DNA of 64,000 nucleotides. Origin: Bacteroidota bacterium. Its GTDB lineage: Bacteria; Bacteroidota; Bacteroidia; Palsa-965. Positions within the stretch are counted from its first letter, which is position 1. Each line of letters starts with the position of its first letter. Positions 1-64,000 of the stretch are shown here, piece after piece. The position numbers and the translations under genes are program-made. Under the pieces are notes generated by a model, which was given only the letters and a program-made list of their open reading frames with translations, was not told where the DNA came from and made no database searches. The stretch is from positions 186,001 to 250,000 of the forward strand of contig JADBYT010000002.1 in NCBI GenBank assembly GCA_020402865.1, given 5' to 3'.

Positions 1-570
1 TACATAAATCCACGGCAGCAAAAAGCCGAAGAGCAGAATGAGCCACTCGCGCCAGACGAAGGGCCTGAGCAGCACCAATGCGGCCATGGCAAACAAGATA
101 AAGGTGAGCGAAGGCAGGTAAATGAGTGCCGCCAATGAAATAAGCACACCACTGTTAAACACCTGCGAAAAGGCAGTATCCATACGGTAAGTACCCGCCA
201 GAATATGCAGCGCAAGCAACAACGGCAGCAACGCCAGCAACGGCGCCGAAAGCTGAAGCAAATCGGCCGTAGAGGAACCGAGCACCACGGTAAGCAATGC
301 CGGCAGCCACGATTTTTTGGTAAGAAGCTGATGCTGCTGCACAATGTAGTTGAGCAGAAACGCCTCTCCCAGCAGCAGCAGCAACGCCGCAAGCCGGGCA
401 AGCATCGGGAAGCCAGCCACAAAATCCTTTGCAAACGCAAAAAGCGGCATCTGCACACCGCGCACCTCTGCCGCAGGCAAAAACATAGCCGGCGCCCAGA
501 GCAATACGCCCACGGCCACAATTAACACGATTGCAGGCGGCGTATTTTGCCGCGCCAGACGAATAAACAA
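1..570 (-). CDS. DUF6427-like integral membrane protein, 3' part cut by the window edge
   Basis: The minus strand is open from about 576 to the window edge and reads as a very hydrophobic protein (starts LFIRLARQNTPPAIVL, followed by several leucine/alanine-rich membrane spans). The reading ends with FLLPWIYV at base 1, so the C-terminus lies outside the window. Length, composition and place near a DUF6341 gene and purD resemble the DUF6427 family of Bacteroidota, whose function is unknown. No ATG is available: the frame opens after a TAA only two codons before position 576, so a TTG at 568-570 is the probable start. A TAccTTTG promoter element at 589-596 sits 18 bases upstream. Family call is from recollection of composition and synteny, not alignment. 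Confidence 0.6.
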   Translation of the reverse strand, partial: MFIRLARQNTPPAIVLIVAVGVLLWAPAMFLPAAEVRGVQMPLFAFAKDFVAGFPMLARLAALLLLLGEAFLLNYIVQQHQLLTKKSWLPALLTVVLGSSTADLLQLSAPLLALLPLLLALHILAGTYRMDTAFSQVFNSGVLISLAALIYLPSLTFILFAMAALVLLRPFVWREWLILLFGFLLPWIYV

Positions 571-588
571 ACTATGCCGGTTTTATAA

Positions 589-596
589 CAAAGGTA
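589..596 (-). promoter_or_regulatory. TAnnTTTG -7 promoter element for the DUF6427-like gene
   Basis: Minus strand TACCTTTG matches the Bacteroidota -7 consensus TAnnTTTG exactly and lies 18 bases before the inferred TTG start at 570. A TTG lies only 12 bases upstream, shorter than the usual spacer, so the -33 element is unclear. Confidence 0.45.
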
Positions 597-731
597 AGTG
601 CTCACTCCCAATATCGGGGAATGAAATTGTAAAATGAATGCACGCCGTGCATGTACGCCCACACCCAAAATCAACAGAAACAGGGTGCTGCATATCCGCA
701 AAACCACTGAAAGCAGGTATTTGTGCACGGA

Positions 732-739
732 TAATTTTG
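732..739 (+). promoter_or_regulatory. TAnnTTTG promoter element for the small protein at 766
   Basis: TAATTTTG matches the Bacteroidota -7 consensus. It lies inside the longer reading frame that begins at 634, so it argues that translation really starts at the ATG at 766, 26 bases further on. Confidence 0.5.
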
Positions 740-765
740 TGGCTGCCTTTTCACACCCGCACCGC

Positions 766-1047
766 ATGAACAATCACGAAACTCAACCACGCCCTGCATC
801 GGACAACGATTACAGCGCAGTAAGCAACACGTTTAACCCTTCTGTGCAGGTTAATCCCACCATTCATGTATCTGCCGGAAATACGCGTAAACAAAGCCGT
901 CCGCTCAGAGGTGTGTTGCTCACTCTTATGTTGCTGCTGGCACTGGCTGTGGGCGGAATAATTATTAAAAACACCTTATTCAGCAATCAAAACCCCGCAC
1001 AGGAAGATTATCATCAACCCAAAAACAAAGCATTACGAATTAACTAA
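766..1047 (+). CDS. Small single-span membrane protein of unknown function
   Basis: Encodes 93 residues beginning MNNHETQPRP. The N-terminal half is polar, followed by a basic stretch (RKQSRPLR) and one membrane span at about residues 49-68, then a short polar tail. The topology suggests a bitopic inner-membrane protein. The start was chosen over an upstream in-frame ATG at 634 because a promoter element at 732-739 falls between them. I do not recognise the family. It is followed after 9 bases by another unknown gene and may be cotranscribed with it. Confidence 0.5.
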   Translation: MNNHETQPRPASDNDYSAVSNTFNPSVQVNPTIHVSAGNTRKQSRPLRGVLLTLMLLLALAVGGIIIKNTLFSNQNPAQEDYHQPKNKALRIN

Positions 1048-1056
1048 TTGTATCCG

Positions 1057-1575
1057 ATGAAACACACATGCAAATCAATCGCGTCGATCATTGCAATTAC
1101 GCTGCTTTTTTCACTTTTCAGTCGTTGCACCAATAGTGATGAGGCTAATCTTGTTAAGAGTTATGTGTATGAAGAAACAGTTTATGCGTGGGATTTTAAT
1201 TCAAATACCGATGAGTGGTATCATTCGGTTGCCGTGGATGGATTAACTACCAATAATATAGACCAGGCAGCAGTACTGGTGTACTTTAAAGTAGCTACGG
1301 CCTGGCGTGCGCTGCCCTACACCGAGGTGGCTTCTACCAATTATTTTATGAATTATTACTCTTTTGCGGGCAGAGTTGAAGTTATCTGGGAATATAATGG
1401 AGTTTTTGGGTCGGGTGATAGTCCGAATGTGTATTACGGTACAAATGTGAAACTTAAAATAGTAGTACTTTCAAATAGCCAGCGCCGCGCCAATCCCGAC
1501 CTCGACTGGAGTGATTATGAGGCTGTAAAACAACGTTTTAATTTGCAGGAGAAGCCCGCGCAACTGCTTCACTAA
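1057..1575 (+). CDS. Putative exported or lipoprotein of unknown function
   Basis: 172 residues beginning MKHTCKSIAS. A hydrophobic signal-like segment (about residues 8-22) ends at a cysteine in the context LFSRC, which is not a clean lipobox because arginine precedes the cysteine; it may be a lipoprotein or a conventionally exported protein. The mature part has aromatic-rich beta-like segments (for example AVLVYFKV and WRALPYTE) and resembles small Bacteroidota cell-envelope proteins without known role. The ATG at 1057 is preferred to an in-frame TTG at 1048. Function unknown. Confidence 0.55.
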   Translation: MKHTCKSIASIIAITLLFSLFSRCTNSDEANLVKSYVYEETVYAWDFNSNTDEWYHSVAVDGLTTNNIDQAAVLVYFKVATAWRALPYTEVASTNYFMNYYSFAGRVEVIWEYNGVFGSGDSPNVYYGTNVKLKIVVLSNSQRRANPDLDWSDYEAVKQRFNLQEKPAQLLH

Positions 1576-1628
1576 TCAGGATCAGTTATTTGTCGCAAAA
1601 TTCATGGCTGTTTTTCCAAACTCTTTCT

Positions 1629-1636
1629 TACTTTTG
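1629..1636 (+). promoter_or_regulatory. TAnnTTTG promoter element for the DUF6341-like gene
   Basis: TACTTTTG matches the Bacteroidota -7 consensus and ends 21 bases before the ATG at 1658. Confidence 0.5.
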
Positions 1637-1657
1637 CCCAGCTAACAAAAACAAGTC

Positions 1658-1849
1658 ATGAAAAACGAAGGCTTTTGGTACAGCGTAGGTGATTTCTTTT
1701 ACACCTGCTTCGAAGGATTGGAATGGGTAAATGAAACCCTTTCACCGCAATGGATTCTTATTCTTGTAGGTGCCGGTTTCTTCAGCTACTGGATTTACCT
1801 TCAGGGCAAATACAATAAAGAAGCTGCCAAAAACGGAACACTCAAGTAA
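1658..1849 (+). CDS. DUF6341-like small membrane protein
   Basis: 63 residues, MKNEGFWYSVGDFFYT at the N-terminus, with one clear membrane span at about residues 32-50 and a lysine-rich cytoplasmic tail. The size, the aromatic N-terminus and the location beside purD and a DUF6427-like gene fit DUF6341, a short conserved family of Bacteroidota with no assigned function. It has its own promoter element and is closed by a bidirectional terminator shared with purD. Recognition rests on pattern and synteny, so the family number is moderately sure while the reading frame itself is secure. Confidence 0.65.
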   Translation: MKNEGFWYSVGDFFYTCFEGLEWVNETLSPQWILILVGAGFFSYWIYLQGKYNKEAAKNGTLK

Positions 1850-1867
1850 TCTGTTTTTGATCTCATA

Positions 1868-1910
1868 AAAAACGGCTGTTTGCTTATGCATACAGCCGTT
1901 TTGTTTTTTT
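1868..1910 (+). terminator. Bidirectional intrinsic terminator between the DUF6341-like gene and purD
   Basis: Arms AACGGCTGT (1871-1879) and ACAGCCGTT (1892-1900) pair perfectly, with an A-tract before and a T-tract after, so the hairpin can stop transcription from both sides. The convergent genes end at 1849 and 1924. Confidence 0.8.
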
Positions 1911-1923
1911 GTGTTTTTACGTT

Positions 1924-3228
1924 TTATCGCCCTGCCTTGTGGCGGTCCATGTAGCGGAGCAGGTCCTGGCCAATATCGCGGCGGTAGTAATGTCCTTCAA
2001 ATGAAACTGCGCGGGCAGCGGCGTAGGAATGCTGGAGGGCTTCTTCAATGGAGTGGCCGAAAGCAGTAAACGCCAGTACACGGCCGCCGTTGGTTACGGT
2101 TTGCCCGTCTTTTTCGTTGGTGCCGGCGTGAAAGGCGATGGCATTTTCCACTTTGTCAAGTCCCGAAATTGGTTTGCCTTTGGCATAATCGCCGGGATAG
2201 CCGCCCGATACCATCATTACCGTAGTGGCCGTGCGCGGGTCGATGGTAAATTCGGCTTTGGCGAGCTGTTGTTTGCCAACGGCTTCAAACACGGCCAGCA
2301 AATCACTTTGAATGCGCGGAATAACCACTTCGGTTTCGGGATCGCCCATGCGGCAGTTGTATTCAATCACTTTCGGGTCGCCGTTGTCATTCATAAGGCC
2401 GATGAAAATGAATCCGGCATAGTCAATGCCTTCGCTGCGCAGCCCGGCAATGGTGGGTTTTACAATGCGGTTTTCCACTTTCTCAATAAAAGCCGCATCG
2501 GCAAACGGCACCGGCGACACAGCACCCATACCTCCGGTGTTGAGGCCTTCGTCGTTTTCGCCAATGCGCTTATAGTCTTTGGCGGCGGGCAGCATTTTGT
2601 ACGAAATGCCATCGGTAAGCACAAACACCGAAAGCTCAATGCCCTGCAGAAATTCTTCAATTACTACTTTGCTGCTCGCATCGCCAAACTTGGCTTCGGC
2701 CAGCATGGCAGTGAGTTCGGCGCGGGCTTCGTTGAGTGTGTGCGGAATTACCACGCCCTTGCCCGCTGCCAGGCCGTCGGCCTTGAGCACATACGGCGGG
2801 CGCAGCGTTTCGAGAAAGGCAAGCCCCTCGGCAAGTGTTTCTTTGGTAAATGTCTGGTAGGCGGCGGTGGGAATGCCGTGGCGGATCATGAACTGCTTGG
2901 AGAAATCCTTGCTGCCCTCAAGCTGCGCACCGGTTTTGCCCGGACCTATTACCGGAATGCCGCGCAGCTGCTCATCGGCCAGAAAAAAATCGCGTATGCC
3001 GCGCACCAGCGGATCTTCAGGGCCAACTACCACCAGCGCAATCTGGTTGCCAAGCACAAAACCGCGAATGGCTTCAAAATCGGTTGCAGACATAGCCACA
3101 TTGGTGCCGCAAAGTGCCGTGCCGGCATTGCCGGGCGCAATAAAAAGTTTGCCAAGAAGCGGGCTCTGCGCCATTTTCCAGGCAAACGCATGTTCGCGCC
3201 CGCCCGATCCGAGAAGTAGTACGTTCAT
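1924..3228 (-). CDS. purD: Phosphoribosylamine--glycine ligase (GAR synthetase)
   Basis: Catalyses the second step of de novo purine synthesis: ATP-dependent joining of glycine to 5-phosphoribosylamine in the cytoplasm. The 434-residue product has the usual family length. The N-terminal signature MNVLLLGSGGREHAFAWK is intact, followed by the ATP-grasp segment around LKADGLAAGKGVVI and the ligand-binding GMGAVSP and YNCRMGDPETEVV motifs. The start at 3228 gives the standard PurD N-terminus; the frame opens seven codons earlier but those residues are not family-like. It stands alone on the minus strand and ends at a bidirectional terminator. No other pur genes are present in the window. Confidence 0.97.
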   Translation of the reverse strand: MNVLLLGSGGREHAFAWKMAQSPLLGKLFIAPGNAGTALCGTNVAMSATDFEAIRGFVLGNQIALVVVGPEDPLVRGIRDFFLADEQLRGIPVIGPGKTGAQLEGSKDFSKQFMIRHGIPTAAYQTFTKETLAEGLAFLETLRPPYVLKADGLAAGKGVVIPHTLNEARAELTAMLAEAKFGDASSKVVIEEFLQGIELSVFVLTDGISYKMLPAAKDYKRIGENDEGLNTGGMGAVSPVPFADAAFIEKVENRIVKPTIAGLRSEGIDYAGFIFIGLMNDNGDPKVIEYNCRMGDPETEVVIPRIQSDLLAVFEAVGKQQLAKAEFTIDPRTATTVMMVSGGYPGDYAKGKPISGLDKVENAIAFHAGTNEKDGQTVTNGGRVLAFTAFGHSIEEALQHSYAAARAVSFEGHYYRRDIGQDLLRYMDRHKAGR

Positions 3229-3460
3229 AGTGCCAGAAATCTGGTACAAAGAAAGCGACTATTACGCTGAATCGCTGATCAGGACATGCTTTTTATTGCT
3301 TGATATTACCCACATCCAAAAACAGTAAAAATTAATTTAAAGTATATATCCACCTGTTTTGCATAGTATTTTAGCATAATTAATCAATAAAATAAATAAA
3401 ATATGAAGGTTGATTGTCAGTGTTTTAGGGTTAATCGGGGCAAAAACTGCTACGGGGCTA

Positions 3461-3490
3461 TTGACGTGCAGGTAGAAATGATTAAATTTG
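3461..3490 (+). promoter_or_regulatory. Full Bacteroidota promoter for the Abi gene
   Basis: TTG at 3461-3463, a 19-base spacer, and TAAATTTG at 3483-3490 match both the -33 and -7 elements with ideal spacing. Transcription would start near 3496, giving a leader of about 70 bases. Confidence 0.65.
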
Positions 3491-3554
3491 TGTCAACAAT
3501 ACCTGCCACGCTTCCCATCAGAACAGCGCACCCGGGCGGGTTTTTTTATTTTAC

Positions 3555-3560
3555 GGAGGT
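3555..3560 (+). promoter_or_regulatory. Shine-Dalgarno sequence deciding the Abi start
   Basis: GGAGGT lies 5 bases before the ATG at 3566. Most genes in this window have no such site, as is usual in Bacteroidota. It supports 3566 over the upstream in-frame ATG at 3488. Confidence 0.6.
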
Positions 3561-3565
3561 GTGCC

Positions 3566-4465
3566 ATGCAGTTTGCTAAACCTCCGCTTACTATTCCCGA
3601 TCAGCTTGCGCTTCTTCAGTCGCGCGGACTGCATGTTCCCGATCCTGCCAAGGCCATAAAGTATCTGTCAAATATAAGCTATTACAGGCTTAGTGCTTAT
3701 TCGCACTATTTTCAGGATCCTGCATCAACTACACATGAGTTTCAACCAGGAGTTTCGTTTGATGATATTCTGAATCTGTATCTGTTTGACCGCAAATTAA
3801 AACTTATCATTTTTGATGCGATAGAGCGCACTGAGGTTTCGTTCAGAACGCAGTTGGTCAATCAGATGAGTATAAATTACCACGCACACTGGTTTCAGGA
3901 TCATTCACTTTTTTCCAATAGCATTCATCACACCAAAAATCTTTACAAACTCGATAGTGAAATTGAACGCACGGGAGAAAGCTTTATTAAACATTACAGG
4001 AATAAGTACACAATCCCTGCGCGTCCGCCAGCCTGGATGAGTTTTGAAGTGGCATCGATGGGTTTATTGTCGAAGTTTTACCGCGATTTAAAAATGTGTC
4101 AGGCCAAAAAAGACATTGTGGCTTATTACGGATTATCACACCCGAAAATACTCGAAAGTTGGTTGTTGAATATGGGTTATGTGAGAAACGTGTGTGCTCA
4201 TCACGGGCGTTTGTGGAACAAAACGTTGATAATTACACCCACCTTGCCACGCCACACAAAATACCTTTGGCTGCACAATACCAATTTCCCATCGAGTAAA
4301 CTATATGCTTCTCTTTGTTGCCTTCTTTACATGCGTAAAGTAGTAAATCCCGGCACGGCATTTTCAAAGCGTATTATGCAACTCTTTGCCAATAATCCAG
4401 CAGTGGATAGTTCAAAAATGGGCTTCCCGGCAAACTGGGAATCAGAGCCGCTTTGGAATACATGA
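3566..4465 (+). CDS. Abi_2 (AbiD/AbiF-type) HEPN family protein, putative phage defence
   Basis: 299 residues beginning MQFAKPPLTI. The N-terminal part (IPDQLALLQSRGL, then YLSNISYYRLSAYSHYF) and the central segment FDRKLKLIIFDAIERTEVSFR are typical of the Abi_2 family of abortive infection proteins. The C-terminal half carries YVRNVCAHHGRLWN, an RNxxxxH motif of HEPN ribonucleases, so an RNA-cleaving role is likely by family. These proteins are often solitary defence genes. It is flanked by housekeeping genes on the opposite strand, has a near-ideal promoter and an unusual Shine-Dalgarno site, all in line with acquisition by transfer. No partner antitoxin is visible; whether it needs one is unknown. 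Confidence 0.85.
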   Translation: MQFAKPPLTIPDQLALLQSRGLHVPDPAKAIKYLSNISYYRLSAYSHYFQDPASTTHEFQPGVSFDDILNLYLFDRKLKLIIFDAIERTEVSFRTQLVNQMSINYHAHWFQDHSLFSNSIHHTKNLYKLDSEIERTGESFIKHYRNKYTIPARPPAWMSFEVASMGLLSKFYRDLKMCQAKKDIVAYYGLSHPKILESWLLNMGYVRNVCAHHGRLWNKTLIITPTLPRHTKYLWLHNTNFPSSKLYASLCCLLYMRKVVNPGTAFSKRIMQLFANNPAVDSSKMGFPANWESEPLWNT

Positions 4466-4468
4466 TTT

Positions 4469-4900
4469 CTAAAACTTATACGCTTTCTGCTCCTGAGTTT
4501 TCACATCTCCGCGCTCCTCAAACACCATCGAAGCAGAATTGATGCAGTAACGCAAATATGTGGGCGGCGGCCCATCTTCAAACACATGACCAAGGTGGCC
4601 GCCGCAGTTTTTGCACGTTACTTCAATGCGGCTCATGCCGTGCGAATAATCTTTGTGGTAGTTAATCACTTCTTCGTTCCACGGCAGTGAAAAACTGGGC
4701 CAGCCGCAACCCGAGTCGAATTTCTGGTCGGATGCAAAAAGATCGGTACCGCAACCTGCGCAGCGGTAAATGCCGGTGGCGTGATGATTCCAGAATTCGC
4801 CGGTAAATGCGCGTTCGGTGCCTTTTTCGCGCAGCACGTAGTATTGAAAGGGCGAAAGCTGCTTGCGCCACTCCTCGTCGGGTTTATGCAGGTTGCTCAT
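4469..4900 (-). CDS. msrB: Peptide-methionine (R)-S-oxide reductase, cytoplasmic copy
   Basis: Reduces methionine-R-sulfoxide in proteins. The 143-residue product is a bare MsrB domain: [20 protein letters not shown] near the N-terminus, two zinc-binding CxxC pairs (CAGC and CKNC), the CGWPSF segment, [19 protein letters not shown] with the catalytic cysteine in RYCIN. No signal peptide, so it acts in the cytoplasm. Its ATG directly abuts the stop codon of the second msrB upstream, so the two are translated from one message. About half the residues are shared with its neighbour, indicating tandem duplication. Confidence 0.95.
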
Positions 4901-5446
4901 TTAAAAACGATAATAACGTTGGGTTTGTGTGCGCACATTTTTCTGCGGCACAAAGGTAAGCGCGGCGGAGTTGATACAGTAGCGCAGGTTTGAAGGCGCC
5001 GGGCCATCGTCAAACACATGCCCCAGATGCCCGTCGCACACGGCGCAGTTTACTTCCACACGTTTCATCCCGTATGAGTTATCGGCGTGGTAAGCAATAC
5101 AGGTTGAGTCGAACGGCACCGTGTAGCTTGGCCAGCCGGTGCCGGAGTCAAATTTTTTGTCGGAGCCAAACAGCGGCGTTTTGCAGCCTGCGCACTGGTA
5201 AACACCTTCATCATGCGTGTTCCAGTATTGGCCGGTAAATGCGCGTTCGGTGCCTTTTTCACGCAGTACGTAATACTGCATGGTGGAAAGTTGTTGTTTC
5301 CATTCTTCGTTTGTCTTTACCACTTTTTTTCGGGCAGTGGTGTCTTGCGAAGTGGTGTTGGAGGCATTGGCGTTTTCGCCGGCAGGCACGGCGCTGCAGC
5401 TGATGAGCAGCAGAAAGAGCAGTGTAATGGAGAAGAAGCGTTTCAT
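4901..5446 (-). CDS. msrB: Peptide-methionine (R)-S-oxide reductase, exported lipoprotein copy
   Basis: 181 residues. The N-terminus MKRFFSITLLFLLLISC is a lipoprotein signal with lipobox LISC, followed by a low-complexity Asn/Thr/Ala linker, then a full MsrB domain: [18 protein letters not shown], zinc pairs CAGC and CAVC, FDSGTGWPSY and the catalytic RYCINS. It should repair oxidised methionines in envelope proteins. The start at 5446 begins the signal peptide; an in-frame ATG six codons earlier gives a poorer leader. It is immediately followed, without a gap, by the cytoplasmic paralogue. Confidence 0.93.
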   Translation of the reverse strand: MKRFFSITLLFLLLISCSAVPAGENANASNTTSQDTTARKKVVKTNEEWKQQLSTMQYYVLREKGTERAFTGQYWNTHDEGVYQCAGCKTPLFGSDKKFDSGTGWPSYTVPFDSTCIAYHADNSYGMKRVEVNCAVCDGHLGHVFDDGPAPSNLRYCINSAALTFVPQKNVRTQTQRYYRF

Positions 5447-5555
5447 AATTCCTGTTTGCTGCATATACGCGGCGGGCGTATGAACAGATTTTGCAAGCGG
5501 CGGGGCTTTGCTTTATTTAACAAGAATAATGCAAAATGGTTTTGGAAACGGACAG

Positions 5556-7532
5556 TTACTCTACTTCTGTGCCGGTCTGCTGCTGTTCGCCGGGCGAAAG
5601 TTGCACTTTGTATTTGCCCACATTGAGCGAATTGCCCTCAGTGCGGCTTTTGTTGAGGCCGAGATTGAGGCCCAGCGCACGAGTCATGCGGTTAAATGCA
5701 CTGCCAGCCACATCCCGGCCGGTAACCTTGGCCTGTGTGCCGGAAGTATAAGCTGAAGCAGTGTACTCGGTTGGTGTTCCGGGTTCGCGGTCTAATGTGT
5801 TTTTGGTATTCTGAAGGATAAGCTGCGGCAGCGAAATTCCGCTTCCTGATGTGGGTGGGGTGTAAGCCACACCGGGTTCATCCACTGAAATTGGCAAAAT
5901 GGCCACCGCTTCCGGAGCGAGTACGGCAAGCTGTCCGTTAAGTTTAGGTTCGGTGCGGTTTTGCGGCAGGGCTTTGGCAAAACGCGGACGGAAAGCGGCA
6001 CGTTGCGTGGTGTTGTTGGCGGTGTAGGCCGGCTGAGCAGGCTGCACATTATTCTGCTGCGGCGTGCTGTATTGCGGAGCAGTGTGCTGTTCAGCTACGT
6101 TGCTGGTATTGTCGGGCTGCCGGGGAGTAAACTCCTGCGCCGGTTTGCGTAGCTGCAGTTTGGCTACGTTGCCGGCAGTTTGGCCTTCAAAGGTGCCGTT
6201 CTGGTTGCGGTTCCACCAGAATGTAACCACAAACAGGAGCACGGCTGCCGCAGCGGCATAACGCACGTTTGCATTGAGCCACCACACCACTGCACCGCCG
6301 GTTTTGCGTTTCAGGCCGGCTTTGTCGCCATATACTACAGTTGTGTCTGCAGTGAGTATGGTTTGGCGCCAGGCTTCCATATCGGCGGCTGCTTGTGGGT
6401 TGGCAGCCATGTAGGCATGCAACTCGGCGCTTTGGGAGGCACTTAGTTCACCGTCAATTTCGGCCACCGCGTATTCATCAAAGTTTTCGGCTGTGAGGGT
6501 GGCGGCTGTCTGATACAAGGCAGCCTTGTGTTCAAACACAATTGTAGTATCGGGCGAGAGTACGGTTTGCTTCCAGGCATCAAGCTCGGCAGCCATTTCA
6601 GGGTGTTGTGCCACAAAGCGGTTGAAGCCTTCCAGTTCGGTGCTGTTCAGCGCATTATCAATGGCGGCCACAGCATACTCGGCAAAGTTGCCGGTGTTTA
6701 TTTCAACTAACGCTTTCTTGAGTCCGGCTTTGGCGTCAAACACTGCATCCGTATCAGGCTGCAGGCGTGTGCTGGAAAATAGTTCGTATTCTGCAGCCGC
6801 ATCAGAATTGCCTGCCAGATAGGCGTTGAAAGCGGCAAGTTCTGTGTGGCTCAGTTCGCCGTCCATGGCGCTTACGGCATATTCGGCAAAATTTGCGGAG
6901 GTAATTTCTACCGGCTGTTTGCGCAGGCTGTCTTTGTGTGCAAATACAATCTCGCTATCAGGCCGTAGCACGGTTTGGCCAAATAACTCAAAATCAGCTT
7001 TAAAGGCCGGGTTTGCGGCAAGGAAAGTTTCAAATGCGGCTGTTTCGGCAGTGCTCAGCGTGCCCTCAAGTGCAGCCACCGCCCATTGGTCGAACTCGGT
7101 GGCATTGACTACCGGCTTTTTGAGCAATTGCTTGTTCTCAAGCTTCTCACTGTAATCGGGCGCAAGTATGGTTTTGCGGAAAAGCTCAAGCTCATTGCGT
7201 TTATCAGGATGTGCATCCAGAAAACGTTCGAGTTTTATCTGGCCTTTTGTATCAAGTACATTATCAATTGCAGCGGCAAAAAACTCCTCGTAGTTAACTT
7301 CGTTAATATTCTCAGGCAGTTCAATTTGCCGGCGCAGCAGCTCCTTGTGTTCAAATACCGGCAAATCGGTTTCAGAAGTATCAAACGCCGGGCCTTCGTA
7401 GCTTTCAAAAAGTTCTTTTAAATCAGGGTGGGTATCCAGAAAGGCAAACAGCTCCGCCACCTGACCGGTACTCAGTTGCCCCTCGTAAAAATCGAGGAAC
7501 CACGCTTCACAGTTATGACGGTTAATATTCAT
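5556..7532 (-). CDS. Membrane anti-sigma-like protein with six tandem repeat units
   Basis: 658 residues, starting 20 bases after the ECF sigma gene and surely cotranscribed with it. Residues 1-412 are six consecutive units of about 68 residues; the common pattern is FxEYAVAAIDGELSxxExAxFxxYLA..NP, then a WxxT-LxPDT-VF-K-LKK ending. This helix pattern resembles the zf-HC2 anti-sigma domain but the zinc cysteines are missing; only the first unit keeps an H-x-C-like start. One membrane span follows at about 424-440, then a 215-residue Gln/Asn/Pro-rich region, presumably periplasmic. By context it holds the sigma factor at the membrane. Why it has six units is unknown. Confidence 0.75.
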   Translation of the reverse strand: MNINRHNCEAWFLDFYEGQLSTGQVAELFAFLDTHPDLKELFESYEGPAFDTSETDLPVFEHKELLRRQIELPENINEVNYEEFFAAAIDNVLDTKGQIKLERFLDAHPDKRNELELFRKTILAPDYSEKLENKQLLKKPVVNATEFDQWAVAALEGTLSTAETAAFETFLAANPAFKADFELFGQTVLRPDSEIVFAHKDSLRKQPVEITSANFAEYAVSAMDGELSHTELAAFNAYLAGNSDAAAEYELFSSTRLQPDTDAVFDAKAGLKKALVEINTGNFAEYAVAAIDNALNSTELEGFNRFVAQHPEMAAELDAWKQTVLSPDTTIVFEHKAALYQTAATLTAENFDEYAVAEIDGELSASQSAELHAYMAANPQAAADMEAWRQTILTADTTVVYGDKAGLKRKTGGAVVWWLNANVRYAAAAAVLLFVVTFWWNRNQNGTFEGQTAGNVAKLQLRKPAQEFTPRQPDNTSNVAEQHTAPQYSTPQQNNVQPAQPAYTANNTTQRAAFRPRFAKALPQNRTEPKLNGQLAVLAPEAVAILPISVDEPGVAYTPPTSGSGISLPQLILQNTKNTLDREPGTPTEYTASAYTSGTQAKVTGRDVAGSAFNRMTRALGLNLGLNKSRTEGNSLNVGKYKVQLSPGEQQQTGTEVE

Positions 7533-7552
7533 TGTACCTGAGAGATGATGAA

Positions 7553-8038
7553 TTACATTACTTTCTCTATGCTTCCGATATAATTTTTCAAAAATGTGCG
7601 GGCTCTGAAGATGTACACCTTTACCTGCGATTCATTCAGCCCCGTTATCTCGCCGATTTCTTCATACGAGTAGCCTTCGTAATCGCGAAGCAACACTACC
7701 GAACGCTGTATCTCGGGCAATTTATTTAACGCCTCCTGCAAAATTTCTTTCAGGTCGCTGTATTGCTTGTTATGCGATACCGCAATCATGGGTACTTCAT
7801 CCATACTGCCCTGCCGCTGATCTTTACGCAGGTAATCAATCATGGTGCGGTACGCCGTGGTAAACATGTACGACTTGGCATTTTTGGCTTCGGTTTCCGA
7901 AACTTTCAGCCAGAGTTTTTCATACGTATCCTGCACAATGTCTTTTGCCTTGTCTTTATCCTTTACATTCTTTAGAATGAATCGGTAAAGATTATCGGCA
8001 TACAGATCTACGCAGCGGTTGTATTCTTCAGCGGTCAT
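7553..8038 (-). CDS. ECF-type RNA polymerase sigma factor
   Basis: 161 residues, the usual size for an ECF (sigma-70 family) factor. Region 2 is seen in DKAKDIVQDTYEKLWLKV, with the -10 binding helices after it (SYMFTTAYRTMIDYLRKD); region 4 is YSYEEIGEITGLNESQVKVYIFRARTFLKNY, a helix-turn-helix for the -35 element. There is no N- or C-terminal extension. It is first in a two-gene unit with the repeat-containing anti-sigma protein, 20 bases downstream, so activity is likely controlled by release from that membrane protein. The regulon is unknown. Confidence 0.93.
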   Translation of the reverse strand: MTAEEYNRCVDLYADNLYRFILKNVKDKDKAKDIVQDTYEKLWLKVSETEAKNAKSYMFTTAYRTMIDYLRKDQRQGSMDEVPMIAVSHNKQYSDLKEILQEALNKLPEIQRSVVLLRDYEGYSYEEIGEITGLNESQVKVYIFRARTFLKNYIGSIEKVM

Positions 8039-8640
8039 GGCCGTTTGTTTTGCTTCCGGTTGTATGACGGGTATTGTTGCCCGCTTGTTACAGGCTAAGG
8101 TAAATTATTTTTCCGGGGCTTCCCTTTTCAGTGCCTGCGGGCTGTGTAAATTTATTCTTATTTGTTTTCGGGACTGATTTCCACTGGCCGGATGGTCGTT
8201 AAACGGGCACTATTTACCCTCCGACGACACATCTTTGCCGACAAGTGTGAACGAATCAATAAGTGCGTACAAATATTTACGAAAACGATTTTCTGGTTAT
8301 TAACAGATCTCTAAAAATGTATATGAACTGATTAATCATATAAAAGCTATATAGTGCTGATGATCATTTATATATACATAATGCAATAAAAAAATAATTT
8401 AATTTTTTATTGTGATAAATAATGTATATACATATATTGGGTTTTTGTCAAATGTAGATGCTTTTTAACCGGATAAAAATTGTTTTAGGAATATCTATTC
8501 AGTGTATGAATTAATGGTTTCATCATACATTTTTTCGCCTTCATCGGTATTTGTTTTGGAAGGTATATTAAGTTGTATTGTTTTGTTGAAACATTAAACG
8601 CGGTTACTGTTTCGCAGTAATTGTGTAATGTAATGGTTAG

Positions 8641-8733
8641 GTGGAGTTAACAAAGGCTGGCGTGCGCGCCAAAAGCAGGGGAAGGCGCCGCGCACTTAGC
8701 GGGTAATTCTGGAAACAGGGTTACCCGTTTTTT
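8641..8733 (+). ncRNA. Candidate structured small RNA ending in an intrinsic terminator
   Basis: Two strong hairpins stand in an otherwise AT-rich gap. The first pairs GTGCGCG (8662-8668) with CGCGCAC (8689-8695), with a further CC/GG pairing inside. The second is a 12-pair terminator stem with a GAAA tetraloop and six T. Both flanking genes are on the minus strand, so the plus-strand terminator has no protein gene to serve. No known RNA family was recognised and no exact TAnnTTTG promoter was found; TAATTGTG at 8618-8625 is one base off. The 5' end is a guess. Confidence 0.4.
8700..8733 (+). terminator. Orphan intrinsic terminator with GAAA tetraloop
   Basis: CGGGTAATTCTG (8700-8711) pairs with CAGGGTTACCCG (8716-8727) including two G-U pairs, closed by GAAA and followed by TTTTTT. 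It points to the plus strand although both neighbouring genes are on the minus strand. Confidence 0.7.
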
Positions 8734-8793
8734 AATTGCAGAAAAAAGAGGTTGTGATGTTCGTGTTGTGTGTAACGGATTCGAAAAGACAGA

Positions 8794-9435
8794 TCAGCCG
8801 GTTATGGAGCGGAGCGCACTGGCGAAATCGAGTTGCGTGGTGCGTGTCTTATCGGCGGCATACCAGGTGTGCACCTTCTCGATGAATTGTTCTTTTTGAA
8901 GGCCTTGCTCTTTCCACTGTGCAATGAGTTGCTGCAAGGCTGCCGGGCGCGGTCCCCAATGGCCGAGTACTTCGAGCGTGCCGGCATCAATAACAACCAC
9001 AATGGGTATGGCGCGTCCGCCGTTGGTAAGGAAATGATCCATTACGGCGGTGTGCTCATCGCGCAGAATTACTTTTACTGAGGCTTCCTTTATTTCGTTG
9101 GCCATGGCCTTTACCACGCCCAGCGTTTGTGCCGCATCGCCGCACCAGCCTTCGGTAATGAACAAGAGGCTGAGTTTGCGGGTAATTGAGCCAAGCTCCG
9201 CTTTCAGTTCGGGCAATACACTTACCGTTTTGCCAATACGCTTCATACGCTGCAGGTTCAGCCTGGCGTAATTAATCATGTATTCCGACTGGTCAGGGCC
9301 TGTGGTTTTGTTTTCGCTCATTAAGCGTTCGAGAAGACTGTTGTAGTCTTCCCAGCTCATGGCCGATTCGAGAAGTGCGGTATTTATTTCGGCAAAGCGG
9401 GCAGGTGTGTGCATAAGGTTGAAATCGGGAAACAA
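8794..9435 (-). CDS. Thioredoxin-like family protein (Thioredoxin_9 type)
   Basis: 213 residues. The segment SLLFITEGWCGDAAQTLGVVKAMA is a thioredoxin fold with a single redox-site cysteine (WCGDA) instead of CxxC, followed by a cis-proline region GRAIPIVVVIDAGTLEVLGHWGPRP. This matches the thioredoxin_9 family common in Bacteroidota, whose substrate is unknown. No signal peptide, so it is cytoplasmic. An in-frame ATG at 9414 is an alternative start. It follows the SPOR-domain gene after 32 bases on the same strand. Confidence 0.85.
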   Translation of the reverse strand: MFPDFNLMHTPARFAEINTALLESAMSWEDYNSLLERLMSENKTTGPDQSEYMINYARLNLQRMKRIGKTVSVLPELKAELGSITRKLSLLFITEGWCGDAAQTLGVVKAMANEIKEASVKVILRDEHTAVMDHFLTNGGRAIPIVVVIDAGTLEVLGHWGPRPAALQQLIAQWKEQGLQKEQFIEKVHTWYAADKTRTTQLDFASALRSITG

Positions 9436-9467
9436 AAAATCAGTTCATCACCTACGAAAAACCTGGG

Positions 9468-9875
9468 TTACCGGATGGGAGGTTTCTCAATTTCGCACTC
9501 TACAATAAATGCTTCGGGATATTCAGCTTTGATTTTTTTCAGAAAGCGGTATGCCTCCAGCTGGGTGCGGAAATCGCCTACGCGTACTTTAAAGTTGGGG
9601 GCATCATACGTAATATAGGCATGTGCCTCGGAGGCATATTTGCCCAGAAATTTCGATTTGATGGATTTGGCCCTGTCGTTATCCGCTCCGTAATGTATTT
9701 GCACACGCCAGCCTTTCATTTTTGCGTTTGCGTTGGTTTCAATGTGCTTACCCACAGCTGTTTTCAGACGAGGATCGGCATTTACGTCGCGTTGTAAACT
9801 ATCGGTTGACGGGGTTTGTGCCCTTAAGCCAAGGGTAACAAACAACAGAACGAGCAGGAGGGAATAACGAATCAT
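9468..9875 (-). CDS. Exported SPOR-domain protein
   Basis: 135 residues with a signal peptide (MIRYSLLLVLLFVTLGLRAQ, cleavage after RAQ). The mature part ends in a SPOR-type domain: GWRVQIHYG near the middle and FKVRVGDFRTQLEAYRFLKKI, then FIVECEIEKPP at the end. SPOR domains bind septal peptidoglycan lacking stem peptides, so a periplasmic or cell-wall role is likely. It is short, with no catalytic domain. Located upstream of the thioredoxin-like gene on the same strand. Confidence 0.88.
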   Translation of the reverse strand: MIRYSLLLVLLFVTLGLRAQTPSTDSLQRDVNADPRLKTAVGKHIETNANAKMKGWRVQIHYGADNDRAKSIKSKFLGKYASEAHAYITYDAPNFKVRVGDFRTQLEAYRFLKKIKAEYPEAFIVECEIEKPPIR

Positions 9876-10091
9876 GCAAGAACAAAATTAGGAAACCCCT
9901 GCAAATGGCAGGTTAGTTTTTTCGACAAGTGCAAGGTTTGTGCCGTTCTTCCGGGATAAAAAAATGACCAATTTCCTGTAAATGAGAGGCTGGTGTTTTC
10001 ATCCGGTTTTAACACTTATTTAGAATCGTTATAAATTAACCGGATGTAATTTTTTTTCCATTTGCAACGGATCGCCGAAGTGTGTTTCCCT

Positions 10092-10099
10092 TAAATTTG
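10092..10099 (+). promoter_or_regulatory. Promoter element of the act-cox operon
   Basis: TAAATTTG, an exact TAnnTTTG match, 58 bases before the ATG at 10158. A TTTG at 10061-10064 is too far away (27 bases) for the normal -33 spacing. Confidence 0.55.
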
Positions 10100-10157
10100 C
10101 CACGCCTTAAAGTGTAGGGCAATCCGGATATAAATGCCAACTGTCAACTATTCCTAT

Positions 10158-11441
10158 ATGAACAGCTCCCGGCAACATGCACGCCGCAACGGCATCGCGC
10201 TTGCTTTTTCGCTGATTCTCTCCCTCTTCTTCAGTGCGTCAGTTCACGCACAGGATGGAAAAGCGCTTTTCAAAGCTAACTGCTCTTCGTGTCACTATGC
10301 TTCCGAGAAAAAAGGAACGGGTCCAGGCCTCAAAGGCGTGCTCGACCGTATTCCCGGTGGTGACTGGAAGTACAAGTGGGTGAAAAATTCAGCCGCCATG
10401 GCCGCATCAGGCGATGCGTATGCCGTGAAAATCAAGGCAGAATACAACAACGGGGTAATGACCGCCTTCCCCAATCTCAAAAATGAAGAGATTGATGCCA
10501 TTCTGGCTTATGCCCACGAAGGTGAGAAAACACCAACACCGGTATTAGCTACCGACCCCAATGCCGGTGCCAAAACCGATGAAAAAGCGTCAGGCAACAC
10601 CAGCTTCATGGTAATCATTGTGCTGGTTCTGCTCATTGCGCTCATCGCCATTCTGCGTTATACCAAAATTAACCTGCGTAATGCGGTTAATGAAAAAGAA
10701 GGTCAGCCTGCCGAGGAAGCAATGCCTTTCCTTGATGCTGTTCGCCACTGGACGACCAACAACAAGCGTAAAGTTGCGCTTATGGGTTTGTTCATCTTTG
10801 GTGTGCTTATCGTAAAAGGCTGGTACGGACTGCAGGGTGTAGGTATTTATGCCAAAGAGGTGAAGAAAGACAAGTGGGTGGGTTACAAACCTTCACAGCC
10901 GATCAACTTCTCGCATAAAATCCACGCCGGTCAGAACGGTATTGATTGCAAATACTGCCACAGCACCGTAGAGAAGTCGAAAAACGCCAGCATTCCCTCT
11001 GTAAACATCTGTATGAACTGCCATAAGGCAATTAGCGAAACTGCTAATCCCGGTTCAAAAGAGGAAATTGCCAAGATTTACGCCGCTGCGGGTTATGATC
11101 CCGACAAGCAAACCTACAGCCTGCCCCAGCAGCCGGTGAAATGGAACAAAGTGCACGTACTGCCCGACCACGTATTCTTCAGTCACCAGCAGCACGTGAA
11201 AGTGGGTAAAGTAGAATGCGAAACCTGCCACGGCAACCTCAAGGAAATGACCGTAGCCGAGCAGCAGCGCCCGCTTACCATGGGATGGTGTATTGATTGC
11301 CACCGCAAGACCAACGTGTCTATGGAAGGCAATGGTTACTACACCCAGCTCCACGAGAAAATGAAAGAGAAGTATAAAGGACAAACCAGCTTCACGGTTG
11401 CCCAGATGGGTGGCATTGAGTGCTCACGTTGTCACTACTAA
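10158..11441 (+). CDS. actA: Alternative complex III multiheme cytochrome c subunit ActA, with extra N-terminal cytochrome domain
   Basis: Part of the quinol:cytochrome c oxidoreductase (alternative complex III); relays electrons on the periplasmic face. The 427-residue product has a signal peptide, a class I cytochrome domain with CSSCH at about residue 42 and a likely Met ligand in GVMTAF, a membrane span near 155-175, a second near 210-230, and a C-terminal pentaheme part with CKYCH, CMNCH, CETCH, CIDCH and CSRCH. That makes six heme sites in one chain. An in-frame ATG at 10134 is possible, but 10158 begins a normal signal peptide. First gene of the operon. Confidence 0.93.
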   Translation: MNSSRQHARRNGIALAFSLILSLFFSASVHAQDGKALFKANCSSCHYASEKKGTGPGLKGVLDRIPGGDWKYKWVKNSAAMAASGDAYAVKIKAEYNNGVMTAFPNLKNEEIDAILAYAHEGEKTPTPVLATDPNAGAKTDEKASGNTSFMVIIVLVLLIALIAILRYTKINLRNAVNEKEGQPAEEAMPFLDAVRHWTTNNKRKVALMGLFIFGVLIVKGWYGLQGVGIYAKEVKKDKWVGYKPSQPINFSHKIHAGQNGIDCKYCHSTVEKSKNASIPSVNICMNCHKAISETANPGSKEEIAKIYAAAGYDPDKQTYSLPQQPVKWNKVHVLPDHVFFSHQQHVKVGKVECETCHGNLKEMTVAEQQRPLTMGWCIDCHRKTNVSMEGNGYYTQLHEKMKEKYKGQTSFTVAQMGGIECSRCHY

Positions 11442-11498
11442 TCTTCAAATAAACAAAGCAAGCGTTTCCTAACGATATAATCAGATCGCGTACCCAAC

Positions 11499-14400
11499 AT
11501 GGCGAACGAGAAAACATACTGGAAAGGTCTTTCACAGCTGAGCGGTGACAATGCGGTTACCGAAAAGCACCAGCACGAATTTGCCGAGTACATTCCGGTT
11601 GAGCAGTTCATGGGCGATAAAGCCACACTCGAACAATCATCAACCAGCCGCCGCGACTTCCTCAAGTTCCTCGGATTCAGCACGGTAGCAGCTACTCTGG
11701 CAGCCTGCGAAGCGCCGGTAACCAAAGCGGTGCCTTACGTTAACCGTCCTGAGGAAATTACTCCCGGTGTGGCTAACTGGTATGCTACAGCTTTCTTCGA
11801 CGGACATGATTATGCCGAAGTGCTGGTGAAAACCCGCGAAGGCCGTCCGATTAAACTTGAAGGAAACGAGCTTTCCAAAGTAACCATGGGCGGTGTAAAC
11901 GCCCGTGTACATGCTTCCGTTCTTTCGCTGTATGACTCCAACCGCCTCAAAGGTGTTACCACCAAAGGCGGACAGTCAGCCACCTGGGCTGATGCCGATA
12001 AAGTAATTGGTACGAAACTGGCTGCTTCTAAAGGCATTGCCATTGTTTCTTCTACCATCATCAGCCCCTCAAGCAAAGCTGTTATTGCCGGATTTGCTGC
12101 CAAATACGCCAACACACGCCACGTTACTTACGATGCGGTGTCGTATGCAGGTATGCTCAAGGCAAACAAATCTACATTTGGTACTGCCGTTATTCCGACC
12201 TACCGTTTCGACAAGGCCGAAGTAATTGTAAGCCTCGGTGCCGATTTCCTCGCAAACTGGCTTTCACCGCTTGAGCATGCACGCCAGTATGGCATGACAC
12301 GCAAAGTAGGCAAGGACAAGAAGACCATGTCCAAGCACTACCAGTTTGAAACCATCCTTTCTCTTACCGGTTCCAATGCCGACGAGCGTTTCCCCGTGAA
12401 ACCCTCTGAAATGGCGCAGGTAGCACTCGACATTCTCAACGGCACCGCTGGCAAAGTAGCTGCCGATGGTGTGAAGAAGGTTGTAGCCGCCCTTGAAGCT
12501 GCAAAAGGTAAGGCGCTTGTTGTAGCCGGCTCAAACGATGCCGCGCTTCAGCTGGTGGTAAACGAAATCAACAAGAAAATCGGTGCGTATGGCAATACCA
12601 TTGACATCAGCACTCCCGATTATACGCATCAGGGCGATGATAACGCACTGAAAACACTGGTTGAAGATCTCAATGCCGGTAAAGTTGACACCGTAATTTT
12701 CTGGAACAGCAACCCGGTTTACACCGCACCTGCTGCGCTCGGTTTCGACAAGGCACTGGCTAAGGCTTCACTCAAAATTTCGTTTGCAGGCAGTATGGAC
12801 GAAACAGCCGCGCTTTGCGACTGGGTTTGCCCTGACCACCACTACCTCGAAGCCTGGAACGATCACAACCCGCGCCGCGGCCACTTCAGCCTGCAGCAGC
12901 CGGTTATCAATCCGCTTTTCTCAACCCGCCACGCACAGGAAAGCCTGTTGCTTTGGTCGGGTAACAACACCACATATTACAACTACCTGCAGAATTACTG
13001 GCGCAGCAATTTCTTCGGTATGCAAACTGCATTCGGCGATTTTGCCCAGTTCTGGAACAATTCGGTGCACGATGGTGTGGCCCAGCTTCGCCCGCAGCTT
13101 GTGGTGACTGAGGAAATTTCTCAGGCTCCTCCGGTGGCCGATACTACTGCCACAAATCCGCTCTCGAAGATGTTAAAGTCGGGAATGAACCTGAACGACT
13201 TTATAGCCTTCAGCGGCGGCACCATTTCGCTCGATGAGGCGAAGTCGCAGCTTGCTTCACGCAAGGGCGGTGCCATGGAAGTGGTATTCTATCAGAAAAC
13301 ATCAATCGGTAATGGCAATCAGGCCGGCAACCCCTGGTTGCAGGAAATGCCCGATCCGATTTCGAAAATTACCTGGGACAACTACATCACCATGCACCCG
13401 CTGGATGTAAAAGAAGGCAACTTCTTTGGCATGGTAGAAGGCAGCGACAACAACCTGATGGTTCGTTTTGACCAGATGGAAGACGAGCTGAGCGTGGCTC
13501 AGGTAGCTGTAAATGGTGTAACCGTAGAACTTCCGGTTTGGGCACAGCCCGGTCAGAAGCGCGGCACCGTAGGTATTGCCCTTGGTTATGGCCGCAAAGG
13601 TGCCGGTAAAGCAGCCGAAGGCCGTGGAGCCAACATCTATCCCGCAGTAGCACTGGCTGCTTCGGGCACGATGAACTACGAGGCATACGACGCTAAGATT
13701 ACCAAGACCGACAAAACACACAAAATTGCGGCTACCCAAACGCACCACACGCTGATGGGCCGCAACGAAGATATTATTCACGAAACCACACTTGCAGCCT
13801 ACGTAAAAGACGAGCGTGCCGGCAACGAGCCGATTATGCTCGAAACCTACAAAGGCAAAGCCAATGTGGAAGAAGTGAACCTGTGGAATGATTTCGAGCG
13901 CCCGAACCACAAATGGGCACTGGCTATCGACCTGAACTCGTGCATTGGCTGCGGTGCCTGCGTGGTAAGCTGTACTGCCGAAAACAACGTTCCGGTTGTA
14001 GGTCCCGACGAAATCCGCCGCAGCCGCGAAATGCACTGGCTCCGTATCGACCGCTATTTCAGCAGCGAAACGGTGAAGGAAGTGGAAGAGGAAAAAGGCG
14101 AAATGGGCACCAAAGAGCTCTACCGCAACATGGAAAACCCCGCTTTCGACAATCCGAAAGTGGTATTCCAGCCGGTAATGTGCCAGCACTGCAACCACGC
14201 TCCGTGCGAAACCGTGTGCCCGGTAATTGCTACCAACCACAGCAGCGAAGGTCTCAACCAGATGACCTACAACCGTTGTGTAGGTACCCGTTACTGCGCA
14301 AACAACTGTCCCTACAAAGTGCGCCGCTTCAACTGGTTTAACTACGTGGATTACCACCGTTTCAAAGACTTCAACCCTTCGCAGGACGAAGTTGGCCGTA

Positions 14401-14723
14401 TGGTGCTGAACCCCGATGTAACCGTTCGTGCACGCGGTGTAATGGAAAAATGCTCAATGTGCGTACAGCGCATTCAGGGCGGCAAACTCGAAGCCAAGAA
14501 AGCCGGTGTTCGTCCGGCCGACGGAAGCATCAAAACTGCCTGCTCGCAGTCGTGCCCCACACAGGCCATCTGGTTTGGCGACCTCAACGACGAGAACAGC
14601 GCCGTGGCCCAGATGGAGAAAGACGGACGCAAGTTCGAACTCCTCGAAGTAGTTGGCACACGCCCGTCTGTATTCTACATGACCAAAGTGTGGAACCGCG
14701 ACGACGCCAGCGCACACGTATAA
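11499..14723 (+). CDS. actB: Alternative complex III iron-sulfur subunit ActB
   Basis: 1074 residues. The N-terminal two thirds resemble the molybdopterin oxidoreductase fold but without cofactor function in this family; the C-terminal third is an iron-sulfur domain with CIGCGACVVSC (about 814), CQHCNHAPCETVC (about 894), CVGTRYCANNC (about 926) and CSMC (about 984) motifs for four clusters. A Tat-like motif SRRDFLKFLGF lies at residues 50-60, followed by AAC, so it is exported folded, possibly with lipid attachment. It transfers electrons from quinol toward the ActA hemes. Starts 57 bases after actA. Confidence 0.95.
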   Translation: MANEKTYWKGLSQLSGDNAVTEKHQHEFAEYIPVEQFMGDKATLEQSSTSRRDFLKFLGFSTVAATLAACEAPVTKAVPYVNRPEEITPGVANWYATAFFDGHDYAEVLVKTREGRPIKLEGNELSKVTMGGVNARVHASVLSLYDSNRLKGVTTKGGQSATWADADKVIGTKLAASKGIAIVSSTIISPSSKAVIAGFAAKYANTRHVTYDAVSYAGMLKANKSTFGTAVIPTYRFDKAEVIVSLGADFLANWLSPLEHARQYGMTRKVGKDKKTMSKHYQFETILSLTGSNADERFPVKPSEMAQVALDILNGTAGKVAADGVKKVVAALEAAKGKALVVAGSNDAALQLVVNEINKKIGAYGNTIDISTPDYTHQGDDNALKTLVEDLNAGKVDTVIFWNSNPVYTAPAALGFDKALAKASLKISFAGSMDETAALCDWVCPDHHYLEAWNDHNPRRGHFSLQQPVINPLFSTRHAQESLLLWSGNNTTYYNYLQNYWRSNFFGMQTAFGDFAQFWNNSVHDGVAQLRPQLVVTEEISQAPPVADTTATNPLSKMLKSGMNLNDFIAFSGGTISLDEAKSQLASRKGGAMEVVFYQKTSIGNGNQAGNPWLQEMPDPISKITWDNYITMHPLDVKEGNFFGMVEGSDNNLMVRFDQMEDELSVAQVAVNGVTVELPVWAQPGQKRGTVGIALGYGRKGAGKAAEGRGANIYPAVALAASGTMNYEAYDAKITKTDKTHKIAATQTHHTLMGRNEDIIHETTLAAYVKDERAGNEPIMLETYKGKANVEEVNLWNDFERPNHKWALAIDLNSCIGCGACVVSCTAENNVPVVGPDEIRRSREMHWLRIDRYFSSETVKEVEEEKGEMGTKELYRNMENPAFDNPKVVFQPVMCQHCNHAPCETVCPVIATNHSSEGLNQMTYNRCVGTRYCANNCPYKVRRFNWFNYVDYHRFKDFNPSQDEVGRMVLNPDVTVRARGVMEKCSMCVQRIQGGKLEAKKAGVRPADGSIKTACSQSCPTQAIWFGDLNDENSAVAQMEKDGRKFELLEVVGTRPSVFYMTKVWNRDDASAHV

Positions 14724-14777
14724 ACCGAACACCGGAAAGAAGAATAAGAACCAGCATACGCTCAGTTAAACGACACT

Positions 14778-16190
14778 ATGCAACACGAATCACGATACAG
14801 GGACCCGCTTATTCTTGGAAACAAGAGCTACAGCGACATCACCGCCGACATTGCCCGACCGATTGAGGGTAAGGCCAACAAACTCTGGTACCTCGTATTT
14901 ACCATTGCCGTAGCCACCTTCCTCTGGGGATTTGGCTGTCTGGCTTACACCATTGGTACCGGTATCGGTCAGTGGGGCGCTAACCGCACAGTGGGTTGGG
15001 CGTGGGATATCACCAACTTCGTTTGGTGGATCGGTATCGGTCACGCCGGTACACTTATCTCAGCTGTACTTCTGCTGTTCCGTCAGAAATGGCGTATGGC
15101 CATCAACCGTTCGGCTGAGGCTATGACCATCTTCGCGGTAATGTGCGCGGCGGTGTTCGTAACCATGCACACCGGCCGTCCGTGGCTTGATTACTGGCTG
15201 TTTCCGCACGCCAACCAGTTTGGCTCATTGTGGGTAAACTTCAACTCGCCGCTTACCTGGGACGTATTCGCTGTATCAACTTACTTTACCATTTCGCTGG
15301 TATTCTGGTACATTGGTCTTATTCCCGACTTTGGAGCCATCCGCGACCGTTTCAAGCTGAAAGGCAACCTGAAAATGGCAAAGATTTATCGTCTGCTGAG
15401 CTTTGGCTGGAGCGGCGGTGCCCGTCAGTGGTCGCGTTTCGAAGAAGTATCGCTGGTACTTGCCGGTCTTTCTACCCCGCTCGTATTCTCGGTTCACTCA
15501 ATCGTATCCATGGACTTTGCCACCTCGGTACTTCCCGGCTGGCACACCACCATCTTCCCGCCTTATTTCGTAGCTGGTGCTATCTTCTCTGGTTTTGCCA
15601 TGGTGGCCACGCTGCTGCTCATTATGCGCAAAGTGCTCAACCTTGAGCATTACATTACCATCCAGCACATGGAGATGATGAACATCATCATTACCCTTAC
15701 CGGTTCTATGGTAGGTGTGGCTTATCTTTCAGAGCTTTTCATCTCATGGTACTCAGGTGTGGAATATGAAGGTTATGCCTTTATGAACCGCGCTACCGGT
15801 CCGTACTGGTGGAGTTACTGGGGTATGATGACCTGCAACGTAATCAGCCCGCAGCTGTTCTGGTTCCGTAAGATCCGCACCAACCTTACCGCAACCTTCA
15901 TTCTGTCTATTGTGGTAAACATCGGTATGTGGTTTGAGCGTTTCGTAATTATCGTAACCTCGCTTCACCGCGATTACCAGCCTGCGAACTGGACCATGTA
16001 TCACCCCACCTGGGTGGAGATGGGCATCTTCATCGGCACCATAGGTTTGTTCTTCTCCATCTTCCTGTTGTTTGCACGTGCCTTCCCGGTAATTGCGCTC
16101 AGCGAGTTGAAAATGATCGTAAAATCATCAAGCGAAGAGCATAAGAAGAAACGCGAGGCTGCCGAAATTGCCGCCGAAGCCGCTCACTAA
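14778..16190 (+). CDS. actC: Alternative complex III NrfD-like membrane subunit ActC
   Basis: 470 residues, strongly hydrophobic with about ten membrane spans, of the NrfD/PsrC family, which forms the quinol-binding membrane core of the complex. Visible family features are GHAGTLISAVLLLFRQKWR near residues 92-110 and MHTGRPWLDYWLFP near 132-145. The short charged C-terminus (HKKKREAAEIAAEAAH) is cytoplasmic. 54 bases after actB. Confidence 0.95.
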   Translation: MQHESRYRDPLILGNKSYSDITADIARPIEGKANKLWYLVFTIAVATFLWGFGCLAYTIGTGIGQWGANRTVGWAWDITNFVWWIGIGHAGTLISAVLLLFRQKWRMAINRSAEAMTIFAVMCAAVFVTMHTGRPWLDYWLFPHANQFGSLWVNFNSPLTWDVFAVSTYFTISLVFWYIGLIPDFGAIRDRFKLKGNLKMAKIYRLLSFGWSGGARQWSRFEEVSLVLAGLSTPLVFSVHSIVSMDFATSVLPGWHTTIFPPYFVAGAIFSGFAMVATLLLIMRKVLNLEHYITIQHMEMMNIIITLTGSMVGVAYLSELFISWYSGVEYEGYAFMNRATGPYWWSYWGMMTCNVISPQLFWFRKIRTNLTATFILSIVVNIGMWFERFVIIVTSLHRDYQPANWTMYHPTWVEMGIFIGTIGLFFSIFLLFARAFPVIALSELKMIVKSSSEEHKKKREAAEIAAEAAH

Positions 16191-16220
16191 ACTGTATTCA
16201 TACGCCGAACACATAATTAT

Positions 16221-16745
16221 ATGGCAGCGAATTATAAAACAATTCAGGGTATCTGGGGCGATGAGGAACTCCTCATGAACGGCGCCAAGCAGATGCGTGA
16301 TGCACATATCAAGGTGAAAGAAGTTTTTTCACCGTTTCCCATCCACGGTCTGGATCCGGTAATCGGATTGCCCCGCACCCGTCTGGCCATCTGCGCCTTC
16401 ATTTACGGTATTACCGGCACCTCGCTGGCAATTCTGATGACCTGGTACATGATGGTAAACGACTGGCCGACTGATATCGGTGGCAAGCCCAGCTTCTATT
16501 ATTACATGAACTGGCCTGCATTTATTCCGGTAACCTTCGAGTTAACAGTATTCTGTGCCGGTCACGGTATGGCCATTACTTATCTGCTGCGCAACTGGAC
16601 GCTGCCGGGAGTACATGAAAAGAATCCTGATCCTCGCACCACCGACGATAAGTTTATGATGGTGATTGAGGCTAAAGAAGAAAAAGCTGCTGAAATCGTA
16701 TCCATGATGCGAGCCAGCGGTGCCGAAGAAGTGAACGTGATCTGA
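16221..16745 (+). CDS. actD: Alternative complex III subunit ActD (DUF3341)
   Basis: 174 residues with two membrane spans (about residues 54-77 and 96-120) separated by the short loop DWPTDIGGKPSFY, the hallmark of DUF3341. It is a structural membrane subunit. The C-terminal tail carries the segment FMMVIEAKE and ends in a small ferredoxin-like domain (SGAEEVNVI). Starts 30 bases after actC. Confidence 0.95.
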   Translation: MAANYKTIQGIWGDEELLMNGAKQMRDAHIKVKEVFSPFPIHGLDPVIGLPRTRLAICAFIYGITGTSLAILMTWYMMVNDWPTDIGGKPSFYYYMNWPAFIPVTFELTVFCAGHGMAITYLLRNWTLPGVHEKNPDPRTTDDKFMMVIEAKEEKAAEIVSMMRASGAEEVNVI

Positions 16746-16768
16746 ACCACTGCGATACGCAACGAGTA

Positions 16769-17467
16769 ATGAAAAAAACAACCAATACCCTGTTCACATT
16801 CGGCGCAGTAGCTCTTGCTGCAGCCGCACTGCTGAGCGCCTGCGTAAAGAGCAATCCGGACAGCCCTGGCTTTGAATTCATGCCGGATATGTACCGCTCA
16901 CCAGCTCCCGAAACAAACGGAATGTACATCAATTCGGTAACTGGCGACAGCCTGTCGAACCGTTTGCCGGCAGCAGGTTCTATTCCGCGTGGTTTCACGC
17001 CATTTCCCTACGCGAACACCGCCGAGGGCGACAGCCTTGCCAAGATGTTCTGGACTTACAACAGTCTGGGTGTGGCACGAAATGAAGCTAACCTGAAAGC
17101 CGGCGAAGAACTCTATTCACGCTACTGTCAGGTTTGCCACGGCAAAAAAGGCGACGGTAATGGTCCGCTTGTGACCAGCGAAAAATATCCGAACCAGCCG
17201 CCGAGCTACATCGCCCGTATGAAGGAAAACAACCTGAGCGAAGGTCATATTTATCACGTAGTGACCTACGGCAAAGGCGTAATGGGTTCGCATGCATCTC
17301 AGCTTAGTCCTCAAGAGCGTATGCAGGTGGCACAATATGTTCAGCTGCTGGGCCGCGAAGGCAAGTCGGTAGATGAATACAATAAAGCTGCTGCACCCGC
17401 TGCCGATTCAACCAAATCAACTGCTCCTGCTGCTGCAGCTCCGGGCAAAGCCACACCTACGAAGTAA
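16769..17467 (+). CDS. actE: Alternative complex III monoheme cytochrome c lipoprotein ActE
   Basis: 232 residues. A lipoprotein signal ends at ALLSAC (residue about 25), then FMPDMYRSPAPETN, and a cytochrome c domain with CQVCHGKKGDGNG as the heme site and a likely methionine ligand in GVMGSHASQL. The last 35 residues are Ala/Pro/Thr/Lys-rich linker. It is the likely exit point for electrons from the complex toward the oxidase. 23 bases after actD. Confidence 0.94.
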   Translation: MKKTTNTLFTFGAVALAAAALLSACVKSNPDSPGFEFMPDMYRSPAPETNGMYINSVTGDSLSNRLPAAGSIPRGFTPFPYANTAEGDSLAKMFWTYNSLGVARNEANLKAGEELYSRYCQVCHGKKGDGNGPLVTSEKYPNQPPSYIARMKENNLSEGHIYHVVTYGKGVMGSHASQLSPQERMQVAQYVQLLGREGKSVDEYNKAAAPAADSTKSTAPAAAAPGKATPTK

Positions 17468-17488
17468 TTCACCGCTATTGCATACACT

Positions 17489-18772
17489 ATGAGCCTCGTG
17501 AATCAGAATAATCTCATGTATAACTTCTCGGCCAAGAGCCGCCGCAACCTCATCATTCTGATGGGTTTGGGCCTGCTCCTGATTCTGGCCGGATATCTCT
17601 GGCATACTTTTGCCGGTGATCATGCCGCTGCACATGACGGAGCTGCCGGACACGAAGACCATCATGCAGGCTGGGGCCAGCGTTTTTGGGCCAACCTTCT
17701 TGTAAACGGCTACTTCTTTGGCGGTATCGGCCTTGCTGCTGTATTTTTCTACGCACTTCACTTTGCCGCTCAGGCCGCCTGGAGTCAGGTGTTCCTGCGC
17801 ATTTTCAGTGCAGTAGGCACTTTCCTCCCCATTGGTATGGGCATTGTGCTGCTTGTTATTGCCTGTGGCGATTTGCATTTGCACCACCTGTACCACTGGA
17901 TGGACGGCGATCTGTACGACAAGGCCAGCCCCAAGTACGATCCGATCATCGATCATAAAGAACCTTATTTCAACCGCCTGTTCTTCTACGGCCGTCTGCT
18001 CATTTTCATGGCCGGCTGGATTTACTACCAGAACTGGAGCCGTAAAAACAGCATGCAGGGCGACCTGCTGCGTGGCAACGACATGATTTCGAACTGGAAG
18101 CGCAATATCCGCAATGCGGCAATCTTCCTTGTGTTCTTCGGTTTCACCTCATCAGTTTACAGCTGGGATGCCATCATGTCTATCGACACACACTGGTTCA
18201 GCACACTCTTTGGCTGGTACAACTTTGCCGGCTGGTGGATTGGCGCCATCATTGTGTTTAACATGCTGGTTGTTCATCTCAAGTCGCGCGATCAGCTTGA
18301 GTTTGTAAACCCCAGCCACGTACATGACCTTGGAAAGTGGATGTTTGCCGTGAGTTTCCTTTGGACTTACCTCTGGTTCTCTCAGTTCATGCTTATCTGG
18401 TATTCAAACATCGGCGAAGAAGTGGTTTATTACGCCCAGCGCTGGGAGCAGTACCGCGGTTTGTTCTGGATTACCATGGTGGTAAACTTTGCATTCCCGA
18501 TGCTTGTCCTCATGTCTCGTGATTCAAAGCGTAACAAATCGTTCCTCCTCTTCACAGGTCTGCTTATTTTCTTCTTCCACTGGACCGACACCTTCCTGCT
18601 GGTAATGCCCGGTACAGTTGGTGAACACTGGAATATCGGCGGACTGGAAATAGGAATGTTCCTGTTCTTCCTGAGCTTCTTCATCTTCTGGGTATTCCGT
18701 GCACTGTCTCAGGCGCCGCTGCTCCAGAAAGGTCATCCTTTCCTCGAAGAAAGTTTGCATCACCACATTTGA
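17489..18772 (+). CDS. actF: Alternative complex III membrane subunit ActF
   Basis: 427 residues with about ten membrane spans, second NrfD-like quinone-binding subunit. A His/Asp/Ala-rich loop (GDHAAAHDGAAGHEDHHAGW) lies between the first two spans at about residues 43-62, and LHLHHLYHWMDGDLYD near 130 is family-like. C-terminus ends ESLHHHI. It begins 21 bases after actE and precedes coxB by 41 bases. Confidence 0.94.
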   Translation: MSLVNQNNLMYNFSAKSRRNLIILMGLGLLLILAGYLWHTFAGDHAAAHDGAAGHEDHHAGWGQRFWANLLVNGYFFGGIGLAAVFFYALHFAAQAAWSQVFLRIFSAVGTFLPIGMGIVLLVIACGDLHLHHLYHWMDGDLYDKASPKYDPIIDHKEPYFNRLFFYGRLLIFMAGWIYYQNWSRKNSMQGDLLRGNDMISNWKRNIRNAAIFLVFFGFTSSVYSWDAIMSIDTHWFSTLFGWYNFAGWWIGAIIVFNMLVVHLKSRDQLEFVNPSHVHDLGKWMFAVSFLWTYLWFSQFMLIWYSNIGEEVVYYAQRWEQYRGLFWITMVVNFAFPMLVLMSRDSKRNKSFLLFTGLLIFFFHWTDTFLLVMPGTVGEHWNIGGLEIGMFLFFLSFFIFWVFRALSQAPLLQKGHPFLEESLHHHI

Positions 18773-18813
18773 TATTGAACACGAAACAGCAGAACCTGAT
18801 ATAAACACGCGCT

Positions 18814-19806
18814 ATGAATATTTTAACATACGCTCTCCTCATTCTCGGTGCCGCTGCCATCTGGCAGTTGGTGCGGGTTGTGGAACTTTCTACTAAACTC
18901 AAGGGAGCTGACCCCAACAAGGTAACGGAGAATGACAACCGCCTGAACGGTCGTTTGATGCTTACCTTCATGTTTGCGCTCTTTGCTTTCTGCATCTGGC
19001 AGTTTTTTGAGTACAAAGACCGCTTGCTGCCTGAAGCTGCTTCTGAGCACGGTGTGAAGATCGACTGGTTGATGAATTTTAACTTCCTCATCATCGGTAT
19101 TGTATTTTTCATTACCAATGGCCTGCTGTTTTACATGGCCTACAAATATTATGGCCGCGACGGTGCAAAAGCCACTTTCTATCCCCACAACAACAAACTG
19201 GAAATGTTGTGGACCGGTGTACCGGCTGTAGTACTCTTTATTATCATTTTCCTCGGTATCCGTTTGTGGAATGATACCATGGAGCCTGCTCCCACTACCA
19301 CACGTTTGGTTGAGCTTTATGCACAGCAGTTCAACTGGAAAGCGCGTTATGCAGGTAAAGACAATCAACTTGGTAAGGCCGATTACCGTTTGTCGGGTAA
19401 ATACGAAACCGGTATCGACAGCTCAGATGTGAAAGGTTACGATGATATCATCGTGAATGACACTCTTTTCCTCGAAGTAAATCAGGAAGTGAATTTCCGT
19501 ATGCGTTCACGCGATGTAATTCACAGCGCATTCTTCCCCCACTTCCGTGCACAGATGAACTGCGTGCCCGGTATGGAAACCTGGTTCCATTTTAAACCCA
19601 CCATTACCACCGCCGAAATGCGCAAGAAAACCGGTAATCCCAAGTTTGACTACATGCTGCTCTGCAACAAAATTTGCGGAACGTCGCACTGGAACATGGG
19701 TTTGCTGATTGTGGTAGGAACAAAGGCTGAATATGAAAGCTACATGAGCCGTAGAAAGCCCTATTTCGATGGCCGTCCGTTACCCACAGCTTCAGCCGGA
19801 AACTAA
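18814..19806 (+). CDS. coxB: Cytochrome c oxidase subunit II
   Basis: 330 residues. Membrane spans near the N-terminus and at about residues 45-65, 85-110 and 130-155, then a periplasmic cupredoxin domain. The CuA site is complete: CNKICGTSHWNM (C-x3-C-x3-H-x2-M) near residue 285, with the upstream histidine in DVIHSAFFPHFRAQ. It takes electrons from cytochrome c and passes them to subunit I. Cotranscribed with actF (41-base gap). Confidence 0.95.
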   Translation: MNILTYALLILGAAAIWQLVRVVELSTKLKGADPNKVTENDNRLNGRLMLTFMFALFAFCIWQFFEYKDRLLPEAASEHGVKIDWLMNFNFLIIGIVFFITNGLLFYMAYKYYGRDGAKATFYPHNNKLEMLWTGVPAVVLFIIIFLGIRLWNDTMEPAPTTTRLVELYAQQFNWKARYAGKDNQLGKADYRLSGKYETGIDSSDVKGYDDIIVNDTLFLEVNQEVNFRMRSRDVIHSAFFPHFRAQMNCVPGMETWFHFKPTITTAEMRKKTGNPKFDYMLLCNKICGTSHWNMGLLIVVGTKAEYESYMSRRKPYFDGRPLPTASAGN

Positions 19807-19865
19807 AAACGTTAAACAAAACAACAATACCGCCCTTTACGGGTTTTCCCAATAAAGCGCAGTTG

Positions 19866-19873
19866 TAAATTTG
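19866..19873 (+). promoter_or_regulatory. Internal promoter element before coxA
   Basis: TAAATTTG, an exact -7 consensus match, ends 26 bases before the coxA ATG. With the 93-base gap after coxB it suggests coxA can also be transcribed on its own. Confidence 0.45.
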
Positions 19874-19899
19874 AAGGGACAGATCAAATTAAAGCAGAT

Positions 19900-21747
19900 A
19901 TGGCAAAAGATCTTCATTCACACAGTCACCTCCACGCAGAAACACTTGCGACCGACGTGCATGTGCACCATGATCACCACGACGATCATCACCATGAGGA
20001 GTCGTTCGTGCAGAAGTATATCTTCAGCATGGATCACAAGGTAATTGCCCGCCAGTTTTTGATTACCGCCGTTATTATGGCCGTAATTGCAATGGTGATG
20101 TCAATTGTATTCCGTCTTCAGCTTGCCTGGCCGGGAGAGTCTTTCAGTTTCATCAATGCCGTAATGGGCGATAAGTGGGGCCCTGATGGCGTACTCACGC
20201 CTGATGCTTACATGGCGCTGGTGACCATTCACGGAACCATCATGGTGTTCTTTGTACTCACCGGTGGTCTTTCGGGTACATTCAGTAACCTGCTTATTCC
20301 ATATCAGATTGGTGCCCGCGATATGGCATCAGGATTCATGAATATGCTGTCGTACTGGTTCTTCTTCCTCTCAAGTGTGGTAATGGTAGTTTCCCTCTTT
20401 GTGGAAAACGGTGCCGCTTCAGGTGGTTGGACAGTTTACCCGCCGCTTTCGGCGCTTGAACGAGCCATGCCCGGTTCAGGCTTGGGTATGACATTGTGGC
20501 TTGTATCCATGTCGTTGTTTATTGTATCATCGCTGCTTGGCGGTTTGAACTACATCATCACTGTACTCAACTTCCGCACCAAGGGTATGAAAATGACCCG
20601 AATGCCGCTTACGGTTTGGGCGTTTCTTGTAACGGCCATTCTTGGTGTACTTTCATTCCCTGTACTTTTCTCTTGCGCGCTTCTGCTCATCTTCGACCGC
20701 AGTTTTGGTACAAGCTTTTATCTTTCCGACATCTTCCTGAACGCAGATACCGCACCGCTTGAGCAAACCGGTGGCAGCCCGATTCTCTTCGAGCACCTTT
20801 TCTGGTTCCTTGGTCACCCGGAAGTATATATTATCATTCTCCCGGCTCTCGGTCTTACCTCAGAGGTTATTTCGGTAAATGCGCGTAAACCTATTTTCGG
20901 TTACCGCGCCATGATTACCTCCATTCTGGCCATTGGTTTCCTCTCGTTCATTGTATGGGGTCACCACATGTTCATTACCGGTATGAATCCGTTCCTCGGT
21001 TCGGTGTTTGTGTTTACCACGCTGCTCATTGCCATTCCGTCGGCTGTTAAAGCGTTTAACTACATTACTACACTCTGGAAAGGGAATATCCAGTTTACAC
21101 CTGCCATGCTTTTTGCCATCGGTCTCGTGTCAACCTTTATTTCGGGTGGTGTTACCGGTATTATCCTTGCCGACTCTGCGCTTGACATTCCTGTGCACGA
21201 TACATACTTCGTAGTAGCTCACTTCCACATTGTAATGGGTGTGTCGGCCATTCTGGGTATGCTTGCGGGTGTATATCACTGGTTCCCGAAACTGTTCCTG
21301 CGCAAGATGAACAAGAACATGGGCTACATTCACTTCTGGATTACATTCGTTAGTGCCTACGGTGTGTTCTTCCCGATGCACTTCCTCGGTTTAGCCGGTG
21401 TGCCGCGTCGTTACTATCAGAACACCGCTTTCCCGATGTTTGATAATCTTCAGGATATCAACGTACTGATTACGGCATTCGCCATTCTGGGTGCCATTGG
21501 TCAGCTCATCTTCCTGTTCAACTTCTTCTACAGCATGTTCCGTGGCCCGAAAGCCGAGCAGAACCCCTGGGGTTCAAATACGCTCGAATGGACCACGCCC
21601 ATGGCGCATACACACGGCAACTGGCCCGGTGCATTGCCCGAAGTTCAGCGTTGGCCTTATGATTACAGCAAGCCGGGAGCTGAACATGATTTCATTCCGC
21701 AAACAGTTCCTCTCGCAGCTGGCGAAGTGGACGGCGGTGGTCACTAA
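19900..21747 (+). CDS. coxA: Cytochrome c oxidase subunit I with histidine-rich N-terminus
   Basis: 615 residues, catalytic heme-copper subunit with about twelve membrane spans. Key sites are visible: HGTIMVFFVLTGG (low-spin heme ligand), HPEVYIIILPALG (CuB histidine and cross-linked tyrosine), GHHMFITGMNP (CuB ligands) and VAHFHIVMG (both heme ligands). The first 40 residues are unusually rich in histidine, Asp and Glu (HVHHDHHDDHHHEE), which may bind metal. Subunits III and IV are not next door. The gene is followed by a strong terminator. Confidence 0.97.
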   Translation: MAKDLHSHSHLHAETLATDVHVHHDHHDDHHHEESFVQKYIFSMDHKVIARQFLITAVIMAVIAMVMSIVFRLQLAWPGESFSFINAVMGDKWGPDGVLTPDAYMALVTIHGTIMVFFVLTGGLSGTFSNLLIPYQIGARDMASGFMNMLSYWFFFLSSVVMVVSLFVENGAASGGWTVYPPLSALERAMPGSGLGMTLWLVSMSLFIVSSLLGGLNYIITVLNFRTKGMKMTRMPLTVWAFLVTAILGVLSFPVLFSCALLLIFDRSFGTSFYLSDIFLNADTAPLEQTGGSPILFEHLFWFLGHPEVYIIILPALGLTSEVISVNARKPIFGYRAMITSILAIGFLSFIVWGHHMFITGMNPFLGSVFVFTTLLIAIPSAVKAFNYITTLWKGNIQFTPAMLFAIGLVSTFISGGVTGIILADSALDIPVHDTYFVVAHFHIVMGVSAILGMLAGVYHWFPKLFLRKMNKNMGYIHFWITFVSAYGVFFPMHFLGLAGVPRRYYQNTAFPMFDNLQDINVLITAFAILGAIGQLIFLFNFFYSMFRGPKAEQNPWGSNTLEWTTPMAHTHGNWPGALPEVQRWPYDYSKPGAEHDFIPQTVPLAAGEVDGGGH

Positions 21748-21766
21748 GCAATCCTGTTACCATTCC

Positions 21767-21800
21767 AAAATGGCTGTCTGTTTTCAGGCAGCCATTTTTT
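21767..21800 (+). terminator. Terminator of the act-cox operon
   Basis: AAAATGGCTGTCTG pairs with CAGGCAGCCATTTT over 14 positions (one G-U), loop TTTT, followed by more T. It lies 20 bases after coxA. Confidence 0.85.
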
Positions 21801-21838
21801 ATGTGCGATTTGCATTCAACTTTGTATCTTCATCAGGC

Positions 21839-22507
21839 ATGAATTTCCGACTCCTTCTGCTTGTAACAGTGGTAATGCTGACGAATGTGCTGCGTGCGCA
21901 GATGCTGAGTATGGATACCTTGCGCAACTGCATCAACCGCAAGGTGGCATTTACGGCCATGTTTGATACGCGCAAGTCGTTTATCAATTCGCAGAATGCC
22001 CGTATCTGGGGTTTTAAATTCGGCGCTGATTTTGGTAACCGTCTCACCATAGGCGGAGGCTGGAACACACACACGCCCAGCATTTCAAAACCGGTATTTG
22101 TAACTGATTCGCTCGGTCAGCCCGATACGGTGCAATCGTTTTTAAAGCTCGATTACATCAGTTACTTTATCCGCTATGTGTTTTACAAGAGCAAGCGCTG
22201 GAAGTTCAGTGTAATTCCGTTTCAGTTGGGTTTTGGTAATTCGCGGTATGAGTACTCCTACCAGTCAGGGCCTCAGGTTGTGGGTCAGCGCAGGGTAATA
22301 ATCTATGAAACTGGTATATCAGGTTCATTTAAAATATTCAGATGGTTTGGCGTGGGAGCCGATCTGGGCTTGCGTGTAATGCTCAGAAACAACAAGGCAT
22401 TGAGTGAGAATTTCAATTCGCCTATTTATTCGTTTTATACAATTATATACTGGAGTGAGTTGTATAAAATGGCTTTCCCGAACACGAAACTTGCTAAACG
22501 TTTATGA
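21839..22507 (+). CDS. Exported outer-membrane-like protein of unknown function
   Basis: 222 residues. MNFRLLLLVTVVMLTNVLRAQ is a signal peptide. The mature protein alternates amphipathic beta-like segments (FKFGADFGNRLTIGGGW, FSVIPFQLGFGNSRYEYSY, WFGVGADLGLRVML), in keeping with an outer-membrane beta-barrel, but I cannot assign a family. The stop overlaps the start of the next gene (ATGA), so the two are translationally coupled. The frame stays open far upstream, but those residues overlap coxA out of frame and are not real. Confidence 0.7.
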   Translation: MNFRLLLLVTVVMLTNVLRAQMLSMDTLRNCINRKVAFTAMFDTRKSFINSQNARIWGFKFGADFGNRLTIGGGWNTHTPSISKPVFVTDSLGQPDTVQSFLKLDYISYFIRYVFYKSKRWKFSVIPFQLGFGNSRYEYSYQSGPQVVGQRRVIIYETGISGSFKIFRWFGVGADLGLRVMLRNNKALSENFNSPIYSFYTIIYWSELYKMAFPNTKLAKRL

Positions 22508-23886
22508 ATAATGTGGCAATTGTTTTTCCGGGCAGTCAGTTGCTGGCCGAAAAACTCTACAGGCAGCGCTGGTGGTGGATAATGTCTTTTGCCATTACAT
22601 TGCTGTGGAGCTTTTGTTATTACTACACCAGACAACTAATTGATATACTCCCCTTTCATAATGAAGAACTAAGCTGGGGCTTGGAGCGTTTTTTTCAAGT
22701 TGGAGTAGCCGGAGGTTATATTCATCTCAATTTATTTCTGAGCATACTCTTTATCGTGCTTACATCACACTTGTTTAAAGGACTGCAACGTGTTTGTTTT
22801 CCCGGGAAAAAACCAGTGCGTTTTTTGATGTTTCAGCCTGGCCGGATGATTGAGCTGCTTGAGGAGATAAACAAATCTGATGCATCGGTATTACAAAAAA
22901 AGGAGAAGCATTTCTGGAATACACTTTTTGCATTCATTCAGCCGGTATATCTTTTCATAGGGATATTTCCAATTGTGTCAAAGCTCTATGCAGCAGGTTT
23001 AGTTACAGAATGGGTTAGTATTGTTTTTTATTCCATTCAATTTTTTGCCTCAATAAGCTGGATAATTGTATTGTTCAATGTGTTCAGTATTTTCCATCCG
23101 CGTTTCACGCACCTCATGCCTGTGCATCAGCCACAGTACCAAGTGTCTGAAGAAGAAAAGGAAATAGTAAAAAAGAAGATCGATCTTCTTCGGAATGTCC
23201 GTTTGAAGCCGCTTGTGTATCAGATTCTCGGTCTTCTGGCAATTGTATTCGCGTTAAGTGGCTATATCGACTGGAATTCTTTGCTGACACAGGTACAAAT
23301 GCTTTCTGAAGTTCATTTGCTGAACAGGGTGAGTCTGTTTGCCGCTCTGGCGCTAAGCGGTTTTTTGTTGTACTACTTAACTGTACTCATCAGGCTCACG
23401 CATATTTTTGAAAATACGAAAACATGGTTAAACTGGCTGGTGGTGGTATGCTACCTGATGCCTGTGCTGGCTACCGCCAGTCGTATTTATGCGATTGTAA
23501 AATCGTCACTCCGGTGGAATAAGTCAATTAATGAAGGAGAGTTTGGTTACAGCCTCCGGTTATCCGATGGTGTTTCAATCTGGTGGGCTATTGTGTTTGC
23601 ACTATTCTCGTTATACAATACGGGTTATTTTATTGAGTTTTTTGTAGAGCACGCTCATCCGTTTTATCAGGCATCGTGGCGAAGCGAGGTGTATAATCTT
23701 GTATTTCCTTCAGGGCTTATCCTGCTGCATGTGTTTATGCTCTTGCTTGTGGTGTATAACCATGAGCTGGAAGAGAAATGCAAACTAGCTGCGGATGAAC
23801 TCGAGCAGTCATACTTTCCGCAACTGCACGATGCTGTTGACAAGCACACAATTGAGCCGTCGCACCCGGATGCAAGTGCAGAATAA
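22504..23886 (+). CDS. Polytopic membrane protein of unknown function
   Basis: 460 residues with about eight membrane spans, first at about residues 24-42, then around 70-90, 140-165, 170-195, 235-255, 275-300, 315-335, 355-375 and 405-425. Long polar loops include a basic region at about 95-135. The C-terminus is charged and cytoplasmic or periplasmic (LEEKCKLAADELEQ). Overlaps the preceding beta-barrel-like gene by 4 bases, suggesting a joint envelope role. Family not recognised. Confidence 0.65.
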   Translation: MNNVAIVFPGSQLLAEKLYRQRWWWIMSFAITLLWSFCYYYTRQLIDILPFHNEELSWGLERFFQVGVAGGYIHLNLFLSILFIVLTSHLFKGLQRVCFPGKKPVRFLMFQPGRMIELLEEINKSDASVLQKKEKHFWNTLFAFIQPVYLFIGIFPIVSKLYAAGLVTEWVSIVFYSIQFFASISWIIVLFNVFSIFHPRFTHLMPVHQPQYQVSEEEKEIVKKKIDLLRNVRLKPLVYQILGLLAIVFALSGYIDWNSLLTQVQMLSEVHLLNRVSLFAALALSGFLLYYLTVLIRLTHIFENTKTWLNWLVVVCYLMPVLATASRIYAIVKSSLRWNKSINEGEFGYSLRLSDGVSIWWAIVFALFSLYNTGYFIEFFVEHAHPFYQASWRSEVYNLVFPSGLILLHVFMLLLVVYNHELEEKCKLAADELEQSYFPQLHDAVDKHTIEPSHPDASAE

Positions 23887-23890
23887 GCGT

Positions 23891-23898
23891 TACTTTTG
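23891..23898 (+). promoter_or_regulatory. Promoter element immediately before ruvB
   Basis: TACTTTTG, an exact -7 match, ends 6 bases before the ATG at 23905. Transcription would start at or next to the start codon, so the message may be leaderless. Confidence 0.5.
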
Positions 23899-23904
23899 TA
23901 CAGC

Positions 23905-24939
23905 ATGTCAATGAACCCGAACATAGATCCCGAAAGCGAGCGCCTGACGCCCGCCGAAAAGGAAGTGGAGCGCATGCTGCGTCCGCAGGATTTTTCTGAT
24001 TTTTCGGGGCAGGATGCGGTGGTTGACAACCTGAAAGTATTTGTGGCTGCGGCCAAACAACGCGGCGAAGCACTTGACCACGTGCTTTTGCACGGGCCTC
24101 CGGGTTTGGGCAAAACCACACTGGCCAACATTGTGGCGCAGGAGCTTGGCGTGAACATCAAAATTACTTCCGGCCCTGTACTTGATAAGCCGGGCGATCT
24201 GGCCGGACTGCTTACAAATCTTGAGCAGTTCGATGTGCTTTTCATCGACGAAATTCACCGGCTTAGTCCTGTGGTGGAAGAGTATCTCTACTCGGCCATG
24301 GAAGATTACCGCATTGATATCATGCTCGACAGCGGCCCCAATGCGCGCACGGTGCAGATTAGTCTCAATCCGTTTACACTGGTGGGTGCAACCACACGCT
24401 CAGGCCTGCTTACTTCGCCATTGCGCGCGCGCTTTGGCATTACGTCGCGACTGAGCTATTACGACTCCAAATTACTCAAGCGTATTGTGGAGCGTTCGGC
24501 CGGCATCTTAAATGTACCCATTGCCGAAGAGGCCGCCTACGAAATTGCCCGGCGCAGCCGTGGTACACCGCGTATTGCCAATGCACTGCTGCGCCGTGTG
24601 CGCGATTTTGCGCAGATAAAAGGCAACGGCGAAATTGATCTTGAAATTGCACACTACGGCCTGCAGGCTCTCAATGTAGATAAGAACGGCCTCGACGAAA
24701 TGGACATCCGCATTCTCAGCGCCATTATCGACAAGTTTAAAGGCGGGCCGGTGGGCATTACCACCATTTCCACCGCAGTAGGCGAGGAGGCCGGCACGAT
24801 AGAAGAAGTATATGAGCCGTTTCTGATTCAGGAAGGCTACCTCATACGTACACCGCGCGGCCGGCAGGCCACCGAGCAGGCCTACAAGCACCTGGGGCGG
24901 CTTTCGCAAATGAACCGCGGCACGTTGTTTGGCGAATAA
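23905..24939 (+). CDS. ruvB: Holliday junction branch migration DNA helicase RuvB
   Basis: AAA+ motor that drives branch migration with RuvA at recombination intermediates. About 344 residues, normal length. Walker A is GPPGLGKTT, Walker B LFIDEIH, sensor 1 GATTRSGLL, arginine finger region LRARFG, and the C-terminal winged helix ends with [13 protein letters not shown]. Start could be 23905 or 23911 (both ATG); an upstream TTG at 23896 falls inside the promoter element and is unlikely. A strong bidirectional terminator follows. Confidence 0.97.
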
Positions 24940-24940
24940 A

Positions 24941-24972
24941 AAAAAGGCCGGTATTTGCTTACCGGCCTTTTT
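24941..24972 (+). terminator. Bidirectional terminator between ruvB and a T9SS protein gene
   Basis: AAAAAGGCCGGTA (24941-24953) and TACCGGCCTTTTT (24960-24972) pair over 13 positions with a 6-base loop. It works for both convergent genes. Confidence 0.9.
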
Positions 24973-24989
24973 CATTATTCGCAATACAA

Positions 24990-25733
24990 TTAGTGCACAA
25001 CAGCAATGCGCCGGGTGCCGATAATCTTTCCTTCGGAAACAAGTGTACAGATATACACCCCTTCTGGTAAAGTTGCCGTGTTGGCTACATGAATGCCCTG
25101 CGGCGCACTAAGTGTGGTGGCAGAAACAAGTTCGCCAAGTGCATTGTACATATTGAATACACCGGCAGCTTGTGTACCGGTATTGTATGCAATTGCGCAC
25201 GATGCGGACGACGGATTGGGCATGGGAGCCGAAAGTGTGGTGATGGATGAAGTTTCGGCAATACCTACTGCGCCGGTAGTTACATGATAATGTACCGTGA
25301 AGTAAAATGAGTCGCTCGGATTGTCAAAGCTGTAAATCGAATACAATACGGTGGTTACACCCGGAACAGAATTCGTTTTATAGTGCAATGCAAGACCTAT
25401 GCGTGCTGCAGCGCCCACGAAGAACGGACTGCAAACATTATCACCTATCCCTGTACATTCAAAATCAGTGCAGAAGTACACATCAGCACCAGGGTCGGCA
25501 TGAGCAAGAATGGTGCGGCGAATCTGGAATGAATCTGCAACTGTGTTATTCAGGTTAACACTGAAATCGCGTTCATCGTGATACAGGTAAGGTCCGTTAG
25601 TGGCCGGTATCCAATAATGCAACACATCATTTTGAATCAGTTGATAACCGGTTTCGTCAGAAGTAACTGTAGCTGTTTGTGCAAAGCTATATTGACATAG
25701 TGCTACGCTGAAGAGTATGATGAGCTTTTTCAT
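24990..25733 (-). CDS. T9SS type A secreted protein, paralogue of the next gene
   Basis: 247 residues with signal peptide MKKLIILFSVALCQYSFAQ. The body is a beta-rich domain with the cysteine pattern FCTDFECTG. The last 70 residues form a type A sorting domain: PMPNPSSASCAIAYN, then VFNMYNALGELV and LPEGVYICTLVSEGKIIGTRRIAV. It would be exported by T9SS and attached to the surface or released. The upstream gene encodes a protein of the same architecture and similar domain, so the pair arose by duplication. Function unknown. Confidence 0.85.
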   Translation of the reverse strand: MKKLIILFSVALCQYSFAQTATVTSDETGYQLIQNDVLHYWIPATNGPYLYHDERDFSVNLNNTVADSFQIRRTILAHADPGADVYFCTDFECTGIGDNVCSPFFVGAAARIGLALHYKTNSVPGVTTVLYSIYSFDNPSDSFYFTVHYHVTTGAVGIAETSSITTLSAPMPNPSSASCAIAYNTGTQAAGVFNMYNALGELVSATTLSAPQGIHVANTATLPEGVYICTLVSEGKIIGTRRIAVVH

Positions 25734-25751
25734 GATCACATAGGGGTAAAA

Positions 25752-25788
25752 ATAATAAAGCGATGCCATTATGACATCGCTTTATTAT
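25752..25788 (-). terminator. Terminator between the two paralogous T9SS genes
   Basis: ATAATAAAGCGATG (25752-25765) pairs perfectly with CATCGCTTTATTAT (25775-25788), loop 9 bases. On the minus strand the stem is followed by a T-rich run, so it ends the gene at 25802-26554. Confidence 0.75.
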
Positions 25789-25801
25789 ATGATTGAATGG
25801 A

Positions 25802-26554
25802 TTAGTGAGTTACGGCCAAACGTTTGGTGGCAAGCTGACGACCGTTGTTGGTGAGTGTGCAGAAGTACACACCGGCGGGCAGCGTGGAAACATCCATACG
25901 AATGGTGCCTTCGGCAGAGGTGATTTCAGTTTCGAGAACGGCAGCACCAAGCATGTTGTACACCACAAGTTTAGCGTCAGTAGGTTGTGTGGTGCCCATT
26001 TTGAAGTTGATGGCAAACACATCGCTGGCCGGATTGGGCTGCGGGTTGGAAACAGAAGGCTTAACCAGGTTGGTTGTAACGCCGGCGGGGCCATTTACTA
26101 CATTATACTCAAGGGTGAGCATGAGTGAGTCATTTACGTTGTTGATGTCGTAAATGGTATAGCTCACGCGTGTAACGCCGGTCATACCGCCAGTGTTGTA
26201 ATCGAGCGAAAGATCAAAAGAGGCATTGCTGTTCATGGGAATGTTATAGGACAGCATTTGGCCGGGACCATAGCAATTCTGATCGGTGCAGAATGTGGTT
26301 TGCGCAGAGGCATTAGCCAGCGTAATATTCATTTTACGCACCTTGAAAGTTTTGGTCATGTTTGAAATGTTGCTCACTGTAAAGTGGCGAACATCAAGCC
26401 AGGGGCTAGAGCCATTCATGGCCGGAATCCAGTATGTAATGGTTGAACCGTTGGCTACAATACCACCGCTTTCCTGATTTTCTACACGTACACTTTGCGC
26501 GGCAGCAGGAACACTGAAGGCAGCAAGGGCGAAGAGAAGTAATGCTTTTTTCAT
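25802..26554 (-). CDS. T9SS type A secreted protein, paralogue of its neighbour
   Basis: 250 residues with a clear signal peptide (MKKALLLFALAAFSVPAAAQ). The body shares with the downstream gene the pattern YWIPAMNG near residue 42 and FCTDQNCYGPGQ near residue 88, then YTIYDINNVNDS. A type A sorting domain closes it: NPQPNPASDVFAINF, LVVYNMLGAAVLE, LPAGVYFCTLTNNGRQLATKRLAV. Function unknown; surface or released protein. Despite proximity, a terminator lies between the two copies, so they are separately ended. Confidence 0.87.
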   Translation of the reverse strand: MKKALLLFALAAFSVPAAAQSVRVENQESGGIVANGSTITYWIPAMNGSSPWLDVRHFTVSNISNMTKTFKVRKMNITLANASAQTTFCTDQNCYGPGQMLSYNIPMNSNASFDLSLDYNTGGMTGVTRVSYTIYDINNVNDSLMLTLEYNVVNGPAGVTTNLVKPSVSNPQPNPASDVFAINFKMGTTQPTDAKLVVYNMLGAAVLETEITSAEGTIRMDVSTLPAGVYFCTLTNNGRQLATKRLAVTH

Positions 26555-26838
26555 CTTAGTTATATTAGATAGTTATGTTGAGCAGAGTCAAATATACGAA
26601 AACTGTTTTTGAATGTTACTTACCTCTTATAAAGAAAATTCGACCAGTTATCAGGTTGAAATTCCGGCCGGGATACAGCTAATTTGTTTTAGTGCTGAAA
26701 ATCAATTAGTTGTGATATTTACTGCTGTTAATCAGTGAGCTAAAATTGTTAGTTGAAGGATAAATTATTTGTTTCTTTGCAGGAACTGATTAATTTAGCC
26801 CCTCGTTGCATAAAAACACATCAACAAATCTCAAAAAC

Positions 26839-28749
26839 ATGAACAAGAAAATTACCCTCGTCGCTGCTGTAGCTGTAATGGGTTTTTCATCAGCCTTCGC
26901 TCAGGTACAGCGTATGGTGCTTGTTGAAGAATTTACACAAGCTTCCTGCGGTCCCTGCGCTGCGCAGAACCCTGCGTTCAATGCAACCCTTGCACCTAAT
27001 CTGAGTGTGAAAGTGGCTGCTATTAAGTATCAGACCAACTGGCCTGGTGTGGATCCGATGAACACGCAAACTCAGACATGGGTTGGACCTCGTGTATCTT
27101 ACTATGCCGTAAATGGTGTTCCCGATGCCATTGTTGATGGTAACGTATATCAGGGCGCACCCAGCGGTGTGACACAATCTGGTATCGACACCCGTTATGC
27201 TGTAGGTTCACCTTTCCAGCTCGACCTTACACACACCATGTCGCCTGACTTTGACTCAATCTTCATCACGGCAAATATTACCGCAGCACAGGCATTCACT
27301 TCAAACGGTGCTTTGAAACTGCATGTTGCTCTGATTGAGAAAGAAATTATTTTCTCATCGCCTCCCGGATCAAATGGCGAATTGGATTTCTATGGTGTAA
27401 TGCGTCAGATGTTGCCGAATGCTTCTGGCACCACGCTTAACGGCACCTGGGCTAATGCCGACAACGCTGTATTTACGTTTGCAGTAGCCAAGCCGTCATA
27501 CATTTATGATGTAAACCAGCTTCAGGTTGTTGCTTTTATTCAGAGCGACGGAAACAAAGAAGTTCAACAGGCTGCAATCACTAACCCGATTGCGCTGCCC
27601 AACGATGCACAGCCCACCGCACTTGCAGGTCTTCCCTCAACCGGTCTGGCTTGCTCGGCTGTTACCTTTACTCCTGCCGTAACCGTTAAAAACACCGGTG
27701 CGAATACACTTACTTCGCTCGACATCAACGTTAGCGTAGCTTCAGTTGCTCAGCCTGTGTACAACTGGACCGGTTCTATTGCTCCCGGTGCTACTTCAGT
27801 AATTACGCTGCCTGCAGTAACCTACAACGGTGCTTCTGGCAACGTGGCTGTAACAGTTTCTACTGCTAACCCGAACGCAACTGTTGACGTGAACACCACA
27901 AACGATACGCGCAACGGTTCATTCCTTTACTATGGCGGAACTGCGCAAACATCGCCCTACCAGCAAGGCTTTACAGCTACTGCATTCCCTCCCGGAATCG
28001 TTGGTATCATTAACAATGATAATGATACCTACACCTGGGCCCGTTCAACAGCCGGTGGTTTTGCACAAGGTGTGGGCAGTGCCCGTTTGAATTTCTACAA
28101 CGCTGCTGCCGGTACTGTGGATGATATGGTACTCGGAAACTTTGATATGACCACTGCTTCTGTGGCTTCAATGACCTTCAGCGTAGCTTACCGTCAGTAC
28201 TCTTCAGAAAACGACCGTCTCCAGGTTATGGTATCTACCGATTGTGGTGCTACCTGGGCTACCGTATTTGATAAGCAGGGAAGCACACTTGCTACTGTTG
28301 CTGCCGCTACAACAAGCTTTACCCCCAACAACGCCAGCCAGTGGCGCTCAGAGTCGGTAAGCCTTGCAAACTACGCTAACGCTACCAACCTCATCATTAA
28401 GTTTGTTGGTACCTCTGATTATGGTAACAACCTGTATGTTGATGATATCAACATCGGTACCGTAGGTGTAGAAGAAGCTGCCCTCGCTGGCGTAGGTCTT
28501 AACATCTTCCCGAACCCGTTTGATGCTTCAACCACCGTTCAGCTCAACCTTGAGCAAACCGAAAACATCACCGTAGAAGTTTACAGCCTCGACGGCAAAC
28601 TTGTACAGGCTGAGAACAAAGGCGAAATGAACGCTGGTCAGCACAACATTATGCTCGACGGTGCAAACCTGGCTGATGGTATGTACTTTGTAACCATCCG
28701 TACCGGTAACAACGGCACAATTACCCGCAAAGTAACTGTTGCTCACTAA
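26839..28749 (+). CDS. Omp28-family thioredoxin-fold protein with T9SS sorting domain
   Basis: 636 residues. Signal peptide MNKKITLVAAVAVMGFSSAFAQ, then an Omp28-type thioredoxin-like domain starting MVLVEEFTQASCGPCAAQNP with the redox motif CGPC at residues 37-40. A middle CARDB-like or fibronectin-like region (about 240-370), a choice-of-anchor-like jelly roll (about 370-550), and a type A sorting domain (NIFPNPFDASTTVQLNL, YSLDGKLV, LADGMYFVTIRTGNNGTITRKV) follow. It should act at the cell surface; the partner or substrate is unknown. Start at 26839 gives the signal peptide; an earlier ATG at 26806 is less likely. Next genes also carry thioredoxin folds. Confidence 0.88.
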   Translation: MNKKITLVAAVAVMGFSSAFAQVQRMVLVEEFTQASCGPCAAQNPAFNATLAPNLSVKVAAIKYQTNWPGVDPMNTQTQTWVGPRVSYYAVNGVPDAIVDGNVYQGAPSGVTQSGIDTRYAVGSPFQLDLTHTMSPDFDSIFITANITAAQAFTSNGALKLHVALIEKEIIFSSPPGSNGELDFYGVMRQMLPNASGTTLNGTWANADNAVFTFAVAKPSYIYDVNQLQVVAFIQSDGNKEVQQAAITNPIALPNDAQPTALAGLPSTGLACSAVTFTPAVTVKNTGANTLTSLDINVSVASVAQPVYNWTGSIAPGATSVITLPAVTYNGASGNVAVTVSTANPNATVDVNTTNDTRNGSFLYYGGTAQTSPYQQGFTATAFPPGIVGIINNDNDTYTWARSTAGGFAQGVGSARLNFYNAAAGTVDDMVLGNFDMTTASVASMTFSVAYRQYSSENDRLQVMVSTDCGATWATVFDKQGSTLATVAAATTSFTPNNASQWRSESVSLANYANATNLIIKFVGTSDYGNNLYVDDINIGTVGVEEAALAGVGLNIFPNPFDASTTVQLNLEQTENITVEVYSLDGKLVQAENKGEMNAGQHNIMLDGANLADGMYFVTIRTGNNGTITRKVTVAH

Positions 28750-28784
28750 TTTGATTTTCTCGATCTGAATATCATTAAATGACC

Positions 28785-28827
28785 GACCGGCAATTCTGGC
28801 GCAATCTTTGCAAAAGAATTGCCGGTC
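28785..28827 (+). repeat. Perfect 13-base inverted repeat between the Omp28 and TlpA genes
   Basis: GACCGGCAATTCT (28785-28797) and AGAATTGCCGGTC (28815-28827) form a stem with a 17-base loop. No T-run follows, so it is not a textbook terminator; it may be a 3'-end stabiliser, or a weak terminator of the gene upstream. Confidence 0.6.
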
Positions 28828-28865
28828 ACATTTAATCACTCGCTCAACAACTCAACATTCAGCTC

Positions 28866-29384
28866 ATGAAACGAATTACTCTTTTTCTTTTGCTTATTGC
28901 CGGCTTTACGGTAGCTACTGCATTTCGTGCTGATGAAAATCCTGTGCAGGCAATTCCCTCGGTTACCATTAAAACCATGGATGGCAAGCCCTTTAATACG
29001 GCCGACATCAAGAACGATGGTAAACCCGTAATTATCAGCTTTTGGGCTACCTGGTGTGCGCCCTGTAAAAAAGAACTCAACGAAATTCTTGATGTGTACG
29101 AAGAATGGCAGGCCGAAACCGGCGTGAAAATGATTGCCATTTCTATCGACGATCAGCGCAACTCGATGAAAGTTAAACCTCAGGTGGAAAGCATGGGCTG
29201 GCCTTGGGATGTTTATCTGGATGAAAACCGCGATTTTGGTCGCGCAATGAATGTAAACAACGTTCCCCACACGTTTGTGCTCAACGGTAAAGGCGAAATT
29301 GTATGGCAGGTTGCCTCTTACAACGCAAATGCCGGTGTAAAAATGATTCACGACGCAGTGCTTAAAGCTGCAGGAAAACAATAA
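28866..29384 (+). CDS. TlpA-like thiol-disulfide reductase, exported
   Basis: 172 residues. Signal peptide MKRITLFLLLIAGFTVATAF; thioredoxin fold with FWATWCAPCKKE (CAPC at residues 64-67) and a cis-proline at NVPHTFVLNGKGEIVW. Acts as a periplasmic disulfide oxidoreductase, by family. It lies between an Omp28-T9SS protein and a DUF6029 protein on the same strand, suggesting that it keeps partners of this cluster reduced; that is inference. Confidence 0.93.
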   Translation: MKRITLFLLLIAGFTVATAFRADENPVQAIPSVTIKTMDGKPFNTADIKNDGKPVIISFWATWCAPCKKELNEILDVYEEWQAETGVKMIAISIDDQRNSMKVKPQVESMGWPWDVYLDENRDFGRAMNVNNVPHTFVLNGKGEIVWQVASYNANAGVKMIHDAVLKAAGKQ

Positions 29385-29538
29385 CGCATCGTTAATAACT
29401 CGAAATCTTTTCGTTGGACTTGGCGCAAAAATCCTCATTTACCCAAGTAAACTGCGGTTTTTACTTCTTCGTCTGCCTCAATCTTTCGAGTTTTAAGCGA
29501 TACTCAACTAGGCGAAATCTTCCAAACGCTCGACCCAA

Positions 29539-31191
29539 GTGACCAAAAAATATTTTCTTACCCTGGCATGCACTGCCGGGGTTACTTTCTTTCTGAATGC
29601 CCAGTTGCCCGGCGGTTTCGGACAAATACACGGTAATTTTCAGATAGACGCTCAATATTATAATCCTGACTCCACCATTGGTGCGCCGGTAGTTCCGGAA
29701 AAAGCACTGTCTAATGGCTGGGGTGTACTTACTTATACCAACGGTAAGTTTGGCGCAGGTTTGCGCTACGAAAGCTATCAGAACGTAATGCAGGGCTTTG
29801 ATCCGCGTTTTAAAGGACAGGGCGTAACCTATCGTTATTTCACTTATGATAACGATAAGCTCGAAATAACTGTGGGCAACAGCTACGACCAGTTTGGCAG
29901 CGGATTGATTTACCGCACATACGAAGATCGCGGGCTGGGTTTCGACAACTCGCTTGATGGTGTTCGTGTGCGCTACAATCCGTATCGTGGTGTTTACGTA
30001 AAAGGAGCCTGGGGCCGCCAGCGCCAGTTTTTCTCACTTAGTCCGGCCATTGTGCGGGGTTTTGATGGTGAGGTAATTGTAAACGAACTGGCTGACCGTT
30101 GTGATTCGGCGCTGGGTAAAACGCGGCTCATTCTTGGCGGCAGTTTTGTAAGCAAGTATCAGCTTGATCAGGATCCGCTTCTGGTGCTGCCTAACAATGT
30201 AGGCGCCTGGGCCGCCCGCCTCAACGTAATTCGTCCGAAGATTAATTTCTTTGCCGAGTATGCTTACAAAATCAACGATCCGCACCTTGCCAACAACAAT
30301 ATTTACAAGCCGGGTGAGGCGTTATTCCTGAATTTTACCTATTCCAACAAGGGGCTTGGTCTTTCGCTGGGCGCTAAACATATTGATAACATGAGCTTCC
30401 GCTCTGATCGCAGCGCCACGGGCAATGCCGGTCTTATCAATTACCTGCCTGCGCTTACCAAGCAGCATACGTACGTGCTTTCGGCTTACTACCCTTACGC
30501 CTCGCAGCCTAACGGTGAGCTGAGCTGGCAGGCCGATCTTACCTACAAATTCAAGAAGGGCACGAAGCTCGGTGGCAAATTCGGCACCAACGTGGCGCTT
30601 AATTATTCGGCTGCGCACATGATTGATACCACCAACCTGAATGATCTGGGCCCCGGCGGCCGTCGTTTGGGCTATACCACAAAGTGGCTGGGCTACAACG
30701 ATTCACTTTTCTTCCAGGATGTGAATTTTGAAATGTATAAAAAGGTGTCGAAAAGATTCCGTTTCACCTTCCTTGTGGGCAATATCTGGTACAACAAAAA
30801 CGTAGTAGAAGGGAAGTCGGGCTATCCGATTATTTCGTCGCAGTATGTGGTGGCTGATCTCATTTTTACGCTCAATGATAAACTTACATTGCGTACTGAT
30901 CTGGAACACATGTATTGCAAAGACGATTTCGGCAGCTGGGTGGCGGCACTTGTCGAGCTTACTATTGGCGAACACTTCTTTGTAGCGGCAATGGATCAGT
31001 ACAACTACGGGAACTATGATGTGAAAAAGCGTGTACACTATGTGAACGTGCAGGGCGGATATACCAAAGGCACCATACGTGTTACAGCCGGTTATGGTAA
31101 GCAGCGTGCCGGTATTTTCTGCGTGGGTGGTGTATGCCGCTTTGTGCCTGCTTCAAACGGTTTTACGCTCAACATTACCAGTTCATTTTAA
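29539..31191 (+). CDS. DUF6029 family outer-membrane-like protein
   Basis: 550 residues with signal peptide (MTKKYFLTLACTAGVTFFLNAQ), GTG start at 29539. The mature protein opens with GGFGQIHGNFQIDAQYY and contains many amphipathic beta strands with aromatic girdles (ITVGNSYDQFGSGLIYRTYEDRGLG), ending FTLNITSSF, as expected of an outer-membrane barrel. This is the pattern of DUF6029, known mainly from Bacteroidota near thioredoxin-like genes. Function unknown. Confidence 0.85.
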   Translation: MTKKYFLTLACTAGVTFFLNAQLPGGFGQIHGNFQIDAQYYNPDSTIGAPVVPEKALSNGWGVLTYTNGKFGAGLRYESYQNVMQGFDPRFKGQGVTYRYFTYDNDKLEITVGNSYDQFGSGLIYRTYEDRGLGFDNSLDGVRVRYNPYRGVYVKGAWGRQRQFFSLSPAIVRGFDGEVIVNELADRCDSALGKTRLILGGSFVSKYQLDQDPLLVLPNNVGAWAARLNVIRPKINFFAEYAYKINDPHLANNNIYKPGEALFLNFTYSNKGLGLSLGAKHIDNMSFRSDRSATGNAGLINYLPALTKQHTYVLSAYYPYASQPNGELSWQADLTYKFKKGTKLGGKFGTNVALNYSAAHMIDTTNLNDLGPGGRRLGYTTKWLGYNDSLFFQDVNFEMYKKVSKRFRFTFLVGNIWYNKNVVEGKSGYPIISSQYVVADLIFTLNDKLTLRTDLEHMYCKDDFGSWVAALVELTIGEHFFVAAMDQYNYGNYDVKKRVHYVNVQGGYTKGTIRVTAGYGKQRAGIFCVGGVCRFVPASNGFTLNITSSF

Positions 31192-31199
31192 CAACCGGT

Positions 31200-31207
31200 T
31201 AATTTTG
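31200..31207 (+). promoter_or_regulatory. Promoter element for the first Omp28 lipoprotein
   Basis: TAATTTTG, exact -7 match, 35 bases before the ATG at 31243 and overlapping the region just after the DUF6029 stop. Confidence 0.45.
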
Positions 31208-31242
31208 TTCTTTGTAATTTAATGCTCAACAACAAACAAAAA

Positions 31243-32130
31243 ATGTCAATCAAACAACTCATCATACCTGCCACGCTTGCCTTGTTTGCAAGCTGTGATT
31301 ATGTAGATGTACCTACGCCCGTTAATAATGGCGGAGGCGGGGGCGGGGGCGGAAGCACCACGCACCGCAAAGTGCTGGTAGAGGAAGTGACCGGCCATTT
31401 CTGCCCCACCTGTCCCGCTGGCGCAGCCACGCTTGAAGCAGCTAAAGCCGTTTATGGCGACAGCATGATTGTGGTGGCTATACACACCGGCTATTTCGCG
31501 CAGAACGTGGCACAGTTTGGCTTGCCTCCGGGCGCTCCGCAGGGTTCATACACCGAAGATTTCAATACACCTGAAGGGACCGACTGGGGCAATGTGTTTT
31601 CGATGGGAGCATCAGCGCCGCGCTGCATGTATAACCGCACCGGTTTCCCGGCCGGTTTGCATGATATGCACCCGAACGATTGTGCCACTGTGCTGGACAC
31701 CATTCTCGATCGCCCGCAAAGCGCCGATTTTGAAATTACGCACAGCTACAATACAAGTACCCGTGCGCTCAGTTTTGCGGCAAACGGCAATTTCCTTACC
31801 TCCGGCGGCACAGCGTCTGACAATTACAATATCGTAATTCTGCTAACCGAAGACAGCCTGCTGGGCTGGCAGAAAGACGGTTCGGCGCATATTCAGAACT
31901 ATGTGTTCAATCATGTGCTGCGTGCCTGTGTGAATACACCTGGCACCATTTCCGGAACAACCATTCACACCGGTTCAATTGTGGCCGGCGATACCATTAA
32001 CTATTCGCTGCCTTCCGCTTATACCTTGCCGGCATCGGTTGATGAAAGCCATGCTGATCTGGTGGTGTTTGTGTACAATGCAACAACCAAAGAAGTGCTG
32101 CAGGTAGAGAAAGTGGCTGTAAAAGAGTAA
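31243..32130 (+). CDS. Omp28-like lipoprotein with CPTC motif, first of a tandem pair
   Basis: 295 residues. Lipobox LFASC at residue 18, a glycine-rich linker of nine consecutive Gly, then THRKVLVEEVTGHFCPTCPAG with CPTC at 54-57, the thioredoxin-like Omp28 start. The rest is the beta-sandwich typical of the family. It should sit in the outer membrane as a lipoprotein. The following gene is a paralogue with the same CDYVDVPTP start after the lipid cysteine and similar RxNCPTCPAG. Function unknown. Confidence 0.88.
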   Translation: MSIKQLIIPATLALFASCDYVDVPTPVNNGGGGGGGGSTTHRKVLVEEVTGHFCPTCPAGAATLEAAKAVYGDSMIVVAIHTGYFAQNVAQFGLPPGAPQGSYTEDFNTPEGTDWGNVFSMGASAPRCMYNRTGFPAGLHDMHPNDCATVLDTILDRPQSADFEITHSYNTSTRALSFAANGNFLTSGGTASDNYNIVILLTEDSLLGWQKDGSAHIQNYVFNHVLRACVNTPGTISGTTIHTGSIVAGDTINYSLPSAYTLPASVDESHADLVVFVYNATTKEVLQVEKVAVKE

Positions 32131-32145
32131 TTGAACTTCCGTAAT

Positions 32146-32183
32146 AAGAAAAAAGCGCCCTGAATCCGGGGCGCTTTTTTCTT
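32146..32183 (+). terminator. Terminator between the two Omp28 lipoprotein genes
   Basis: AAGAAAAAAGCGCCC (32146-32160) pairs with GGGCGCTTTTTTCTT (32169-32183) over 15 positions, loop 8 bases. Confidence 0.85.
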
Positions 32184-32235
32184 GTGCTTGTGCAGCAGCT
32201 GGCGTACATTACTGCTGAATAATAAACTGCAACGA

Positions 32236-33132
32236 ATGAAAAAGATAATTTTCCCGGTGCTGTTCACGGGGATTTTCGGAGCAGGTTGTGATTATGTGGA
32301 TGTGCCCACTCCCGCCGCGCCGCAGGTGCCTGTAGTTTCGTCAGGTAATCACCGCAAAGTGCTGGTAGAAGAAGTAACGGGGCAGCGTTGTCCTACCTGT
32401 CCGGCCGGTGCACTTGCGCTTGCTGCTGCCAAATCTGTTTACGCCGACAGTATGATTATCATAGCCGTGCATACCGGTTATTTTGCACAAACGCCACCGG
32501 GTATTCCGGTTTCAGCAGCCATTACCAATATTGATCCGCTGGCTTTTTTCCTCGATCTGAATTGCGACGAAGCCGAAGATCTTGATCTTACGTTTCAGTT
32601 GTCTGGCGCACCACCCATTAGCATGGTAAACCGGTTAGGTTTTTTGGATGAATTGTATCGGATACCGCCATCAAATGTAGCCACAGTGCTTGATACCGTG
32701 CTTAACCGGCCTCAAAGTGCTTCATTCGCCATTACACATACTTACGACGTGGCTACGCGTCAGCTGAGTTTCGGAATAAACGGCAATTACCTTACGCAAA
32801 ACGGACAAAGCGGCGATAATTTTTTTCTGGTGGCTTTAATTACAGAAGACAGCATACTCGGCTGGCAGGATTATCAGGGAGCGCAACCTTTGGGCGCGGT
32901 ACAGAACTATGTATTCAATCATGTACTGCGCGCAAGTGTAAATACGCCCGGCTCCGTGGCGGGCACTCTACTCGGCAGTGCGCCTGCATTGGCCGGCGAC
33001 ACCATTCAGTACACGCTTCCCGCACCGTTTACGCTCAGCAATTCATTTAATGCCGCGCACTGCAATCTGGTGGTGTACATATACAACGGAACCACCAAAG
33101 AAGTGCTGCAGGCCGAAGAAGTTCATCTGTGA
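32236..33132 (+). CDS. Omp28-like lipoprotein with CPTC motif, second of a tandem pair
   Basis: 298 residues. Signal peptide ends GAGC at residue 18, followed by DYVDVPTPAAPQVPVV, then HRKVLVEEVTGQRCPTCPAG with CPTC at 52-55. The next residues (KSVYADSMIIIAVHTGYFAQ) match the neighbour closely. The glycine linker of the first copy is replaced by a Pro/Val linker, and the central region diverges, so the pair is a tandem duplication with drift. Outer-membrane lipoprotein of unknown function. Confidence 0.88.
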   Translation: MKKIIFPVLFTGIFGAGCDYVDVPTPAAPQVPVVSSGNHRKVLVEEVTGQRCPTCPAGALALAAAKSVYADSMIIIAVHTGYFAQTPPGIPVSAAITNIDPLAFFLDLNCDEAEDLDLTFQLSGAPPISMVNRLGFLDELYRIPPSNVATVLDTVLNRPQSASFAITHTYDVATRQLSFGINGNYLTQNGQSGDNFFLVALITEDSILGWQDYQGAQPLGAVQNYVFNHVLRASVNTPGSVAGTLLGSAPALAGDTIQYTLPAPFTLSNSFNAAHCNLVVYIYNGTTKEVLQAEEVHL

Positions 33133-33173
33133 TTTTTACTCACTCAAGAGCATGGTTTCACTGCCGGAAGCCG

Positions 33174-33181
33174 TACATTTG
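33174..33181 (+). promoter_or_regulatory. Promoter element immediately before the beta-barrel gene
   Basis: TACATTTG, exact -7 match, ends 5 bases before the ATG at 33187, so a leaderless message is likely. Confidence 0.5.
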
Positions 33182-33186
33182 AAGTA

Positions 33187-33825
33187 ATGAAGCAGTTTTT
33201 ACTCATTCCTTTCTTCTGTGTGTGTGCACTGGCTGCAAAAGCCCAGCAAACATTCAGCGCAGGCATTCTTGCCGGATTAAACACCTGCCAGATTCATGGC
33301 GACAGTTACTGGGGCTGGAATCAGGTGGGGGCTTTGGGGGGCATGTTTCTTAGCATCCGTCCTCAGCAAAAAACCTATTTCCAGATGGAGCTTCAGTACT
33401 CGCGCAAGGGAAGCCGCAAAATTGCGCGTCCTGATAAAGGTGATCTTGATTTTTTTGAACTCCGTATGCATTACATTGAAGTGCCGCTGCTGCTGCGCTA
33501 CAACACAAGAAAACTGTACTATCAGATTGGTGCGTCGGGCGGGGTATTGTTTAAAGTACGTGAGTGGGATGATTTTGGCGAAGTTGAGCCGCGTGATTTC
33601 AGACCGTATGAGGTGGCATGGATAATTGGAGCCGGCTACAAATTCAACGAAAAATTTGCCCTTGATGTGCGCAGTTCAAACTCATTTTTCCCGGTAAAAA
33701 AGGCCGATGTTCCTATTGTGTATCCGCGCTTTTACCAGAACATTTTCAATAAAGGTATGTATCACAACCTGCTTTCGTTTTCACTTACGTGGCGTTTCAT
33801 GTCATCAGGCTCCGATTCACAGTAA
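33187..33825 (+). CDS. Outer-membrane beta-barrel protein (OMP_b-brl_2 type)
   Basis: 212 residues with signal peptide MKQFLLIPFFCVCALAAKAQ. Typical PF13568-type pattern: AGILAGLNTCQIHGDSYWGW, RPQQKTYFQMELQYSRKG, YIEVPLLLRYNTRKLYYQIGASGGVLF, WIIGAGYKF, ending FSLTWRF. Forms a small barrel in the outer membrane; substrate unknown. It is 36 bases before ubiX. Confidence 0.9.
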   Translation: MKQFLLIPFFCVCALAAKAQQTFSAGILAGLNTCQIHGDSYWGWNQVGALGGMFLSIRPQQKTYFQMELQYSRKGSRKIARPDKGDLDFFELRMHYIEVPLLLRYNTRKLYYQIGASGGVLFKVREWDDFGEVEPRDFRPYEVAWIIGAGYKFNEKFALDVRSSNSFFPVKKADVPIVYPRFYQNIFNKGMYHNLLSFSLTWRFMSSGSDSQ

Positions 33826-33861
33826 TACGCAACATCGCCACGCTTCATTTGTTATTCTTGT

Positions 33862-34440
33862 ATGTCAGTTAAACCTCAGCGAATAGCCATTGCCGTAACC
33901 GGCGCCAGTGGTTCGGTGTATGCCAAAGTGTTGTTTGATAAATTAGTGCAGTTGCGCAGCCAGACAGACCGGGTGGGTGTGGTGATGAGCGATAATGCAA
34001 AGCAGGTGTGGGAAACCGAACTCGGCAACAGCAACTACAACGATTATCCGTTTGAGTTTTACGGTAAAAACGATTTCAACGCACCGTTTGCATCGGGCTC
34101 AGCAAGCTACCGTACACTTATTGTTTGTCCCTGTTCAATGGGAACGCTTGCGCGCATAGCCACTGGTGTTTCTAACGACCTGGTTACACGTGCTGCGGAT
34201 GTGATATTGAAGGAACGCCGCCGGCTTATTCTTGTTTCACGCGATACGCCACTCAGCCTCATTCATATTAACAACATGAAAACAGTGACCGAGGCAGGTG
34301 GTATTATTTGTCCGGCCAGCCCGTCGTTTTACAGCGGTCCTAAAACCATTGAAGAAGCCGCAGCCACTGTGGTTGACCGGGTGCTTGATCTGGCTGGGTT
34401 TGAGATTCAGACCTTTCGCTGGAGCGAGACCGGGAATTAA
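33862..34440 (+). CDS. ubiX: UbiX family flavin prenyltransferase
   Basis: 192 residues. Makes prenylated FMN, the cofactor of UbiD decarboxylases, from FMN and dimethylallyl phosphate. The FMN-binding N-terminus IAIAVTGASGSVYAKVLFD is intact, along with VCPCSMGTLARIATGVSNDLVTRAADVILKERR, SRDTPLSLIHINNM and CPASPSFY. No ubiD gene appears in the window. The gene follows the beta-barrel gene closely. Confidence 0.95.
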   Translation: MSVKPQRIAIAVTGASGSVYAKVLFDKLVQLRSQTDRVGVVMSDNAKQVWETELGNSNYNDYPFEFYGKNDFNAPFASGSASYRTLIVCPCSMGTLARIATGVSNDLVTRAADVILKERRRLILVSRDTPLSLIHINNMKTVTEAGGIICPASPSFYSGPKTIEEAAATVVDRVLDLAGFEIQTFRWSETGN

Positions 34441-34806
34441 CACTTACCTGCACTATTCAATAGCTGTCTTTTTTCGGTTTAAAATAAGAAAGGTAAAAAG
34501 TGATCCAAAATCATCATTGGGAATAGAATTGCTTTTTAGAAGCAGAACCTGTCATGGTTAATGATTAATATGTCGTGAAATCTGATTTTTAGGCAGATTT
34601 ACAAGCAACTTTGGCAGACCATTTCCGTACTATTTGCAAAGTGTTTTTTGCCTGATTATCCTGCTCTGCGATGTTGATAATGTAAATGCACTGTAAAGCA
34701 GTTGGTTGAATAGACAGGCGAAGATCCTTAAGGCTTTTTTAACAGTAAACACATAACTTAGGAATAAGCTTTGCGTTCTTTTGCATGTCATAAAATGAAA
34801 TAGCTT
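34441..34806. other. Intergenic region, nothing recognised
   Basis: 366 bases, moderately AT-rich. No believable reading frame, RNA or hairpin seen. The promoter of the small gene at 34807 must lie here but no exact consensus element was found. Confidence 0.5.
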
Positions 34807-35001
34807 ATGTTAGAGTTCAGCAAAAACATTCTGCAAAAAGTGAGCTTCGACCGTCAGTTGTTCTACAAAGAACTGGTGAAGGCAGCGCGCTGGGTGAAAC
34901 CCGATGAGAAATTGCTGCTCAAGGCCTGGTGTCTTACCACTTTCGGTCATTTATACGGCGATCTTATTCGCGATGTATTCAACAACATGAGTCGTTCCTG
35001 A
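34807..35001 (+). CDS. Small conserved protein of unknown function
   Basis: 64 residues, MLEFSKNILQKVSFDRQLFYKELVKAARW at the start and LLLKAWCLTTFGHLYGDLI in the middle. The pattern KxLKPDEKLLLKxWCL-TFGHLY is one I recall from small conserved Bacteroidota proteins; no function is known. Soluble, probably helical. Ends exactly where the convergent queG gene ends (adjacent stops, no gap). Confidence 0.75.
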   Translation: MLEFSKNILQKVSFDRQLFYKELVKAARWVKPDEKLLLKAWCLTTFGHLYGDLIRDVFNNMSRS

Positions 35002-35937
35002 TTATTCCTCAGCACTCAGGAAGCGGATATTTCGTTTCAAACCTTCAAATTTTGTGCGTTTCACGGCCGAATGGCGGAAGAGTTTCTGAAAAACATCTTC
35101 TGTTAGTTCCGTCCAGTCTTTTTTGCTCATGCCAAGCAAGTCGGGATGCGGCTCAAACGCGTTTTCGCTGTGTGGTTTGCTGAAACGGTTCCACGGGCAC
35201 ACGGTCTGGCAGATGTCGCAGCCAAACATGTGGTTGGCAAATTTGCCTTTCATGTCGGCGGGCAGCAGTTCGTTTTTCAGTTCGATTGTGAAATACGAAA
35301 TGCACTTGCTGCCGTCAACCACATAAGGCTGCACAATGGCTTCGGTGGGGCAGGCATCAATGCAGCGTGTGCAGGTGCCGCAGTAGTCTTTCACAGGGCC
35401 GTCGGGCTCAAGTTCAATATCGAGAATAAGTTCGGCGATGAAAAAGAACGAGCCCTGCTGTTTGTTGATCAGGTTGGTATGTTTGCCCATCCAGCCCAGT
35501 CCGCCACGTTGTGCCCAGGCCTTGTCCATTACCGGCGCCGAATCGGTAAATGCCCGGCCGCCAATGCTGCTGCCAATTTCCAGCTGCAAGGCTTCGATGA
35601 GTGCCTTGAGTTTTCGCTTAATTACAAAGTGGTAATCTTCGCCGTACGCATACTGTGAAATAACAGGTGCTTCGGGGTCGGTTTGCTTTTGCGGATTGTG
35701 GTAATTAAGCAACAGCGACACCACCGATTTTGCCCCGGGCACCAGCAGCCGCGGATCAAGGCGCTTATCGAAATGGTTGGCCATGTAGCTCATGCTGCCG
35801 TGCATCTGGCTGTTTAGCCATTGCTCCAGACGCGGGGCTTCATCTTCGAGAAAAGCAGCGGTGGAAATGCCGCAGAACTCGAAGCCAAGTAGTTTGGCCT
35901 GTTGTTTAACAATTGCACTGCGCCGGCTGAGTTGCAT
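35002..35937 (-). CDS. queG: Epoxyqueuosine reductase
   Basis: 311 residues. Carries out the last step of queuosine synthesis, reducing epoxyqueuosine in tRNA wobble position 34 with cobalamin and two [4Fe-4S] clusters. The cluster motifs are [12 protein letters not shown] and [11 protein letters not shown] (around residues 190 and 245). The N-terminal DUF1730-like domain ([21 protein letters not shown]...) and [13 protein letters not shown] are in place. Alone on the minus strand; no other queuosine genes near. Confidence 0.96.
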
Positions 35938-35961
35938 GCCACTAAGTTAGGCACACAAAGC

Positions 35962-36582
35962 TTAGCCTTTGCGCGAAACCTTTTTTCGTGTGGCCTTTTT
36001 CACTTTCGGAGCTGTTTTCCGGGCGGGCTTTTGTCCCGATTTTTTTGCAGCAGCCTTTTTTATTGCGGCAGTGCGTACTGAAGTTTTTTTCGCAGTTACC
36101 TTTTTGGCGCTTGCTTTTTTCGCGGGCTTTTTGCGTTTGCTTCCAGCGGTTTTGGGTCCCAACAAACTCAGCAGGCTTTTGCCGTAGTCAATTACAGCCT
36201 GCGAATTGTGGAGAATATCGCTTCCAATTACGCCGTCAATCGGCTCAAGACCAATGCTGGCATAGGTTTGGTTTACGTGGCCCAGATCAAGCATGATGCA
36301 GGGCAGGTGATAAATGGTGAAGCCGCCAAGATCGAGCCGCTCAATTATCACTACCTGACTTTGCATGCTGTTTGTGCCCAGTCCGGTTGAAAGGCGTTCG
36401 TTTTCATGTACCACTTCACGTTTCAGGAAACGTTTAACGCGTTCGCTGTCGAATACGGTTTTCGATGCGCCGGTATCAATAATGCAGTTGGCGTTTTTGC
36501 CGTTTATTTTCACTTTCAGCTGCAAATGAAAACCATCGCCTTCGATGCTCAGAATACGTATCGGAACTTTAACTGATTTCAT
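35962..36582 (-). CDS. Retropepsin-like aspartic protease with lysine-rich C-terminal tail
   Basis: 206 residues. Residues 1-143 are a clan AA retropepsin-like domain: NCIIDTGASKTVFD holds the catalytic aspartate (36) in DTGAS, and GVIGSDILHNSQAVIDY is the second family motif. Residues 145-206 are a tail with about 26 Lys/Arg and no acidic residues, in histone-H1-like repeats of AKK and KKA. The tail suggests DNA, RNA or polyphosphate binding. No signal peptide. The start at 36582 gives the usual N-terminus; seven upstream codons seem spurious. Target unknown. Confidence 0.85.
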   Translation of the reverse strand: MKSVKVPIRILSIEGDGFHLQLKVKINGKNANCIIDTGASKTVFDSERVKRFLKREVVHENERLSTGLGTNSMQSQVVIIERLDLGGFTIYHLPCIMLDLGHVNQTYASIGLEPIDGVIGSDILHNSQAVIDYGKSLLSLLGPKTAGSKRKKPAKKASAKKVTAKKTSVRTAAIKKAAAKKSGQKPARKTAPKVKKATRKKVSRKG

Positions 36583-36600
36583 AATGAGTTTGTGTTGGGG

Positions 36601-36644
36601 CAAAAAGCAAAGACCACCGCCTTGAAAGTGTGGTGGTGGTCTTT
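36601..36644 (-). terminator. Terminator of mdh
   Basis: AAAGACCACC (36609-36618) pairs with GGTGGTCTTT (36635-36644). On the minus strand the stem is followed by GCTTTTTG. It lies between mdh and the retropepsin-like gene, partly ahead of the latter. Confidence 0.65.
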
Positions 36645-36662
36645 ACCTGCATTATCGGTTAG

Positions 36663-37601
36663 TTATGCGGTAGCGTTCATGTTATCAAGCACGGCCATTA
36701 CTTCGCGCACGGCAGCGGCCGATTCGTTTACGAGTTTCATTTCGTCGTCGTTGAGCTTGAGTTCGATGATCTGCTCAATGCCTTTGCGGCCGAGTTTCAC
36801 GGGTACGCCCATGTACACACCGTTCAGGCCATATTCGCCCTGCAGCCATGCGCACACGGGGAAAATACGCTTCTGATCGCGCAGAATGGCTTCTACCATT
36901 TGAGCAGCAGCGGCGCCCGGAGCATACCAAGCTGAGGTGCCGAGGAGGTTTACAATTTCGCCGCCGCCTTTTTTGGTGCGTTCCACAATGGCGTCGAGTT
37001 CTTCCTTGCCAATGAGTTCGGTTACCGGAATGCCGCCTACAGTGGTGTAGCGGGGCAGGGGAACCATGGTATCGCCGTGGCCGCCCATGAGTACAGCCTG
37101 AATATCTTTGGGCGATACGTTGAGTGCTTCGGCCAGGAAGGCGCGGTAGCGGGCGGTATCGAGAATGCCGGCCATACCAAATACGCGGCTGGGATCAACC
37201 TTGGCGGTGAGGTAAGCGCAGTAAGTCATTACATCAAGCGGGTTTGATACGATGATGATAATGGCGTTGGGCGAATGCGCAATGATGTTTTCGGTAACGC
37301 TTTTTACAATGGCCGCGTTGGTTGAAATTAAATCATCGCGGCTCATGCCGGGCTTGCGGGGCAAACCAGAGGTAATTACCACCACATCCGAGTTGGCGGT
37401 TTTGGTGTAATCATCTGTAGAACCCTTGATGCGGGTGTCGTACAGATTGATGGGTGCGGTTTGCCAAATGTCGAGCGCTTTGCCTTCGGCAAAATTCGGC
37501 TTGATATCAACCAGTACCAATTCGTTGCAGAGTTCTTTGTGTGCGATTACATCGGCACAGGTGGCACCTACGTTGCCGGCACCTACTACGGTTACTTTCA
37601 T
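36663..37601 (-). CDS. mdh: Malate dehydrogenase
   Basis: 312 residues, normal length. NAD-binding start MKVTVVGAGNVGATCADVIA, substrate-binding arginine in GLPRKPGMSRDDL, SNPLDVMTY, and catalytic VLMGGHGDTMVPL with the proton-relay histidine. Oxidises malate to oxaloacetate in the TCA cycle. A start at 37601 gives this standard N-terminus; the frame runs 14 codons further upstream but a promoter element lies at 37641-37648. Confidence 0.97.
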   Translation of the reverse strand: MKVTVVGAGNVGATCADVIAHKELCNELVLVDIKPNFAEGKALDIWQTAPINLYDTRIKGSTDDYTKTANSDVVVITSGLPRKPGMSRDDLISTNAAIVKSVTENIIAHSPNAIIIIVSNPLDVMTYCAYLTAKVDPSRVFGMAGILDTARYRAFLAEALNVSPKDIQAVLMGGHGDTMVPLPRYTTVGGIPVTELIGKEELDAIVERTKKGGGEIVNLLGTSAWYAPGAAAAQMVEAILRDQKRIFPVCAWLQGEYGLNGVYMGVPVKLGRKGIEQIIELKLNDDEMKLVNESAAAVREVMAVLDNMNATA

Positions 37602-37640
37602 GAGTATTGTTGAATTGAGTCGTTTTGATTCTGAGACGGG

Positions 37641-37648
37641 CAAAATTA
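37641..37648 (-). promoter_or_regulatory. Promoter element for mdh
   Basis: Minus strand TAATTTTG matches the -7 consensus and ends 39 bases before the mdh ATG. Confidence 0.5.
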
Positions 37649-37791
37649 GGATTTCCCCGGCAGCGGTAAACGGGTTTAAGGAAATTTTATTATGTGATTT
37701 CGGACAGGTCTTTCTGCAGAAAAAAGTTGCGGGACGGGGGAAAAGACCATTTTAACTGTCTTAAATCCGAATTAACGTCCTGTAAACCTTC

Positions 37792-37807
37792 TTTAGTCGG
37801 GACTAAA
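37792..37807. promoter_or_regulatory. Operator-like palindrome TTTAGTC-GG-GACTAAA
   Basis: Perfect 7-base arms around a 2-base centre, in the gap between divergent mdh and the T9SS gene. The size and symmetry fit a dimeric repressor or activator site; no regulator is known. Confidence 0.45.
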
Positions 37808-37905
37808 ATGCGATTCATGGCACGATTTTTTCCTTTTTTCTGCCAGTTGCAGGGTTGGTGCTGCCGATTAAAGAAGATTAATAGAACTTTTCCATGACTA
37901 ACTCG

Positions 37906-37913
37906 TACATTTG
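37906..37913 (+). promoter_or_regulatory. Promoter element immediately before the PKD/T9SS gene
   Basis: TACATTTG, exact -7 match, ending 7 bases before the ATG at 37921; supports that start and a near-leaderless message. Confidence 0.5.
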
Positions 37914-37920
37914 CTTGACA

Positions 37921-40302
37921 ATGAATACTTTCCCCTGCAAACCCAAGGCTTTTTTGCTGCTGGCTCTTTTGTTTATCTGGAGTGGCGGCCTCTTTGCCCA
38001 AACTCCCACCGTACAGGATTGTCTGGGCGCCATTCCTATTTGTCAGAACGTTTATTCCACTACGGCATCCTACAGCGGTGAGGGAAACTACCCCAACGAA
38101 ATCAACAGCGGCTCTTCCTGTCTTGGTTGGGGTGAACTGAATGATGTGTGGTACACGTTTACCGTACAGCAAAGCGGTAACCTCAACTTTCTCATCACCC
38201 CGAACAACAGTGCCGATGATTACGACTGGGCAGTGTATAATCTTACCAATGCCACCTGCGCACAGATTTTCACCAACCCGGGACTCGAAGTAAGTTGCAA
38301 TTTCTCGGCTACGCCCGGCACTACGGGGCCCAACGGGGCTTCAGCCCTCAATTCGCAGCCTGTCAGCGGCACACCTTTTAATGCGGTGGTTCCGGTTGTG
38401 GTTGGGCAAACGTATGTAGTAAACGTAAGCAACTTTTCCTCGTCGCAGAACGGGTACACTATCGACTTCAGCGCCTCCACGGCTGTGATTTTTGACCAGG
38501 TGCCGCCCACATTAACCGGCGTGAATAACCCGGGCTGCGGGGCATCGCAGCTTGTGCTCACATTCTCCGAAAACATTCTTTGCAACACGGTGCAGGCCGC
38601 CGACTTTTCAATTACCGGCCCCGGCGGGCCCTACACGGTTACGGCTGTCACATCGCCGGTGTGTGCGGCTGGCGGTACCTACACCAATACCTACACGATT
38701 ACCATTTCACCGGCCATTACCAATGCCGGTAACTTTACCGCCAACCTGGTTGGCCCGGTTACCGATTTGTGTGGAAACGTAGCCATTTTCCCTGCCTCAC
38801 AGCCGTTTGTAATAGGCTCGTTCACGTTCACCACGGCTTCCACTTCGGCAACCTGTATTGCCAGCAACGGCAGCGCATCGGTAAACGTTACCGGTCCGGG
38901 ACCATTTACCTACACGTGGTCGCCAAACGTGAGCACCACCAACACAGCCAACAATATTCCCGCTGGTATTTACACCGTAACCATTCTCGATCAGGGCACC
39001 GGCTGCTCTTCAACCGATACTGTGGTTGTGTTGCAAAACAATAACCTCACCGCCACCACCTCGGCCAATACCACCATTTGCCCCGGCGGGCAAACCACCA
39101 TCAGCATTACAATACCCAACGGCAATCCGCCCATTACCTACACCTGGAGCAACAGCCTCCCCAATCAGGCTTCACATTCGGTAAGTCCTGCTGCCACCAC
39201 CACTTATACGGTAAGCGCGGTTGACGGACAGGGCTGCACGGCAGGGCCGTTTACCATTACGGTTACTGTAAACGGGCCAGTCAGTGTAACGGCATCCACA
39301 TCGGCCGCATCAGTTTGTGCGGGCAATCCGGCCACGCTTACAGCCACCGGCAGCGGCGGCGACGGAAACTATACATACAACTGGATGCCCGGCAGCCTCA
39401 GCGGAGCCTCGGTTACGGTAACACCCGGCACCAGCACAACCTACACCGTTACCATCACCGATGGTTGCGGACAAACCAATACCGCTCAGGTAGCAGTAGC
39501 CGTAATTCCCTTGCCCGTAGTGAGTTTTACGGCCGATACCACTTACGGCTGTTCACCGCTTCAGGTGCAGTTTACAATGACATCGGGCAACTATCCCGCA
39601 GGCACTACATTCTTCTGGGATTTTGACGACGGCGGGCCTACTTCCACCGCACAAAACCCGTCGCACCTGTTTACCACGCCCGGCTGTCACGATGTGTCGC
39701 TTACCGTTACCGCGCCTCCCGGCTGCAGCACCACGCAAACGTATCCGTGTATGATTAACACGTATCCGCAGCCCGTTGCTGCATTCACGGCAACGCCCAC
39801 ATTCACCAGCATTCTCAATCCAAATGTATCGTTTACCAACCTGAGCACCGGTGCCACCACATGGATATGGGATTTTGCCGACAACAGTACCAGTACCGCG
39901 TGGAGCCCCGGACATACGTATGATTTGCCGGGAGTGTATAACGTAATGCTCGCTGTGGCCAACGATTCAGGCTGTGTGGATACAGCATATACTACCATTC
40001 GCGTAAACGATTTTCACACATTCTGGGTGCCGAATGCATTTACACCTGATGAATCAGGGTTGAACGATACCTGGGGCCCCGTATTTACAAACATCCTCAA
40101 CGAAGGCTATCTTGTACTTGTGTATGATCGTTGGGGCAACAAAGTGTTTGAAACCAACAAACCCGGCGAAAACTGGAACGGTCGTTTCAGGAACACCGGC
40201 GGTGAAGTAGTTCAGCAGGATGTGTATGTATATCGGATTTTATATACCGATAACATGTACGAGAAGCATGAACTGGTTGGAAGCGTGACCGTTATTAAAT
40301 AG
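37921..40302 (+). CDS. Large PKD-domain surface protein, gliding-type (T9SS type B) sorting domain
   Basis: 793 residues. Signal peptide MNTFPCKPKAFLLLALLFIW and cleavage after LFAQ. Then a beta-rich N-terminal domain (GDSSYYWY-like binding part), Ig-like domains with SIP/CxxG cysteines, a PKD domain (about residues 560-620, FFWDFDDGGPTSTAQNPSH) and another (WIWDFADNSTSTAWSPGHTY). The last 90 residues are a gliding-motility-associated C-terminal domain: FWVPNAFTPDESGLNDTW, VYDRWGNKVFET, NGRFRNTGGEVVQQDVYVY, ending SVTVIK. Secreted by T9SS to the surface, possibly an adhesin. No catalytic motif seen. Confidence 0.88.
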   Translation: MNTFPCKPKAFLLLALLFIWSGGLFAQTPTVQDCLGAIPICQNVYSTTASYSGEGNYPNEINSGSSCLGWGELNDVWYTFTVQQSGNLNFLITPNNSADDYDWAVYNLTNATCAQIFTNPGLEVSCNFSATPGTTGPNGASALNSQPVSGTPFNAVVPVVVGQTYVVNVSNFSSSQNGYTIDFSASTAVIFDQVPPTLTGVNNPGCGASQLVLTFSENILCNTVQAADFSITGPGGPYTVTAVTSPVCAAGGTYTNTYTITISPAITNAGNFTANLVGPVTDLCGNVAIFPASQPFVIGSFTFTTASTSATCIASNGSASVNVTGPGPFTYTWSPNVSTTNTANNIPAGIYTVTILDQGTGCSSTDTVVVLQNNNLTATTSANTTICPGGQTTISITIPNGNPPITYTWSNSLPNQASHSVSPAATTTYTVSAVDGQGCTAGPFTITVTVNGPVSVTASTSAASVCAGNPATLTATGSGGDGNYTYNWMPGSLSGASVTVTPGTSTTYTVTITDGCGQTNTAQVAVAVIPLPVVSFTADTTYGCSPLQVQFTMTSGNYPAGTTFFWDFDDGGPTSTAQNPSHLFTTPGCHDVSLTVTAPPGCSTTQTYPCMINTYPQPVAAFTATPTFTSILNPNVSFTNLSTGATTWIWDFADNSTSTAWSPGHTYDLPGVYNVMLAVANDSGCVDTAYTTIRVNDFHTFWVPNAFTPDESGLNDTWGPVFTNILNEGYLVLVYDRWGNKVFETNKPGENWNGRFRNTGGEVVQQDVYVYRILYTDNMYEKHELVGSVTVIK

Positions 40303-40323
40303 GAACTAATTGATTGAATGAAC

Positions 40324-40358
40324 TGTCCGGGTAAATTTTATCCGGGCAATTTTTTTTA
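40324..40358 (+). terminator. Terminator of the PKD/T9SS gene
   Basis: TGTCCGGGTAA pairs with TTATCCGGGCA over 11 positions (two G-U) around a 3-base loop, followed by nine T. Confidence 0.75.
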
Positions 40359-40365
40359 AGTGGAT

Positions 40366-40797
40366 ATGAAAATGTCGCTATCCGTTTTGACGATGCTTTT
40401 GTTTGCAATGAATGGGTTTGCGCAGCAAAAAGACAGTACTGCACAACCTGTTGTTGAAAGGGTGAGTTTTTGTAATGATCAGGTGAAAGAAGAGGAGATA
40501 AAAGGACTAATAAAACCATCGTTTCCTGGCGGTCAGGATTCCATGATGGCGTTTCTTCGTTGCGCCATTCCTGACAGTGTGCAGAGAATGTGTGGTGAAG
40601 TTTATCTCTATATAGCGGTTGATACCTTGGGAGGGCTCAATATTTTAAGAATGTCGGTATCCGGCGACAGTATTTGTGGAAGACGATTGGTTTCGGCATT
40701 TTACAGTATGCCTCGTTGGAGCCCGTCGCTTTATGTGAAAGAGTCGGGAGAATCAAAAAAACAAAGCTGGAATGCGCATGTAAATGTCAGGTTTTAA
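40366..40797 (+). CDS. Secreted TonB-C-like protein with cysteines
   Basis: 143 residues. Signal peptide MKMSLSVLTMLLFAMNGFAQ. The mature protein contains a TonB C-terminal-type segment: SFPGGQDSMMAFLRCAIP, then GEVYLYIAVDTLGGLNILRM and RRLVSAFYSMPRWSP, matching the FPGG...VxVxFxVxxxG...MPxWxP outline of this fold. It has no membrane anchor or proline-rich linker of a real TonB, and four cysteines that could form two disulfides. Start at 40366 is preferred to GTG at 40360. Function unknown. Confidence 0.7.
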   Translation: MKMSLSVLTMLLFAMNGFAQQKDSTAQPVVERVSFCNDQVKEEEIKGLIKPSFPGGQDSMMAFLRCAIPDSVQRMCGEVYLYIAVDTLGGLNILRMSVSGDSICGRRLVSAFYSMPRWSPSLYVKESGESKKQSWNAHVNVRF

Positions 40798-40910
40798 CGT
40801 GCATCATTAATTTCCAGCTTTTAAGGCATAAAATAAATTAGCTCTCTGACTCATATTAGCCCCGATCCGCTATCTTAGGCAATCCAAAATCCTAACACGG
40901 AAGCCTATTC

Positions 40911-42563
40911 ATGAAAAAATCTACTCTTCAGGCAGTTGTTTTTTGCGCTGCCATGATCTGTTCGGCCACGGCTGGTATGGCTCAGATTCCTACACTGTGG
41001 ACACAACGTTACAATGCTCCCCCCGATAATACCGATGAATCACGGTGTGTGGTGGTGGATAATTCGGGGAATGTAATTGTTACCGGTTATGCATTTAACA
41101 GCAGCGGCAATCTTGATGCGGTAACTATTAAATACAATGCGGCAGGAGTGTTGCAGTGGGTGCGCAATTTTGATCGCGGTATTAACGATAACGATCAGGC
41201 CACGCGCTGTGCGGTTGATGCAAGCGGTAATGTGTATGTAACCGGCTCTTCACGCGGCGCATCCAGCGGGGTTGATTTGCTGGTGGTGAAATACGATCCG
41301 GCAGGCACTGAACTCTGGTCGGCCTTTTACAACGGCTCAAGCAATTCAACCGATGAGGGGAAGGCCATTTCCGTAGATGCTTCGGGCAATATATACGTGT
41401 GCGGCTATGAAACGGCCAGCGGCTTTACGTATGATATGGTTACAGTGAAGTTCAACGCATCGGGCACGCAGCAGTGGGCTAACGTATATAACGGCACCGC
41501 ATCCGGCAACGACGAAGCTACCGATCTGGTGCTTGATGCAAGCGGCAACGTGTACATTACCGGTTATACCGAAGTAAGTAACGCGCCGTTGAATAACGAT
41601 TACATTACCATTAAGTACAACCCGGCCGGGCAGCAGCAATGGCTTACTACCTATAACGGCAGCAGCAATGATAACGATTACGGACGTGCCATTGCGCTGG
41701 ATCCGAACAACAATGTGCTGGTTACCGGTTACAGCTTTGAAACCAACAACTGGTTTGATATGCTTACCGTGAAATACAACAATGCGGGCGTACAGCAATG
41801 GACGGCACGCTACAACAATGCAGCCAACCGCTACGAAGAAGCGTGGGATATTACTTCAGATATTAATGGCAATGTGTATGTAGTTGGCCAGAGCCAGGCT
41901 GTGGGAAACAACAGCACTCCGCCTGATTTTGCCACCATTAAATACAACAGCGCCGGTGCACAGCAGTGGGTGTCACGCTATAACGGCCCCGGCAATGATA
42001 ACGACCGCGCATATAGCGTGGCTGTTGATGATTCGCTTAATGTATATGCTTCTGGCGTGAGCAAAAGCCTTGTAAATGAAGACTTTGCTACCGTAAAATA
42101 CAGCCCTTCCGGGGCACAGGTGTGGGTGGTGCGCTACAATGGCACCGGTAACCTGGTGGATCAGTCGAACAGCATGGTGGTGAAAAACGGCGATGTGTAT
42201 GTAACCGGCAACAGCGACAACGCGGCCAATACAGATTTTCTTACAATCCGCTACAGCTATCAGGTAATTGGCTTTGAGGAATTACAAAGCCCGGAGGTGA
42301 GCATGTCGCTTTATCCCAATCCGGCAGCAGATGTACTCACAATTCGTTACGAAACGCTGGAGCCGGTGAGCAGCCAGCTGCGTTTACAAGTGTTCGACGC
42401 AGCCGGGCGTATAGTAAGTGATCTGATTCAGCCGCTGGCATGGGATCCGAATTATGGGGTATTTACCGTGCCTGTTTCGGCTTTGGCTAAGGGTGTTTAC
42501 GTGGTTCGCCTCATTGATGAACAGGGGGTGTCTTACGGACAATCGAAACTTACTGTGCAGTAG
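40911..42563 (+). CDS. SBBP-repeat beta-propeller protein with T9SS type A sorting domain
   Basis: 550 residues, signal peptide MKKSTLQAVVFCAAMICSATAGMAQ. About eight repeats of the SBBP pattern (DASGNVYVTGxSxxxxxxxDxxTVKYNxAGxQQWxxRYNGxxNxxD), expected to form a seven- or eight-bladed beta-propeller. The end is a type A sorting domain: SLYPNPAADVLTIRYETL, LQVFDAAGRIVSDL, ALAKGVYVVRLIDEQ. Secreted or surface-anchored; ligand unknown. A TATCTTAG just upstream (40881-40888) is two bases off the promoter consensus. Confidence 0.88.
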   Translation: MKKSTLQAVVFCAAMICSATAGMAQIPTLWTQRYNAPPDNTDESRCVVVDNSGNVIVTGYAFNSSGNLDAVTIKYNAAGVLQWVRNFDRGINDNDQATRCAVDASGNVYVTGSSRGASSGVDLLVVKYDPAGTELWSAFYNGSSNSTDEGKAISVDASGNIYVCGYETASGFTYDMVTVKFNASGTQQWANVYNGTASGNDEATDLVLDASGNVYITGYTEVSNAPLNNDYITIKYNPAGQQQWLTTYNGSSNDNDYGRAIALDPNNNVLVTGYSFETNNWFDMLTVKYNNAGVQQWTARYNNAANRYEEAWDITSDINGNVYVVGQSQAVGNNSTPPDFATIKYNSAGAQQWVSRYNGPGNDNDRAYSVAVDDSLNVYASGVSKSLVNEDFATVKYSPSGAQVWVVRYNGTGNLVDQSNSMVVKNGDVYVTGNSDNAANTDFLTIRYSYQVIGFEELQSPEVSMSLYPNPAADVLTIRYETLEPVSSQLRLQVFDAAGRIVSDLIQPLAWDPNYGVFTVPVSALAKGVYVVRLIDEQGVSYGQSKLTVQ

Positions 42564-42589
42564 GCAGTTAGTTATCTAAGATTAAAATT

Positions 42590-42617
42590 AGGGCGGGAAA
42601 TGAATTTCCGCCCTTTT
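42590..42617 (+). terminator. Terminator of the beta-propeller gene
   Basis: AGGGCGG pairs with CCGCCCT, extended by AAAT/ATTT with one bulged G, followed by TTT. Confidence 0.7.
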
Positions 42618-42630
42618 CATTTATTCGAGG

Positions 42631-42661
42631 TTGTTTTTGTATTTAGCTTTTATTAAATTTG
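42631..42661 (+). promoter_or_regulatory. Full promoter for the giant PKD/T9SS gene
   Basis: TTG at 42631-42633, a 20-base spacer and TAAATTTG at 42654-42661. The ATG follows 43 bases later. Confidence 0.6.
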
Positions 42662-42704
42662 TTAAAGGCAAACTAGAATTACGTGTAATTTATCCATCTC
42701 CCCC

Positions 42705-45700
42705 ATGAGAAAGTTTTTACTCTCTCTCTGTATTGCAACCTGCGTTGTGCACACGCATAAAGCATTTGGACAGGCTACCTGCCCAACTGTGAATGCCGGC
42801 CCGGATCAGACAATCTGTGTGCCAAACTGTGCTACCCTTACTGCAACAGTTACAGCCACGCAGCTTCCTGGCACAACCGCCACTGCATATACGGTAGCGC
42901 AAATTCCATATGCGCCTGATCCGTTTAACGTGGGCACCGCAGTTCCGCTTAGCGATGATCAGTGGTCACAGCCCATTACCATTCCGTTTCAGTTTTGTTT
43001 CTATGGCAACACCTACACACAGTTGCTGATTGGTTCTAACGGAGTAGTAAAGTTTGACCTTGCCGGCGCCGGTGGATATTGCACCTGGCCAATTCCCAAT
43101 ACTCCCGTACCCACCGCCACTGCCGGAACGCCAACCAATGCCATTATGGGCCCCTGGCAGGATCTTAATCCGGCTGTTGGTGGAAGCGTGCGCTACACCA
43201 CCTACGGTGTTGCACCCTGCCGCCGTTTTGTGGTTAGCTGGTTTAACGTGCCGATGTTCTCTTGCGGAACACCCGCTACCCAGCAAATTACGCTTTACGA
43301 AACCACACACATCATTGATAATTTTATCCAGACCAAGCCGCTCTGCGCCGGCTGGAACGGTGGCAAGGCCATTCAGGCCATACAAAACTCTACAGGTACG
43401 CAGGCTGTGGTAGTTGCAGGCCGCAACACCCCCACACAGTGGACAGCCACAAACGACGGACGACGTTATACACCAAACGGTGCAAGCAACTATACCGTGC
43501 AGTGGCTGGCTAATGCGGTTCCGGTTGGTACAGGAACAACCATTACCGTTTGCCCGGTTACCACCACCACATACACCTGCCAGGTTACTTACACCATGTG
43601 TAACAACACCACAGTGACCATTTCTGATCAGGTTATTGTAAACGTTTCACAACTGCTTGTGGATGCCGGTTTGCCCCAGCAGGTATGTCAGGGCGGACAA
43701 GCCACCCTAACCTGCACGGCCCCCGGTGCCACAATTTGGCAATGGTATGCCGGGCCGCCACCTACCAACCCAATAGGAAGTACATCAACCATTACAGTTA
43801 CGCCAAACTCCAACACCACCTATTATGTTGTAGCCACTGATCCATCGGGCTGCAGCGGTGTGGATACAGTAACTGTAAGTACGTTTGTTATGAATACCGC
43901 CAGTGCCGGGGCTGATGACAGTATATGCGCAGGTAACTGTACCACGTTAACTGCCGGCGGAGGTGTAACCTACTCATGGGCGCCGCTTGCGGCCATTCAG
44001 AGCGGTGCCAATACCGCCACACCAACGGTATGCCCGGCGGTGACTACCCAATACACAGTAACGGTTACGGATGCCAATGGCTGTGTAGGGACTGATTCGG
44101 CTACCGTATATGTGGCGCCGCAGGTACTCAGCAGCCAGATTGCCGGAACCAATGCCACCTGTTTTGCATTGTGTAACGGATCGGCCACGGTAACACCCAC
44201 AGGCGGATTTGCACCCTATACGGTAACGTGGAACACCGTTCCTGCTCAAACCGGTGTAACAGCAACAGGTCTTTGCGCAGGCAACTACACCGCCACGATA
44301 ACTGATGCAATTGGCTGCACTACCACGGCCAGTGTAACCATCAGCGAGCCTACCGATATTTCTATACAAACCACAAATATTACTACGGCCAACTGCGGAC
44401 TGAATGATGGTTCGGTAACCGTAAGCATTACAGGCGGTACACCGCTTGGGAATGGTTTGTACAGTGTAATCTGGTCGTCGGGAGGTACCGGATACACGGA
44501 AAACAACCTGCCTTCGGGTCAGGTGTGTGTGTATGTGGTTGACGCCAATTTTTGCCCGGATACACTTTGCGTAGTGGTTCCCAATACACCCGGTGCTACT
44601 ATTTCAGTAGCCTCTACAAGTGATGCGCTTTGCTTCAATTCCTGCGATGGCTCATTAGTTACCTCAGTTGCCGGGGGCACTGCACCTTTTACTTATTCGT
44701 GGAATGGCGGGCCTTTTGGCAACAGTAATGACTCAACTACACTTTGTGCAGGTACTTATCAGGTTATCCTCAGCGATTCGAACGGTTGCTTAGATACTAT
44801 TTCCGCTACCATTAACCAGCCCACAGCAGTAACCAATACGGCAGCTGCGGCTCCCGCCACTATTTGCATCGGTCAGTCATCAACGCTTACAGCCACGCCC
44901 GGCGGCGGATCGCCTGGTTATCAGTATCAGTGGGCTGATGCGGCCGGACCAATTATTGGTCAGACGGGTGCAAGCATGACTGTTTCGCCCACTGTTACAA
45001 CTACTTATTTTGTAGCTGTAGTTGATGCCAATGGCTGCGTCGGGCCGGTGGCGCCGGTAACAGTTACGGTCAATCCGCCGCTGCAGGTAACCGCCATGGC
45101 CGATGTTACCGTGTGCCAGAACACGCAGGTAACGCTTACCTGTAACGGCAGTGGTGGCGATGGCAACCTCTCTTATTCATGGTCGCCAATTGGCCAGCAA
45201 GGCAACAGTGTGCCGGTGAACATTACCGGAACAACTACATTTATTGTTACGGTAAGCGACGGATGCGGTACACCGGTTGACGTGGACAGTGTAGTGGTAA
45301 CTGTTAATCCGGCTCCGGTAGTAAACATTGCAGCTACCACGGATATTTCCGGTTGTGAAGATTTGTGTGTTTCGTTTGTGAACAATACACCAAATACGGC
45401 TTCGGTAGTATGGACATTTGGCAACAACCTGGGCACATCAACCAGCCCCACGCCCACATTCTGCTTTAATGATGCCGGCACATTTGACGTAACGGCTACT
45501 GTAACAGATGTAATTGGTTGTTCAAGCACGTTTACACTGAGCAACTACGTAACCGTGTGGCCATTGCCCACAGCGGCATTTACATTCTCACCTACAGATC
45601 CGACCGCACTTAACAACGTGGTAGATTTTACCGATCAGTCGAGTGGCGCAACGATCTGGAACTGGTCAATCGGCAATACAATCACTTCGCTGGATACCAC

Positions 45701-46109
45701 AATGAACGGACAGAATCCGAGCTTCGCATTCCCGGGAGTAGGAACGTTTGATGTACAGCTTATTGTAACTAACCAATACGGCTGCAGCGACGATGTTATT
45801 CAAACAGTTGTTGTAAAAGAAGATTACGCGGTATATATCCCCAATGCCTTTACACCAAACGGCGACGGAATTAATGATGTTTTCTTCCCGCAGGGAATTG
45901 GCATTAATACAGATCGGTTTGAGATGTACATATTTGATCGCTGGGGAAATATGATCTATCAGACCGACCGCTGGCCCGGAGGCTGGGATGGAACAGTACA
46001 GGGCTCATCCCGCATTTGCCAGATTGACACTTATGTGTATAAAATTATTACTGTTGATCCTGATGGTAACCGCAGTCAGTATATAGGCAGTGTAAGTCTG
46101 ATTAAATAG
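42705..46109 (+). CDS. Giant surface protein with Ig/PKD-like repeats and gliding-type (T9SS type B) sorting domain
   Basis: 1134 residues. Signal peptide (MRKFLLSLCIATCVVHTHKAFGQ), then an N-terminal domain starting ATCPTVNAGPDQTICVPNC, a NIDO-like or lectin-like part (about 100-250), and a series of Ig-like SprB-type repeats with paired cysteines (for example NATCFALCNGSATVTPTGGFAPYTV, NTDALCFNSCDGSLV). A PKD-like unit (FTFSPTDPTALNNVVDFTDQS) is near 950. The C-terminal domain is FIPNAFTPNGDGINDVF-like (YIPNAFTPNGDGINDVFFP), IFDRWGNMIYQT, SVSLIK, a gliding-motility-associated type B signal. Adhesion or gliding role is plausible by analogy with SprB-like adhesins. Confidence 0.88.
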   Translation: MRKFLLSLCIATCVVHTHKAFGQATCPTVNAGPDQTICVPNCATLTATVTATQLPGTTATAYTVAQIPYAPDPFNVGTAVPLSDDQWSQPITIPFQFCFYGNTYTQLLIGSNGVVKFDLAGAGGYCTWPIPNTPVPTATAGTPTNAIMGPWQDLNPAVGGSVRYTTYGVAPCRRFVVSWFNVPMFSCGTPATQQITLYETTHIIDNFIQTKPLCAGWNGGKAIQAIQNSTGTQAVVVAGRNTPTQWTATNDGRRYTPNGASNYTVQWLANAVPVGTGTTITVCPVTTTTYTCQVTYTMCNNTTVTISDQVIVNVSQLLVDAGLPQQVCQGGQATLTCTAPGATIWQWYAGPPPTNPIGSTSTITVTPNSNTTYYVVATDPSGCSGVDTVTVSTFVMNTASAGADDSICAGNCTTLTAGGGVTYSWAPLAAIQSGANTATPTVCPAVTTQYTVTVTDANGCVGTDSATVYVAPQVLSSQIAGTNATCFALCNGSATVTPTGGFAPYTVTWNTVPAQTGVTATGLCAGNYTATITDAIGCTTTASVTISEPTDISIQTTNITTANCGLNDGSVTVSITGGTPLGNGLYSVIWSSGGTGYTENNLPSGQVCVYVVDANFCPDTLCVVVPNTPGATISVASTSDALCFNSCDGSLVTSVAGGTAPFTYSWNGGPFGNSNDSTTLCAGTYQVILSDSNGCLDTISATINQPTAVTNTAAAAPATICIGQSSTLTATPGGGSPGYQYQWADAAGPIIGQTGASMTVSPTVTTTYFVAVVDANGCVGPVAPVTVTVNPPLQVTAMADVTVCQNTQVTLTCNGSGGDGNLSYSWSPIGQQGNSVPVNITGTTTFIVTVSDGCGTPVDVDSVVVTVNPAPVVNIAATTDISGCEDLCVSFVNNTPNTASVVWTFGNNLGTSTSPTPTFCFNDAGTFDVTATVTDVIGCSSTFTLSNYVTVWPLPTAAFTFSPTDPTALNNVVDFTDQSSGATIWNWSIGNTITSLDTTMNGQNPSFAFPGVGTFDVQLIVTNQYGCSDDVIQTVVVKEDYAVYIPNAFTPNGDGINDVFFPQGIGINTDRFEMYIFDRWGNMIYQTDRWPGGWDGTVQGSSRICQIDTYVYKIITVDPDGNRSQYIGSVSLIK

Positions 46110-46128
46110 ACTTTATTTTTTATAACAA

Positions 46129-46162
46129 GGAGAGGTTGTAGTAATTCTGCAACCTCTCTTTT
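46129..46162 (+). terminator. Terminator of the giant surface protein gene
   Basis: GAGAGGTTG (46130-46138) pairs with CAACCTCTC (46150-46158), followed by TTTT. Confidence 0.75.
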
Positions 46163-46308
46163 GCTTGTAAATCAGGCAGGTAGTTGTGTTTGTCTGATAT
46201 TGGCAAAGTAATGGGGAATCATTGAGAGTTGTAACATTCTGTGAATACTATAAATTAGATGCTGTTTCGAATACCAAAACCTTAACCACTAACAGCAATC
46301 CCCTGCCT

Positions 46309-48822
46309 ATGAAACAGCTTTTTACGCTGCTCATATTATTACTCCTTTCAGCCGGAGTATATGCACAGAACAATGTTGGCATAGGAACAACCACCCCTAA
46401 TGCATCTTCTATTCTCGAATTGCAGTCAACCACTCAGGGTGTACTTGTGCCACGCATGACTGCGGTACAGCGAATTGGTATTGCGGCACCCGCCAACGGA
46501 TTGTTGGTTTATGATCTTGATTCGCTTTGTTTCTTTTATTACAAAGCAGGTTTGTGGACATCGCTGTGCAATGCGGGTGGTGTAGGGCCTACGGGGCCTA
46601 CCGGTGCTGCCGGTACACCCGGCCCTGCGGGAGCTTCTGGCAGTAACGGACTAAATTGCTGGGACTTGAACGGCAACGGGATAAACGATCCTGCCGAAGA
46701 TATTAACGTTGATAATATCTGGGATGCACTTGATTGTGCTGGAGCAACCGGAGCTACTGGCCCTGCCGGTCCTGCCGGAGCTACTGGTGCTGCAGGCCCT
46801 GCCGGTTCGCCGGGCGCTACAGGTGTTGCAGGCCCTGCCGGTCCTTCGGGCCCTGCAGGAGCCAACGGAGCAGCAGGCCCTACGGGCGCAGCTGGTGCTA
46901 CTGGCCCTACCGGTGCGATTGGTGCAACCGGCCCAACCGGATTTGGCATTGGCCCTACAGGCCCTACCGGTCCCGCAGGAGCTAACGGTGCCACTGGCGC
47001 CACTGGTGTAGCGGGCGCCACCGGTGCCAACGGAGCTACCGGTCCGGCCGGCCCCGCAGGCGTTACTGGCGCAGCTGGTCCTGCCGGTCCTACCGGTGTA
47101 GCAGGAGCGAATGGCGCAACGGGTGCCACCGGCCCCGCTGGTGCTAACGGCGCAACGGGTGCCACAGGAGTTGCTGGTCCTACCGGTGCAGCCGGTGCCA
47201 ATGGCGCCACTGGTGCAACCGGTGCAGCCGGCGCAAATGGTGCCACGGGAGCCACTGGAGCAGCCGGCGCAAATGGTGCTACCGGCGCCACTGGAGTAGC
47301 TGGCCCTGCCGGCGCAAATGGTGCCACGGGTGCCACCGGAGCTACAGGCCCAAGCTGGACGATAACTTCCGATAACTTTAACGCAAATGGAACGCTTTCA
47401 ATAGTTACCACCATCCCTTCAACCATCACCTCCAGCAATGCAGCATGGCTCGTCGGCGGCAACCAGCTTGCCGCAACCGGCAACCTGGGTACTACAAGCA
47501 ACAACCACATTGATTTGATTTCCAATAACCTTGTCAGAGGCCGCCTGAGCAATCTGGGGGAGTTTTTCATTGGCACAACCAATACAGTAATTGCAGGCGA
47601 CCTGATGAATGGCGTATCAAATGCTGCATTCCCTTGGGGTGTAAACGGTTACAGTGCATTTAACGGAGGCGGTACATATGGAGCAATAACCGGTGGCAAT
47701 ACTATTTTTGCCGGCGTGCAGGGCGAGTATTTAGCAGCTGCTACCGGCGGCCCCAACACAGCTGCTGTGCGCGGCGGCAACCAGAGTAACGTGGCCGGAA
47801 CCGGTTTCAGAAGCCTTGCGGCTACCGGTCCGCGCATGGGTGTAAACGGTAATACAAGTGCCCCCACAGGCTCTTATACCTTTGGTGTGCATGGCAGTAT
47901 GGGTACAGCCGATATCCGCAGCGGCGGTGTATTTGGCGATGATTTTGGCTTTGCCTTTGGTGCACTGGGTTATTACGCCGCTAACCTTGTTGACTACGGT
48001 GTGTATGGTTTTGGTATGGCCTACCAGGTAGGTATTGCCACAGGCCGTACCTCGCAGGGTGGAGGAAGTACCGCAAACTGGGATGGCCAGCAGAATACCA
48101 CAATTGGTCTTGGTATTTACGGCGGTGTAATGGGAGGCTGGGTACGCGGTATGGCTTACGGTATGCACGTAAAAGGCACCCGTTATAGTTTGTATGTTGA
48201 CGGATATACTTTTACCAACAAGCCGGTGGCCATGCTGGTGACCAAAGAAGACGGCACACGTGCTACAACTTACGCAGCAGTGTCAACCACATCCGATGTA
48301 TATGCACGCGGCAAAGCCCAGTTAAGCAATGGTTCTGTATATATTCCGTTTGATGCAACCTTCCGTCAGATCATAACCGATCCCGGCGATTTGGTAATTA
48401 CCGTAACACCTACTGGTAATTCAAATGGAGTTTATGTATCTTCGGTTGATGCAAACGGCTTTACCGTAACCGAAAACAATGGCGGTACATCGGCTGTGAA
48501 TGTGTCGTGGGTTGCCATTGCCACAGTAAAAGGCAATGAAAATCCTGAAACACCGGCCGAGGTTTCGCAAAACGATTTTGACCAGAAAATGCGTGGTGTG
48601 ATGTTTAACGATAATAACCTGACCGATACGCCTCAGCCGCTGTGGTGGGACGGATCGCAGGTGCGTTTTGATACACCTCCGGCCAAGCAGCCCGATCCGA
48701 ATTACAATACTGCCAACCGCAGCACAGGCAGCAACACGATGCAAAACCGTTTTGAGCAAAACATTCCCACACCGGCACCGCAGTTTACACCTTCACCTGC
48801 GCCTGCCGCACGTCCGAGATAA
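46309..48822 (+). CDS. Collagen-like repeat protein with signal peptide
   Basis: 837 residues. Signal peptide [20 protein letters not shown]; an N-terminal part with [20 protein letters not shown] (a common Bacteroidota tail-fibre-like start). Two collagen-like Gly-X-Y blocks with alanine, proline and threonine at X/Y follow, interrupted by [18 protein letters not shown], a probable calcium-binding turn rich in Asp/Asn with flanking cysteines. The C-terminal half (about residues 350-837) is a Gly/Ala-rich beta structure with [15 protein letters not shown] and ends in a Pro/Ala tail. Likely a trimeric extracellular fibre. No T9SS sorting domain is visible, so its export route is unclear. Confidence 0.85.
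46741..47352 (+). repeat. Long collagen-type repeat tract in the coding sequence
   Basis: About 68 Gly-X-Y triplets encoded by repeated GGxGCxACx-type codons; units such as GANGATGATGAAG recur four or more times. A GFGIGPTG interruption lies about a third of the way in. Such tracts can vary in length by slippage or recombination. Confidence 0.8.
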
Positions 48823-48848
48823 AGACAATACCCCCTGACCAGAGCACG

Positions 48849-48883
48849 AGGCCGTTTTCCGATAAAAAGGAAAGCGGCCTTGT
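48849..48883 (+). terminator. Terminator between the collagen-like gene and chrA
   Basis: AGGCCGTTTTCC (48849-48860) pairs with GGAAAGCGGCCT (48869-48880) with one G-U pair. It lies between convergent genes ending at 48822 and 48893. Confidence 0.7.
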
Positions 48884-48892
48884 TGTTTGTAC

Positions 48893-50077
48893 CTAGAATA
48901 AGGTGTAAAGCAACCAGCCCAGCAATCCGGAAGCCGGCACCAGCACAGCCTGCGAAATCTTGGTGCGTAACGAAAGCAGGAGCACCGCCGCAAAAATTAC
49001 TGCGGCCTGCCAGTTCAGCGGTCCGCTGCGTGCAATGTAAAATACCGAAGCGGCAATCATGCCGATTACCGCAGGACGCACACCGCGGAAAATGGCATCG
49101 GCAACCGCATTCCCGCGAAGTCGTTCGGTAAACTGTGTGGCAATAAGCATAAGTGCGGCAGGAGGCAGAAAAATGCCAGCTGTTGAAGCCAGCGCGCCTG
49201 AAATGCCGGCCTGCTTCCAGCCGATAAAAGCCGCGCTGATCATAATTGGCCCCGGCGTAACCTGCCCAATGGCAATACCATCGAAAAATTCGCGGTTCGT
49301 TACCCATTGCAGCTGTTCCACCACTACATCGCGGATAACCGGTACAAACACATAACCACCACCGAAAAGTGTAATGCTCATGCTGCCAAACGTAAGTGCA
49401 AGCTGCCTGATAAGTGCTGCTTTACCGCTCAGCTGAATGAGTACAAGCACCCCGGCCACCACAGCCAGCACCGAGGCAAAAAGCACCGGACTCAGGCTGC
49501 GTTTGGTTAAGGCAACGGGTTCGGGCTTTTGATCCTTACGCATAAACAGCCAGCCAGCAAACCCGGCAGCGGTAATAACGAGCAGTGTGGTTAAAAAACT
49601 TCGTGAAAGCAATAACGCAGCTGCAGCCAGTAAAACCATGCCGCGCTGCAACCACGTGGTGGCATTTTTCTGAAACAGTTGCCACACAGTAGCCATAATT
49701 ACAGCCGCCACGGCAGGCAGCATGCTGTTGAAAATAACTGTTATGTGTGAGTGACTGCCGTAGCGGAAATACCAGGCACTGAGCGCACACACAAGCACTA
49801 ACGCCGGCAGCAGCACGCCGGTCATACACACCAGCGCACCGGCCAGCCCGCGCATCTGAAAACCCAGTGCGGCCACTACGTTTACAGCCAGCGGCCCGGG
49901 CAGAAGATTTCCAAGCGTGGTGGTGTCGAGCAGCCGCTCTTCGCTGAGCCAGCCCCGGTTCCTGCAAATTTCGTTGCGCACCGCTGCCACCAGAGCCACA
50001 TTGCCGCCAAAAGCCGTTGCCCCGATTTTGAGAAAGACCAGAAAAAGCTGTGCAAGTGTAGGCTGAACTCCTTTCAT
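48893..50077 (-). CDS. chrA: Chromate efflux transporter of the CHR family
   Basis: 394 residues with two homologous CHR halves of about six spans each: FLKIGATAFGGNVALVAAVRNEICRNRGWLS in the first, LTFGSMSITLFGGGYVFVPVIRDVV in the second, each followed by the family GNLLPGPLAVN or IGQVTPGPIMI motif. By family it exports chromate, though some members may carry other anions. Start at 50077 is preferred to an upstream ATG at 50170 because a promoter element sits between them at 50083-50090, right beside the start. Confidence 0.93.
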   Translation of the reverse strand: MKGVQPTLAQLFLVFLKIGATAFGGNVALVAAVRNEICRNRGWLSEERLLDTTTLGNLLPGPLAVNVVAALGFQMRGLAGALVCMTGVLLPALVLVCALSAWYFRYGSHSHITVIFNSMLPAVAAVIMATVWQLFQKNATTWLQRGMVLLAAAALLLSRSFLTTLLVITAAGFAGWLFMRKDQKPEPVALTKRSLSPVLFASVLAVVAGVLVLIQLSGKAALIRQLALTFGSMSITLFGGGYVFVPVIRDVVVEQLQWVTNREFFDGIAIGQVTPGPIMISAAFIGWKQAGISGALASTAGIFLPPAALMLIATQFTERLRGNAVADAIFRGVRPAVIGMIAASVFYIARSGPLNWQAAVIFAAVLLLSLRTKISQAVLVPASGLLGWLLYTLF

Positions 50078-50082
50078 CCAGA

Positions 50083-50090
50083 CAAAAATA
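50083..50090 (-). promoter_or_regulatory. Promoter element immediately before chrA
   Basis: Minus strand TATTTTTG matches TAnnTTTG and ends 5 bases before the ATG; a TTG lies 23 bases upstream. The message is probably leaderless. Confidence 0.5.
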
Positions 50091-50127
50091 GAGATTCGGG
50101 GCAAGGGTAAACACAAGGTATATAAAA

Positions 50128-50166
50128 GCACAGCAGGCTGTTTCTGAATGAAACAGCCTGCTGTGC
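50128..50166 (-). terminator. Strong terminator between chrA and the upstream-strand T9SS gene
   Basis: GCACAGCAGGCTGTTTC (50128-50144) pairs perfectly with GAAACAGCCTGCTGTGC (50150-50166), loop 5 bases. On the minus strand it is followed by TTTTATA and ends the gene at 50182-52095. Confidence 0.85.
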
Positions 50167-50181
50167 CCATTTTTAATAAGG

Positions 50182-52095
50182 TTATTTAATTACCTGGATT
50201 CTGCAGGTTGTATTACGGCTTGGTGTTGAAACAGTCACAAAATAAGTGCCGGCCGCCAGATTTGACGTATTTACAGTTTGTCTGTATGCCCCCGGCTGTT
50301 GTTCACCATTTTGAATTGTTAATACCTCGTTTCCAAGAACATCGAAAATAGTAATTACTGTTTCTTCCTCTTGTGTGAGGTTATACGCTACAGTAAAATT
50401 CCCATCGAGAGAGGGATTGGGGAAAACACTAACCATTTCACGTGAATTTTGTGTGTCGGCAATGCCGGTTACAACTGATGCTCCGGCAGCATTCATAATA
50501 TTTGCTGGTGTTACGTTGTTATCAATAAGCATGAGAACCAGGTGCATATTGTTTTCATTATAGCCCTGCGGGATGGTCCATGTAAAGGTGTATGTATATG
50601 GAGTGCCAGCCGTAATGCTTGTGGGAAGGCTTCCCTGCGCACCATTAAAACCGCCCAGAATTTCGCGTGCCACATGATTATATACCATTTGTGAGGCAGG
50701 TACAGGATCGGGCAGGTTTTCGAACCCTCCCATGGGACCAGCCGAATTGTTGGCATAATAGTTTGCCTGATTGTAAGAAGATGTTGTTCCTGTTACACCG
50801 TCTTCGGTAACAACAAGCGCAAGACGATAATCACCGTTGAGGTTCACCGCAAAATTTGCCGATGCAGTAACTGTGAGCACACGAGAACTGAAATTATAGC
50901 TGGGAGTTGTTGTTAAATCGGCAAATCCGAAGTTATTAATCGATTCATTAAATTTTACTATAGTATTTGTCGGATCAAAATTCTGACTACGATTTAAGAA
51001 TACACGCGGATAACCTCCGATTAATTGAGCGAGCCCGGCATCATAAACGTTATTTGTCATCGGATCGGCATTATGAACAGCAATAAGGTGTGCGTCATTT
51101 GGGTGTAAAGCATACAAAGAATCAAAGTAAACGATTCCGCGCGGACACCATCCGCACCATGTTCCTGTTCCTTTCTCAAGTACAACTTGGTGTGTTGGCA
51201 TAAAAGCAACAGCTTCAACAACAGATTGTAATGTGTCGTTTGAACTGTTGTTGTCGTTGGTCAGTTCTACCCACATATCAAAAGTTTGGTTTCCAAGGTT
51301 TGGTGTGTTGAAGGCGGTGGGGTGTGTGAAATTGGCATCTCCAAACGGAGGTATGTTCAGATTGTTAAGCGTAACGGGATACACATTTGCACCTACACGG
51401 TATTTAACAGTGGCATTGGTAATTGTGTTGGAGCCTTCGTTTCTGATTGATCCTGATAAATTAAAAGGTGTGTTTATAGCGAAATAGGCTGTAGGTGAGC
51501 CTGTTGCCGGGGTAATTGATGTTAAGCTCGCATCCCATGCTGCAGGTGTGAGAAGTTTTACATTGTCAATACTGCAGCCATATACCCATGTGCCGGCATC
51601 ACTGTATCTGAAGGCAATTTTAACATTAGACTGACCGGCAATCAGGCTGGTCAGATTGGTAGAATAATAGCGCCACGAATAAAGGTCGCCTGGAATAGAG
51701 TCTGCTACAATCCAGGTATTACCTCCATCAGTAGAGCAAATTATTTGAGTAGATTCAGTATAAGTAGAGGTGGTGAAATTATGAAAATAGGCCTCATAAG
51801 TAAGATAAACACTGGATACCGCAGAGAGATTGACTGCCGGAGAGATAAGCATTGAATTGGGGTTTGTCGGGTTGGTTGCATCATCATTGATGTAGGCAAA
51901 GTTTGAATGGGCTGGTATGGGGAAACCAGAACTTGCAGCTACTGTTGCATTACCAATACTCCATGCTCCGCTGGCTGGATCAAGAGTCCACCCTGCTGGG
52001 AGACCAGATTCAAAGTCCTCATTCAGATAAAAGGTTTGTGCAGGTATTGCTCCGGCAATAAATGCACTCATGAGTAAAAGGATTAGCTTTTTCAT
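50182..52095 (-). CDS. Omp28-like thioredoxin-fold protein with T9SS type A sorting domain
   Basis: 637 residues. Signal peptide MKKLILLLMSAFIAGAIPAQ. Next is a jelly-roll adhesin-like domain (FYLNEDFESGLPAGWTLDPASGAWSIGN, about 20-190), a CARDB-like region (about 195-285), then QVVLEKGTGTWCGWCPRGIVYFDSLYA with CGWC near residue 313, an Omp28-type thioredoxin-like domain. The C-terminus is a type A sorting domain: VSVFPNPSLDGNFTVAYNL, VITIFDVLGNEVLTI, LAAGTYFVTVSTPS. Fourth Omp28-type protein of the window. Start at 52095 fits the signal peptide; the frame extends upstream but a promoter element at 52188-52195 contradicts it. Confidence 0.88.
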   Translation of the reverse strand: MKKLILLLMSAFIAGAIPAQTFYLNEDFESGLPAGWTLDPASGAWSIGNATVAASSGFPIPAHSNFAYINDDATNPTNPNSMLISPAVNLSAVSSVYLTYEAYFHNFTTSTYTESTQIICSTDGGNTWIVADSIPGDLYSWRYYSTNLTSLIAGQSNVKIAFRYSDAGTWVYGCSIDNVKLLTPAAWDASLTSITPATGSPTAYFAINTPFNLSGSIRNEGSNTITNATVKYRVGANVYPVTLNNLNIPPFGDANFTHPTAFNTPNLGNQTFDMWVELTNDNNSSNDTLQSVVEAVAFMPTHQVVLEKGTGTWCGWCPRGIVYFDSLYALHPNDAHLIAVHNADPMTNNVYDAGLAQLIGGYPRVFLNRSQNFDPTNTIVKFNESINNFGFADLTTTPSYNFSSRVLTVTASANFAVNLNGDYRLALVVTEDGVTGTTSSYNQANYYANNSAGPMGGFENLPDPVPASQMVYNHVAREILGGFNGAQGSLPTSITAGTPYTYTFTWTIPQGYNENNMHLVLMLIDNNVTPANIMNAAGASVVTGIADTQNSREMVSVFPNPSLDGNFTVAYNLTQEEETVITIFDVLGNEVLTIQNGEQQPGAYRQTVNTSNLAAGTYFVTVSTPSRNTTCRIQVIK

Positions 52096-52187
52096 CGTAA
52101 AGTTTTTTGTTTTAACGAGTACGGTTATTTTATCAGTAAAGCATTTTATCTGTTTGCTGCTGAGCAGATGCTTGCATAATTCAACCC

Positions 52188-52195
52188 CAAAATTA
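52188..52195 (-). promoter_or_regulatory. Promoter element for the Omp28-like T9SS gene at 50182
   Basis: Minus strand TAATTTTG, exact -7 match, ends 92 bases before the ATG at 52095. Confidence 0.45.
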
Positions 52196-52597
52196 GTTTT
52201 CACGCATCAAGCCCGTTTGGGGAATAATGTGAAATAATATTTACAAAAAAATCAATCATGATAAATCATTTAATGACTCATAATCAACTGTTTATAATCA
52301 ATCAAGAGGTGTGGAAATTTGGCTGAAAAGCAATTAATTTAACTGAGTGAAGTAATGACAGGCTGTGTCCAAGTGTAATTTGTTCTGCCGCAATGCAAGG
52401 TTTTTGCCAAGTCAATAATCCAGCTTCTGTACAATTTTACAGACACCTCTGATTAGGGTGATTAAATGATAATAAGGTGGCTGCTATCACGAAAGAGAAC
52501 TTCTTAAAGAGCCACCGGTATAAGTTACTGTTCACACTAAAGACATTTCTAATAACTTAGAGTTTGAGGCAGGGGCAAGGGTTATACCCTCTGTTTG

Positions 52598-52615
52598 TCC
52601 CGATAGCTATCAGGA
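52598..52615. repeat. Near-perfect palindrome TCCCGATAGCTATCAGGA
   Basis: Symmetrical around AGCT except for one position (G versus A). Palindromes of this CCCGATAGCTATCGGG type recur in Bacteroidota intergenic regions as I recall them; only one copy is seen here. Confidence 0.45.
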
Positions 52616-52701
52616 TAAATGAGGTTTTGGAGACAAGCGTAATAAAGAGATTTGAAGTGTTTAGAGATGATCCAGGCAGCCTCTATTGGGTAAAAATTGG
52701 C

Positions 52702-54090
52702 TTAGCTGTTTTTTAACAATGTGGTTAACGAAACATTAAGAGTTTCGTTAGTGTTTTTTGACCCACCGGCTATATTGAAACAAAGTAAGTATTTTTTAAA
52801 GGTCTCTAAAAGCTGGATATTGCCGGAATAGTCTTCAATGCTTTCAAAAAGAATATTTTCTTTGTCGATATTGATATCAAATTCTCCTCCGTTATTCCGG
52901 AAAACATACTCTTGCATGATCTTAACGGAAGTGGAAAATGAGTTGAGGTATTTGATCATTTGGAATTTTGACTGTGCAATGTCTGGATGTTTAAGTGTGA
53001 TGTTGTGTTTACGTGCTGCAGCAAAAATAATCCAGTGAGCATGCGGAACGGTAAGCTTATTGTTGGTGCATTTTACAGAAACCGCATTATTACCCAGCAT
53101 AAAGGTGAATGTTATCGTGTATTTTTCAATACTGTTTCTGTCAAATCCTATATTTATCCCAGTTAGGCTAATATTCCCGGTTACTTCACCCGCCTCAAGT
53201 TTTAAAGCCTGAATAATCTTATCCTTTTCCAGTAAAGCTTCGCGAAGACTATTAGTTTCTGCGAGCAATGTGTTTGTTTTAACTTCTGCAAGTTCAACCA
53301 ACTCCTCCATTTTTTTACGTTTAGCGCTTTCTGTGTGTAAACGTTCTTCGATGTTTGCAAAAAGAGAATTTAATGCAGTTAAAATCAACACACCAGCCAG
53401 AGCGCTATTGGTAATTACTGTAAAAATTGTCCTGAAAACAATTGTCTCGGGTTCATTTTTGGCTTGATGATTAAAGAGCAGAAATTGTAAAAATAAATAG
53501 CACAAAAAGGGAACCAGAACAATAAACAGCGACAGATAATTATACTGCGTCAATTTAAATGAAGTCATAGAAGCGTAACCAAGTAATGATATCGTAAAAA
53601 TTGAAAAGGCCAATTCCGCAATTTGGGCAACTCCCGGATTTGTCTTCTCCAGGAGTACAAGCAGAATGCTTACAAGCATACATAATGTGAGCGAACTAAT
53701 TACCCATACAAGACGATTTCTGAATGGTTTTATTTTTCTTATCCACAAAAAACCAGTTCCAATAAACGGGATGGATGCAATTATAAAACCATTGTTAAAA
53801 GTGGAGAAGAAAAGATTAACGGCTATATCTTTGCTGCTATAATTAAAAAGTGTCCTGCTTAGCGGATAACCGACCAATAACAAAACACTAATCAGGATAA
53901 AAATGATTCCGTTAACATTTGTTATGTGTCGTAATTTGCGCGCTTTTGAAATGATTACGTATAAAAAAGCGCTGCAGAAGAGAAAAATGCCTACAGCAGT
54001 AAACCTGATAATAGCCGAAAGAGTAATTGATATTACTTGATATTCATGATCAGTTAACTGATCTAAGGCATTAAGCAAATCTCCTATCAT
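52702..54090 (-). CDS. Polytopic membrane protein with coiled coil and C-terminal cytoplasmic domain, unknown family
   Basis: 462 residues. The first 250 residues hold about seven membrane spans of a 7TM-like layout (at roughly 25-48, 58-78, 92-110, 126-147, 158-178, 186-208, 222-245). A coiled coil follows at about 252-300 (RKKMEELVELAEVKTNTLLAETNSLREALLEKDKIIQALKL region). The last 150 residues form a mixed alpha/beta domain with KCTNNKLTVPHAHWIIFAAAR and are presumably cytoplasmic. The layout is sensor-like but I see no kinase, cyclase or HTH motif. The coding region is more AT-rich than its neighbours. Confidence 0.6.
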   Translation of the reverse strand: MIGDLLNALDQLTDHEYQVISITLSAIIRFTAVGIFLFCSAFLYVIISKARKLRHITNVNGIIFILISVLLLVGYPLSRTLFNYSSKDIAVNLFFSTFNNGFIIASIPFIGTGFLWIRKIKPFRNRLVWVISSLTLCMLVSILLVLLEKTNPGVAQIAELAFSIFTISLLGYASMTSFKLTQYNYLSLFIVLVPFLCYLFLQFLLFNHQAKNEPETIVFRTIFTVITNSALAGVLILTALNSLFANIEERLHTESAKRKKMEELVELAEVKTNTLLAETNSLREALLEKDKIIQALKLEAGEVTGNISLTGINIGFDRNSIEKYTITFTFMLGNNAVSVKCTNNKLTVPHAHWIIFAAARKHNITLKHPDIAQSKFQMIKYLNSFSTSVKIMQEYVFRNNGGEFDINIDKENILFESIEDYSGNIQLLETFKKYLLCFNIAGGSKNTNETLNVSLTTLLKNS

Positions 54091-54539
54091 GGTCGGGGGA
54101 ATAGTTCCAGTTGATAAAGATATGTTTGGCTTCGGTTAATTTGATTAAGCAATATTAGCAGGAAACCCAATAGCAGCGTTTGGGAAATTAAGGATATTAT
54201 TTGTGTTTTTTGACAAAACCGGATTGGGGAATCAACTGTAGTGGCTATAGACCTGTTATTGAATTTCGTTGTGCTTTGATTTTGATGCGTTTTTTGTTCA
54301 ATTCAGCCGTTTTGGAGTCAATACAGAACTCGCAATTATTAGTATTGGCGAAAAAGTAATTTTAAGATGCCCCAAACACTATGCAAAAGAAGGAAATGCC
54401 TTACAGCTGTGAAAGTGAATTCATACAACACAGCTTATGTGTCTGTTTTTGAACAACTTGCTGTCTTGCTTGCATCTGTGCCTTTTTCTTACCTTTATTG
54501 CCTTATTCTCCCGCCGTTGCTGTAACGGCACCAAGATAT
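54091..54539. other. Intergenic region between divergent genes
   Basis: 449 bases, AT-rich, no reading frame of note. TATCTTTA on the minus strand and TACCTTTA on the plus strand (near 54490) are one base off the -7 consensus and could serve the two flanking genes. Confidence 0.45.
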
Positions 54540-57086
54540 ATGTGGGCAAAACTTTCGCATTTCATACTTCGTAACCGCTTTGCCATTCTGGTGGTAATGT
54601 TTGTTATTACAGCCCTCATGGGCTGGCAGGCCACCAAACTTGAGCTTTCCTACAAATACGCCAGGGTTCTTCCCAAAGACGATTCGCTGTATAATGCCTA
54701 TGAGGAATTCAAACAGCGTTATGGCGAAGACGGAACGGTACTTGTTATCGGCTTTCAGGACAGCGGCATGTTTGAGCTTAAAAAACTACAGGGCTGGTAC
54801 GATCTTAACGAGTCGATTCGTAAAATTGCCGGTGTAAAAGATGTAATGTCCATTACCCGTCTTTACAATCTCTACCGCAACGACAGCCTGAGCAAGTTTG
54901 ATGTAAGACAGGTGGTAAACCGCCGTCCGCAAACCCAGCAGGAGGCCGACAGCATCCGCGAGCAGGTGGAAAGCCTGCCGTTTTACGAAGGCATGATCTA
55001 CAACAAGAAAGATCATGTTACGCTTATGGCTATTACCTTCAGCGATACGGCCGTAAACTCAAAAGACCGGCTTTCCATTGTAGCCAATATCCGCGAACAG
55101 GCATTGAAATTTGGTGAAGCCAATCTGAAGTTCGCGCCTGACGATACAAACAAAGGCCTGCATTTTTCGGGCATGCCTTACATCCGCTCGGAGTATATGC
55201 GCAAAATTGGCAGTGAAATGCAATTGTTTGTGTTTCTCTCGCTGCTCATTACGGCCATTATTCTTTTTGTGTTTTTCCGATACTTCAATGCGGTGTTCTT
55301 TTCGCTCATTGTGGTAATTGTGGGCGTAATCTGGTCGCTGGGAACTATTGTATTGTTTGGATATAAAATTACTGTACTTTCTGGTTTGATTCCGCCGCTG
55401 ATTGTAATTATCGGTATTCCAAACTGTATCTTCCTCATTAATAAATATCAGGAAGAGCTTCAGAAACACGGCAACAAAACCAAAGCACTTGCCCGTATGG
55501 TGCAGAAGGTTGGCCTGTCAAATTTCCTTGCCAACGTAACCACATCGGTTGGTTTTGTGGTATTCTATTTTACCAACAGCGAACTGCTTGTGGAGTTTGG
55601 TCTGGTGGCGGCCATTAACGTAATGACCACCTACGGCATTGCCATTGTGCTTACGCCAATAATTTTCAGTTACCTGCCTGAGCCCAAACCCAAACAAATG
55701 AAACATCTGGGTGGTAAGCGCATAAACGGGCTTCTCGACTGGATCGACAAGCTGGTACACACACGGCGCACCGTACTTTACACGGGCATTACCATTCTCA
55801 CACTCATTTCCATTGTTGGTTTTACCAAAATAAAAGTGATTGGTTATGTGGTGGATGATTTGCCCGAGGGCGATCCGGTTACGGAAGACCTGAAGTTTTT
55901 TGAAAGTCATTTCGGCGGTATTCTGCCCTTTGAAATAGCCATTGAAGTAAAGCCCTCCAAGCAACCGCAGCTTACACAAGGACAGGTGCAGGCAAAATCT
56001 GATTCTATGGCTGTTTCAGATTCCGTAGTTTCAGACACTACCGGGGTGGCAGCGGCTCCCAAACCAAGCGGCCCTAATTTGTTTATGAATGAGGGTGAGG
56101 CGCTTACCAAAATCAATCAGTTGCAGCGTTACCTTACCGAGCGGCCTGAGTTTTCGAAACCACTTTCCATTGTAGAGGGCCTCAAGTTTTCGTATCAGGC
56201 TTATCGTGATGGAAATCCGAAAGCTTACCGCCTGCCTTCGACTCAAAGCGACAAGGCCGAACTGCTCAAGTACATGGGTACGGTTAAAGGGCAGCAAAAC
56301 AGGCTCGATAAATTTATCGACACAACCTACACCCACACGCGCATCAGCTTCCAGATGGCCGATGTAGGCTCTGACAGCGTGCGGAAAATATTGCAGGAAA
56401 TACGTCCGGTAGTTGATTCACTTTTCCCGAAGGAGGAGTACCGTGTGGATTTAACCGGACACAGCCTCATGTTTTTGCGCAGTTTCGATTATCTGCTGCA
56501 TCACCTGTTTGTGAGTCTGCTTATTGCTATTGTGCTCATTCTGCTTATTGGTATGGTACTGTTCCGGTCGGTAGCCATTATTGTACTTTCGAAACTGCCT
56601 TGTTTGATTCCGCTTGTGATGACTGCAGGTGTAATGGGCTTCCTTGACATTCCGTTTAAATCATCAACCATTCTTATCTTCTCAATTGCTTTTGGTATTG
56701 CGTCTGACGGCACCATATACATTCTCACCGAGTACCGAGCACAATTGCGTAAACTTTCGCCGGCCAATGCATCGAAAGCTGTATCCATGGCTATCCGCGA
56801 AACGGGTTTGAGCATGATTTACACCAACGTAATTCTGTTCTTCGGCTTTGGCATCTTTGTAATGTCGAGTTTTGGCGGTACGGCGGCACTGGGTATTCTG
56901 CTTTCCATTACGCTGCTGGTTTCACTGGCCACAAACCTCATTTTGTTGCCCTGCATTCTGCTTACGCTTGAAAAACGTGCGGCTACCAAAGCGTTTACAG
57001 AAGAACCGCTGATTGACATTTATGATGAAGAAGAGGATATTGATGCCGATAAACTCACTATTCAGCACGAAGAACAAAAGCAATAA
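54540..57086 (+). CDS. MMPL/RND superfamily exporter
   Basis: 848 residues, with first span at about 15-35, a periplasmic loop (about 40-220), five spans around 225-395, another loop (about 430-690) and a second set of spans (about 700-830). The two-halved layout and motifs such as [18 protein letters not shown] and the SSD-like [12 protein letters not shown] region fit MMPL-type RND transporters, which move lipids or other hydrophobic compounds across the inner membrane. The C-terminal tail is acidic and cytoplasmic. First of a four-gene run with sugar and prenyl enzymes; substrate unknown. An upstream TTG start at 54498 is less likely. Confidence 0.88.
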
Positions 57087-57109
57087 ATCCAAGTCAGAAA
57101 CTATACGAT

Positions 57110-57976
57110 ATGAAAGGGATTATTCTTGCCGGCGGCTCAGGTACACGTTTGCATCCGCTTACCCTTGCGGTGAGCAAGCAGTTAATGCCGGTGTACGACA
57201 AGCCGATGATCTATTACCCGCTTTCAACGCTGATGATGGCGGGCATACGCGAAATTCTGATTATCTCCACGCCGCATGATTTGCCGCACTTCCGTCGGTT
57301 GCTGGGCGATGGTTCCGGCTTGGGCTGTGCATTCAGCTATGCCGAACAACCGGTGCCCAACGGGCTTGCACAGGCTTTTGTGATTGGCAAGGAGTTTATT
57401 GGCAACGATAAAGTAGCACTCATTCTGGGCGACAATATTTTTTACGGGTCGGGGCTGAGCAAACTGCTTCAGGAAAATAACGATCCCGATGGTGGTGTGG
57501 TGTATGCCTATCACGTGTCGGATCCTGAGCGTTACGGTGTGGTGGAGTTTGATGAAAGCGGAAAAGCCATAAGCATCGAAGAAAAACCGCGCCACCCCAA
57601 ATCGAATTATGCCGTGCCGGGTTTGTATTTCTACGACAACAGCGTAGTGGACATTGCAGCTACATTAGAGCCAAGCGCACGCGGCGAATATGAAATTACC
57701 GATGTAAACCGCAAATATCTTGAAGCCGGTAAACTCAAAGTAGGTATTCTCAACCGCGGTACGGCCTGGCTTGATACAGGTACTTTTGCTTCACTCATGC
57801 AGGCCGGTCAGTTTGTGCAGGTTATTGAAGAGCGGCAGGGTTTGAAAATCGGCTGCATTGAAGAAGTTGCTTACCGAATGGGCTTTATCAATCAGGATCA
57901 GTTGCGAAAACTGGCCGAACCGTTGCTGAAAAGCGGCTATGGCAGCTATTTACTGGGATTGATTAAGAATTCATAA
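57110..57976 (+). CDS. rfbA: Glucose-1-phosphate thymidylyltransferase
   Basis: 288 residues. Makes dTDP-glucose from glucose-1-phosphate and dTTP, first step of dTDP-rhamnose synthesis. Complete motifs: [48 protein letters not shown] and [15 protein letters not shown] region (here [11 protein letters not shown]). Only rfbA is here, without rfbB/C/D, so it may serve another pathway. 23 bases after the exporter gene. Confidence 0.95.
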
Positions 57977-57982
57977 ACGCGT

Positions 57983-58930
57983 ATGACATTGCCCCAGTAT
58001 AAACGAAACATCCTCATTACCGGTGGTGCCGGATTTGTAGCCAGCTCGCTGGCCGAACGTCTTGCGGCCGATCCTGATAATTTTGTGGTGCTGGTAGATA
58101 ACCTGCTTACCGGTTCGCTCACCAAAGTACCGCAGCTGCCTAATGTGCGTTTTATTAAATGCGATGTGAATGAGTGGCAGGATATTTCGGGTGTGTTTTA
58201 CGGCTATCGTTTTGAGTATGTGTTTCACTACGCCGCAGTAGTTGGCGTAAAACGTACACTCGAAAATCCGGTGCTGGTGCTGCGCGATCTTGATGGCATC
58301 CGCAATATTCTTACCCTTTGCAAAAACACAGGTGTAAAGCGCGTGTTTTATTCCTCGTCGTCAGAAGTGTACGGCGAGCCGGTGGAGCTTCCGCAAAACG
58401 AAGAAACCACACCGCTCAACTCGCGTTTGCCTTATGCTATTGTGAAGAACGTGGGTGAGGCATTCCTCAAATCGTTCCGGCAGGAGTTCGGGTTGCACTA
58501 CACCATCTTCCGTTTCTTTAATACTTATGGTCCACGTCAGAGCCGTGATTTTGTGATCTCGCGCTTCATCAGCCACGCACTGCGCAATGAACCTATTGTG
58601 GTGAATGGCGACGGCAGCCAGACACGCACATTTTGTTTTGTGGATGACAATACGGAAGCCTGCGTTTCGGCTTTTTACAATAATCATTACATAGACGATG
58701 TGGTGAACATCGGTTCCGATGCCGAAATAAGCATTCTTGAACTTGCGCAGCTGATTATCCGCATTACCGGCTCGGCATCCGAAATCCAGCACGCACCTGC
58801 ACTTCCTGAAGGCGATATGACCCGCCGCATGCCTGATACTTCAAAAATGCGTCAACTTTTAAACCATCCGCCTGTTTCACTCGAAGAAGGAATCCGCCGC
58901 ATTCTTTCCGATACTCGCTTTATTCTGTAA
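57983..58930 (+). CDS. Extended SDR NAD-dependent nucleotide-sugar epimerase/dehydratase
   Basis: 315 residues. Rossmann start ILITGGAGFVASSLAERLA, catalytic SSSSEVYG with YAIVK (YxxxK) around residue 155, and NTYGPRQ, GDGSQTRTF, NIGSDAEISILELAQLI typical of UDP-glucuronate decarboxylase and dTDP-glucose 4,6-dehydratase relatives. The exact substrate is not decided by sequence. It starts 6 bases after rfbA and ends 10 before the prenyl synthase gene. Confidence 0.9.
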   Translation: MTLPQYKRNILITGGAGFVASSLAERLAADPDNFVVLVDNLLTGSLTKVPQLPNVRFIKCDVNEWQDISGVFYGYRFEYVFHYAAVVGVKRTLENPVLVLRDLDGIRNILTLCKNTGVKRVFYSSSSEVYGEPVELPQNEETTPLNSRLPYAIVKNVGEAFLKSFRQEFGLHYTIFRFFNTYGPRQSRDFVISRFISHALRNEPIVVNGDGSQTRTFCFVDDNTEACVSAFYNNHYIDDVVNIGSDAEISILELAQLIIRITGSASEIQHAPALPEGDMTRRMPDTSKMRQLLNHPPVSLEEGIRRILSDTRFIL

Positions 58931-58940
58931 ATCTGTTTTC

Positions 58941-59918
58941 GTGAACACCACTCATTACCTCCATCTGGTTCAAACAGCCGTTGATGAAGTAACTGCCGCA
59001 TTTCCGCAACAGCCTTCAGGTTTATATGAGCCACTGCGCTACACCATGTCACTCGGCGGTAAACGTATGCGCCCGCTGCTTACACTCATGGGCGCCGGAC
59101 TGTTTACCGATGAGGTCACACCCGCTGTTCCGGCAGCAATGGCTGTGGAGCTGTTTCACAACTTCACACTGTTGCATGATGATATTATGGACAATGCGCC
59201 GCTGCGCCGGGGCATGGCTACCGTGCATGAAAAGTGGGATGTTAACACGGCCATATTAAGCGGCGACGTAATGTACACCGAAGCCTTCCGGTACATTGCC
59301 AAAACACCCGCTGATGCTTTGCCCGACGTGCTCAGCTTGTTTATCCGCACGGCTGCGGAGGTATGCGAAGGGCAGCAATACGACATGGATTTTGAGCGAC
59401 ACAGCACAGTAACCATTGATGAGTACCTGCGCATGATTGAGCTTAAAACGGCTGTGCTCGCCGGCGCATCGCTTGCCATTGGCGCGTTGTGTGCAGGCGC
59501 ACCACAAAATGAGGCTCAAAAACTTTACGATTTCGGCCGCCTGTTTGGTATTGCGTTTCAGCTTCAGGATGATATTCTTGATGTGTATGGCGATCCGAAA
59601 ACGTTTGGCAAGCAAGTGGGCGGCGACATTCTGGCCAATAAAAAAACATTTTTGCTGCTCAGTGCATTACAACGTGCCAACGGCATGCAACGCGAAGAAC
59701 TGCTCAACTGGCTGCAGGTGCCCGCCAGCGCAGGTGCCGAAAAAGTGGAAGCCGTAACTGCCATCTTCAATCATCTTGGCATACGCGATCTGGCGCGCGA
59801 TTGTATGCATGAGTATTACCAGAAAGCCATTGAAGCCCTTAACAGCACCCATGCCGATGCCCTGCGCAAAGCCGAACTCCGCGCATTTACTGATGCATTG
59901 ATGGTGCGTGAAGTGTAG
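58941..59918 (+). CDS. Polyprenyl diphosphate synthase
   Basis: 325 residues, GTG start. Condenses isopentenyl diphosphate units. Both aspartate-rich motifs are intact: LLHDDIMD with NAPLRRG (first) and FQLQDDILDVYGD (second), with GGKRMRPLL upstream. The residue five before the first Asp is Phe, compatible with a C15-C20 product, but longer products are not excluded. Last gene of the exporter/sugar unit. Confidence 0.93.
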   Translation: MNTTHYLHLVQTAVDEVTAAFPQQPSGLYEPLRYTMSLGGKRMRPLLTLMGAGLFTDEVTPAVPAAMAVELFHNFTLLHDDIMDNAPLRRGMATVHEKWDVNTAILSGDVMYTEAFRYIAKTPADALPDVLSLFIRTAAEVCEGQQYDMDFERHSTVTIDEYLRMIELKTAVLAGASLAIGALCAGAPQNEAQKLYDFGRLFGIAFQLQDDILDVYGDPKTFGKQVGGDILANKKTFLLLSALQRANGMQREELLNWLQVPASAGAEKVEAVTAIFNHLGIRDLARDCMHEYYQKAIEALNSTHADALRKAELRAFTDALMVREV

Positions 59919-60067
59919 GTTTTGTTGAGGTTGGTGTGGGGTTGTGTGAGCTGATGATATTCACAATGTGATGCTTACATGTAGGATGAGGTTGAAAATT
60001 ATTTTGTTTGCGTATTATTCCTTACAAAGAAATATTGACTGTTTTTGGCGCAAAAATGCTTATTAAC

Positions 60068-60084
60068 ATACCAAGATTTGGTAT
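60068..60084. promoter_or_regulatory. parD operator: ATACCAA-GAT-TTGGTAT inverted repeat
   Basis: Perfect 7-base arms (60068-60074 and 60078-60084) separated by GAT, just before a TAAATTTC (60086-60093) promoter-like element and 16 bases before the parD ATG. Typical of antitoxin autoregulation by a ribbon-helix-helix dimer. Confidence 0.7.
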
Positions 60085-60099
60085 ATAAATTTCGGTATT

Positions 60100-60351
60100 A
60101 TGGCAAAGAACACATCTGTTTTACTTGGAGATTATTTCGATAATTTCATCAGCCAACAAGTTAAATCCGGGAAGTTTTCATCGGCAAGTGAGGTTGTCCG
60201 GGCTGCATTGAGAATGTTTGAGTATGAAGAGGCCAAAAAGGCAGAATTGATCAATGAATTGAAAAAAGGTGAAAAATCCGGATTTATTGAAAATTTCAAT
60301 CGGGAATCATTTATCAATAGTCTGCACAGAAAGCATGTAGCTAAGAAATGA
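60100..60351 (+). CDS. parD: ParD-type antitoxin, ribbon-helix-helix
   Basis: 83 residues. N-terminal MAKNTSVLLGDYFDNFISQQVKSGKFSSASEVVRAALRMFE matches ParD/CopG antitoxins, with the beta-strand for DNA binding and the GKFSSASEVVRAAL helix pattern. The C-terminal half (KAELINELKKGEKSGFIENFN) would bind and block ParE. An operator lies directly upstream. Its stop overlaps the start of the toxin gene (ATGA), which is broken, so the antitoxin survives alone. It may still repress its promoter. Confidence 0.9.
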   Translation: MAKNTSVLLGDYFDNFISQQVKSGKFSSASEVVRAALRMFEYEEAKKAELINELKKGEKSGFIENFNRESFINSLHRKHVAKK

Positions 60352-60648
60352 AATACTTAATCAGCAAAGAAGCAGCAAAAGACATAGAGAAAATCTGGCT
60401 TTGTACTTTTGAAAATTGGTCTCTTGAACAGGCAGGCAGGTACTTTGAATTTAATTATTGACGAAATAGAGAATATTACAAGAGACCCTCTGGCATATAA
60501 AGATTAAGGCGAAGTAAGAAAGGGTTACTTTCGTTCAAGAGTAAAATCACATTTCATATTCTACAGGATCAATCACAAGAAAAAAGAAATTGAGGTTGTA
60601 AGAATTCTCCATCAACAAATGGACACGGAATCCCGTTTGGATGACTGA
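60348..60648 (+). pseudogene. parE: ParE toxin pseudogene with frameshift and nonsense mutation
   Basis: Reads MKYLISKEAAKDIEKIWLCTFENW from the ATG at 60348, then hits a stop at 60459-60461 after a shift. The ParE pattern continues in another frame from 60448: NLIIDEIENITRDPLAYKD, then TAA at 60505-60507 where a Tyr codon is expected, then GEVRKGYFRSRVKSHFIFYRIN and HQQMDTESRLDD to the stop at 60648. A single extra G at 60447 explains the shift. Both lesions must be real for the gene to be dead; each could in principle be a sequencing error. Confidence 0.85.
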
Positions 60649-60686
60649 CGGGATATTTTTCGTATCAGTTTCTGAATAAACTCGCC

Positions 60687-61391
60687 TTAAATTTTTCCGC
60701 TCAGCAACTGTTCTGCCAATATAGGCATGCCTTTGGCTGCCGTGTTGCGGATATGAATAATATTGCTTCCGGCCTGTGCGTTTACATCGTTCGGATCAAT
60801 GAGAAACATCGGACAGCGTGGCGGCGTGTAATGCAGCAAATTAGCCGCCGGATACACGTTCAGCGATGTGCCGATAATGATAAATACATCGGCCTGAGCG
60901 GCAATCTCGTAAGCAGCATCCATATTGGGTACCATTTCACCAAACCATACAATGTGCGGACGAAGCTGTGAGCCCAGCTCGCATTTATCGCCTTCTTTTA
61001 GTTCCCAGCCTTTCACGGGATAAATAAGCTGCGGGTTTTTGGTGCTGCGGGCCTTCAGTATTTCGCCGTGCAGATGCAGGATGTTTTTTGAACCCGCACG
61101 TTCATGCAAATCATCAATGTTTTGTGTGATAATTTGTACATCAAACTTTTTTTCAAGCTGCACCAGCGCCTTGTGGCCTTCATTTGGTTGTGCATCAAGC
61201 ACATTCTTTCGACGTTCGTTATAAAACCGGAGCACAAGCTCACGGTTGCGGTTCCAGGCTTCGGGTGTGGCTACTTCGCGTACATCGTATTTATCCCAAA
61301 GGCCGCCATTATCGCGGAATGTACTGATACCACTTTCGGCACTGATGCCGGCGCCGGTAAATACTACAATAGTCCTTTTTTTAACTGCCAT
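60687..61391 (-). CDS. Sir2 family NAD-dependent deacylase without zinc-finger cysteines
   Basis: 234 residues, a short sirtuin. NAD-binding TIVVFTGAGISAESGISTFRD, QNIDDLHERAG and the catalytic-histidine motif HLHGEI are present. The Tyr and Arg of class III sirtuins (RFYNERR near residue 56) point to succinyl or malonyl removal. The zinc module seems lost: the region between HGEI and RPHIVWFGE has only one cysteine. By family it removes acyl groups from lysine with NAD. Starts opposite a convergent parE remnant. Confidence 0.9.
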   Translation of the reverse strand: MAVKKRTIVVFTGAGISAESGISTFRDNGGLWDKYDVREVATPEAWNRNRELVLRFYNERRKNVLDAQPNEGHKALVQLEKKFDVQIITQNIDDLHERAGSKNILHLHGEILKARSTKNPQLIYPVKGWELKEGDKCELGSQLRPHIVWFGEMVPNMDAAYEIAAQADVFIIIGTSLNVYPAANLLHYTPPRCPMFLIDPNDVNAQAGSNIIHIRNTAAKGMPILAEQLLSGKI

Positions 61392-61701
61392 TCTTTTTAT
61401 AGCAAAAAATAGTTTAGAATTCCTAAACTACGGCAAACAAATTACTTCTGCTATTTTTTTTTGATACCCGCTGCGGTAACCAAGCCGGCCAAGTGTTCGC
61501 ATAGACTGACGGAGTGTTAATTTCCGGGAAGGACTGAGTTAAGTTGGCAGGATATTTCACCCCGCAACTCAGCCAGAATTGAGAAACGGGAATAGTTGCA
61601 GGCAATGACCAGTCTTTGCTAAAGATTCATCTCACGAAGACATTAAATAAAAACATCTCCGCGAACAATAGTTGCGGAGATGTAAATAGGTCGGTTCTTC
61701 C
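61392..61701. other. Intergenic region between the sirtuin and a beta-barrel gene
   Basis: 310 bases. Near its right end it contains the terminator of the beta-barrel gene (61645-61683). Nothing else supported. Confidence 0.6.
61645..61683 (-). terminator. Terminator of the beta-barrel gene
   Basis: ACATCTCCGC (61653-61662) pairs with GCGGAGATGT (61674-61683); on the minus strand it is followed by TTTTTATTT. Confidence 0.8.
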
Positions 61702-62343
61702 CTACAATTTATACCCGAGTGTGAGTTGCAACCACCGGTTTTTATATCGGGGTGTAAAGGAAGAACCGTCACCGGTATTTTGCTGAAAATCCCATCCGGC
61801 ACGCCCCGAAATAACTACATGATGAATATTTATATCCCCCCCCGCAACGAATCCGAGTATGTTTTTCCGGACGTTCTCGTTGTCGAACTCCTGCTGCTGG
61901 GCTACACTGTTTGAACCGAATGAATATTCATTTTTCTCGGTCAGCAAAAACGAATATTGCGGCCCTAACACGAGATACAAAAATGGGGCAGGCTTTATTT
62001 CCAGCATTAACGGAATGTCGAAATATGTGGTTACTCTTGAAAATGAGTAAGGCTTAGAAAGCAGGTATCCCGAACCTTTGAATCCCTTTTGGGAAATCAG
62101 AAACTCAGGCTGCAGACCGAGAAACATGCCTATGGGAATAACCGCAAAAGCCCCCCCTGCAAATCCGATAATGGGATCAGCCTGAAACTCCTGACCCTTG
62201 CCGTCCCAAACATTTGAGTAATTAGCACCGGCCTTTATACCGAACGTTAATTTTTCTCGCGCATCCATATCATCATCCTGGGCAAAAAGATAACGTGCGG
62301 GGAAATGAAGGGTTATAAGGATTATAAGTAATTTGATTTTCAT
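61702..62343 (-). CDS. Outer-membrane beta-barrel protein
   Basis: 213 residues, signal peptide MKIKLLIILITLHFPARYLFAQ. PF13568-type pattern: FGIKAGANYSNVWD, GLQPEFLISQKGFKG, FDIPLMLEIKPAPFLYLVLGPQYSFLL and the end LQLTLGYKL. Substrate unknown. First of three minus-strand genes with envelope or stress character, with a long AT-rich upstream gap. Confidence 0.88.
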   Translation of the reverse strand: MKIKLLIILITLHFPARYLFAQDDDMDAREKLTFGIKAGANYSNVWDGKGQEFQADPIIGFAGGAFAVIPIGMFLGLQPEFLISQKGFKGSGYLLSKPYSFSRVTTYFDIPLMLEIKPAPFLYLVLGPQYSFLLTEKNEYSFGSNSVAQQQEFDNENVRKNILGFVAGGDINIHHVVISGRAGWDFQQNTGDGSSFTPRYKNRWLQLTLGYKL

Positions 62344-62739
62344 GATTATTGATATTAGTTAGTGTTAGTCACTGCAAATTGAATGGAAGTAATCGATATA
62401 AGTATTACATATTTTGTATTGATTATTGTATGTCTTACACATCCGTGTATGCAGTTAAAATAAACTTTCAGGCTTTATTTTTTCATTTTCAGTCACTTCA
62501 AATAATACCGTTCTTATTATTCAGATTGTGTATAATCTGAATGATAATGAGCAGATTATAGCCTGTTGAACGGCTCATAATTATATTTTATCAGTTTTAT
62601 CCGATGAATAATAGCCCCTGATTTTTTAAAAACCGGATCAGTCATATCCTGTTATTTACATTAGGATGATAACCAATCCGGTATATGGAGGACTTAAAAA
62701 CAGGTGTGTCTGCCGATAGTCCCCGTATCTTTATTCGGG
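62344..62739. other. AT-rich intergenic region, nothing recognised
   Basis: 396 bases of low GC content with several short inverted patterns but no convincing promoter, gene or RNA. Confidence 0.5.
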
Positions 62740-63180
62740 CTATTTTACATTGTCAGTTGTAATTTCAATAAATGAGCGTTTCAGTTGCTCCATGTCATAG
62801 TGGAATTCTGACTTGAAATCTTTCCATTTCTCCGCACCTTCATAATTGTAACTATCTATTTTCTTTTTCATATAGGCATTTCTTTTTTCCAGCTCTGCAA
62901 TTTTCTTTTGTGTATCGGCATCAACCATAATCTTGCTTACTGCGATCCGGTTATTGTAGTCTGTAATAAGTTTGTAATTTGCGGCAACTTCCTCCGCAAT
63001 GGTAATCCGGTAATTCGTAATTTCTTCATTATACTTTCGGGTTGACTCTGAAAGCTTTTCCCGGTCATCAGTTACTTCTTCTCCGGCTTTAATAACTTTT
63101 TCTTCAGGTGTGTTGCAGGATTGATTGATTAATCCGAGGGAAATTCCCATGAAAGCAAGGGTAAGCAGATAGTTTTTCAT
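62740..63180 (-). CDS. Coiled-coil lipoprotein of unknown function
   Basis: 146 residues. Signal MKNYLLTLAFMGISLGLINQSC with lipobox near INQSC. The mature protein is almost entirely helical with heptad-like Glu/Lys/Leu spacing (for example RKYNEEITNYRITIAEEVAANYKLITDYNNRIAVSK) and no other cysteines, so an elongated coiled-coil in the periplasm is likely. Similar proteins are seen near CsbD-type stress genes in Bacteroidota, as I recall. Function unknown. Confidence 0.75.
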   Translation of the reverse strand: MKNYLLTLAFMGISLGLINQSCNTPEEKVIKAGEEVTDDREKLSESTRKYNEEITNYRITIAEEVAANYKLITDYNNRIAVSKIMVDADTQKKIAELEKRNAYMKKKIDSYNYEGAEKWKDFKSEFHYDMEQLKRSFIEITTDNVK

Positions 63181-63574
63181 TTTTATTTTTCTGATGTGAA
63201 CTTATTTAATGCTTCAAAGGTGAGCTTTATTTATTCAAATAAATTACAAAATATTGTAATAGTTTTTTATTTATCACAGATAATATTTTTCCTGATTCAT
63301 CAGACGATATTCTGTATATACATATTTTTAATAATTATTTCCTGAATCAGTCCCGCTAATTCGTGTATATGCGTAAATCCGCAATAATCAGCCGGTACAT
63401 TTTTATTAATCAATGTTTCTTGAAAAGTGAGGCAATAAATTATGTGACGGGAAATAATTGTACCGGCACGGCCTGTTATACATCATAAAAAAAGAGGCCA
63501 TCTGTAGATACAGACAGCCCCTCAGGGCGGATAATTAAAGTCTTACGATCTTCGCTTATCCGGTTTGGTCAGCT
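63181..63574. other. AT-rich intergenic region with a terminator
   Basis: 394 bases. The terminator of the CsbD-like gene is at 63487-63523. No other gene seen. Confidence 0.5.
63487..63523 (-). terminator. Terminator of the CsbD-like gene
   Basis: On the minus strand a GAGGGGC.../...GCCTC stem enclosing TCTGTA/TACAGA pairs, then seven T. It lies about 50 bases after the CsbD-like stop. Confidence 0.7.
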
Positions 63575-63799
63575 TTAGCTTTTTTCGGCCTGTGCTTTTT
63601 TGATGATGTTAATCACCTCATCGCGTTTCTTATTCAGGCGTGTTTCCACTTTTTTGAGCATATCATGCTCTTTGCCGGCGTCAAAGGTAAGATCAGCATC
63701 GGTAAGTTGCGGAAATTTCTCTTTGAGTTGCGTTGACTGTGCTTTCCAGTCGCCGGTAATTTTAAAGGCTTCCGGGGTGTTGGTGTGTGTGTTGTCCAT
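63575..63799 (-). CDS. CsbD-like general stress protein
   Basis: 74 residues. The central segment ITGDWKAQSTQLKEKFPQLTDADLTFDAGKEHDMLKKVETRLNKK follows the CsbD pattern (GxWxxxxxxxKxxxxxLTDxDLxxxxGKxxxLxxxxxxxxGK). Small, acidic, soluble; such proteins are induced by general stress in many bacteria, mechanism unknown. The upstream neighbour is an AraC-type regulator on the same strand. Confidence 0.8.
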   Translation of the reverse strand: MDNTHTNTPEAFKITGDWKAQSTQLKEKFPQLTDADLTFDAGKEHDMLKKVETRLNKKRDEVINIIKKAQAEKS

Positions 63800-63892
63800 G
63801 ATAGTGATGTGTTAATGAGAAATATTATGATACAAATGTCCTCTCTTGAACACACATTTATGTTATAGATTTAAATATAATTATTGTATAGA

Positions 63893-64000
63893 TCACACAT
63901 CTTCGAGATTACGGACTCTTTTCTGTTTTAGTTTTTTATAATAAGAAGGAGTGAGTCCGGTAATTTTTTTAAACTGGTTGGATAAGTGTGCCACACTGCA
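63893..64000 (-). CDS. AraC-family transcriptional regulator, C-terminal end only
   Basis: The minus strand enters the window in frame with CSVAHLSNQFKKITGLTPSYYKKLKQKRVRNLEDV and stops at 63893-63895. The SxxHLSNQFKKxTGLTPSxYKK pattern is the second helix-turn-helix of AraC/XylS regulators. Only 35 residues are present; the rest lies past the window edge. Its target may be the CsbD-like gene downstream, by proximity only. Confidence 0.85.
   Translation of the reverse strand, partial: CSVAHLSNQFKKITGLTPSYYKKLKQKRVRNLEDV

Follow-up and report, generated by a model that had tools for sequence, protein, structure and literature searches.

Genomic Context of the Locus

The window, that is, the whole 64-kb stretch of DNA that was analysed, contains a 755-nt intergenic gap between two minus-strand genes, encoding an ECF sigma-70 factor and a thioredoxin-like protein, which agrees with the strand assigned to both flanking genes in an earlier sequence-only reading. 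The features of the gap and of its surroundings are listed below, with H1, H2 and H3 designating successive predicted hairpins.

7553-8038, minus strand: ECF sigma-70 factor (Pfam Sigma70_r2 and Sigma70_r4_2), divergent from the putative RNA
Between 7553-8038 and 8794-9435: 755-nt gap
8555-8585, plus strand: promoter-like site of the Bacteroidota sigma-A type, 9 of 10 scored positions, weak evidence
8591-8631, plus strand: H1, 5' hairpin, modelled with 18 pairs, a 2-nt bulge, and a 3-nt loop
8636-8651, plus strand: H2, weak hairpin, 5 pairs, loop GUGGAG
8652-8659, plus strand: single-stranded linker predicted by the fold model
8660-8693, plus strand: H3, GC-rich hairpin, 10 pairs
8671-8683, plus strand: H3 loop AAAAGCAGGGGAA, 13 nt, purine-rich, possible pairing site
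8698-8733, plus strand: intrinsic terminator, 12 core pairs (14 with A-U/G-U ends), GAAA loop, U6
8794-9435, minus strand: thioredoxin-like protein (Pfam Thioredoxin_9, 5.2e-38), convergent with the putative RNA

The base composition of the gap is uneven, with a GC content of 0.18-0.32 from about 8250 to 8600, followed by a GC island of 0.52-0.53 at 8600-8750; the putative RNA itself is 49% GC. On the sigma factor side, the element TGTAAC-N17-CGTC was observed at 8066-8092 of the minus strand, 54 bases before the start codon of the ECF sigma gene. The form TGTAAC-N16/17-CGTC is located 49-79 bases before all six of its closest orthologues (loci L028-L033, from five species of the source genus and one of another genus), and is absent before a distant orthologue (L034). 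This element is probably the promoter by which the sigma factor controls its own expression.

Fold and Strand of the Putative RNA

Four consecutive hairpins (H1, H2, H3, and the terminator) are found on the plus strand. The fold of positions 8590-8735 reached -58.5 kcal/mol, compared with -40.8 kcal/mol (sd 3.6) for shuffled sequences (z -4.87), and none of the 200 shuffles was as low; the shorter segment 8600-8735 gave a z of -4.30. On the reverse strand as a whole, the z is only -1.82, and H1, H3, and the terminator lose 3 to 10 kcal/mol, as seen for H1 (-17.3 kcal/mol on the plus strand, -7.7 on the minus) and for the terminator (-20.6 and -12.5 kcal/mol). Because of this low minus-strand score, and because several G-U pairs become A-C on the other strand, the structure is assigned to a plus-strand RNA.

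The sequence-only reading had described a GC-rich stem ahead of the terminator, which corresponds to H3 and is formed by the pairing of 8660-8664 with 8689-8693 and of 8666-8670 with 8684-8688, closing the 13-nt loop. H2 contributes only -0.7 kcal/mol by itself and may not form. With H1, H2, and the promoter-like site added, the RNA unit is larger than the one first described. The region at about 8591-8733 of the plus strand is likely to be a stand-alone intergenic sRNA gene, with a putative transcript of ~140 nt.

Intrinsic Terminator

The terminator core consists of 12 continuous pairs (8700-8711 with 8716-8727), two of them U-G, capped by GAAA at 8712-8715 and followed by U6 at 8728-8733. 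The stem, the GNRA tetraloop, and the U-tract are thus those previously read from the sequence. The terminator scan lengthens the stem to 14 pairs and ranks it first in strength among the 10 terminator-like sites of 7000-11500. When the 755-nt gap was resampled 300 times with a first-order Markov model, no T-tailed stem of at least 12 pairs was obtained, the best having 10 pairs compared with 14 on the real plus strand; the same search found no T-tailed stem on the minus strand of the gap. The terminator exceeds chance expectation.

Strong hairpins are not rare within the window, and the unusual point about the hairpin at 8698-8733 is that it ends no gene. The strand that carries it has no coding gene to terminate: no open frame of 100 codons runs across it, the gene upstream is transcribed away from it, and the one downstream lies on the opposite strand. 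Two other folds of the window were recorded. The segment 61641-61784 of the plus strand folds very stably (-55.2 kcal/mol at 42% GC, the second strongest for its GC content in the window), in which a near-perfect hairpin is followed by a long branched stem overlapping the end of a minus-strand frame. At 28741-28884 of the minus strand, between open frames, a long near-perfect inverted repeat GACCGGCAATTCT...AGAATTGCCGGTC lies within a longer stem.

The hairpin could also be a mere transcription barrier, shielding the thioredoxin-like gene from plus-strand read-through without any functional RNA. Its location, downstream of this gene and convergent with it, would suit such a role, and intergenic terminators are common, with other strong ones present in the window. 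However, no plus-strand gene lies upstream to supply transcription in need of a stop, and a barrier would require neither H1 nor H3, yet both fold strongly on the same strand. We consider this explanation unlikely.

Promoter-like Site and Predicted 5' Boundary

The consensus described for the -7 box of the Bacteroidota sigma-A promoter is TAnnTTTG (PMC7366714). The promoter-like site ahead of H1 comprises TTTG at 8555-8558, a 19-nt spacer, and TTGTTTTG at 8578-8585, whose -7 box does not have the A of the consensus, making the site a modest one. About 1.3% of composition-matched Markov sequences had an equally good site within 3 nt of the given place; the match is suggestive only, since the place was chosen after the structure had been seen. 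The site suggests that transcription might start near 8591, where H1 begins.

Just 5' of the RNA, a short hydrophobic frame, MVSSYIFSPSSVFVLEGILSCIVLLKH (about 27 codons), was noticed at 8515-8597 of the plus strand. The stems and the terminator could accordingly form the 3' end of a longer transcript of this strand that encodes a small unannotated protein, for example this frame, with its ATG near 8515 and its TAA near 8597, just ahead of H1. Type I toxin-antitoxin systems, which include small hydrophobic peptides with structured transcripts, provide a precedent. Nevertheless, no start context can be recognised for the frame, chance often produces frames as short as this one, and the promoter-like site is located inside it, not before it. 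The plus-strand frames of at least 50 amino acids in the gap (8019-8177 and 8162-8314) end hundreds of bases upstream of the RNA. The frame is probably there by chance, and a protein-coding origin of the structure appears quite unlikely.

Search for Homologues

No homologue of the RNA was detected in any other genome searched. The DNA search of 59 related genomes returned the self-match and short chance matches only, and a covariance model built from the single sequence found one copy in the source genome (G000) and no credible match in 11 other members of the family. The same model gave no credible match in even samples of 197 genomes of the class and 395 of the phylum, both including the source genome; these large scans used strict filters, and a model built on one sequence has little power for distant relatives. 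For these reasons, and given that only six other genomes of the genus were among those searched, the term lineage-restricted denotes here a restriction among the genomes searched. A second, weak match of the model in G000 (C8, E 0.018) was rejected as chance, being located inside an 845-codon frame and breaking in the terminator stem. Bacterial small RNAs are commonly found in no other genome.

The flanking genes have orthologues whose surroundings could be inspected. The ECF sigma factor is kept in seven other family members (84-94% identical, with 58% in G009), and the DNA upstream of the sigma gene was unlike the gap in a by-eye comparison of six relatives. For L029, the by-eye view was of the wrong side of the sigma gene; the unfiltered model scan took in the whole locus on both strands. 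This full scan of the relatives' sigma and thioredoxin loci gave a best E of 0.24, to a plain AT-rich hairpin. The thioredoxin-like orthologues are 31-59% identical, and the DNA behind them is unrelated to the gap. Querying GTDB and viral contigs with the thioredoxin-like protein confirmed no named relative.

In each of the relatives examined, different DNA lies next to the sigma gene, as it does at insertion-prone places, which would be consistent with a piece of a mobile or repeated element that folds by accident. Against this, both the RNA and the whole gap are single copy in the source genome, BLAST searches against phages and plasmids gave no match, and searches with exact hairpin patterns gave no match in viral contigs or in genome contigs; this origin is very unlikely. 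Finally, although the hairpin lies 60-200 nt downstream of the thioredoxin-like gene, and the nearest relative (L022) has a hairpin and T-tract just behind its thioredoxin-like orthologue, a role as terminator or 3' end structure of this minus-strand gene is extremely unlikely, since no T follows the hairpin on that strand, the gap offers no T-tailed stem, and H1, H3, and the terminator are all weaker; the missing U-tract means that the terminator is not the end of this convergent gene.

The earlier proposal of an orphan structured small RNA is thus partly supported and is probably the best reading of 8591-8733 on the plus strand, through its fold and a terminator beyond chance; no relative was found to carry the putative RNA.

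Known RNA Families and Possible Protein Partners

The earlier remark that no known family fits was borne out: none of the 4227 Rfam families matched in the window at its gathering score, and a local search at a permissive threshold gave chance-level matches only (E 3-9). A 6S RNA was rejected, as neither RF00013 nor RF01685 matched and the fold lacks a long closed rod with a central bubble; for RF01685, control genomes gave no match either, so that this search carries little information on the rest of the genome. RF00013 finds no 6S RNA in any of the 12 family genomes. Bacteroides has 6S RNA, and a divergent 6S RNA in these genomes may escape the RF00013 model.

A CsrA sponge of the CsrB/RsmZ type was considered because of GGA in the loops, and was rejected because CsrA had no match in G000, with three controls positive. 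Hfq gave no match in the 12 family genomes, with five controls positive, and an Hfq-dependent trans-acting sRNA was rejected in turn. As for an RRM protein acting as chaperone, no PF00076 match was present in G000 at the threshold used, and the controls were positive. Pairing with the translation starts of 48 genes of the window revealed no target above shuffled controls.

Proposed Mode of Action

We infer the transcription of this RNA, its start site, and its pairing mode as follows. A sigma-A-type promoter at 8555-8585 would direct transcription from a probable start at ~8591, and transcription would end in the U6 tract of the terminator, yielding an RNA of about 140 nt. At its 5' end such an RNA would carry a protective hairpin, followed by H3 with its purine-rich loop of 13 nt and by the terminator. 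Most likely, it would act in trans, with the H3 loop or the 8632-8659 linker pairing with mRNAs, without Hfq. More tentatively, and with slightly less than even confidence, it could represent a new sRNA family of one lineage of the genus, characterized by four hairpins and a purine-rich 13-nt loop and regulating mRNAs independently of Hfq, of CsrA, and of any RRM protein.

Comparison with Known sRNAs

In B. thetaiotaomicron, a Rho-independent terminator and a start site within the gap are the signature of high-confidence intergenic sRNAs, both being present in 8 of the 9 sRNAs confirmed by Northern blot, and 27 of the 49 high-confidence intergenic sRNAs are strain-specific (PMC7366714). Because of this last proportion, a lineage-restricted sRNA is expected, not surprising. 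The candidate RNA resembles GibS and other intergenic sRNAs of this species (PMC7366714) in its predicted size (about 140-145 nt), its intergenic location, its promoter-like site and intrinsic terminator, and the lack of an obvious Hfq. However, the 5' seed of GibS is single-stranded and conserved, and GibS itself occurs as a conserved RNA in Bacteroides, whereas the candidate RNA opens with a long hairpin and has no known relative; its GC content is 49%, compared with a mean of about 35%.

A second likeness, by description and not by sequence, is to Rfp18 and other independent transcribed regions of Flavobacterium psychrophilum, which are also strongly folded independent RNAs (PMC9723704). 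Pairing by way of a stem-loop has been predicted for Rfp18 (PMC9723704), which is conserved in its genus, whereas the candidate RNA was not found in the six other genomes searched of its own genus. With 6S RNA (RF00013, RF01685) it shares the character of a stand-alone RNA of roughly similar size. The candidate RNA is an ordinary kind of find; if transcribed, it would be one more lineage-specific regulatory RNA in a phylum with few known sRNA targets and where Hfq is often absent, leaving the picture of how such RNAs work unchanged.
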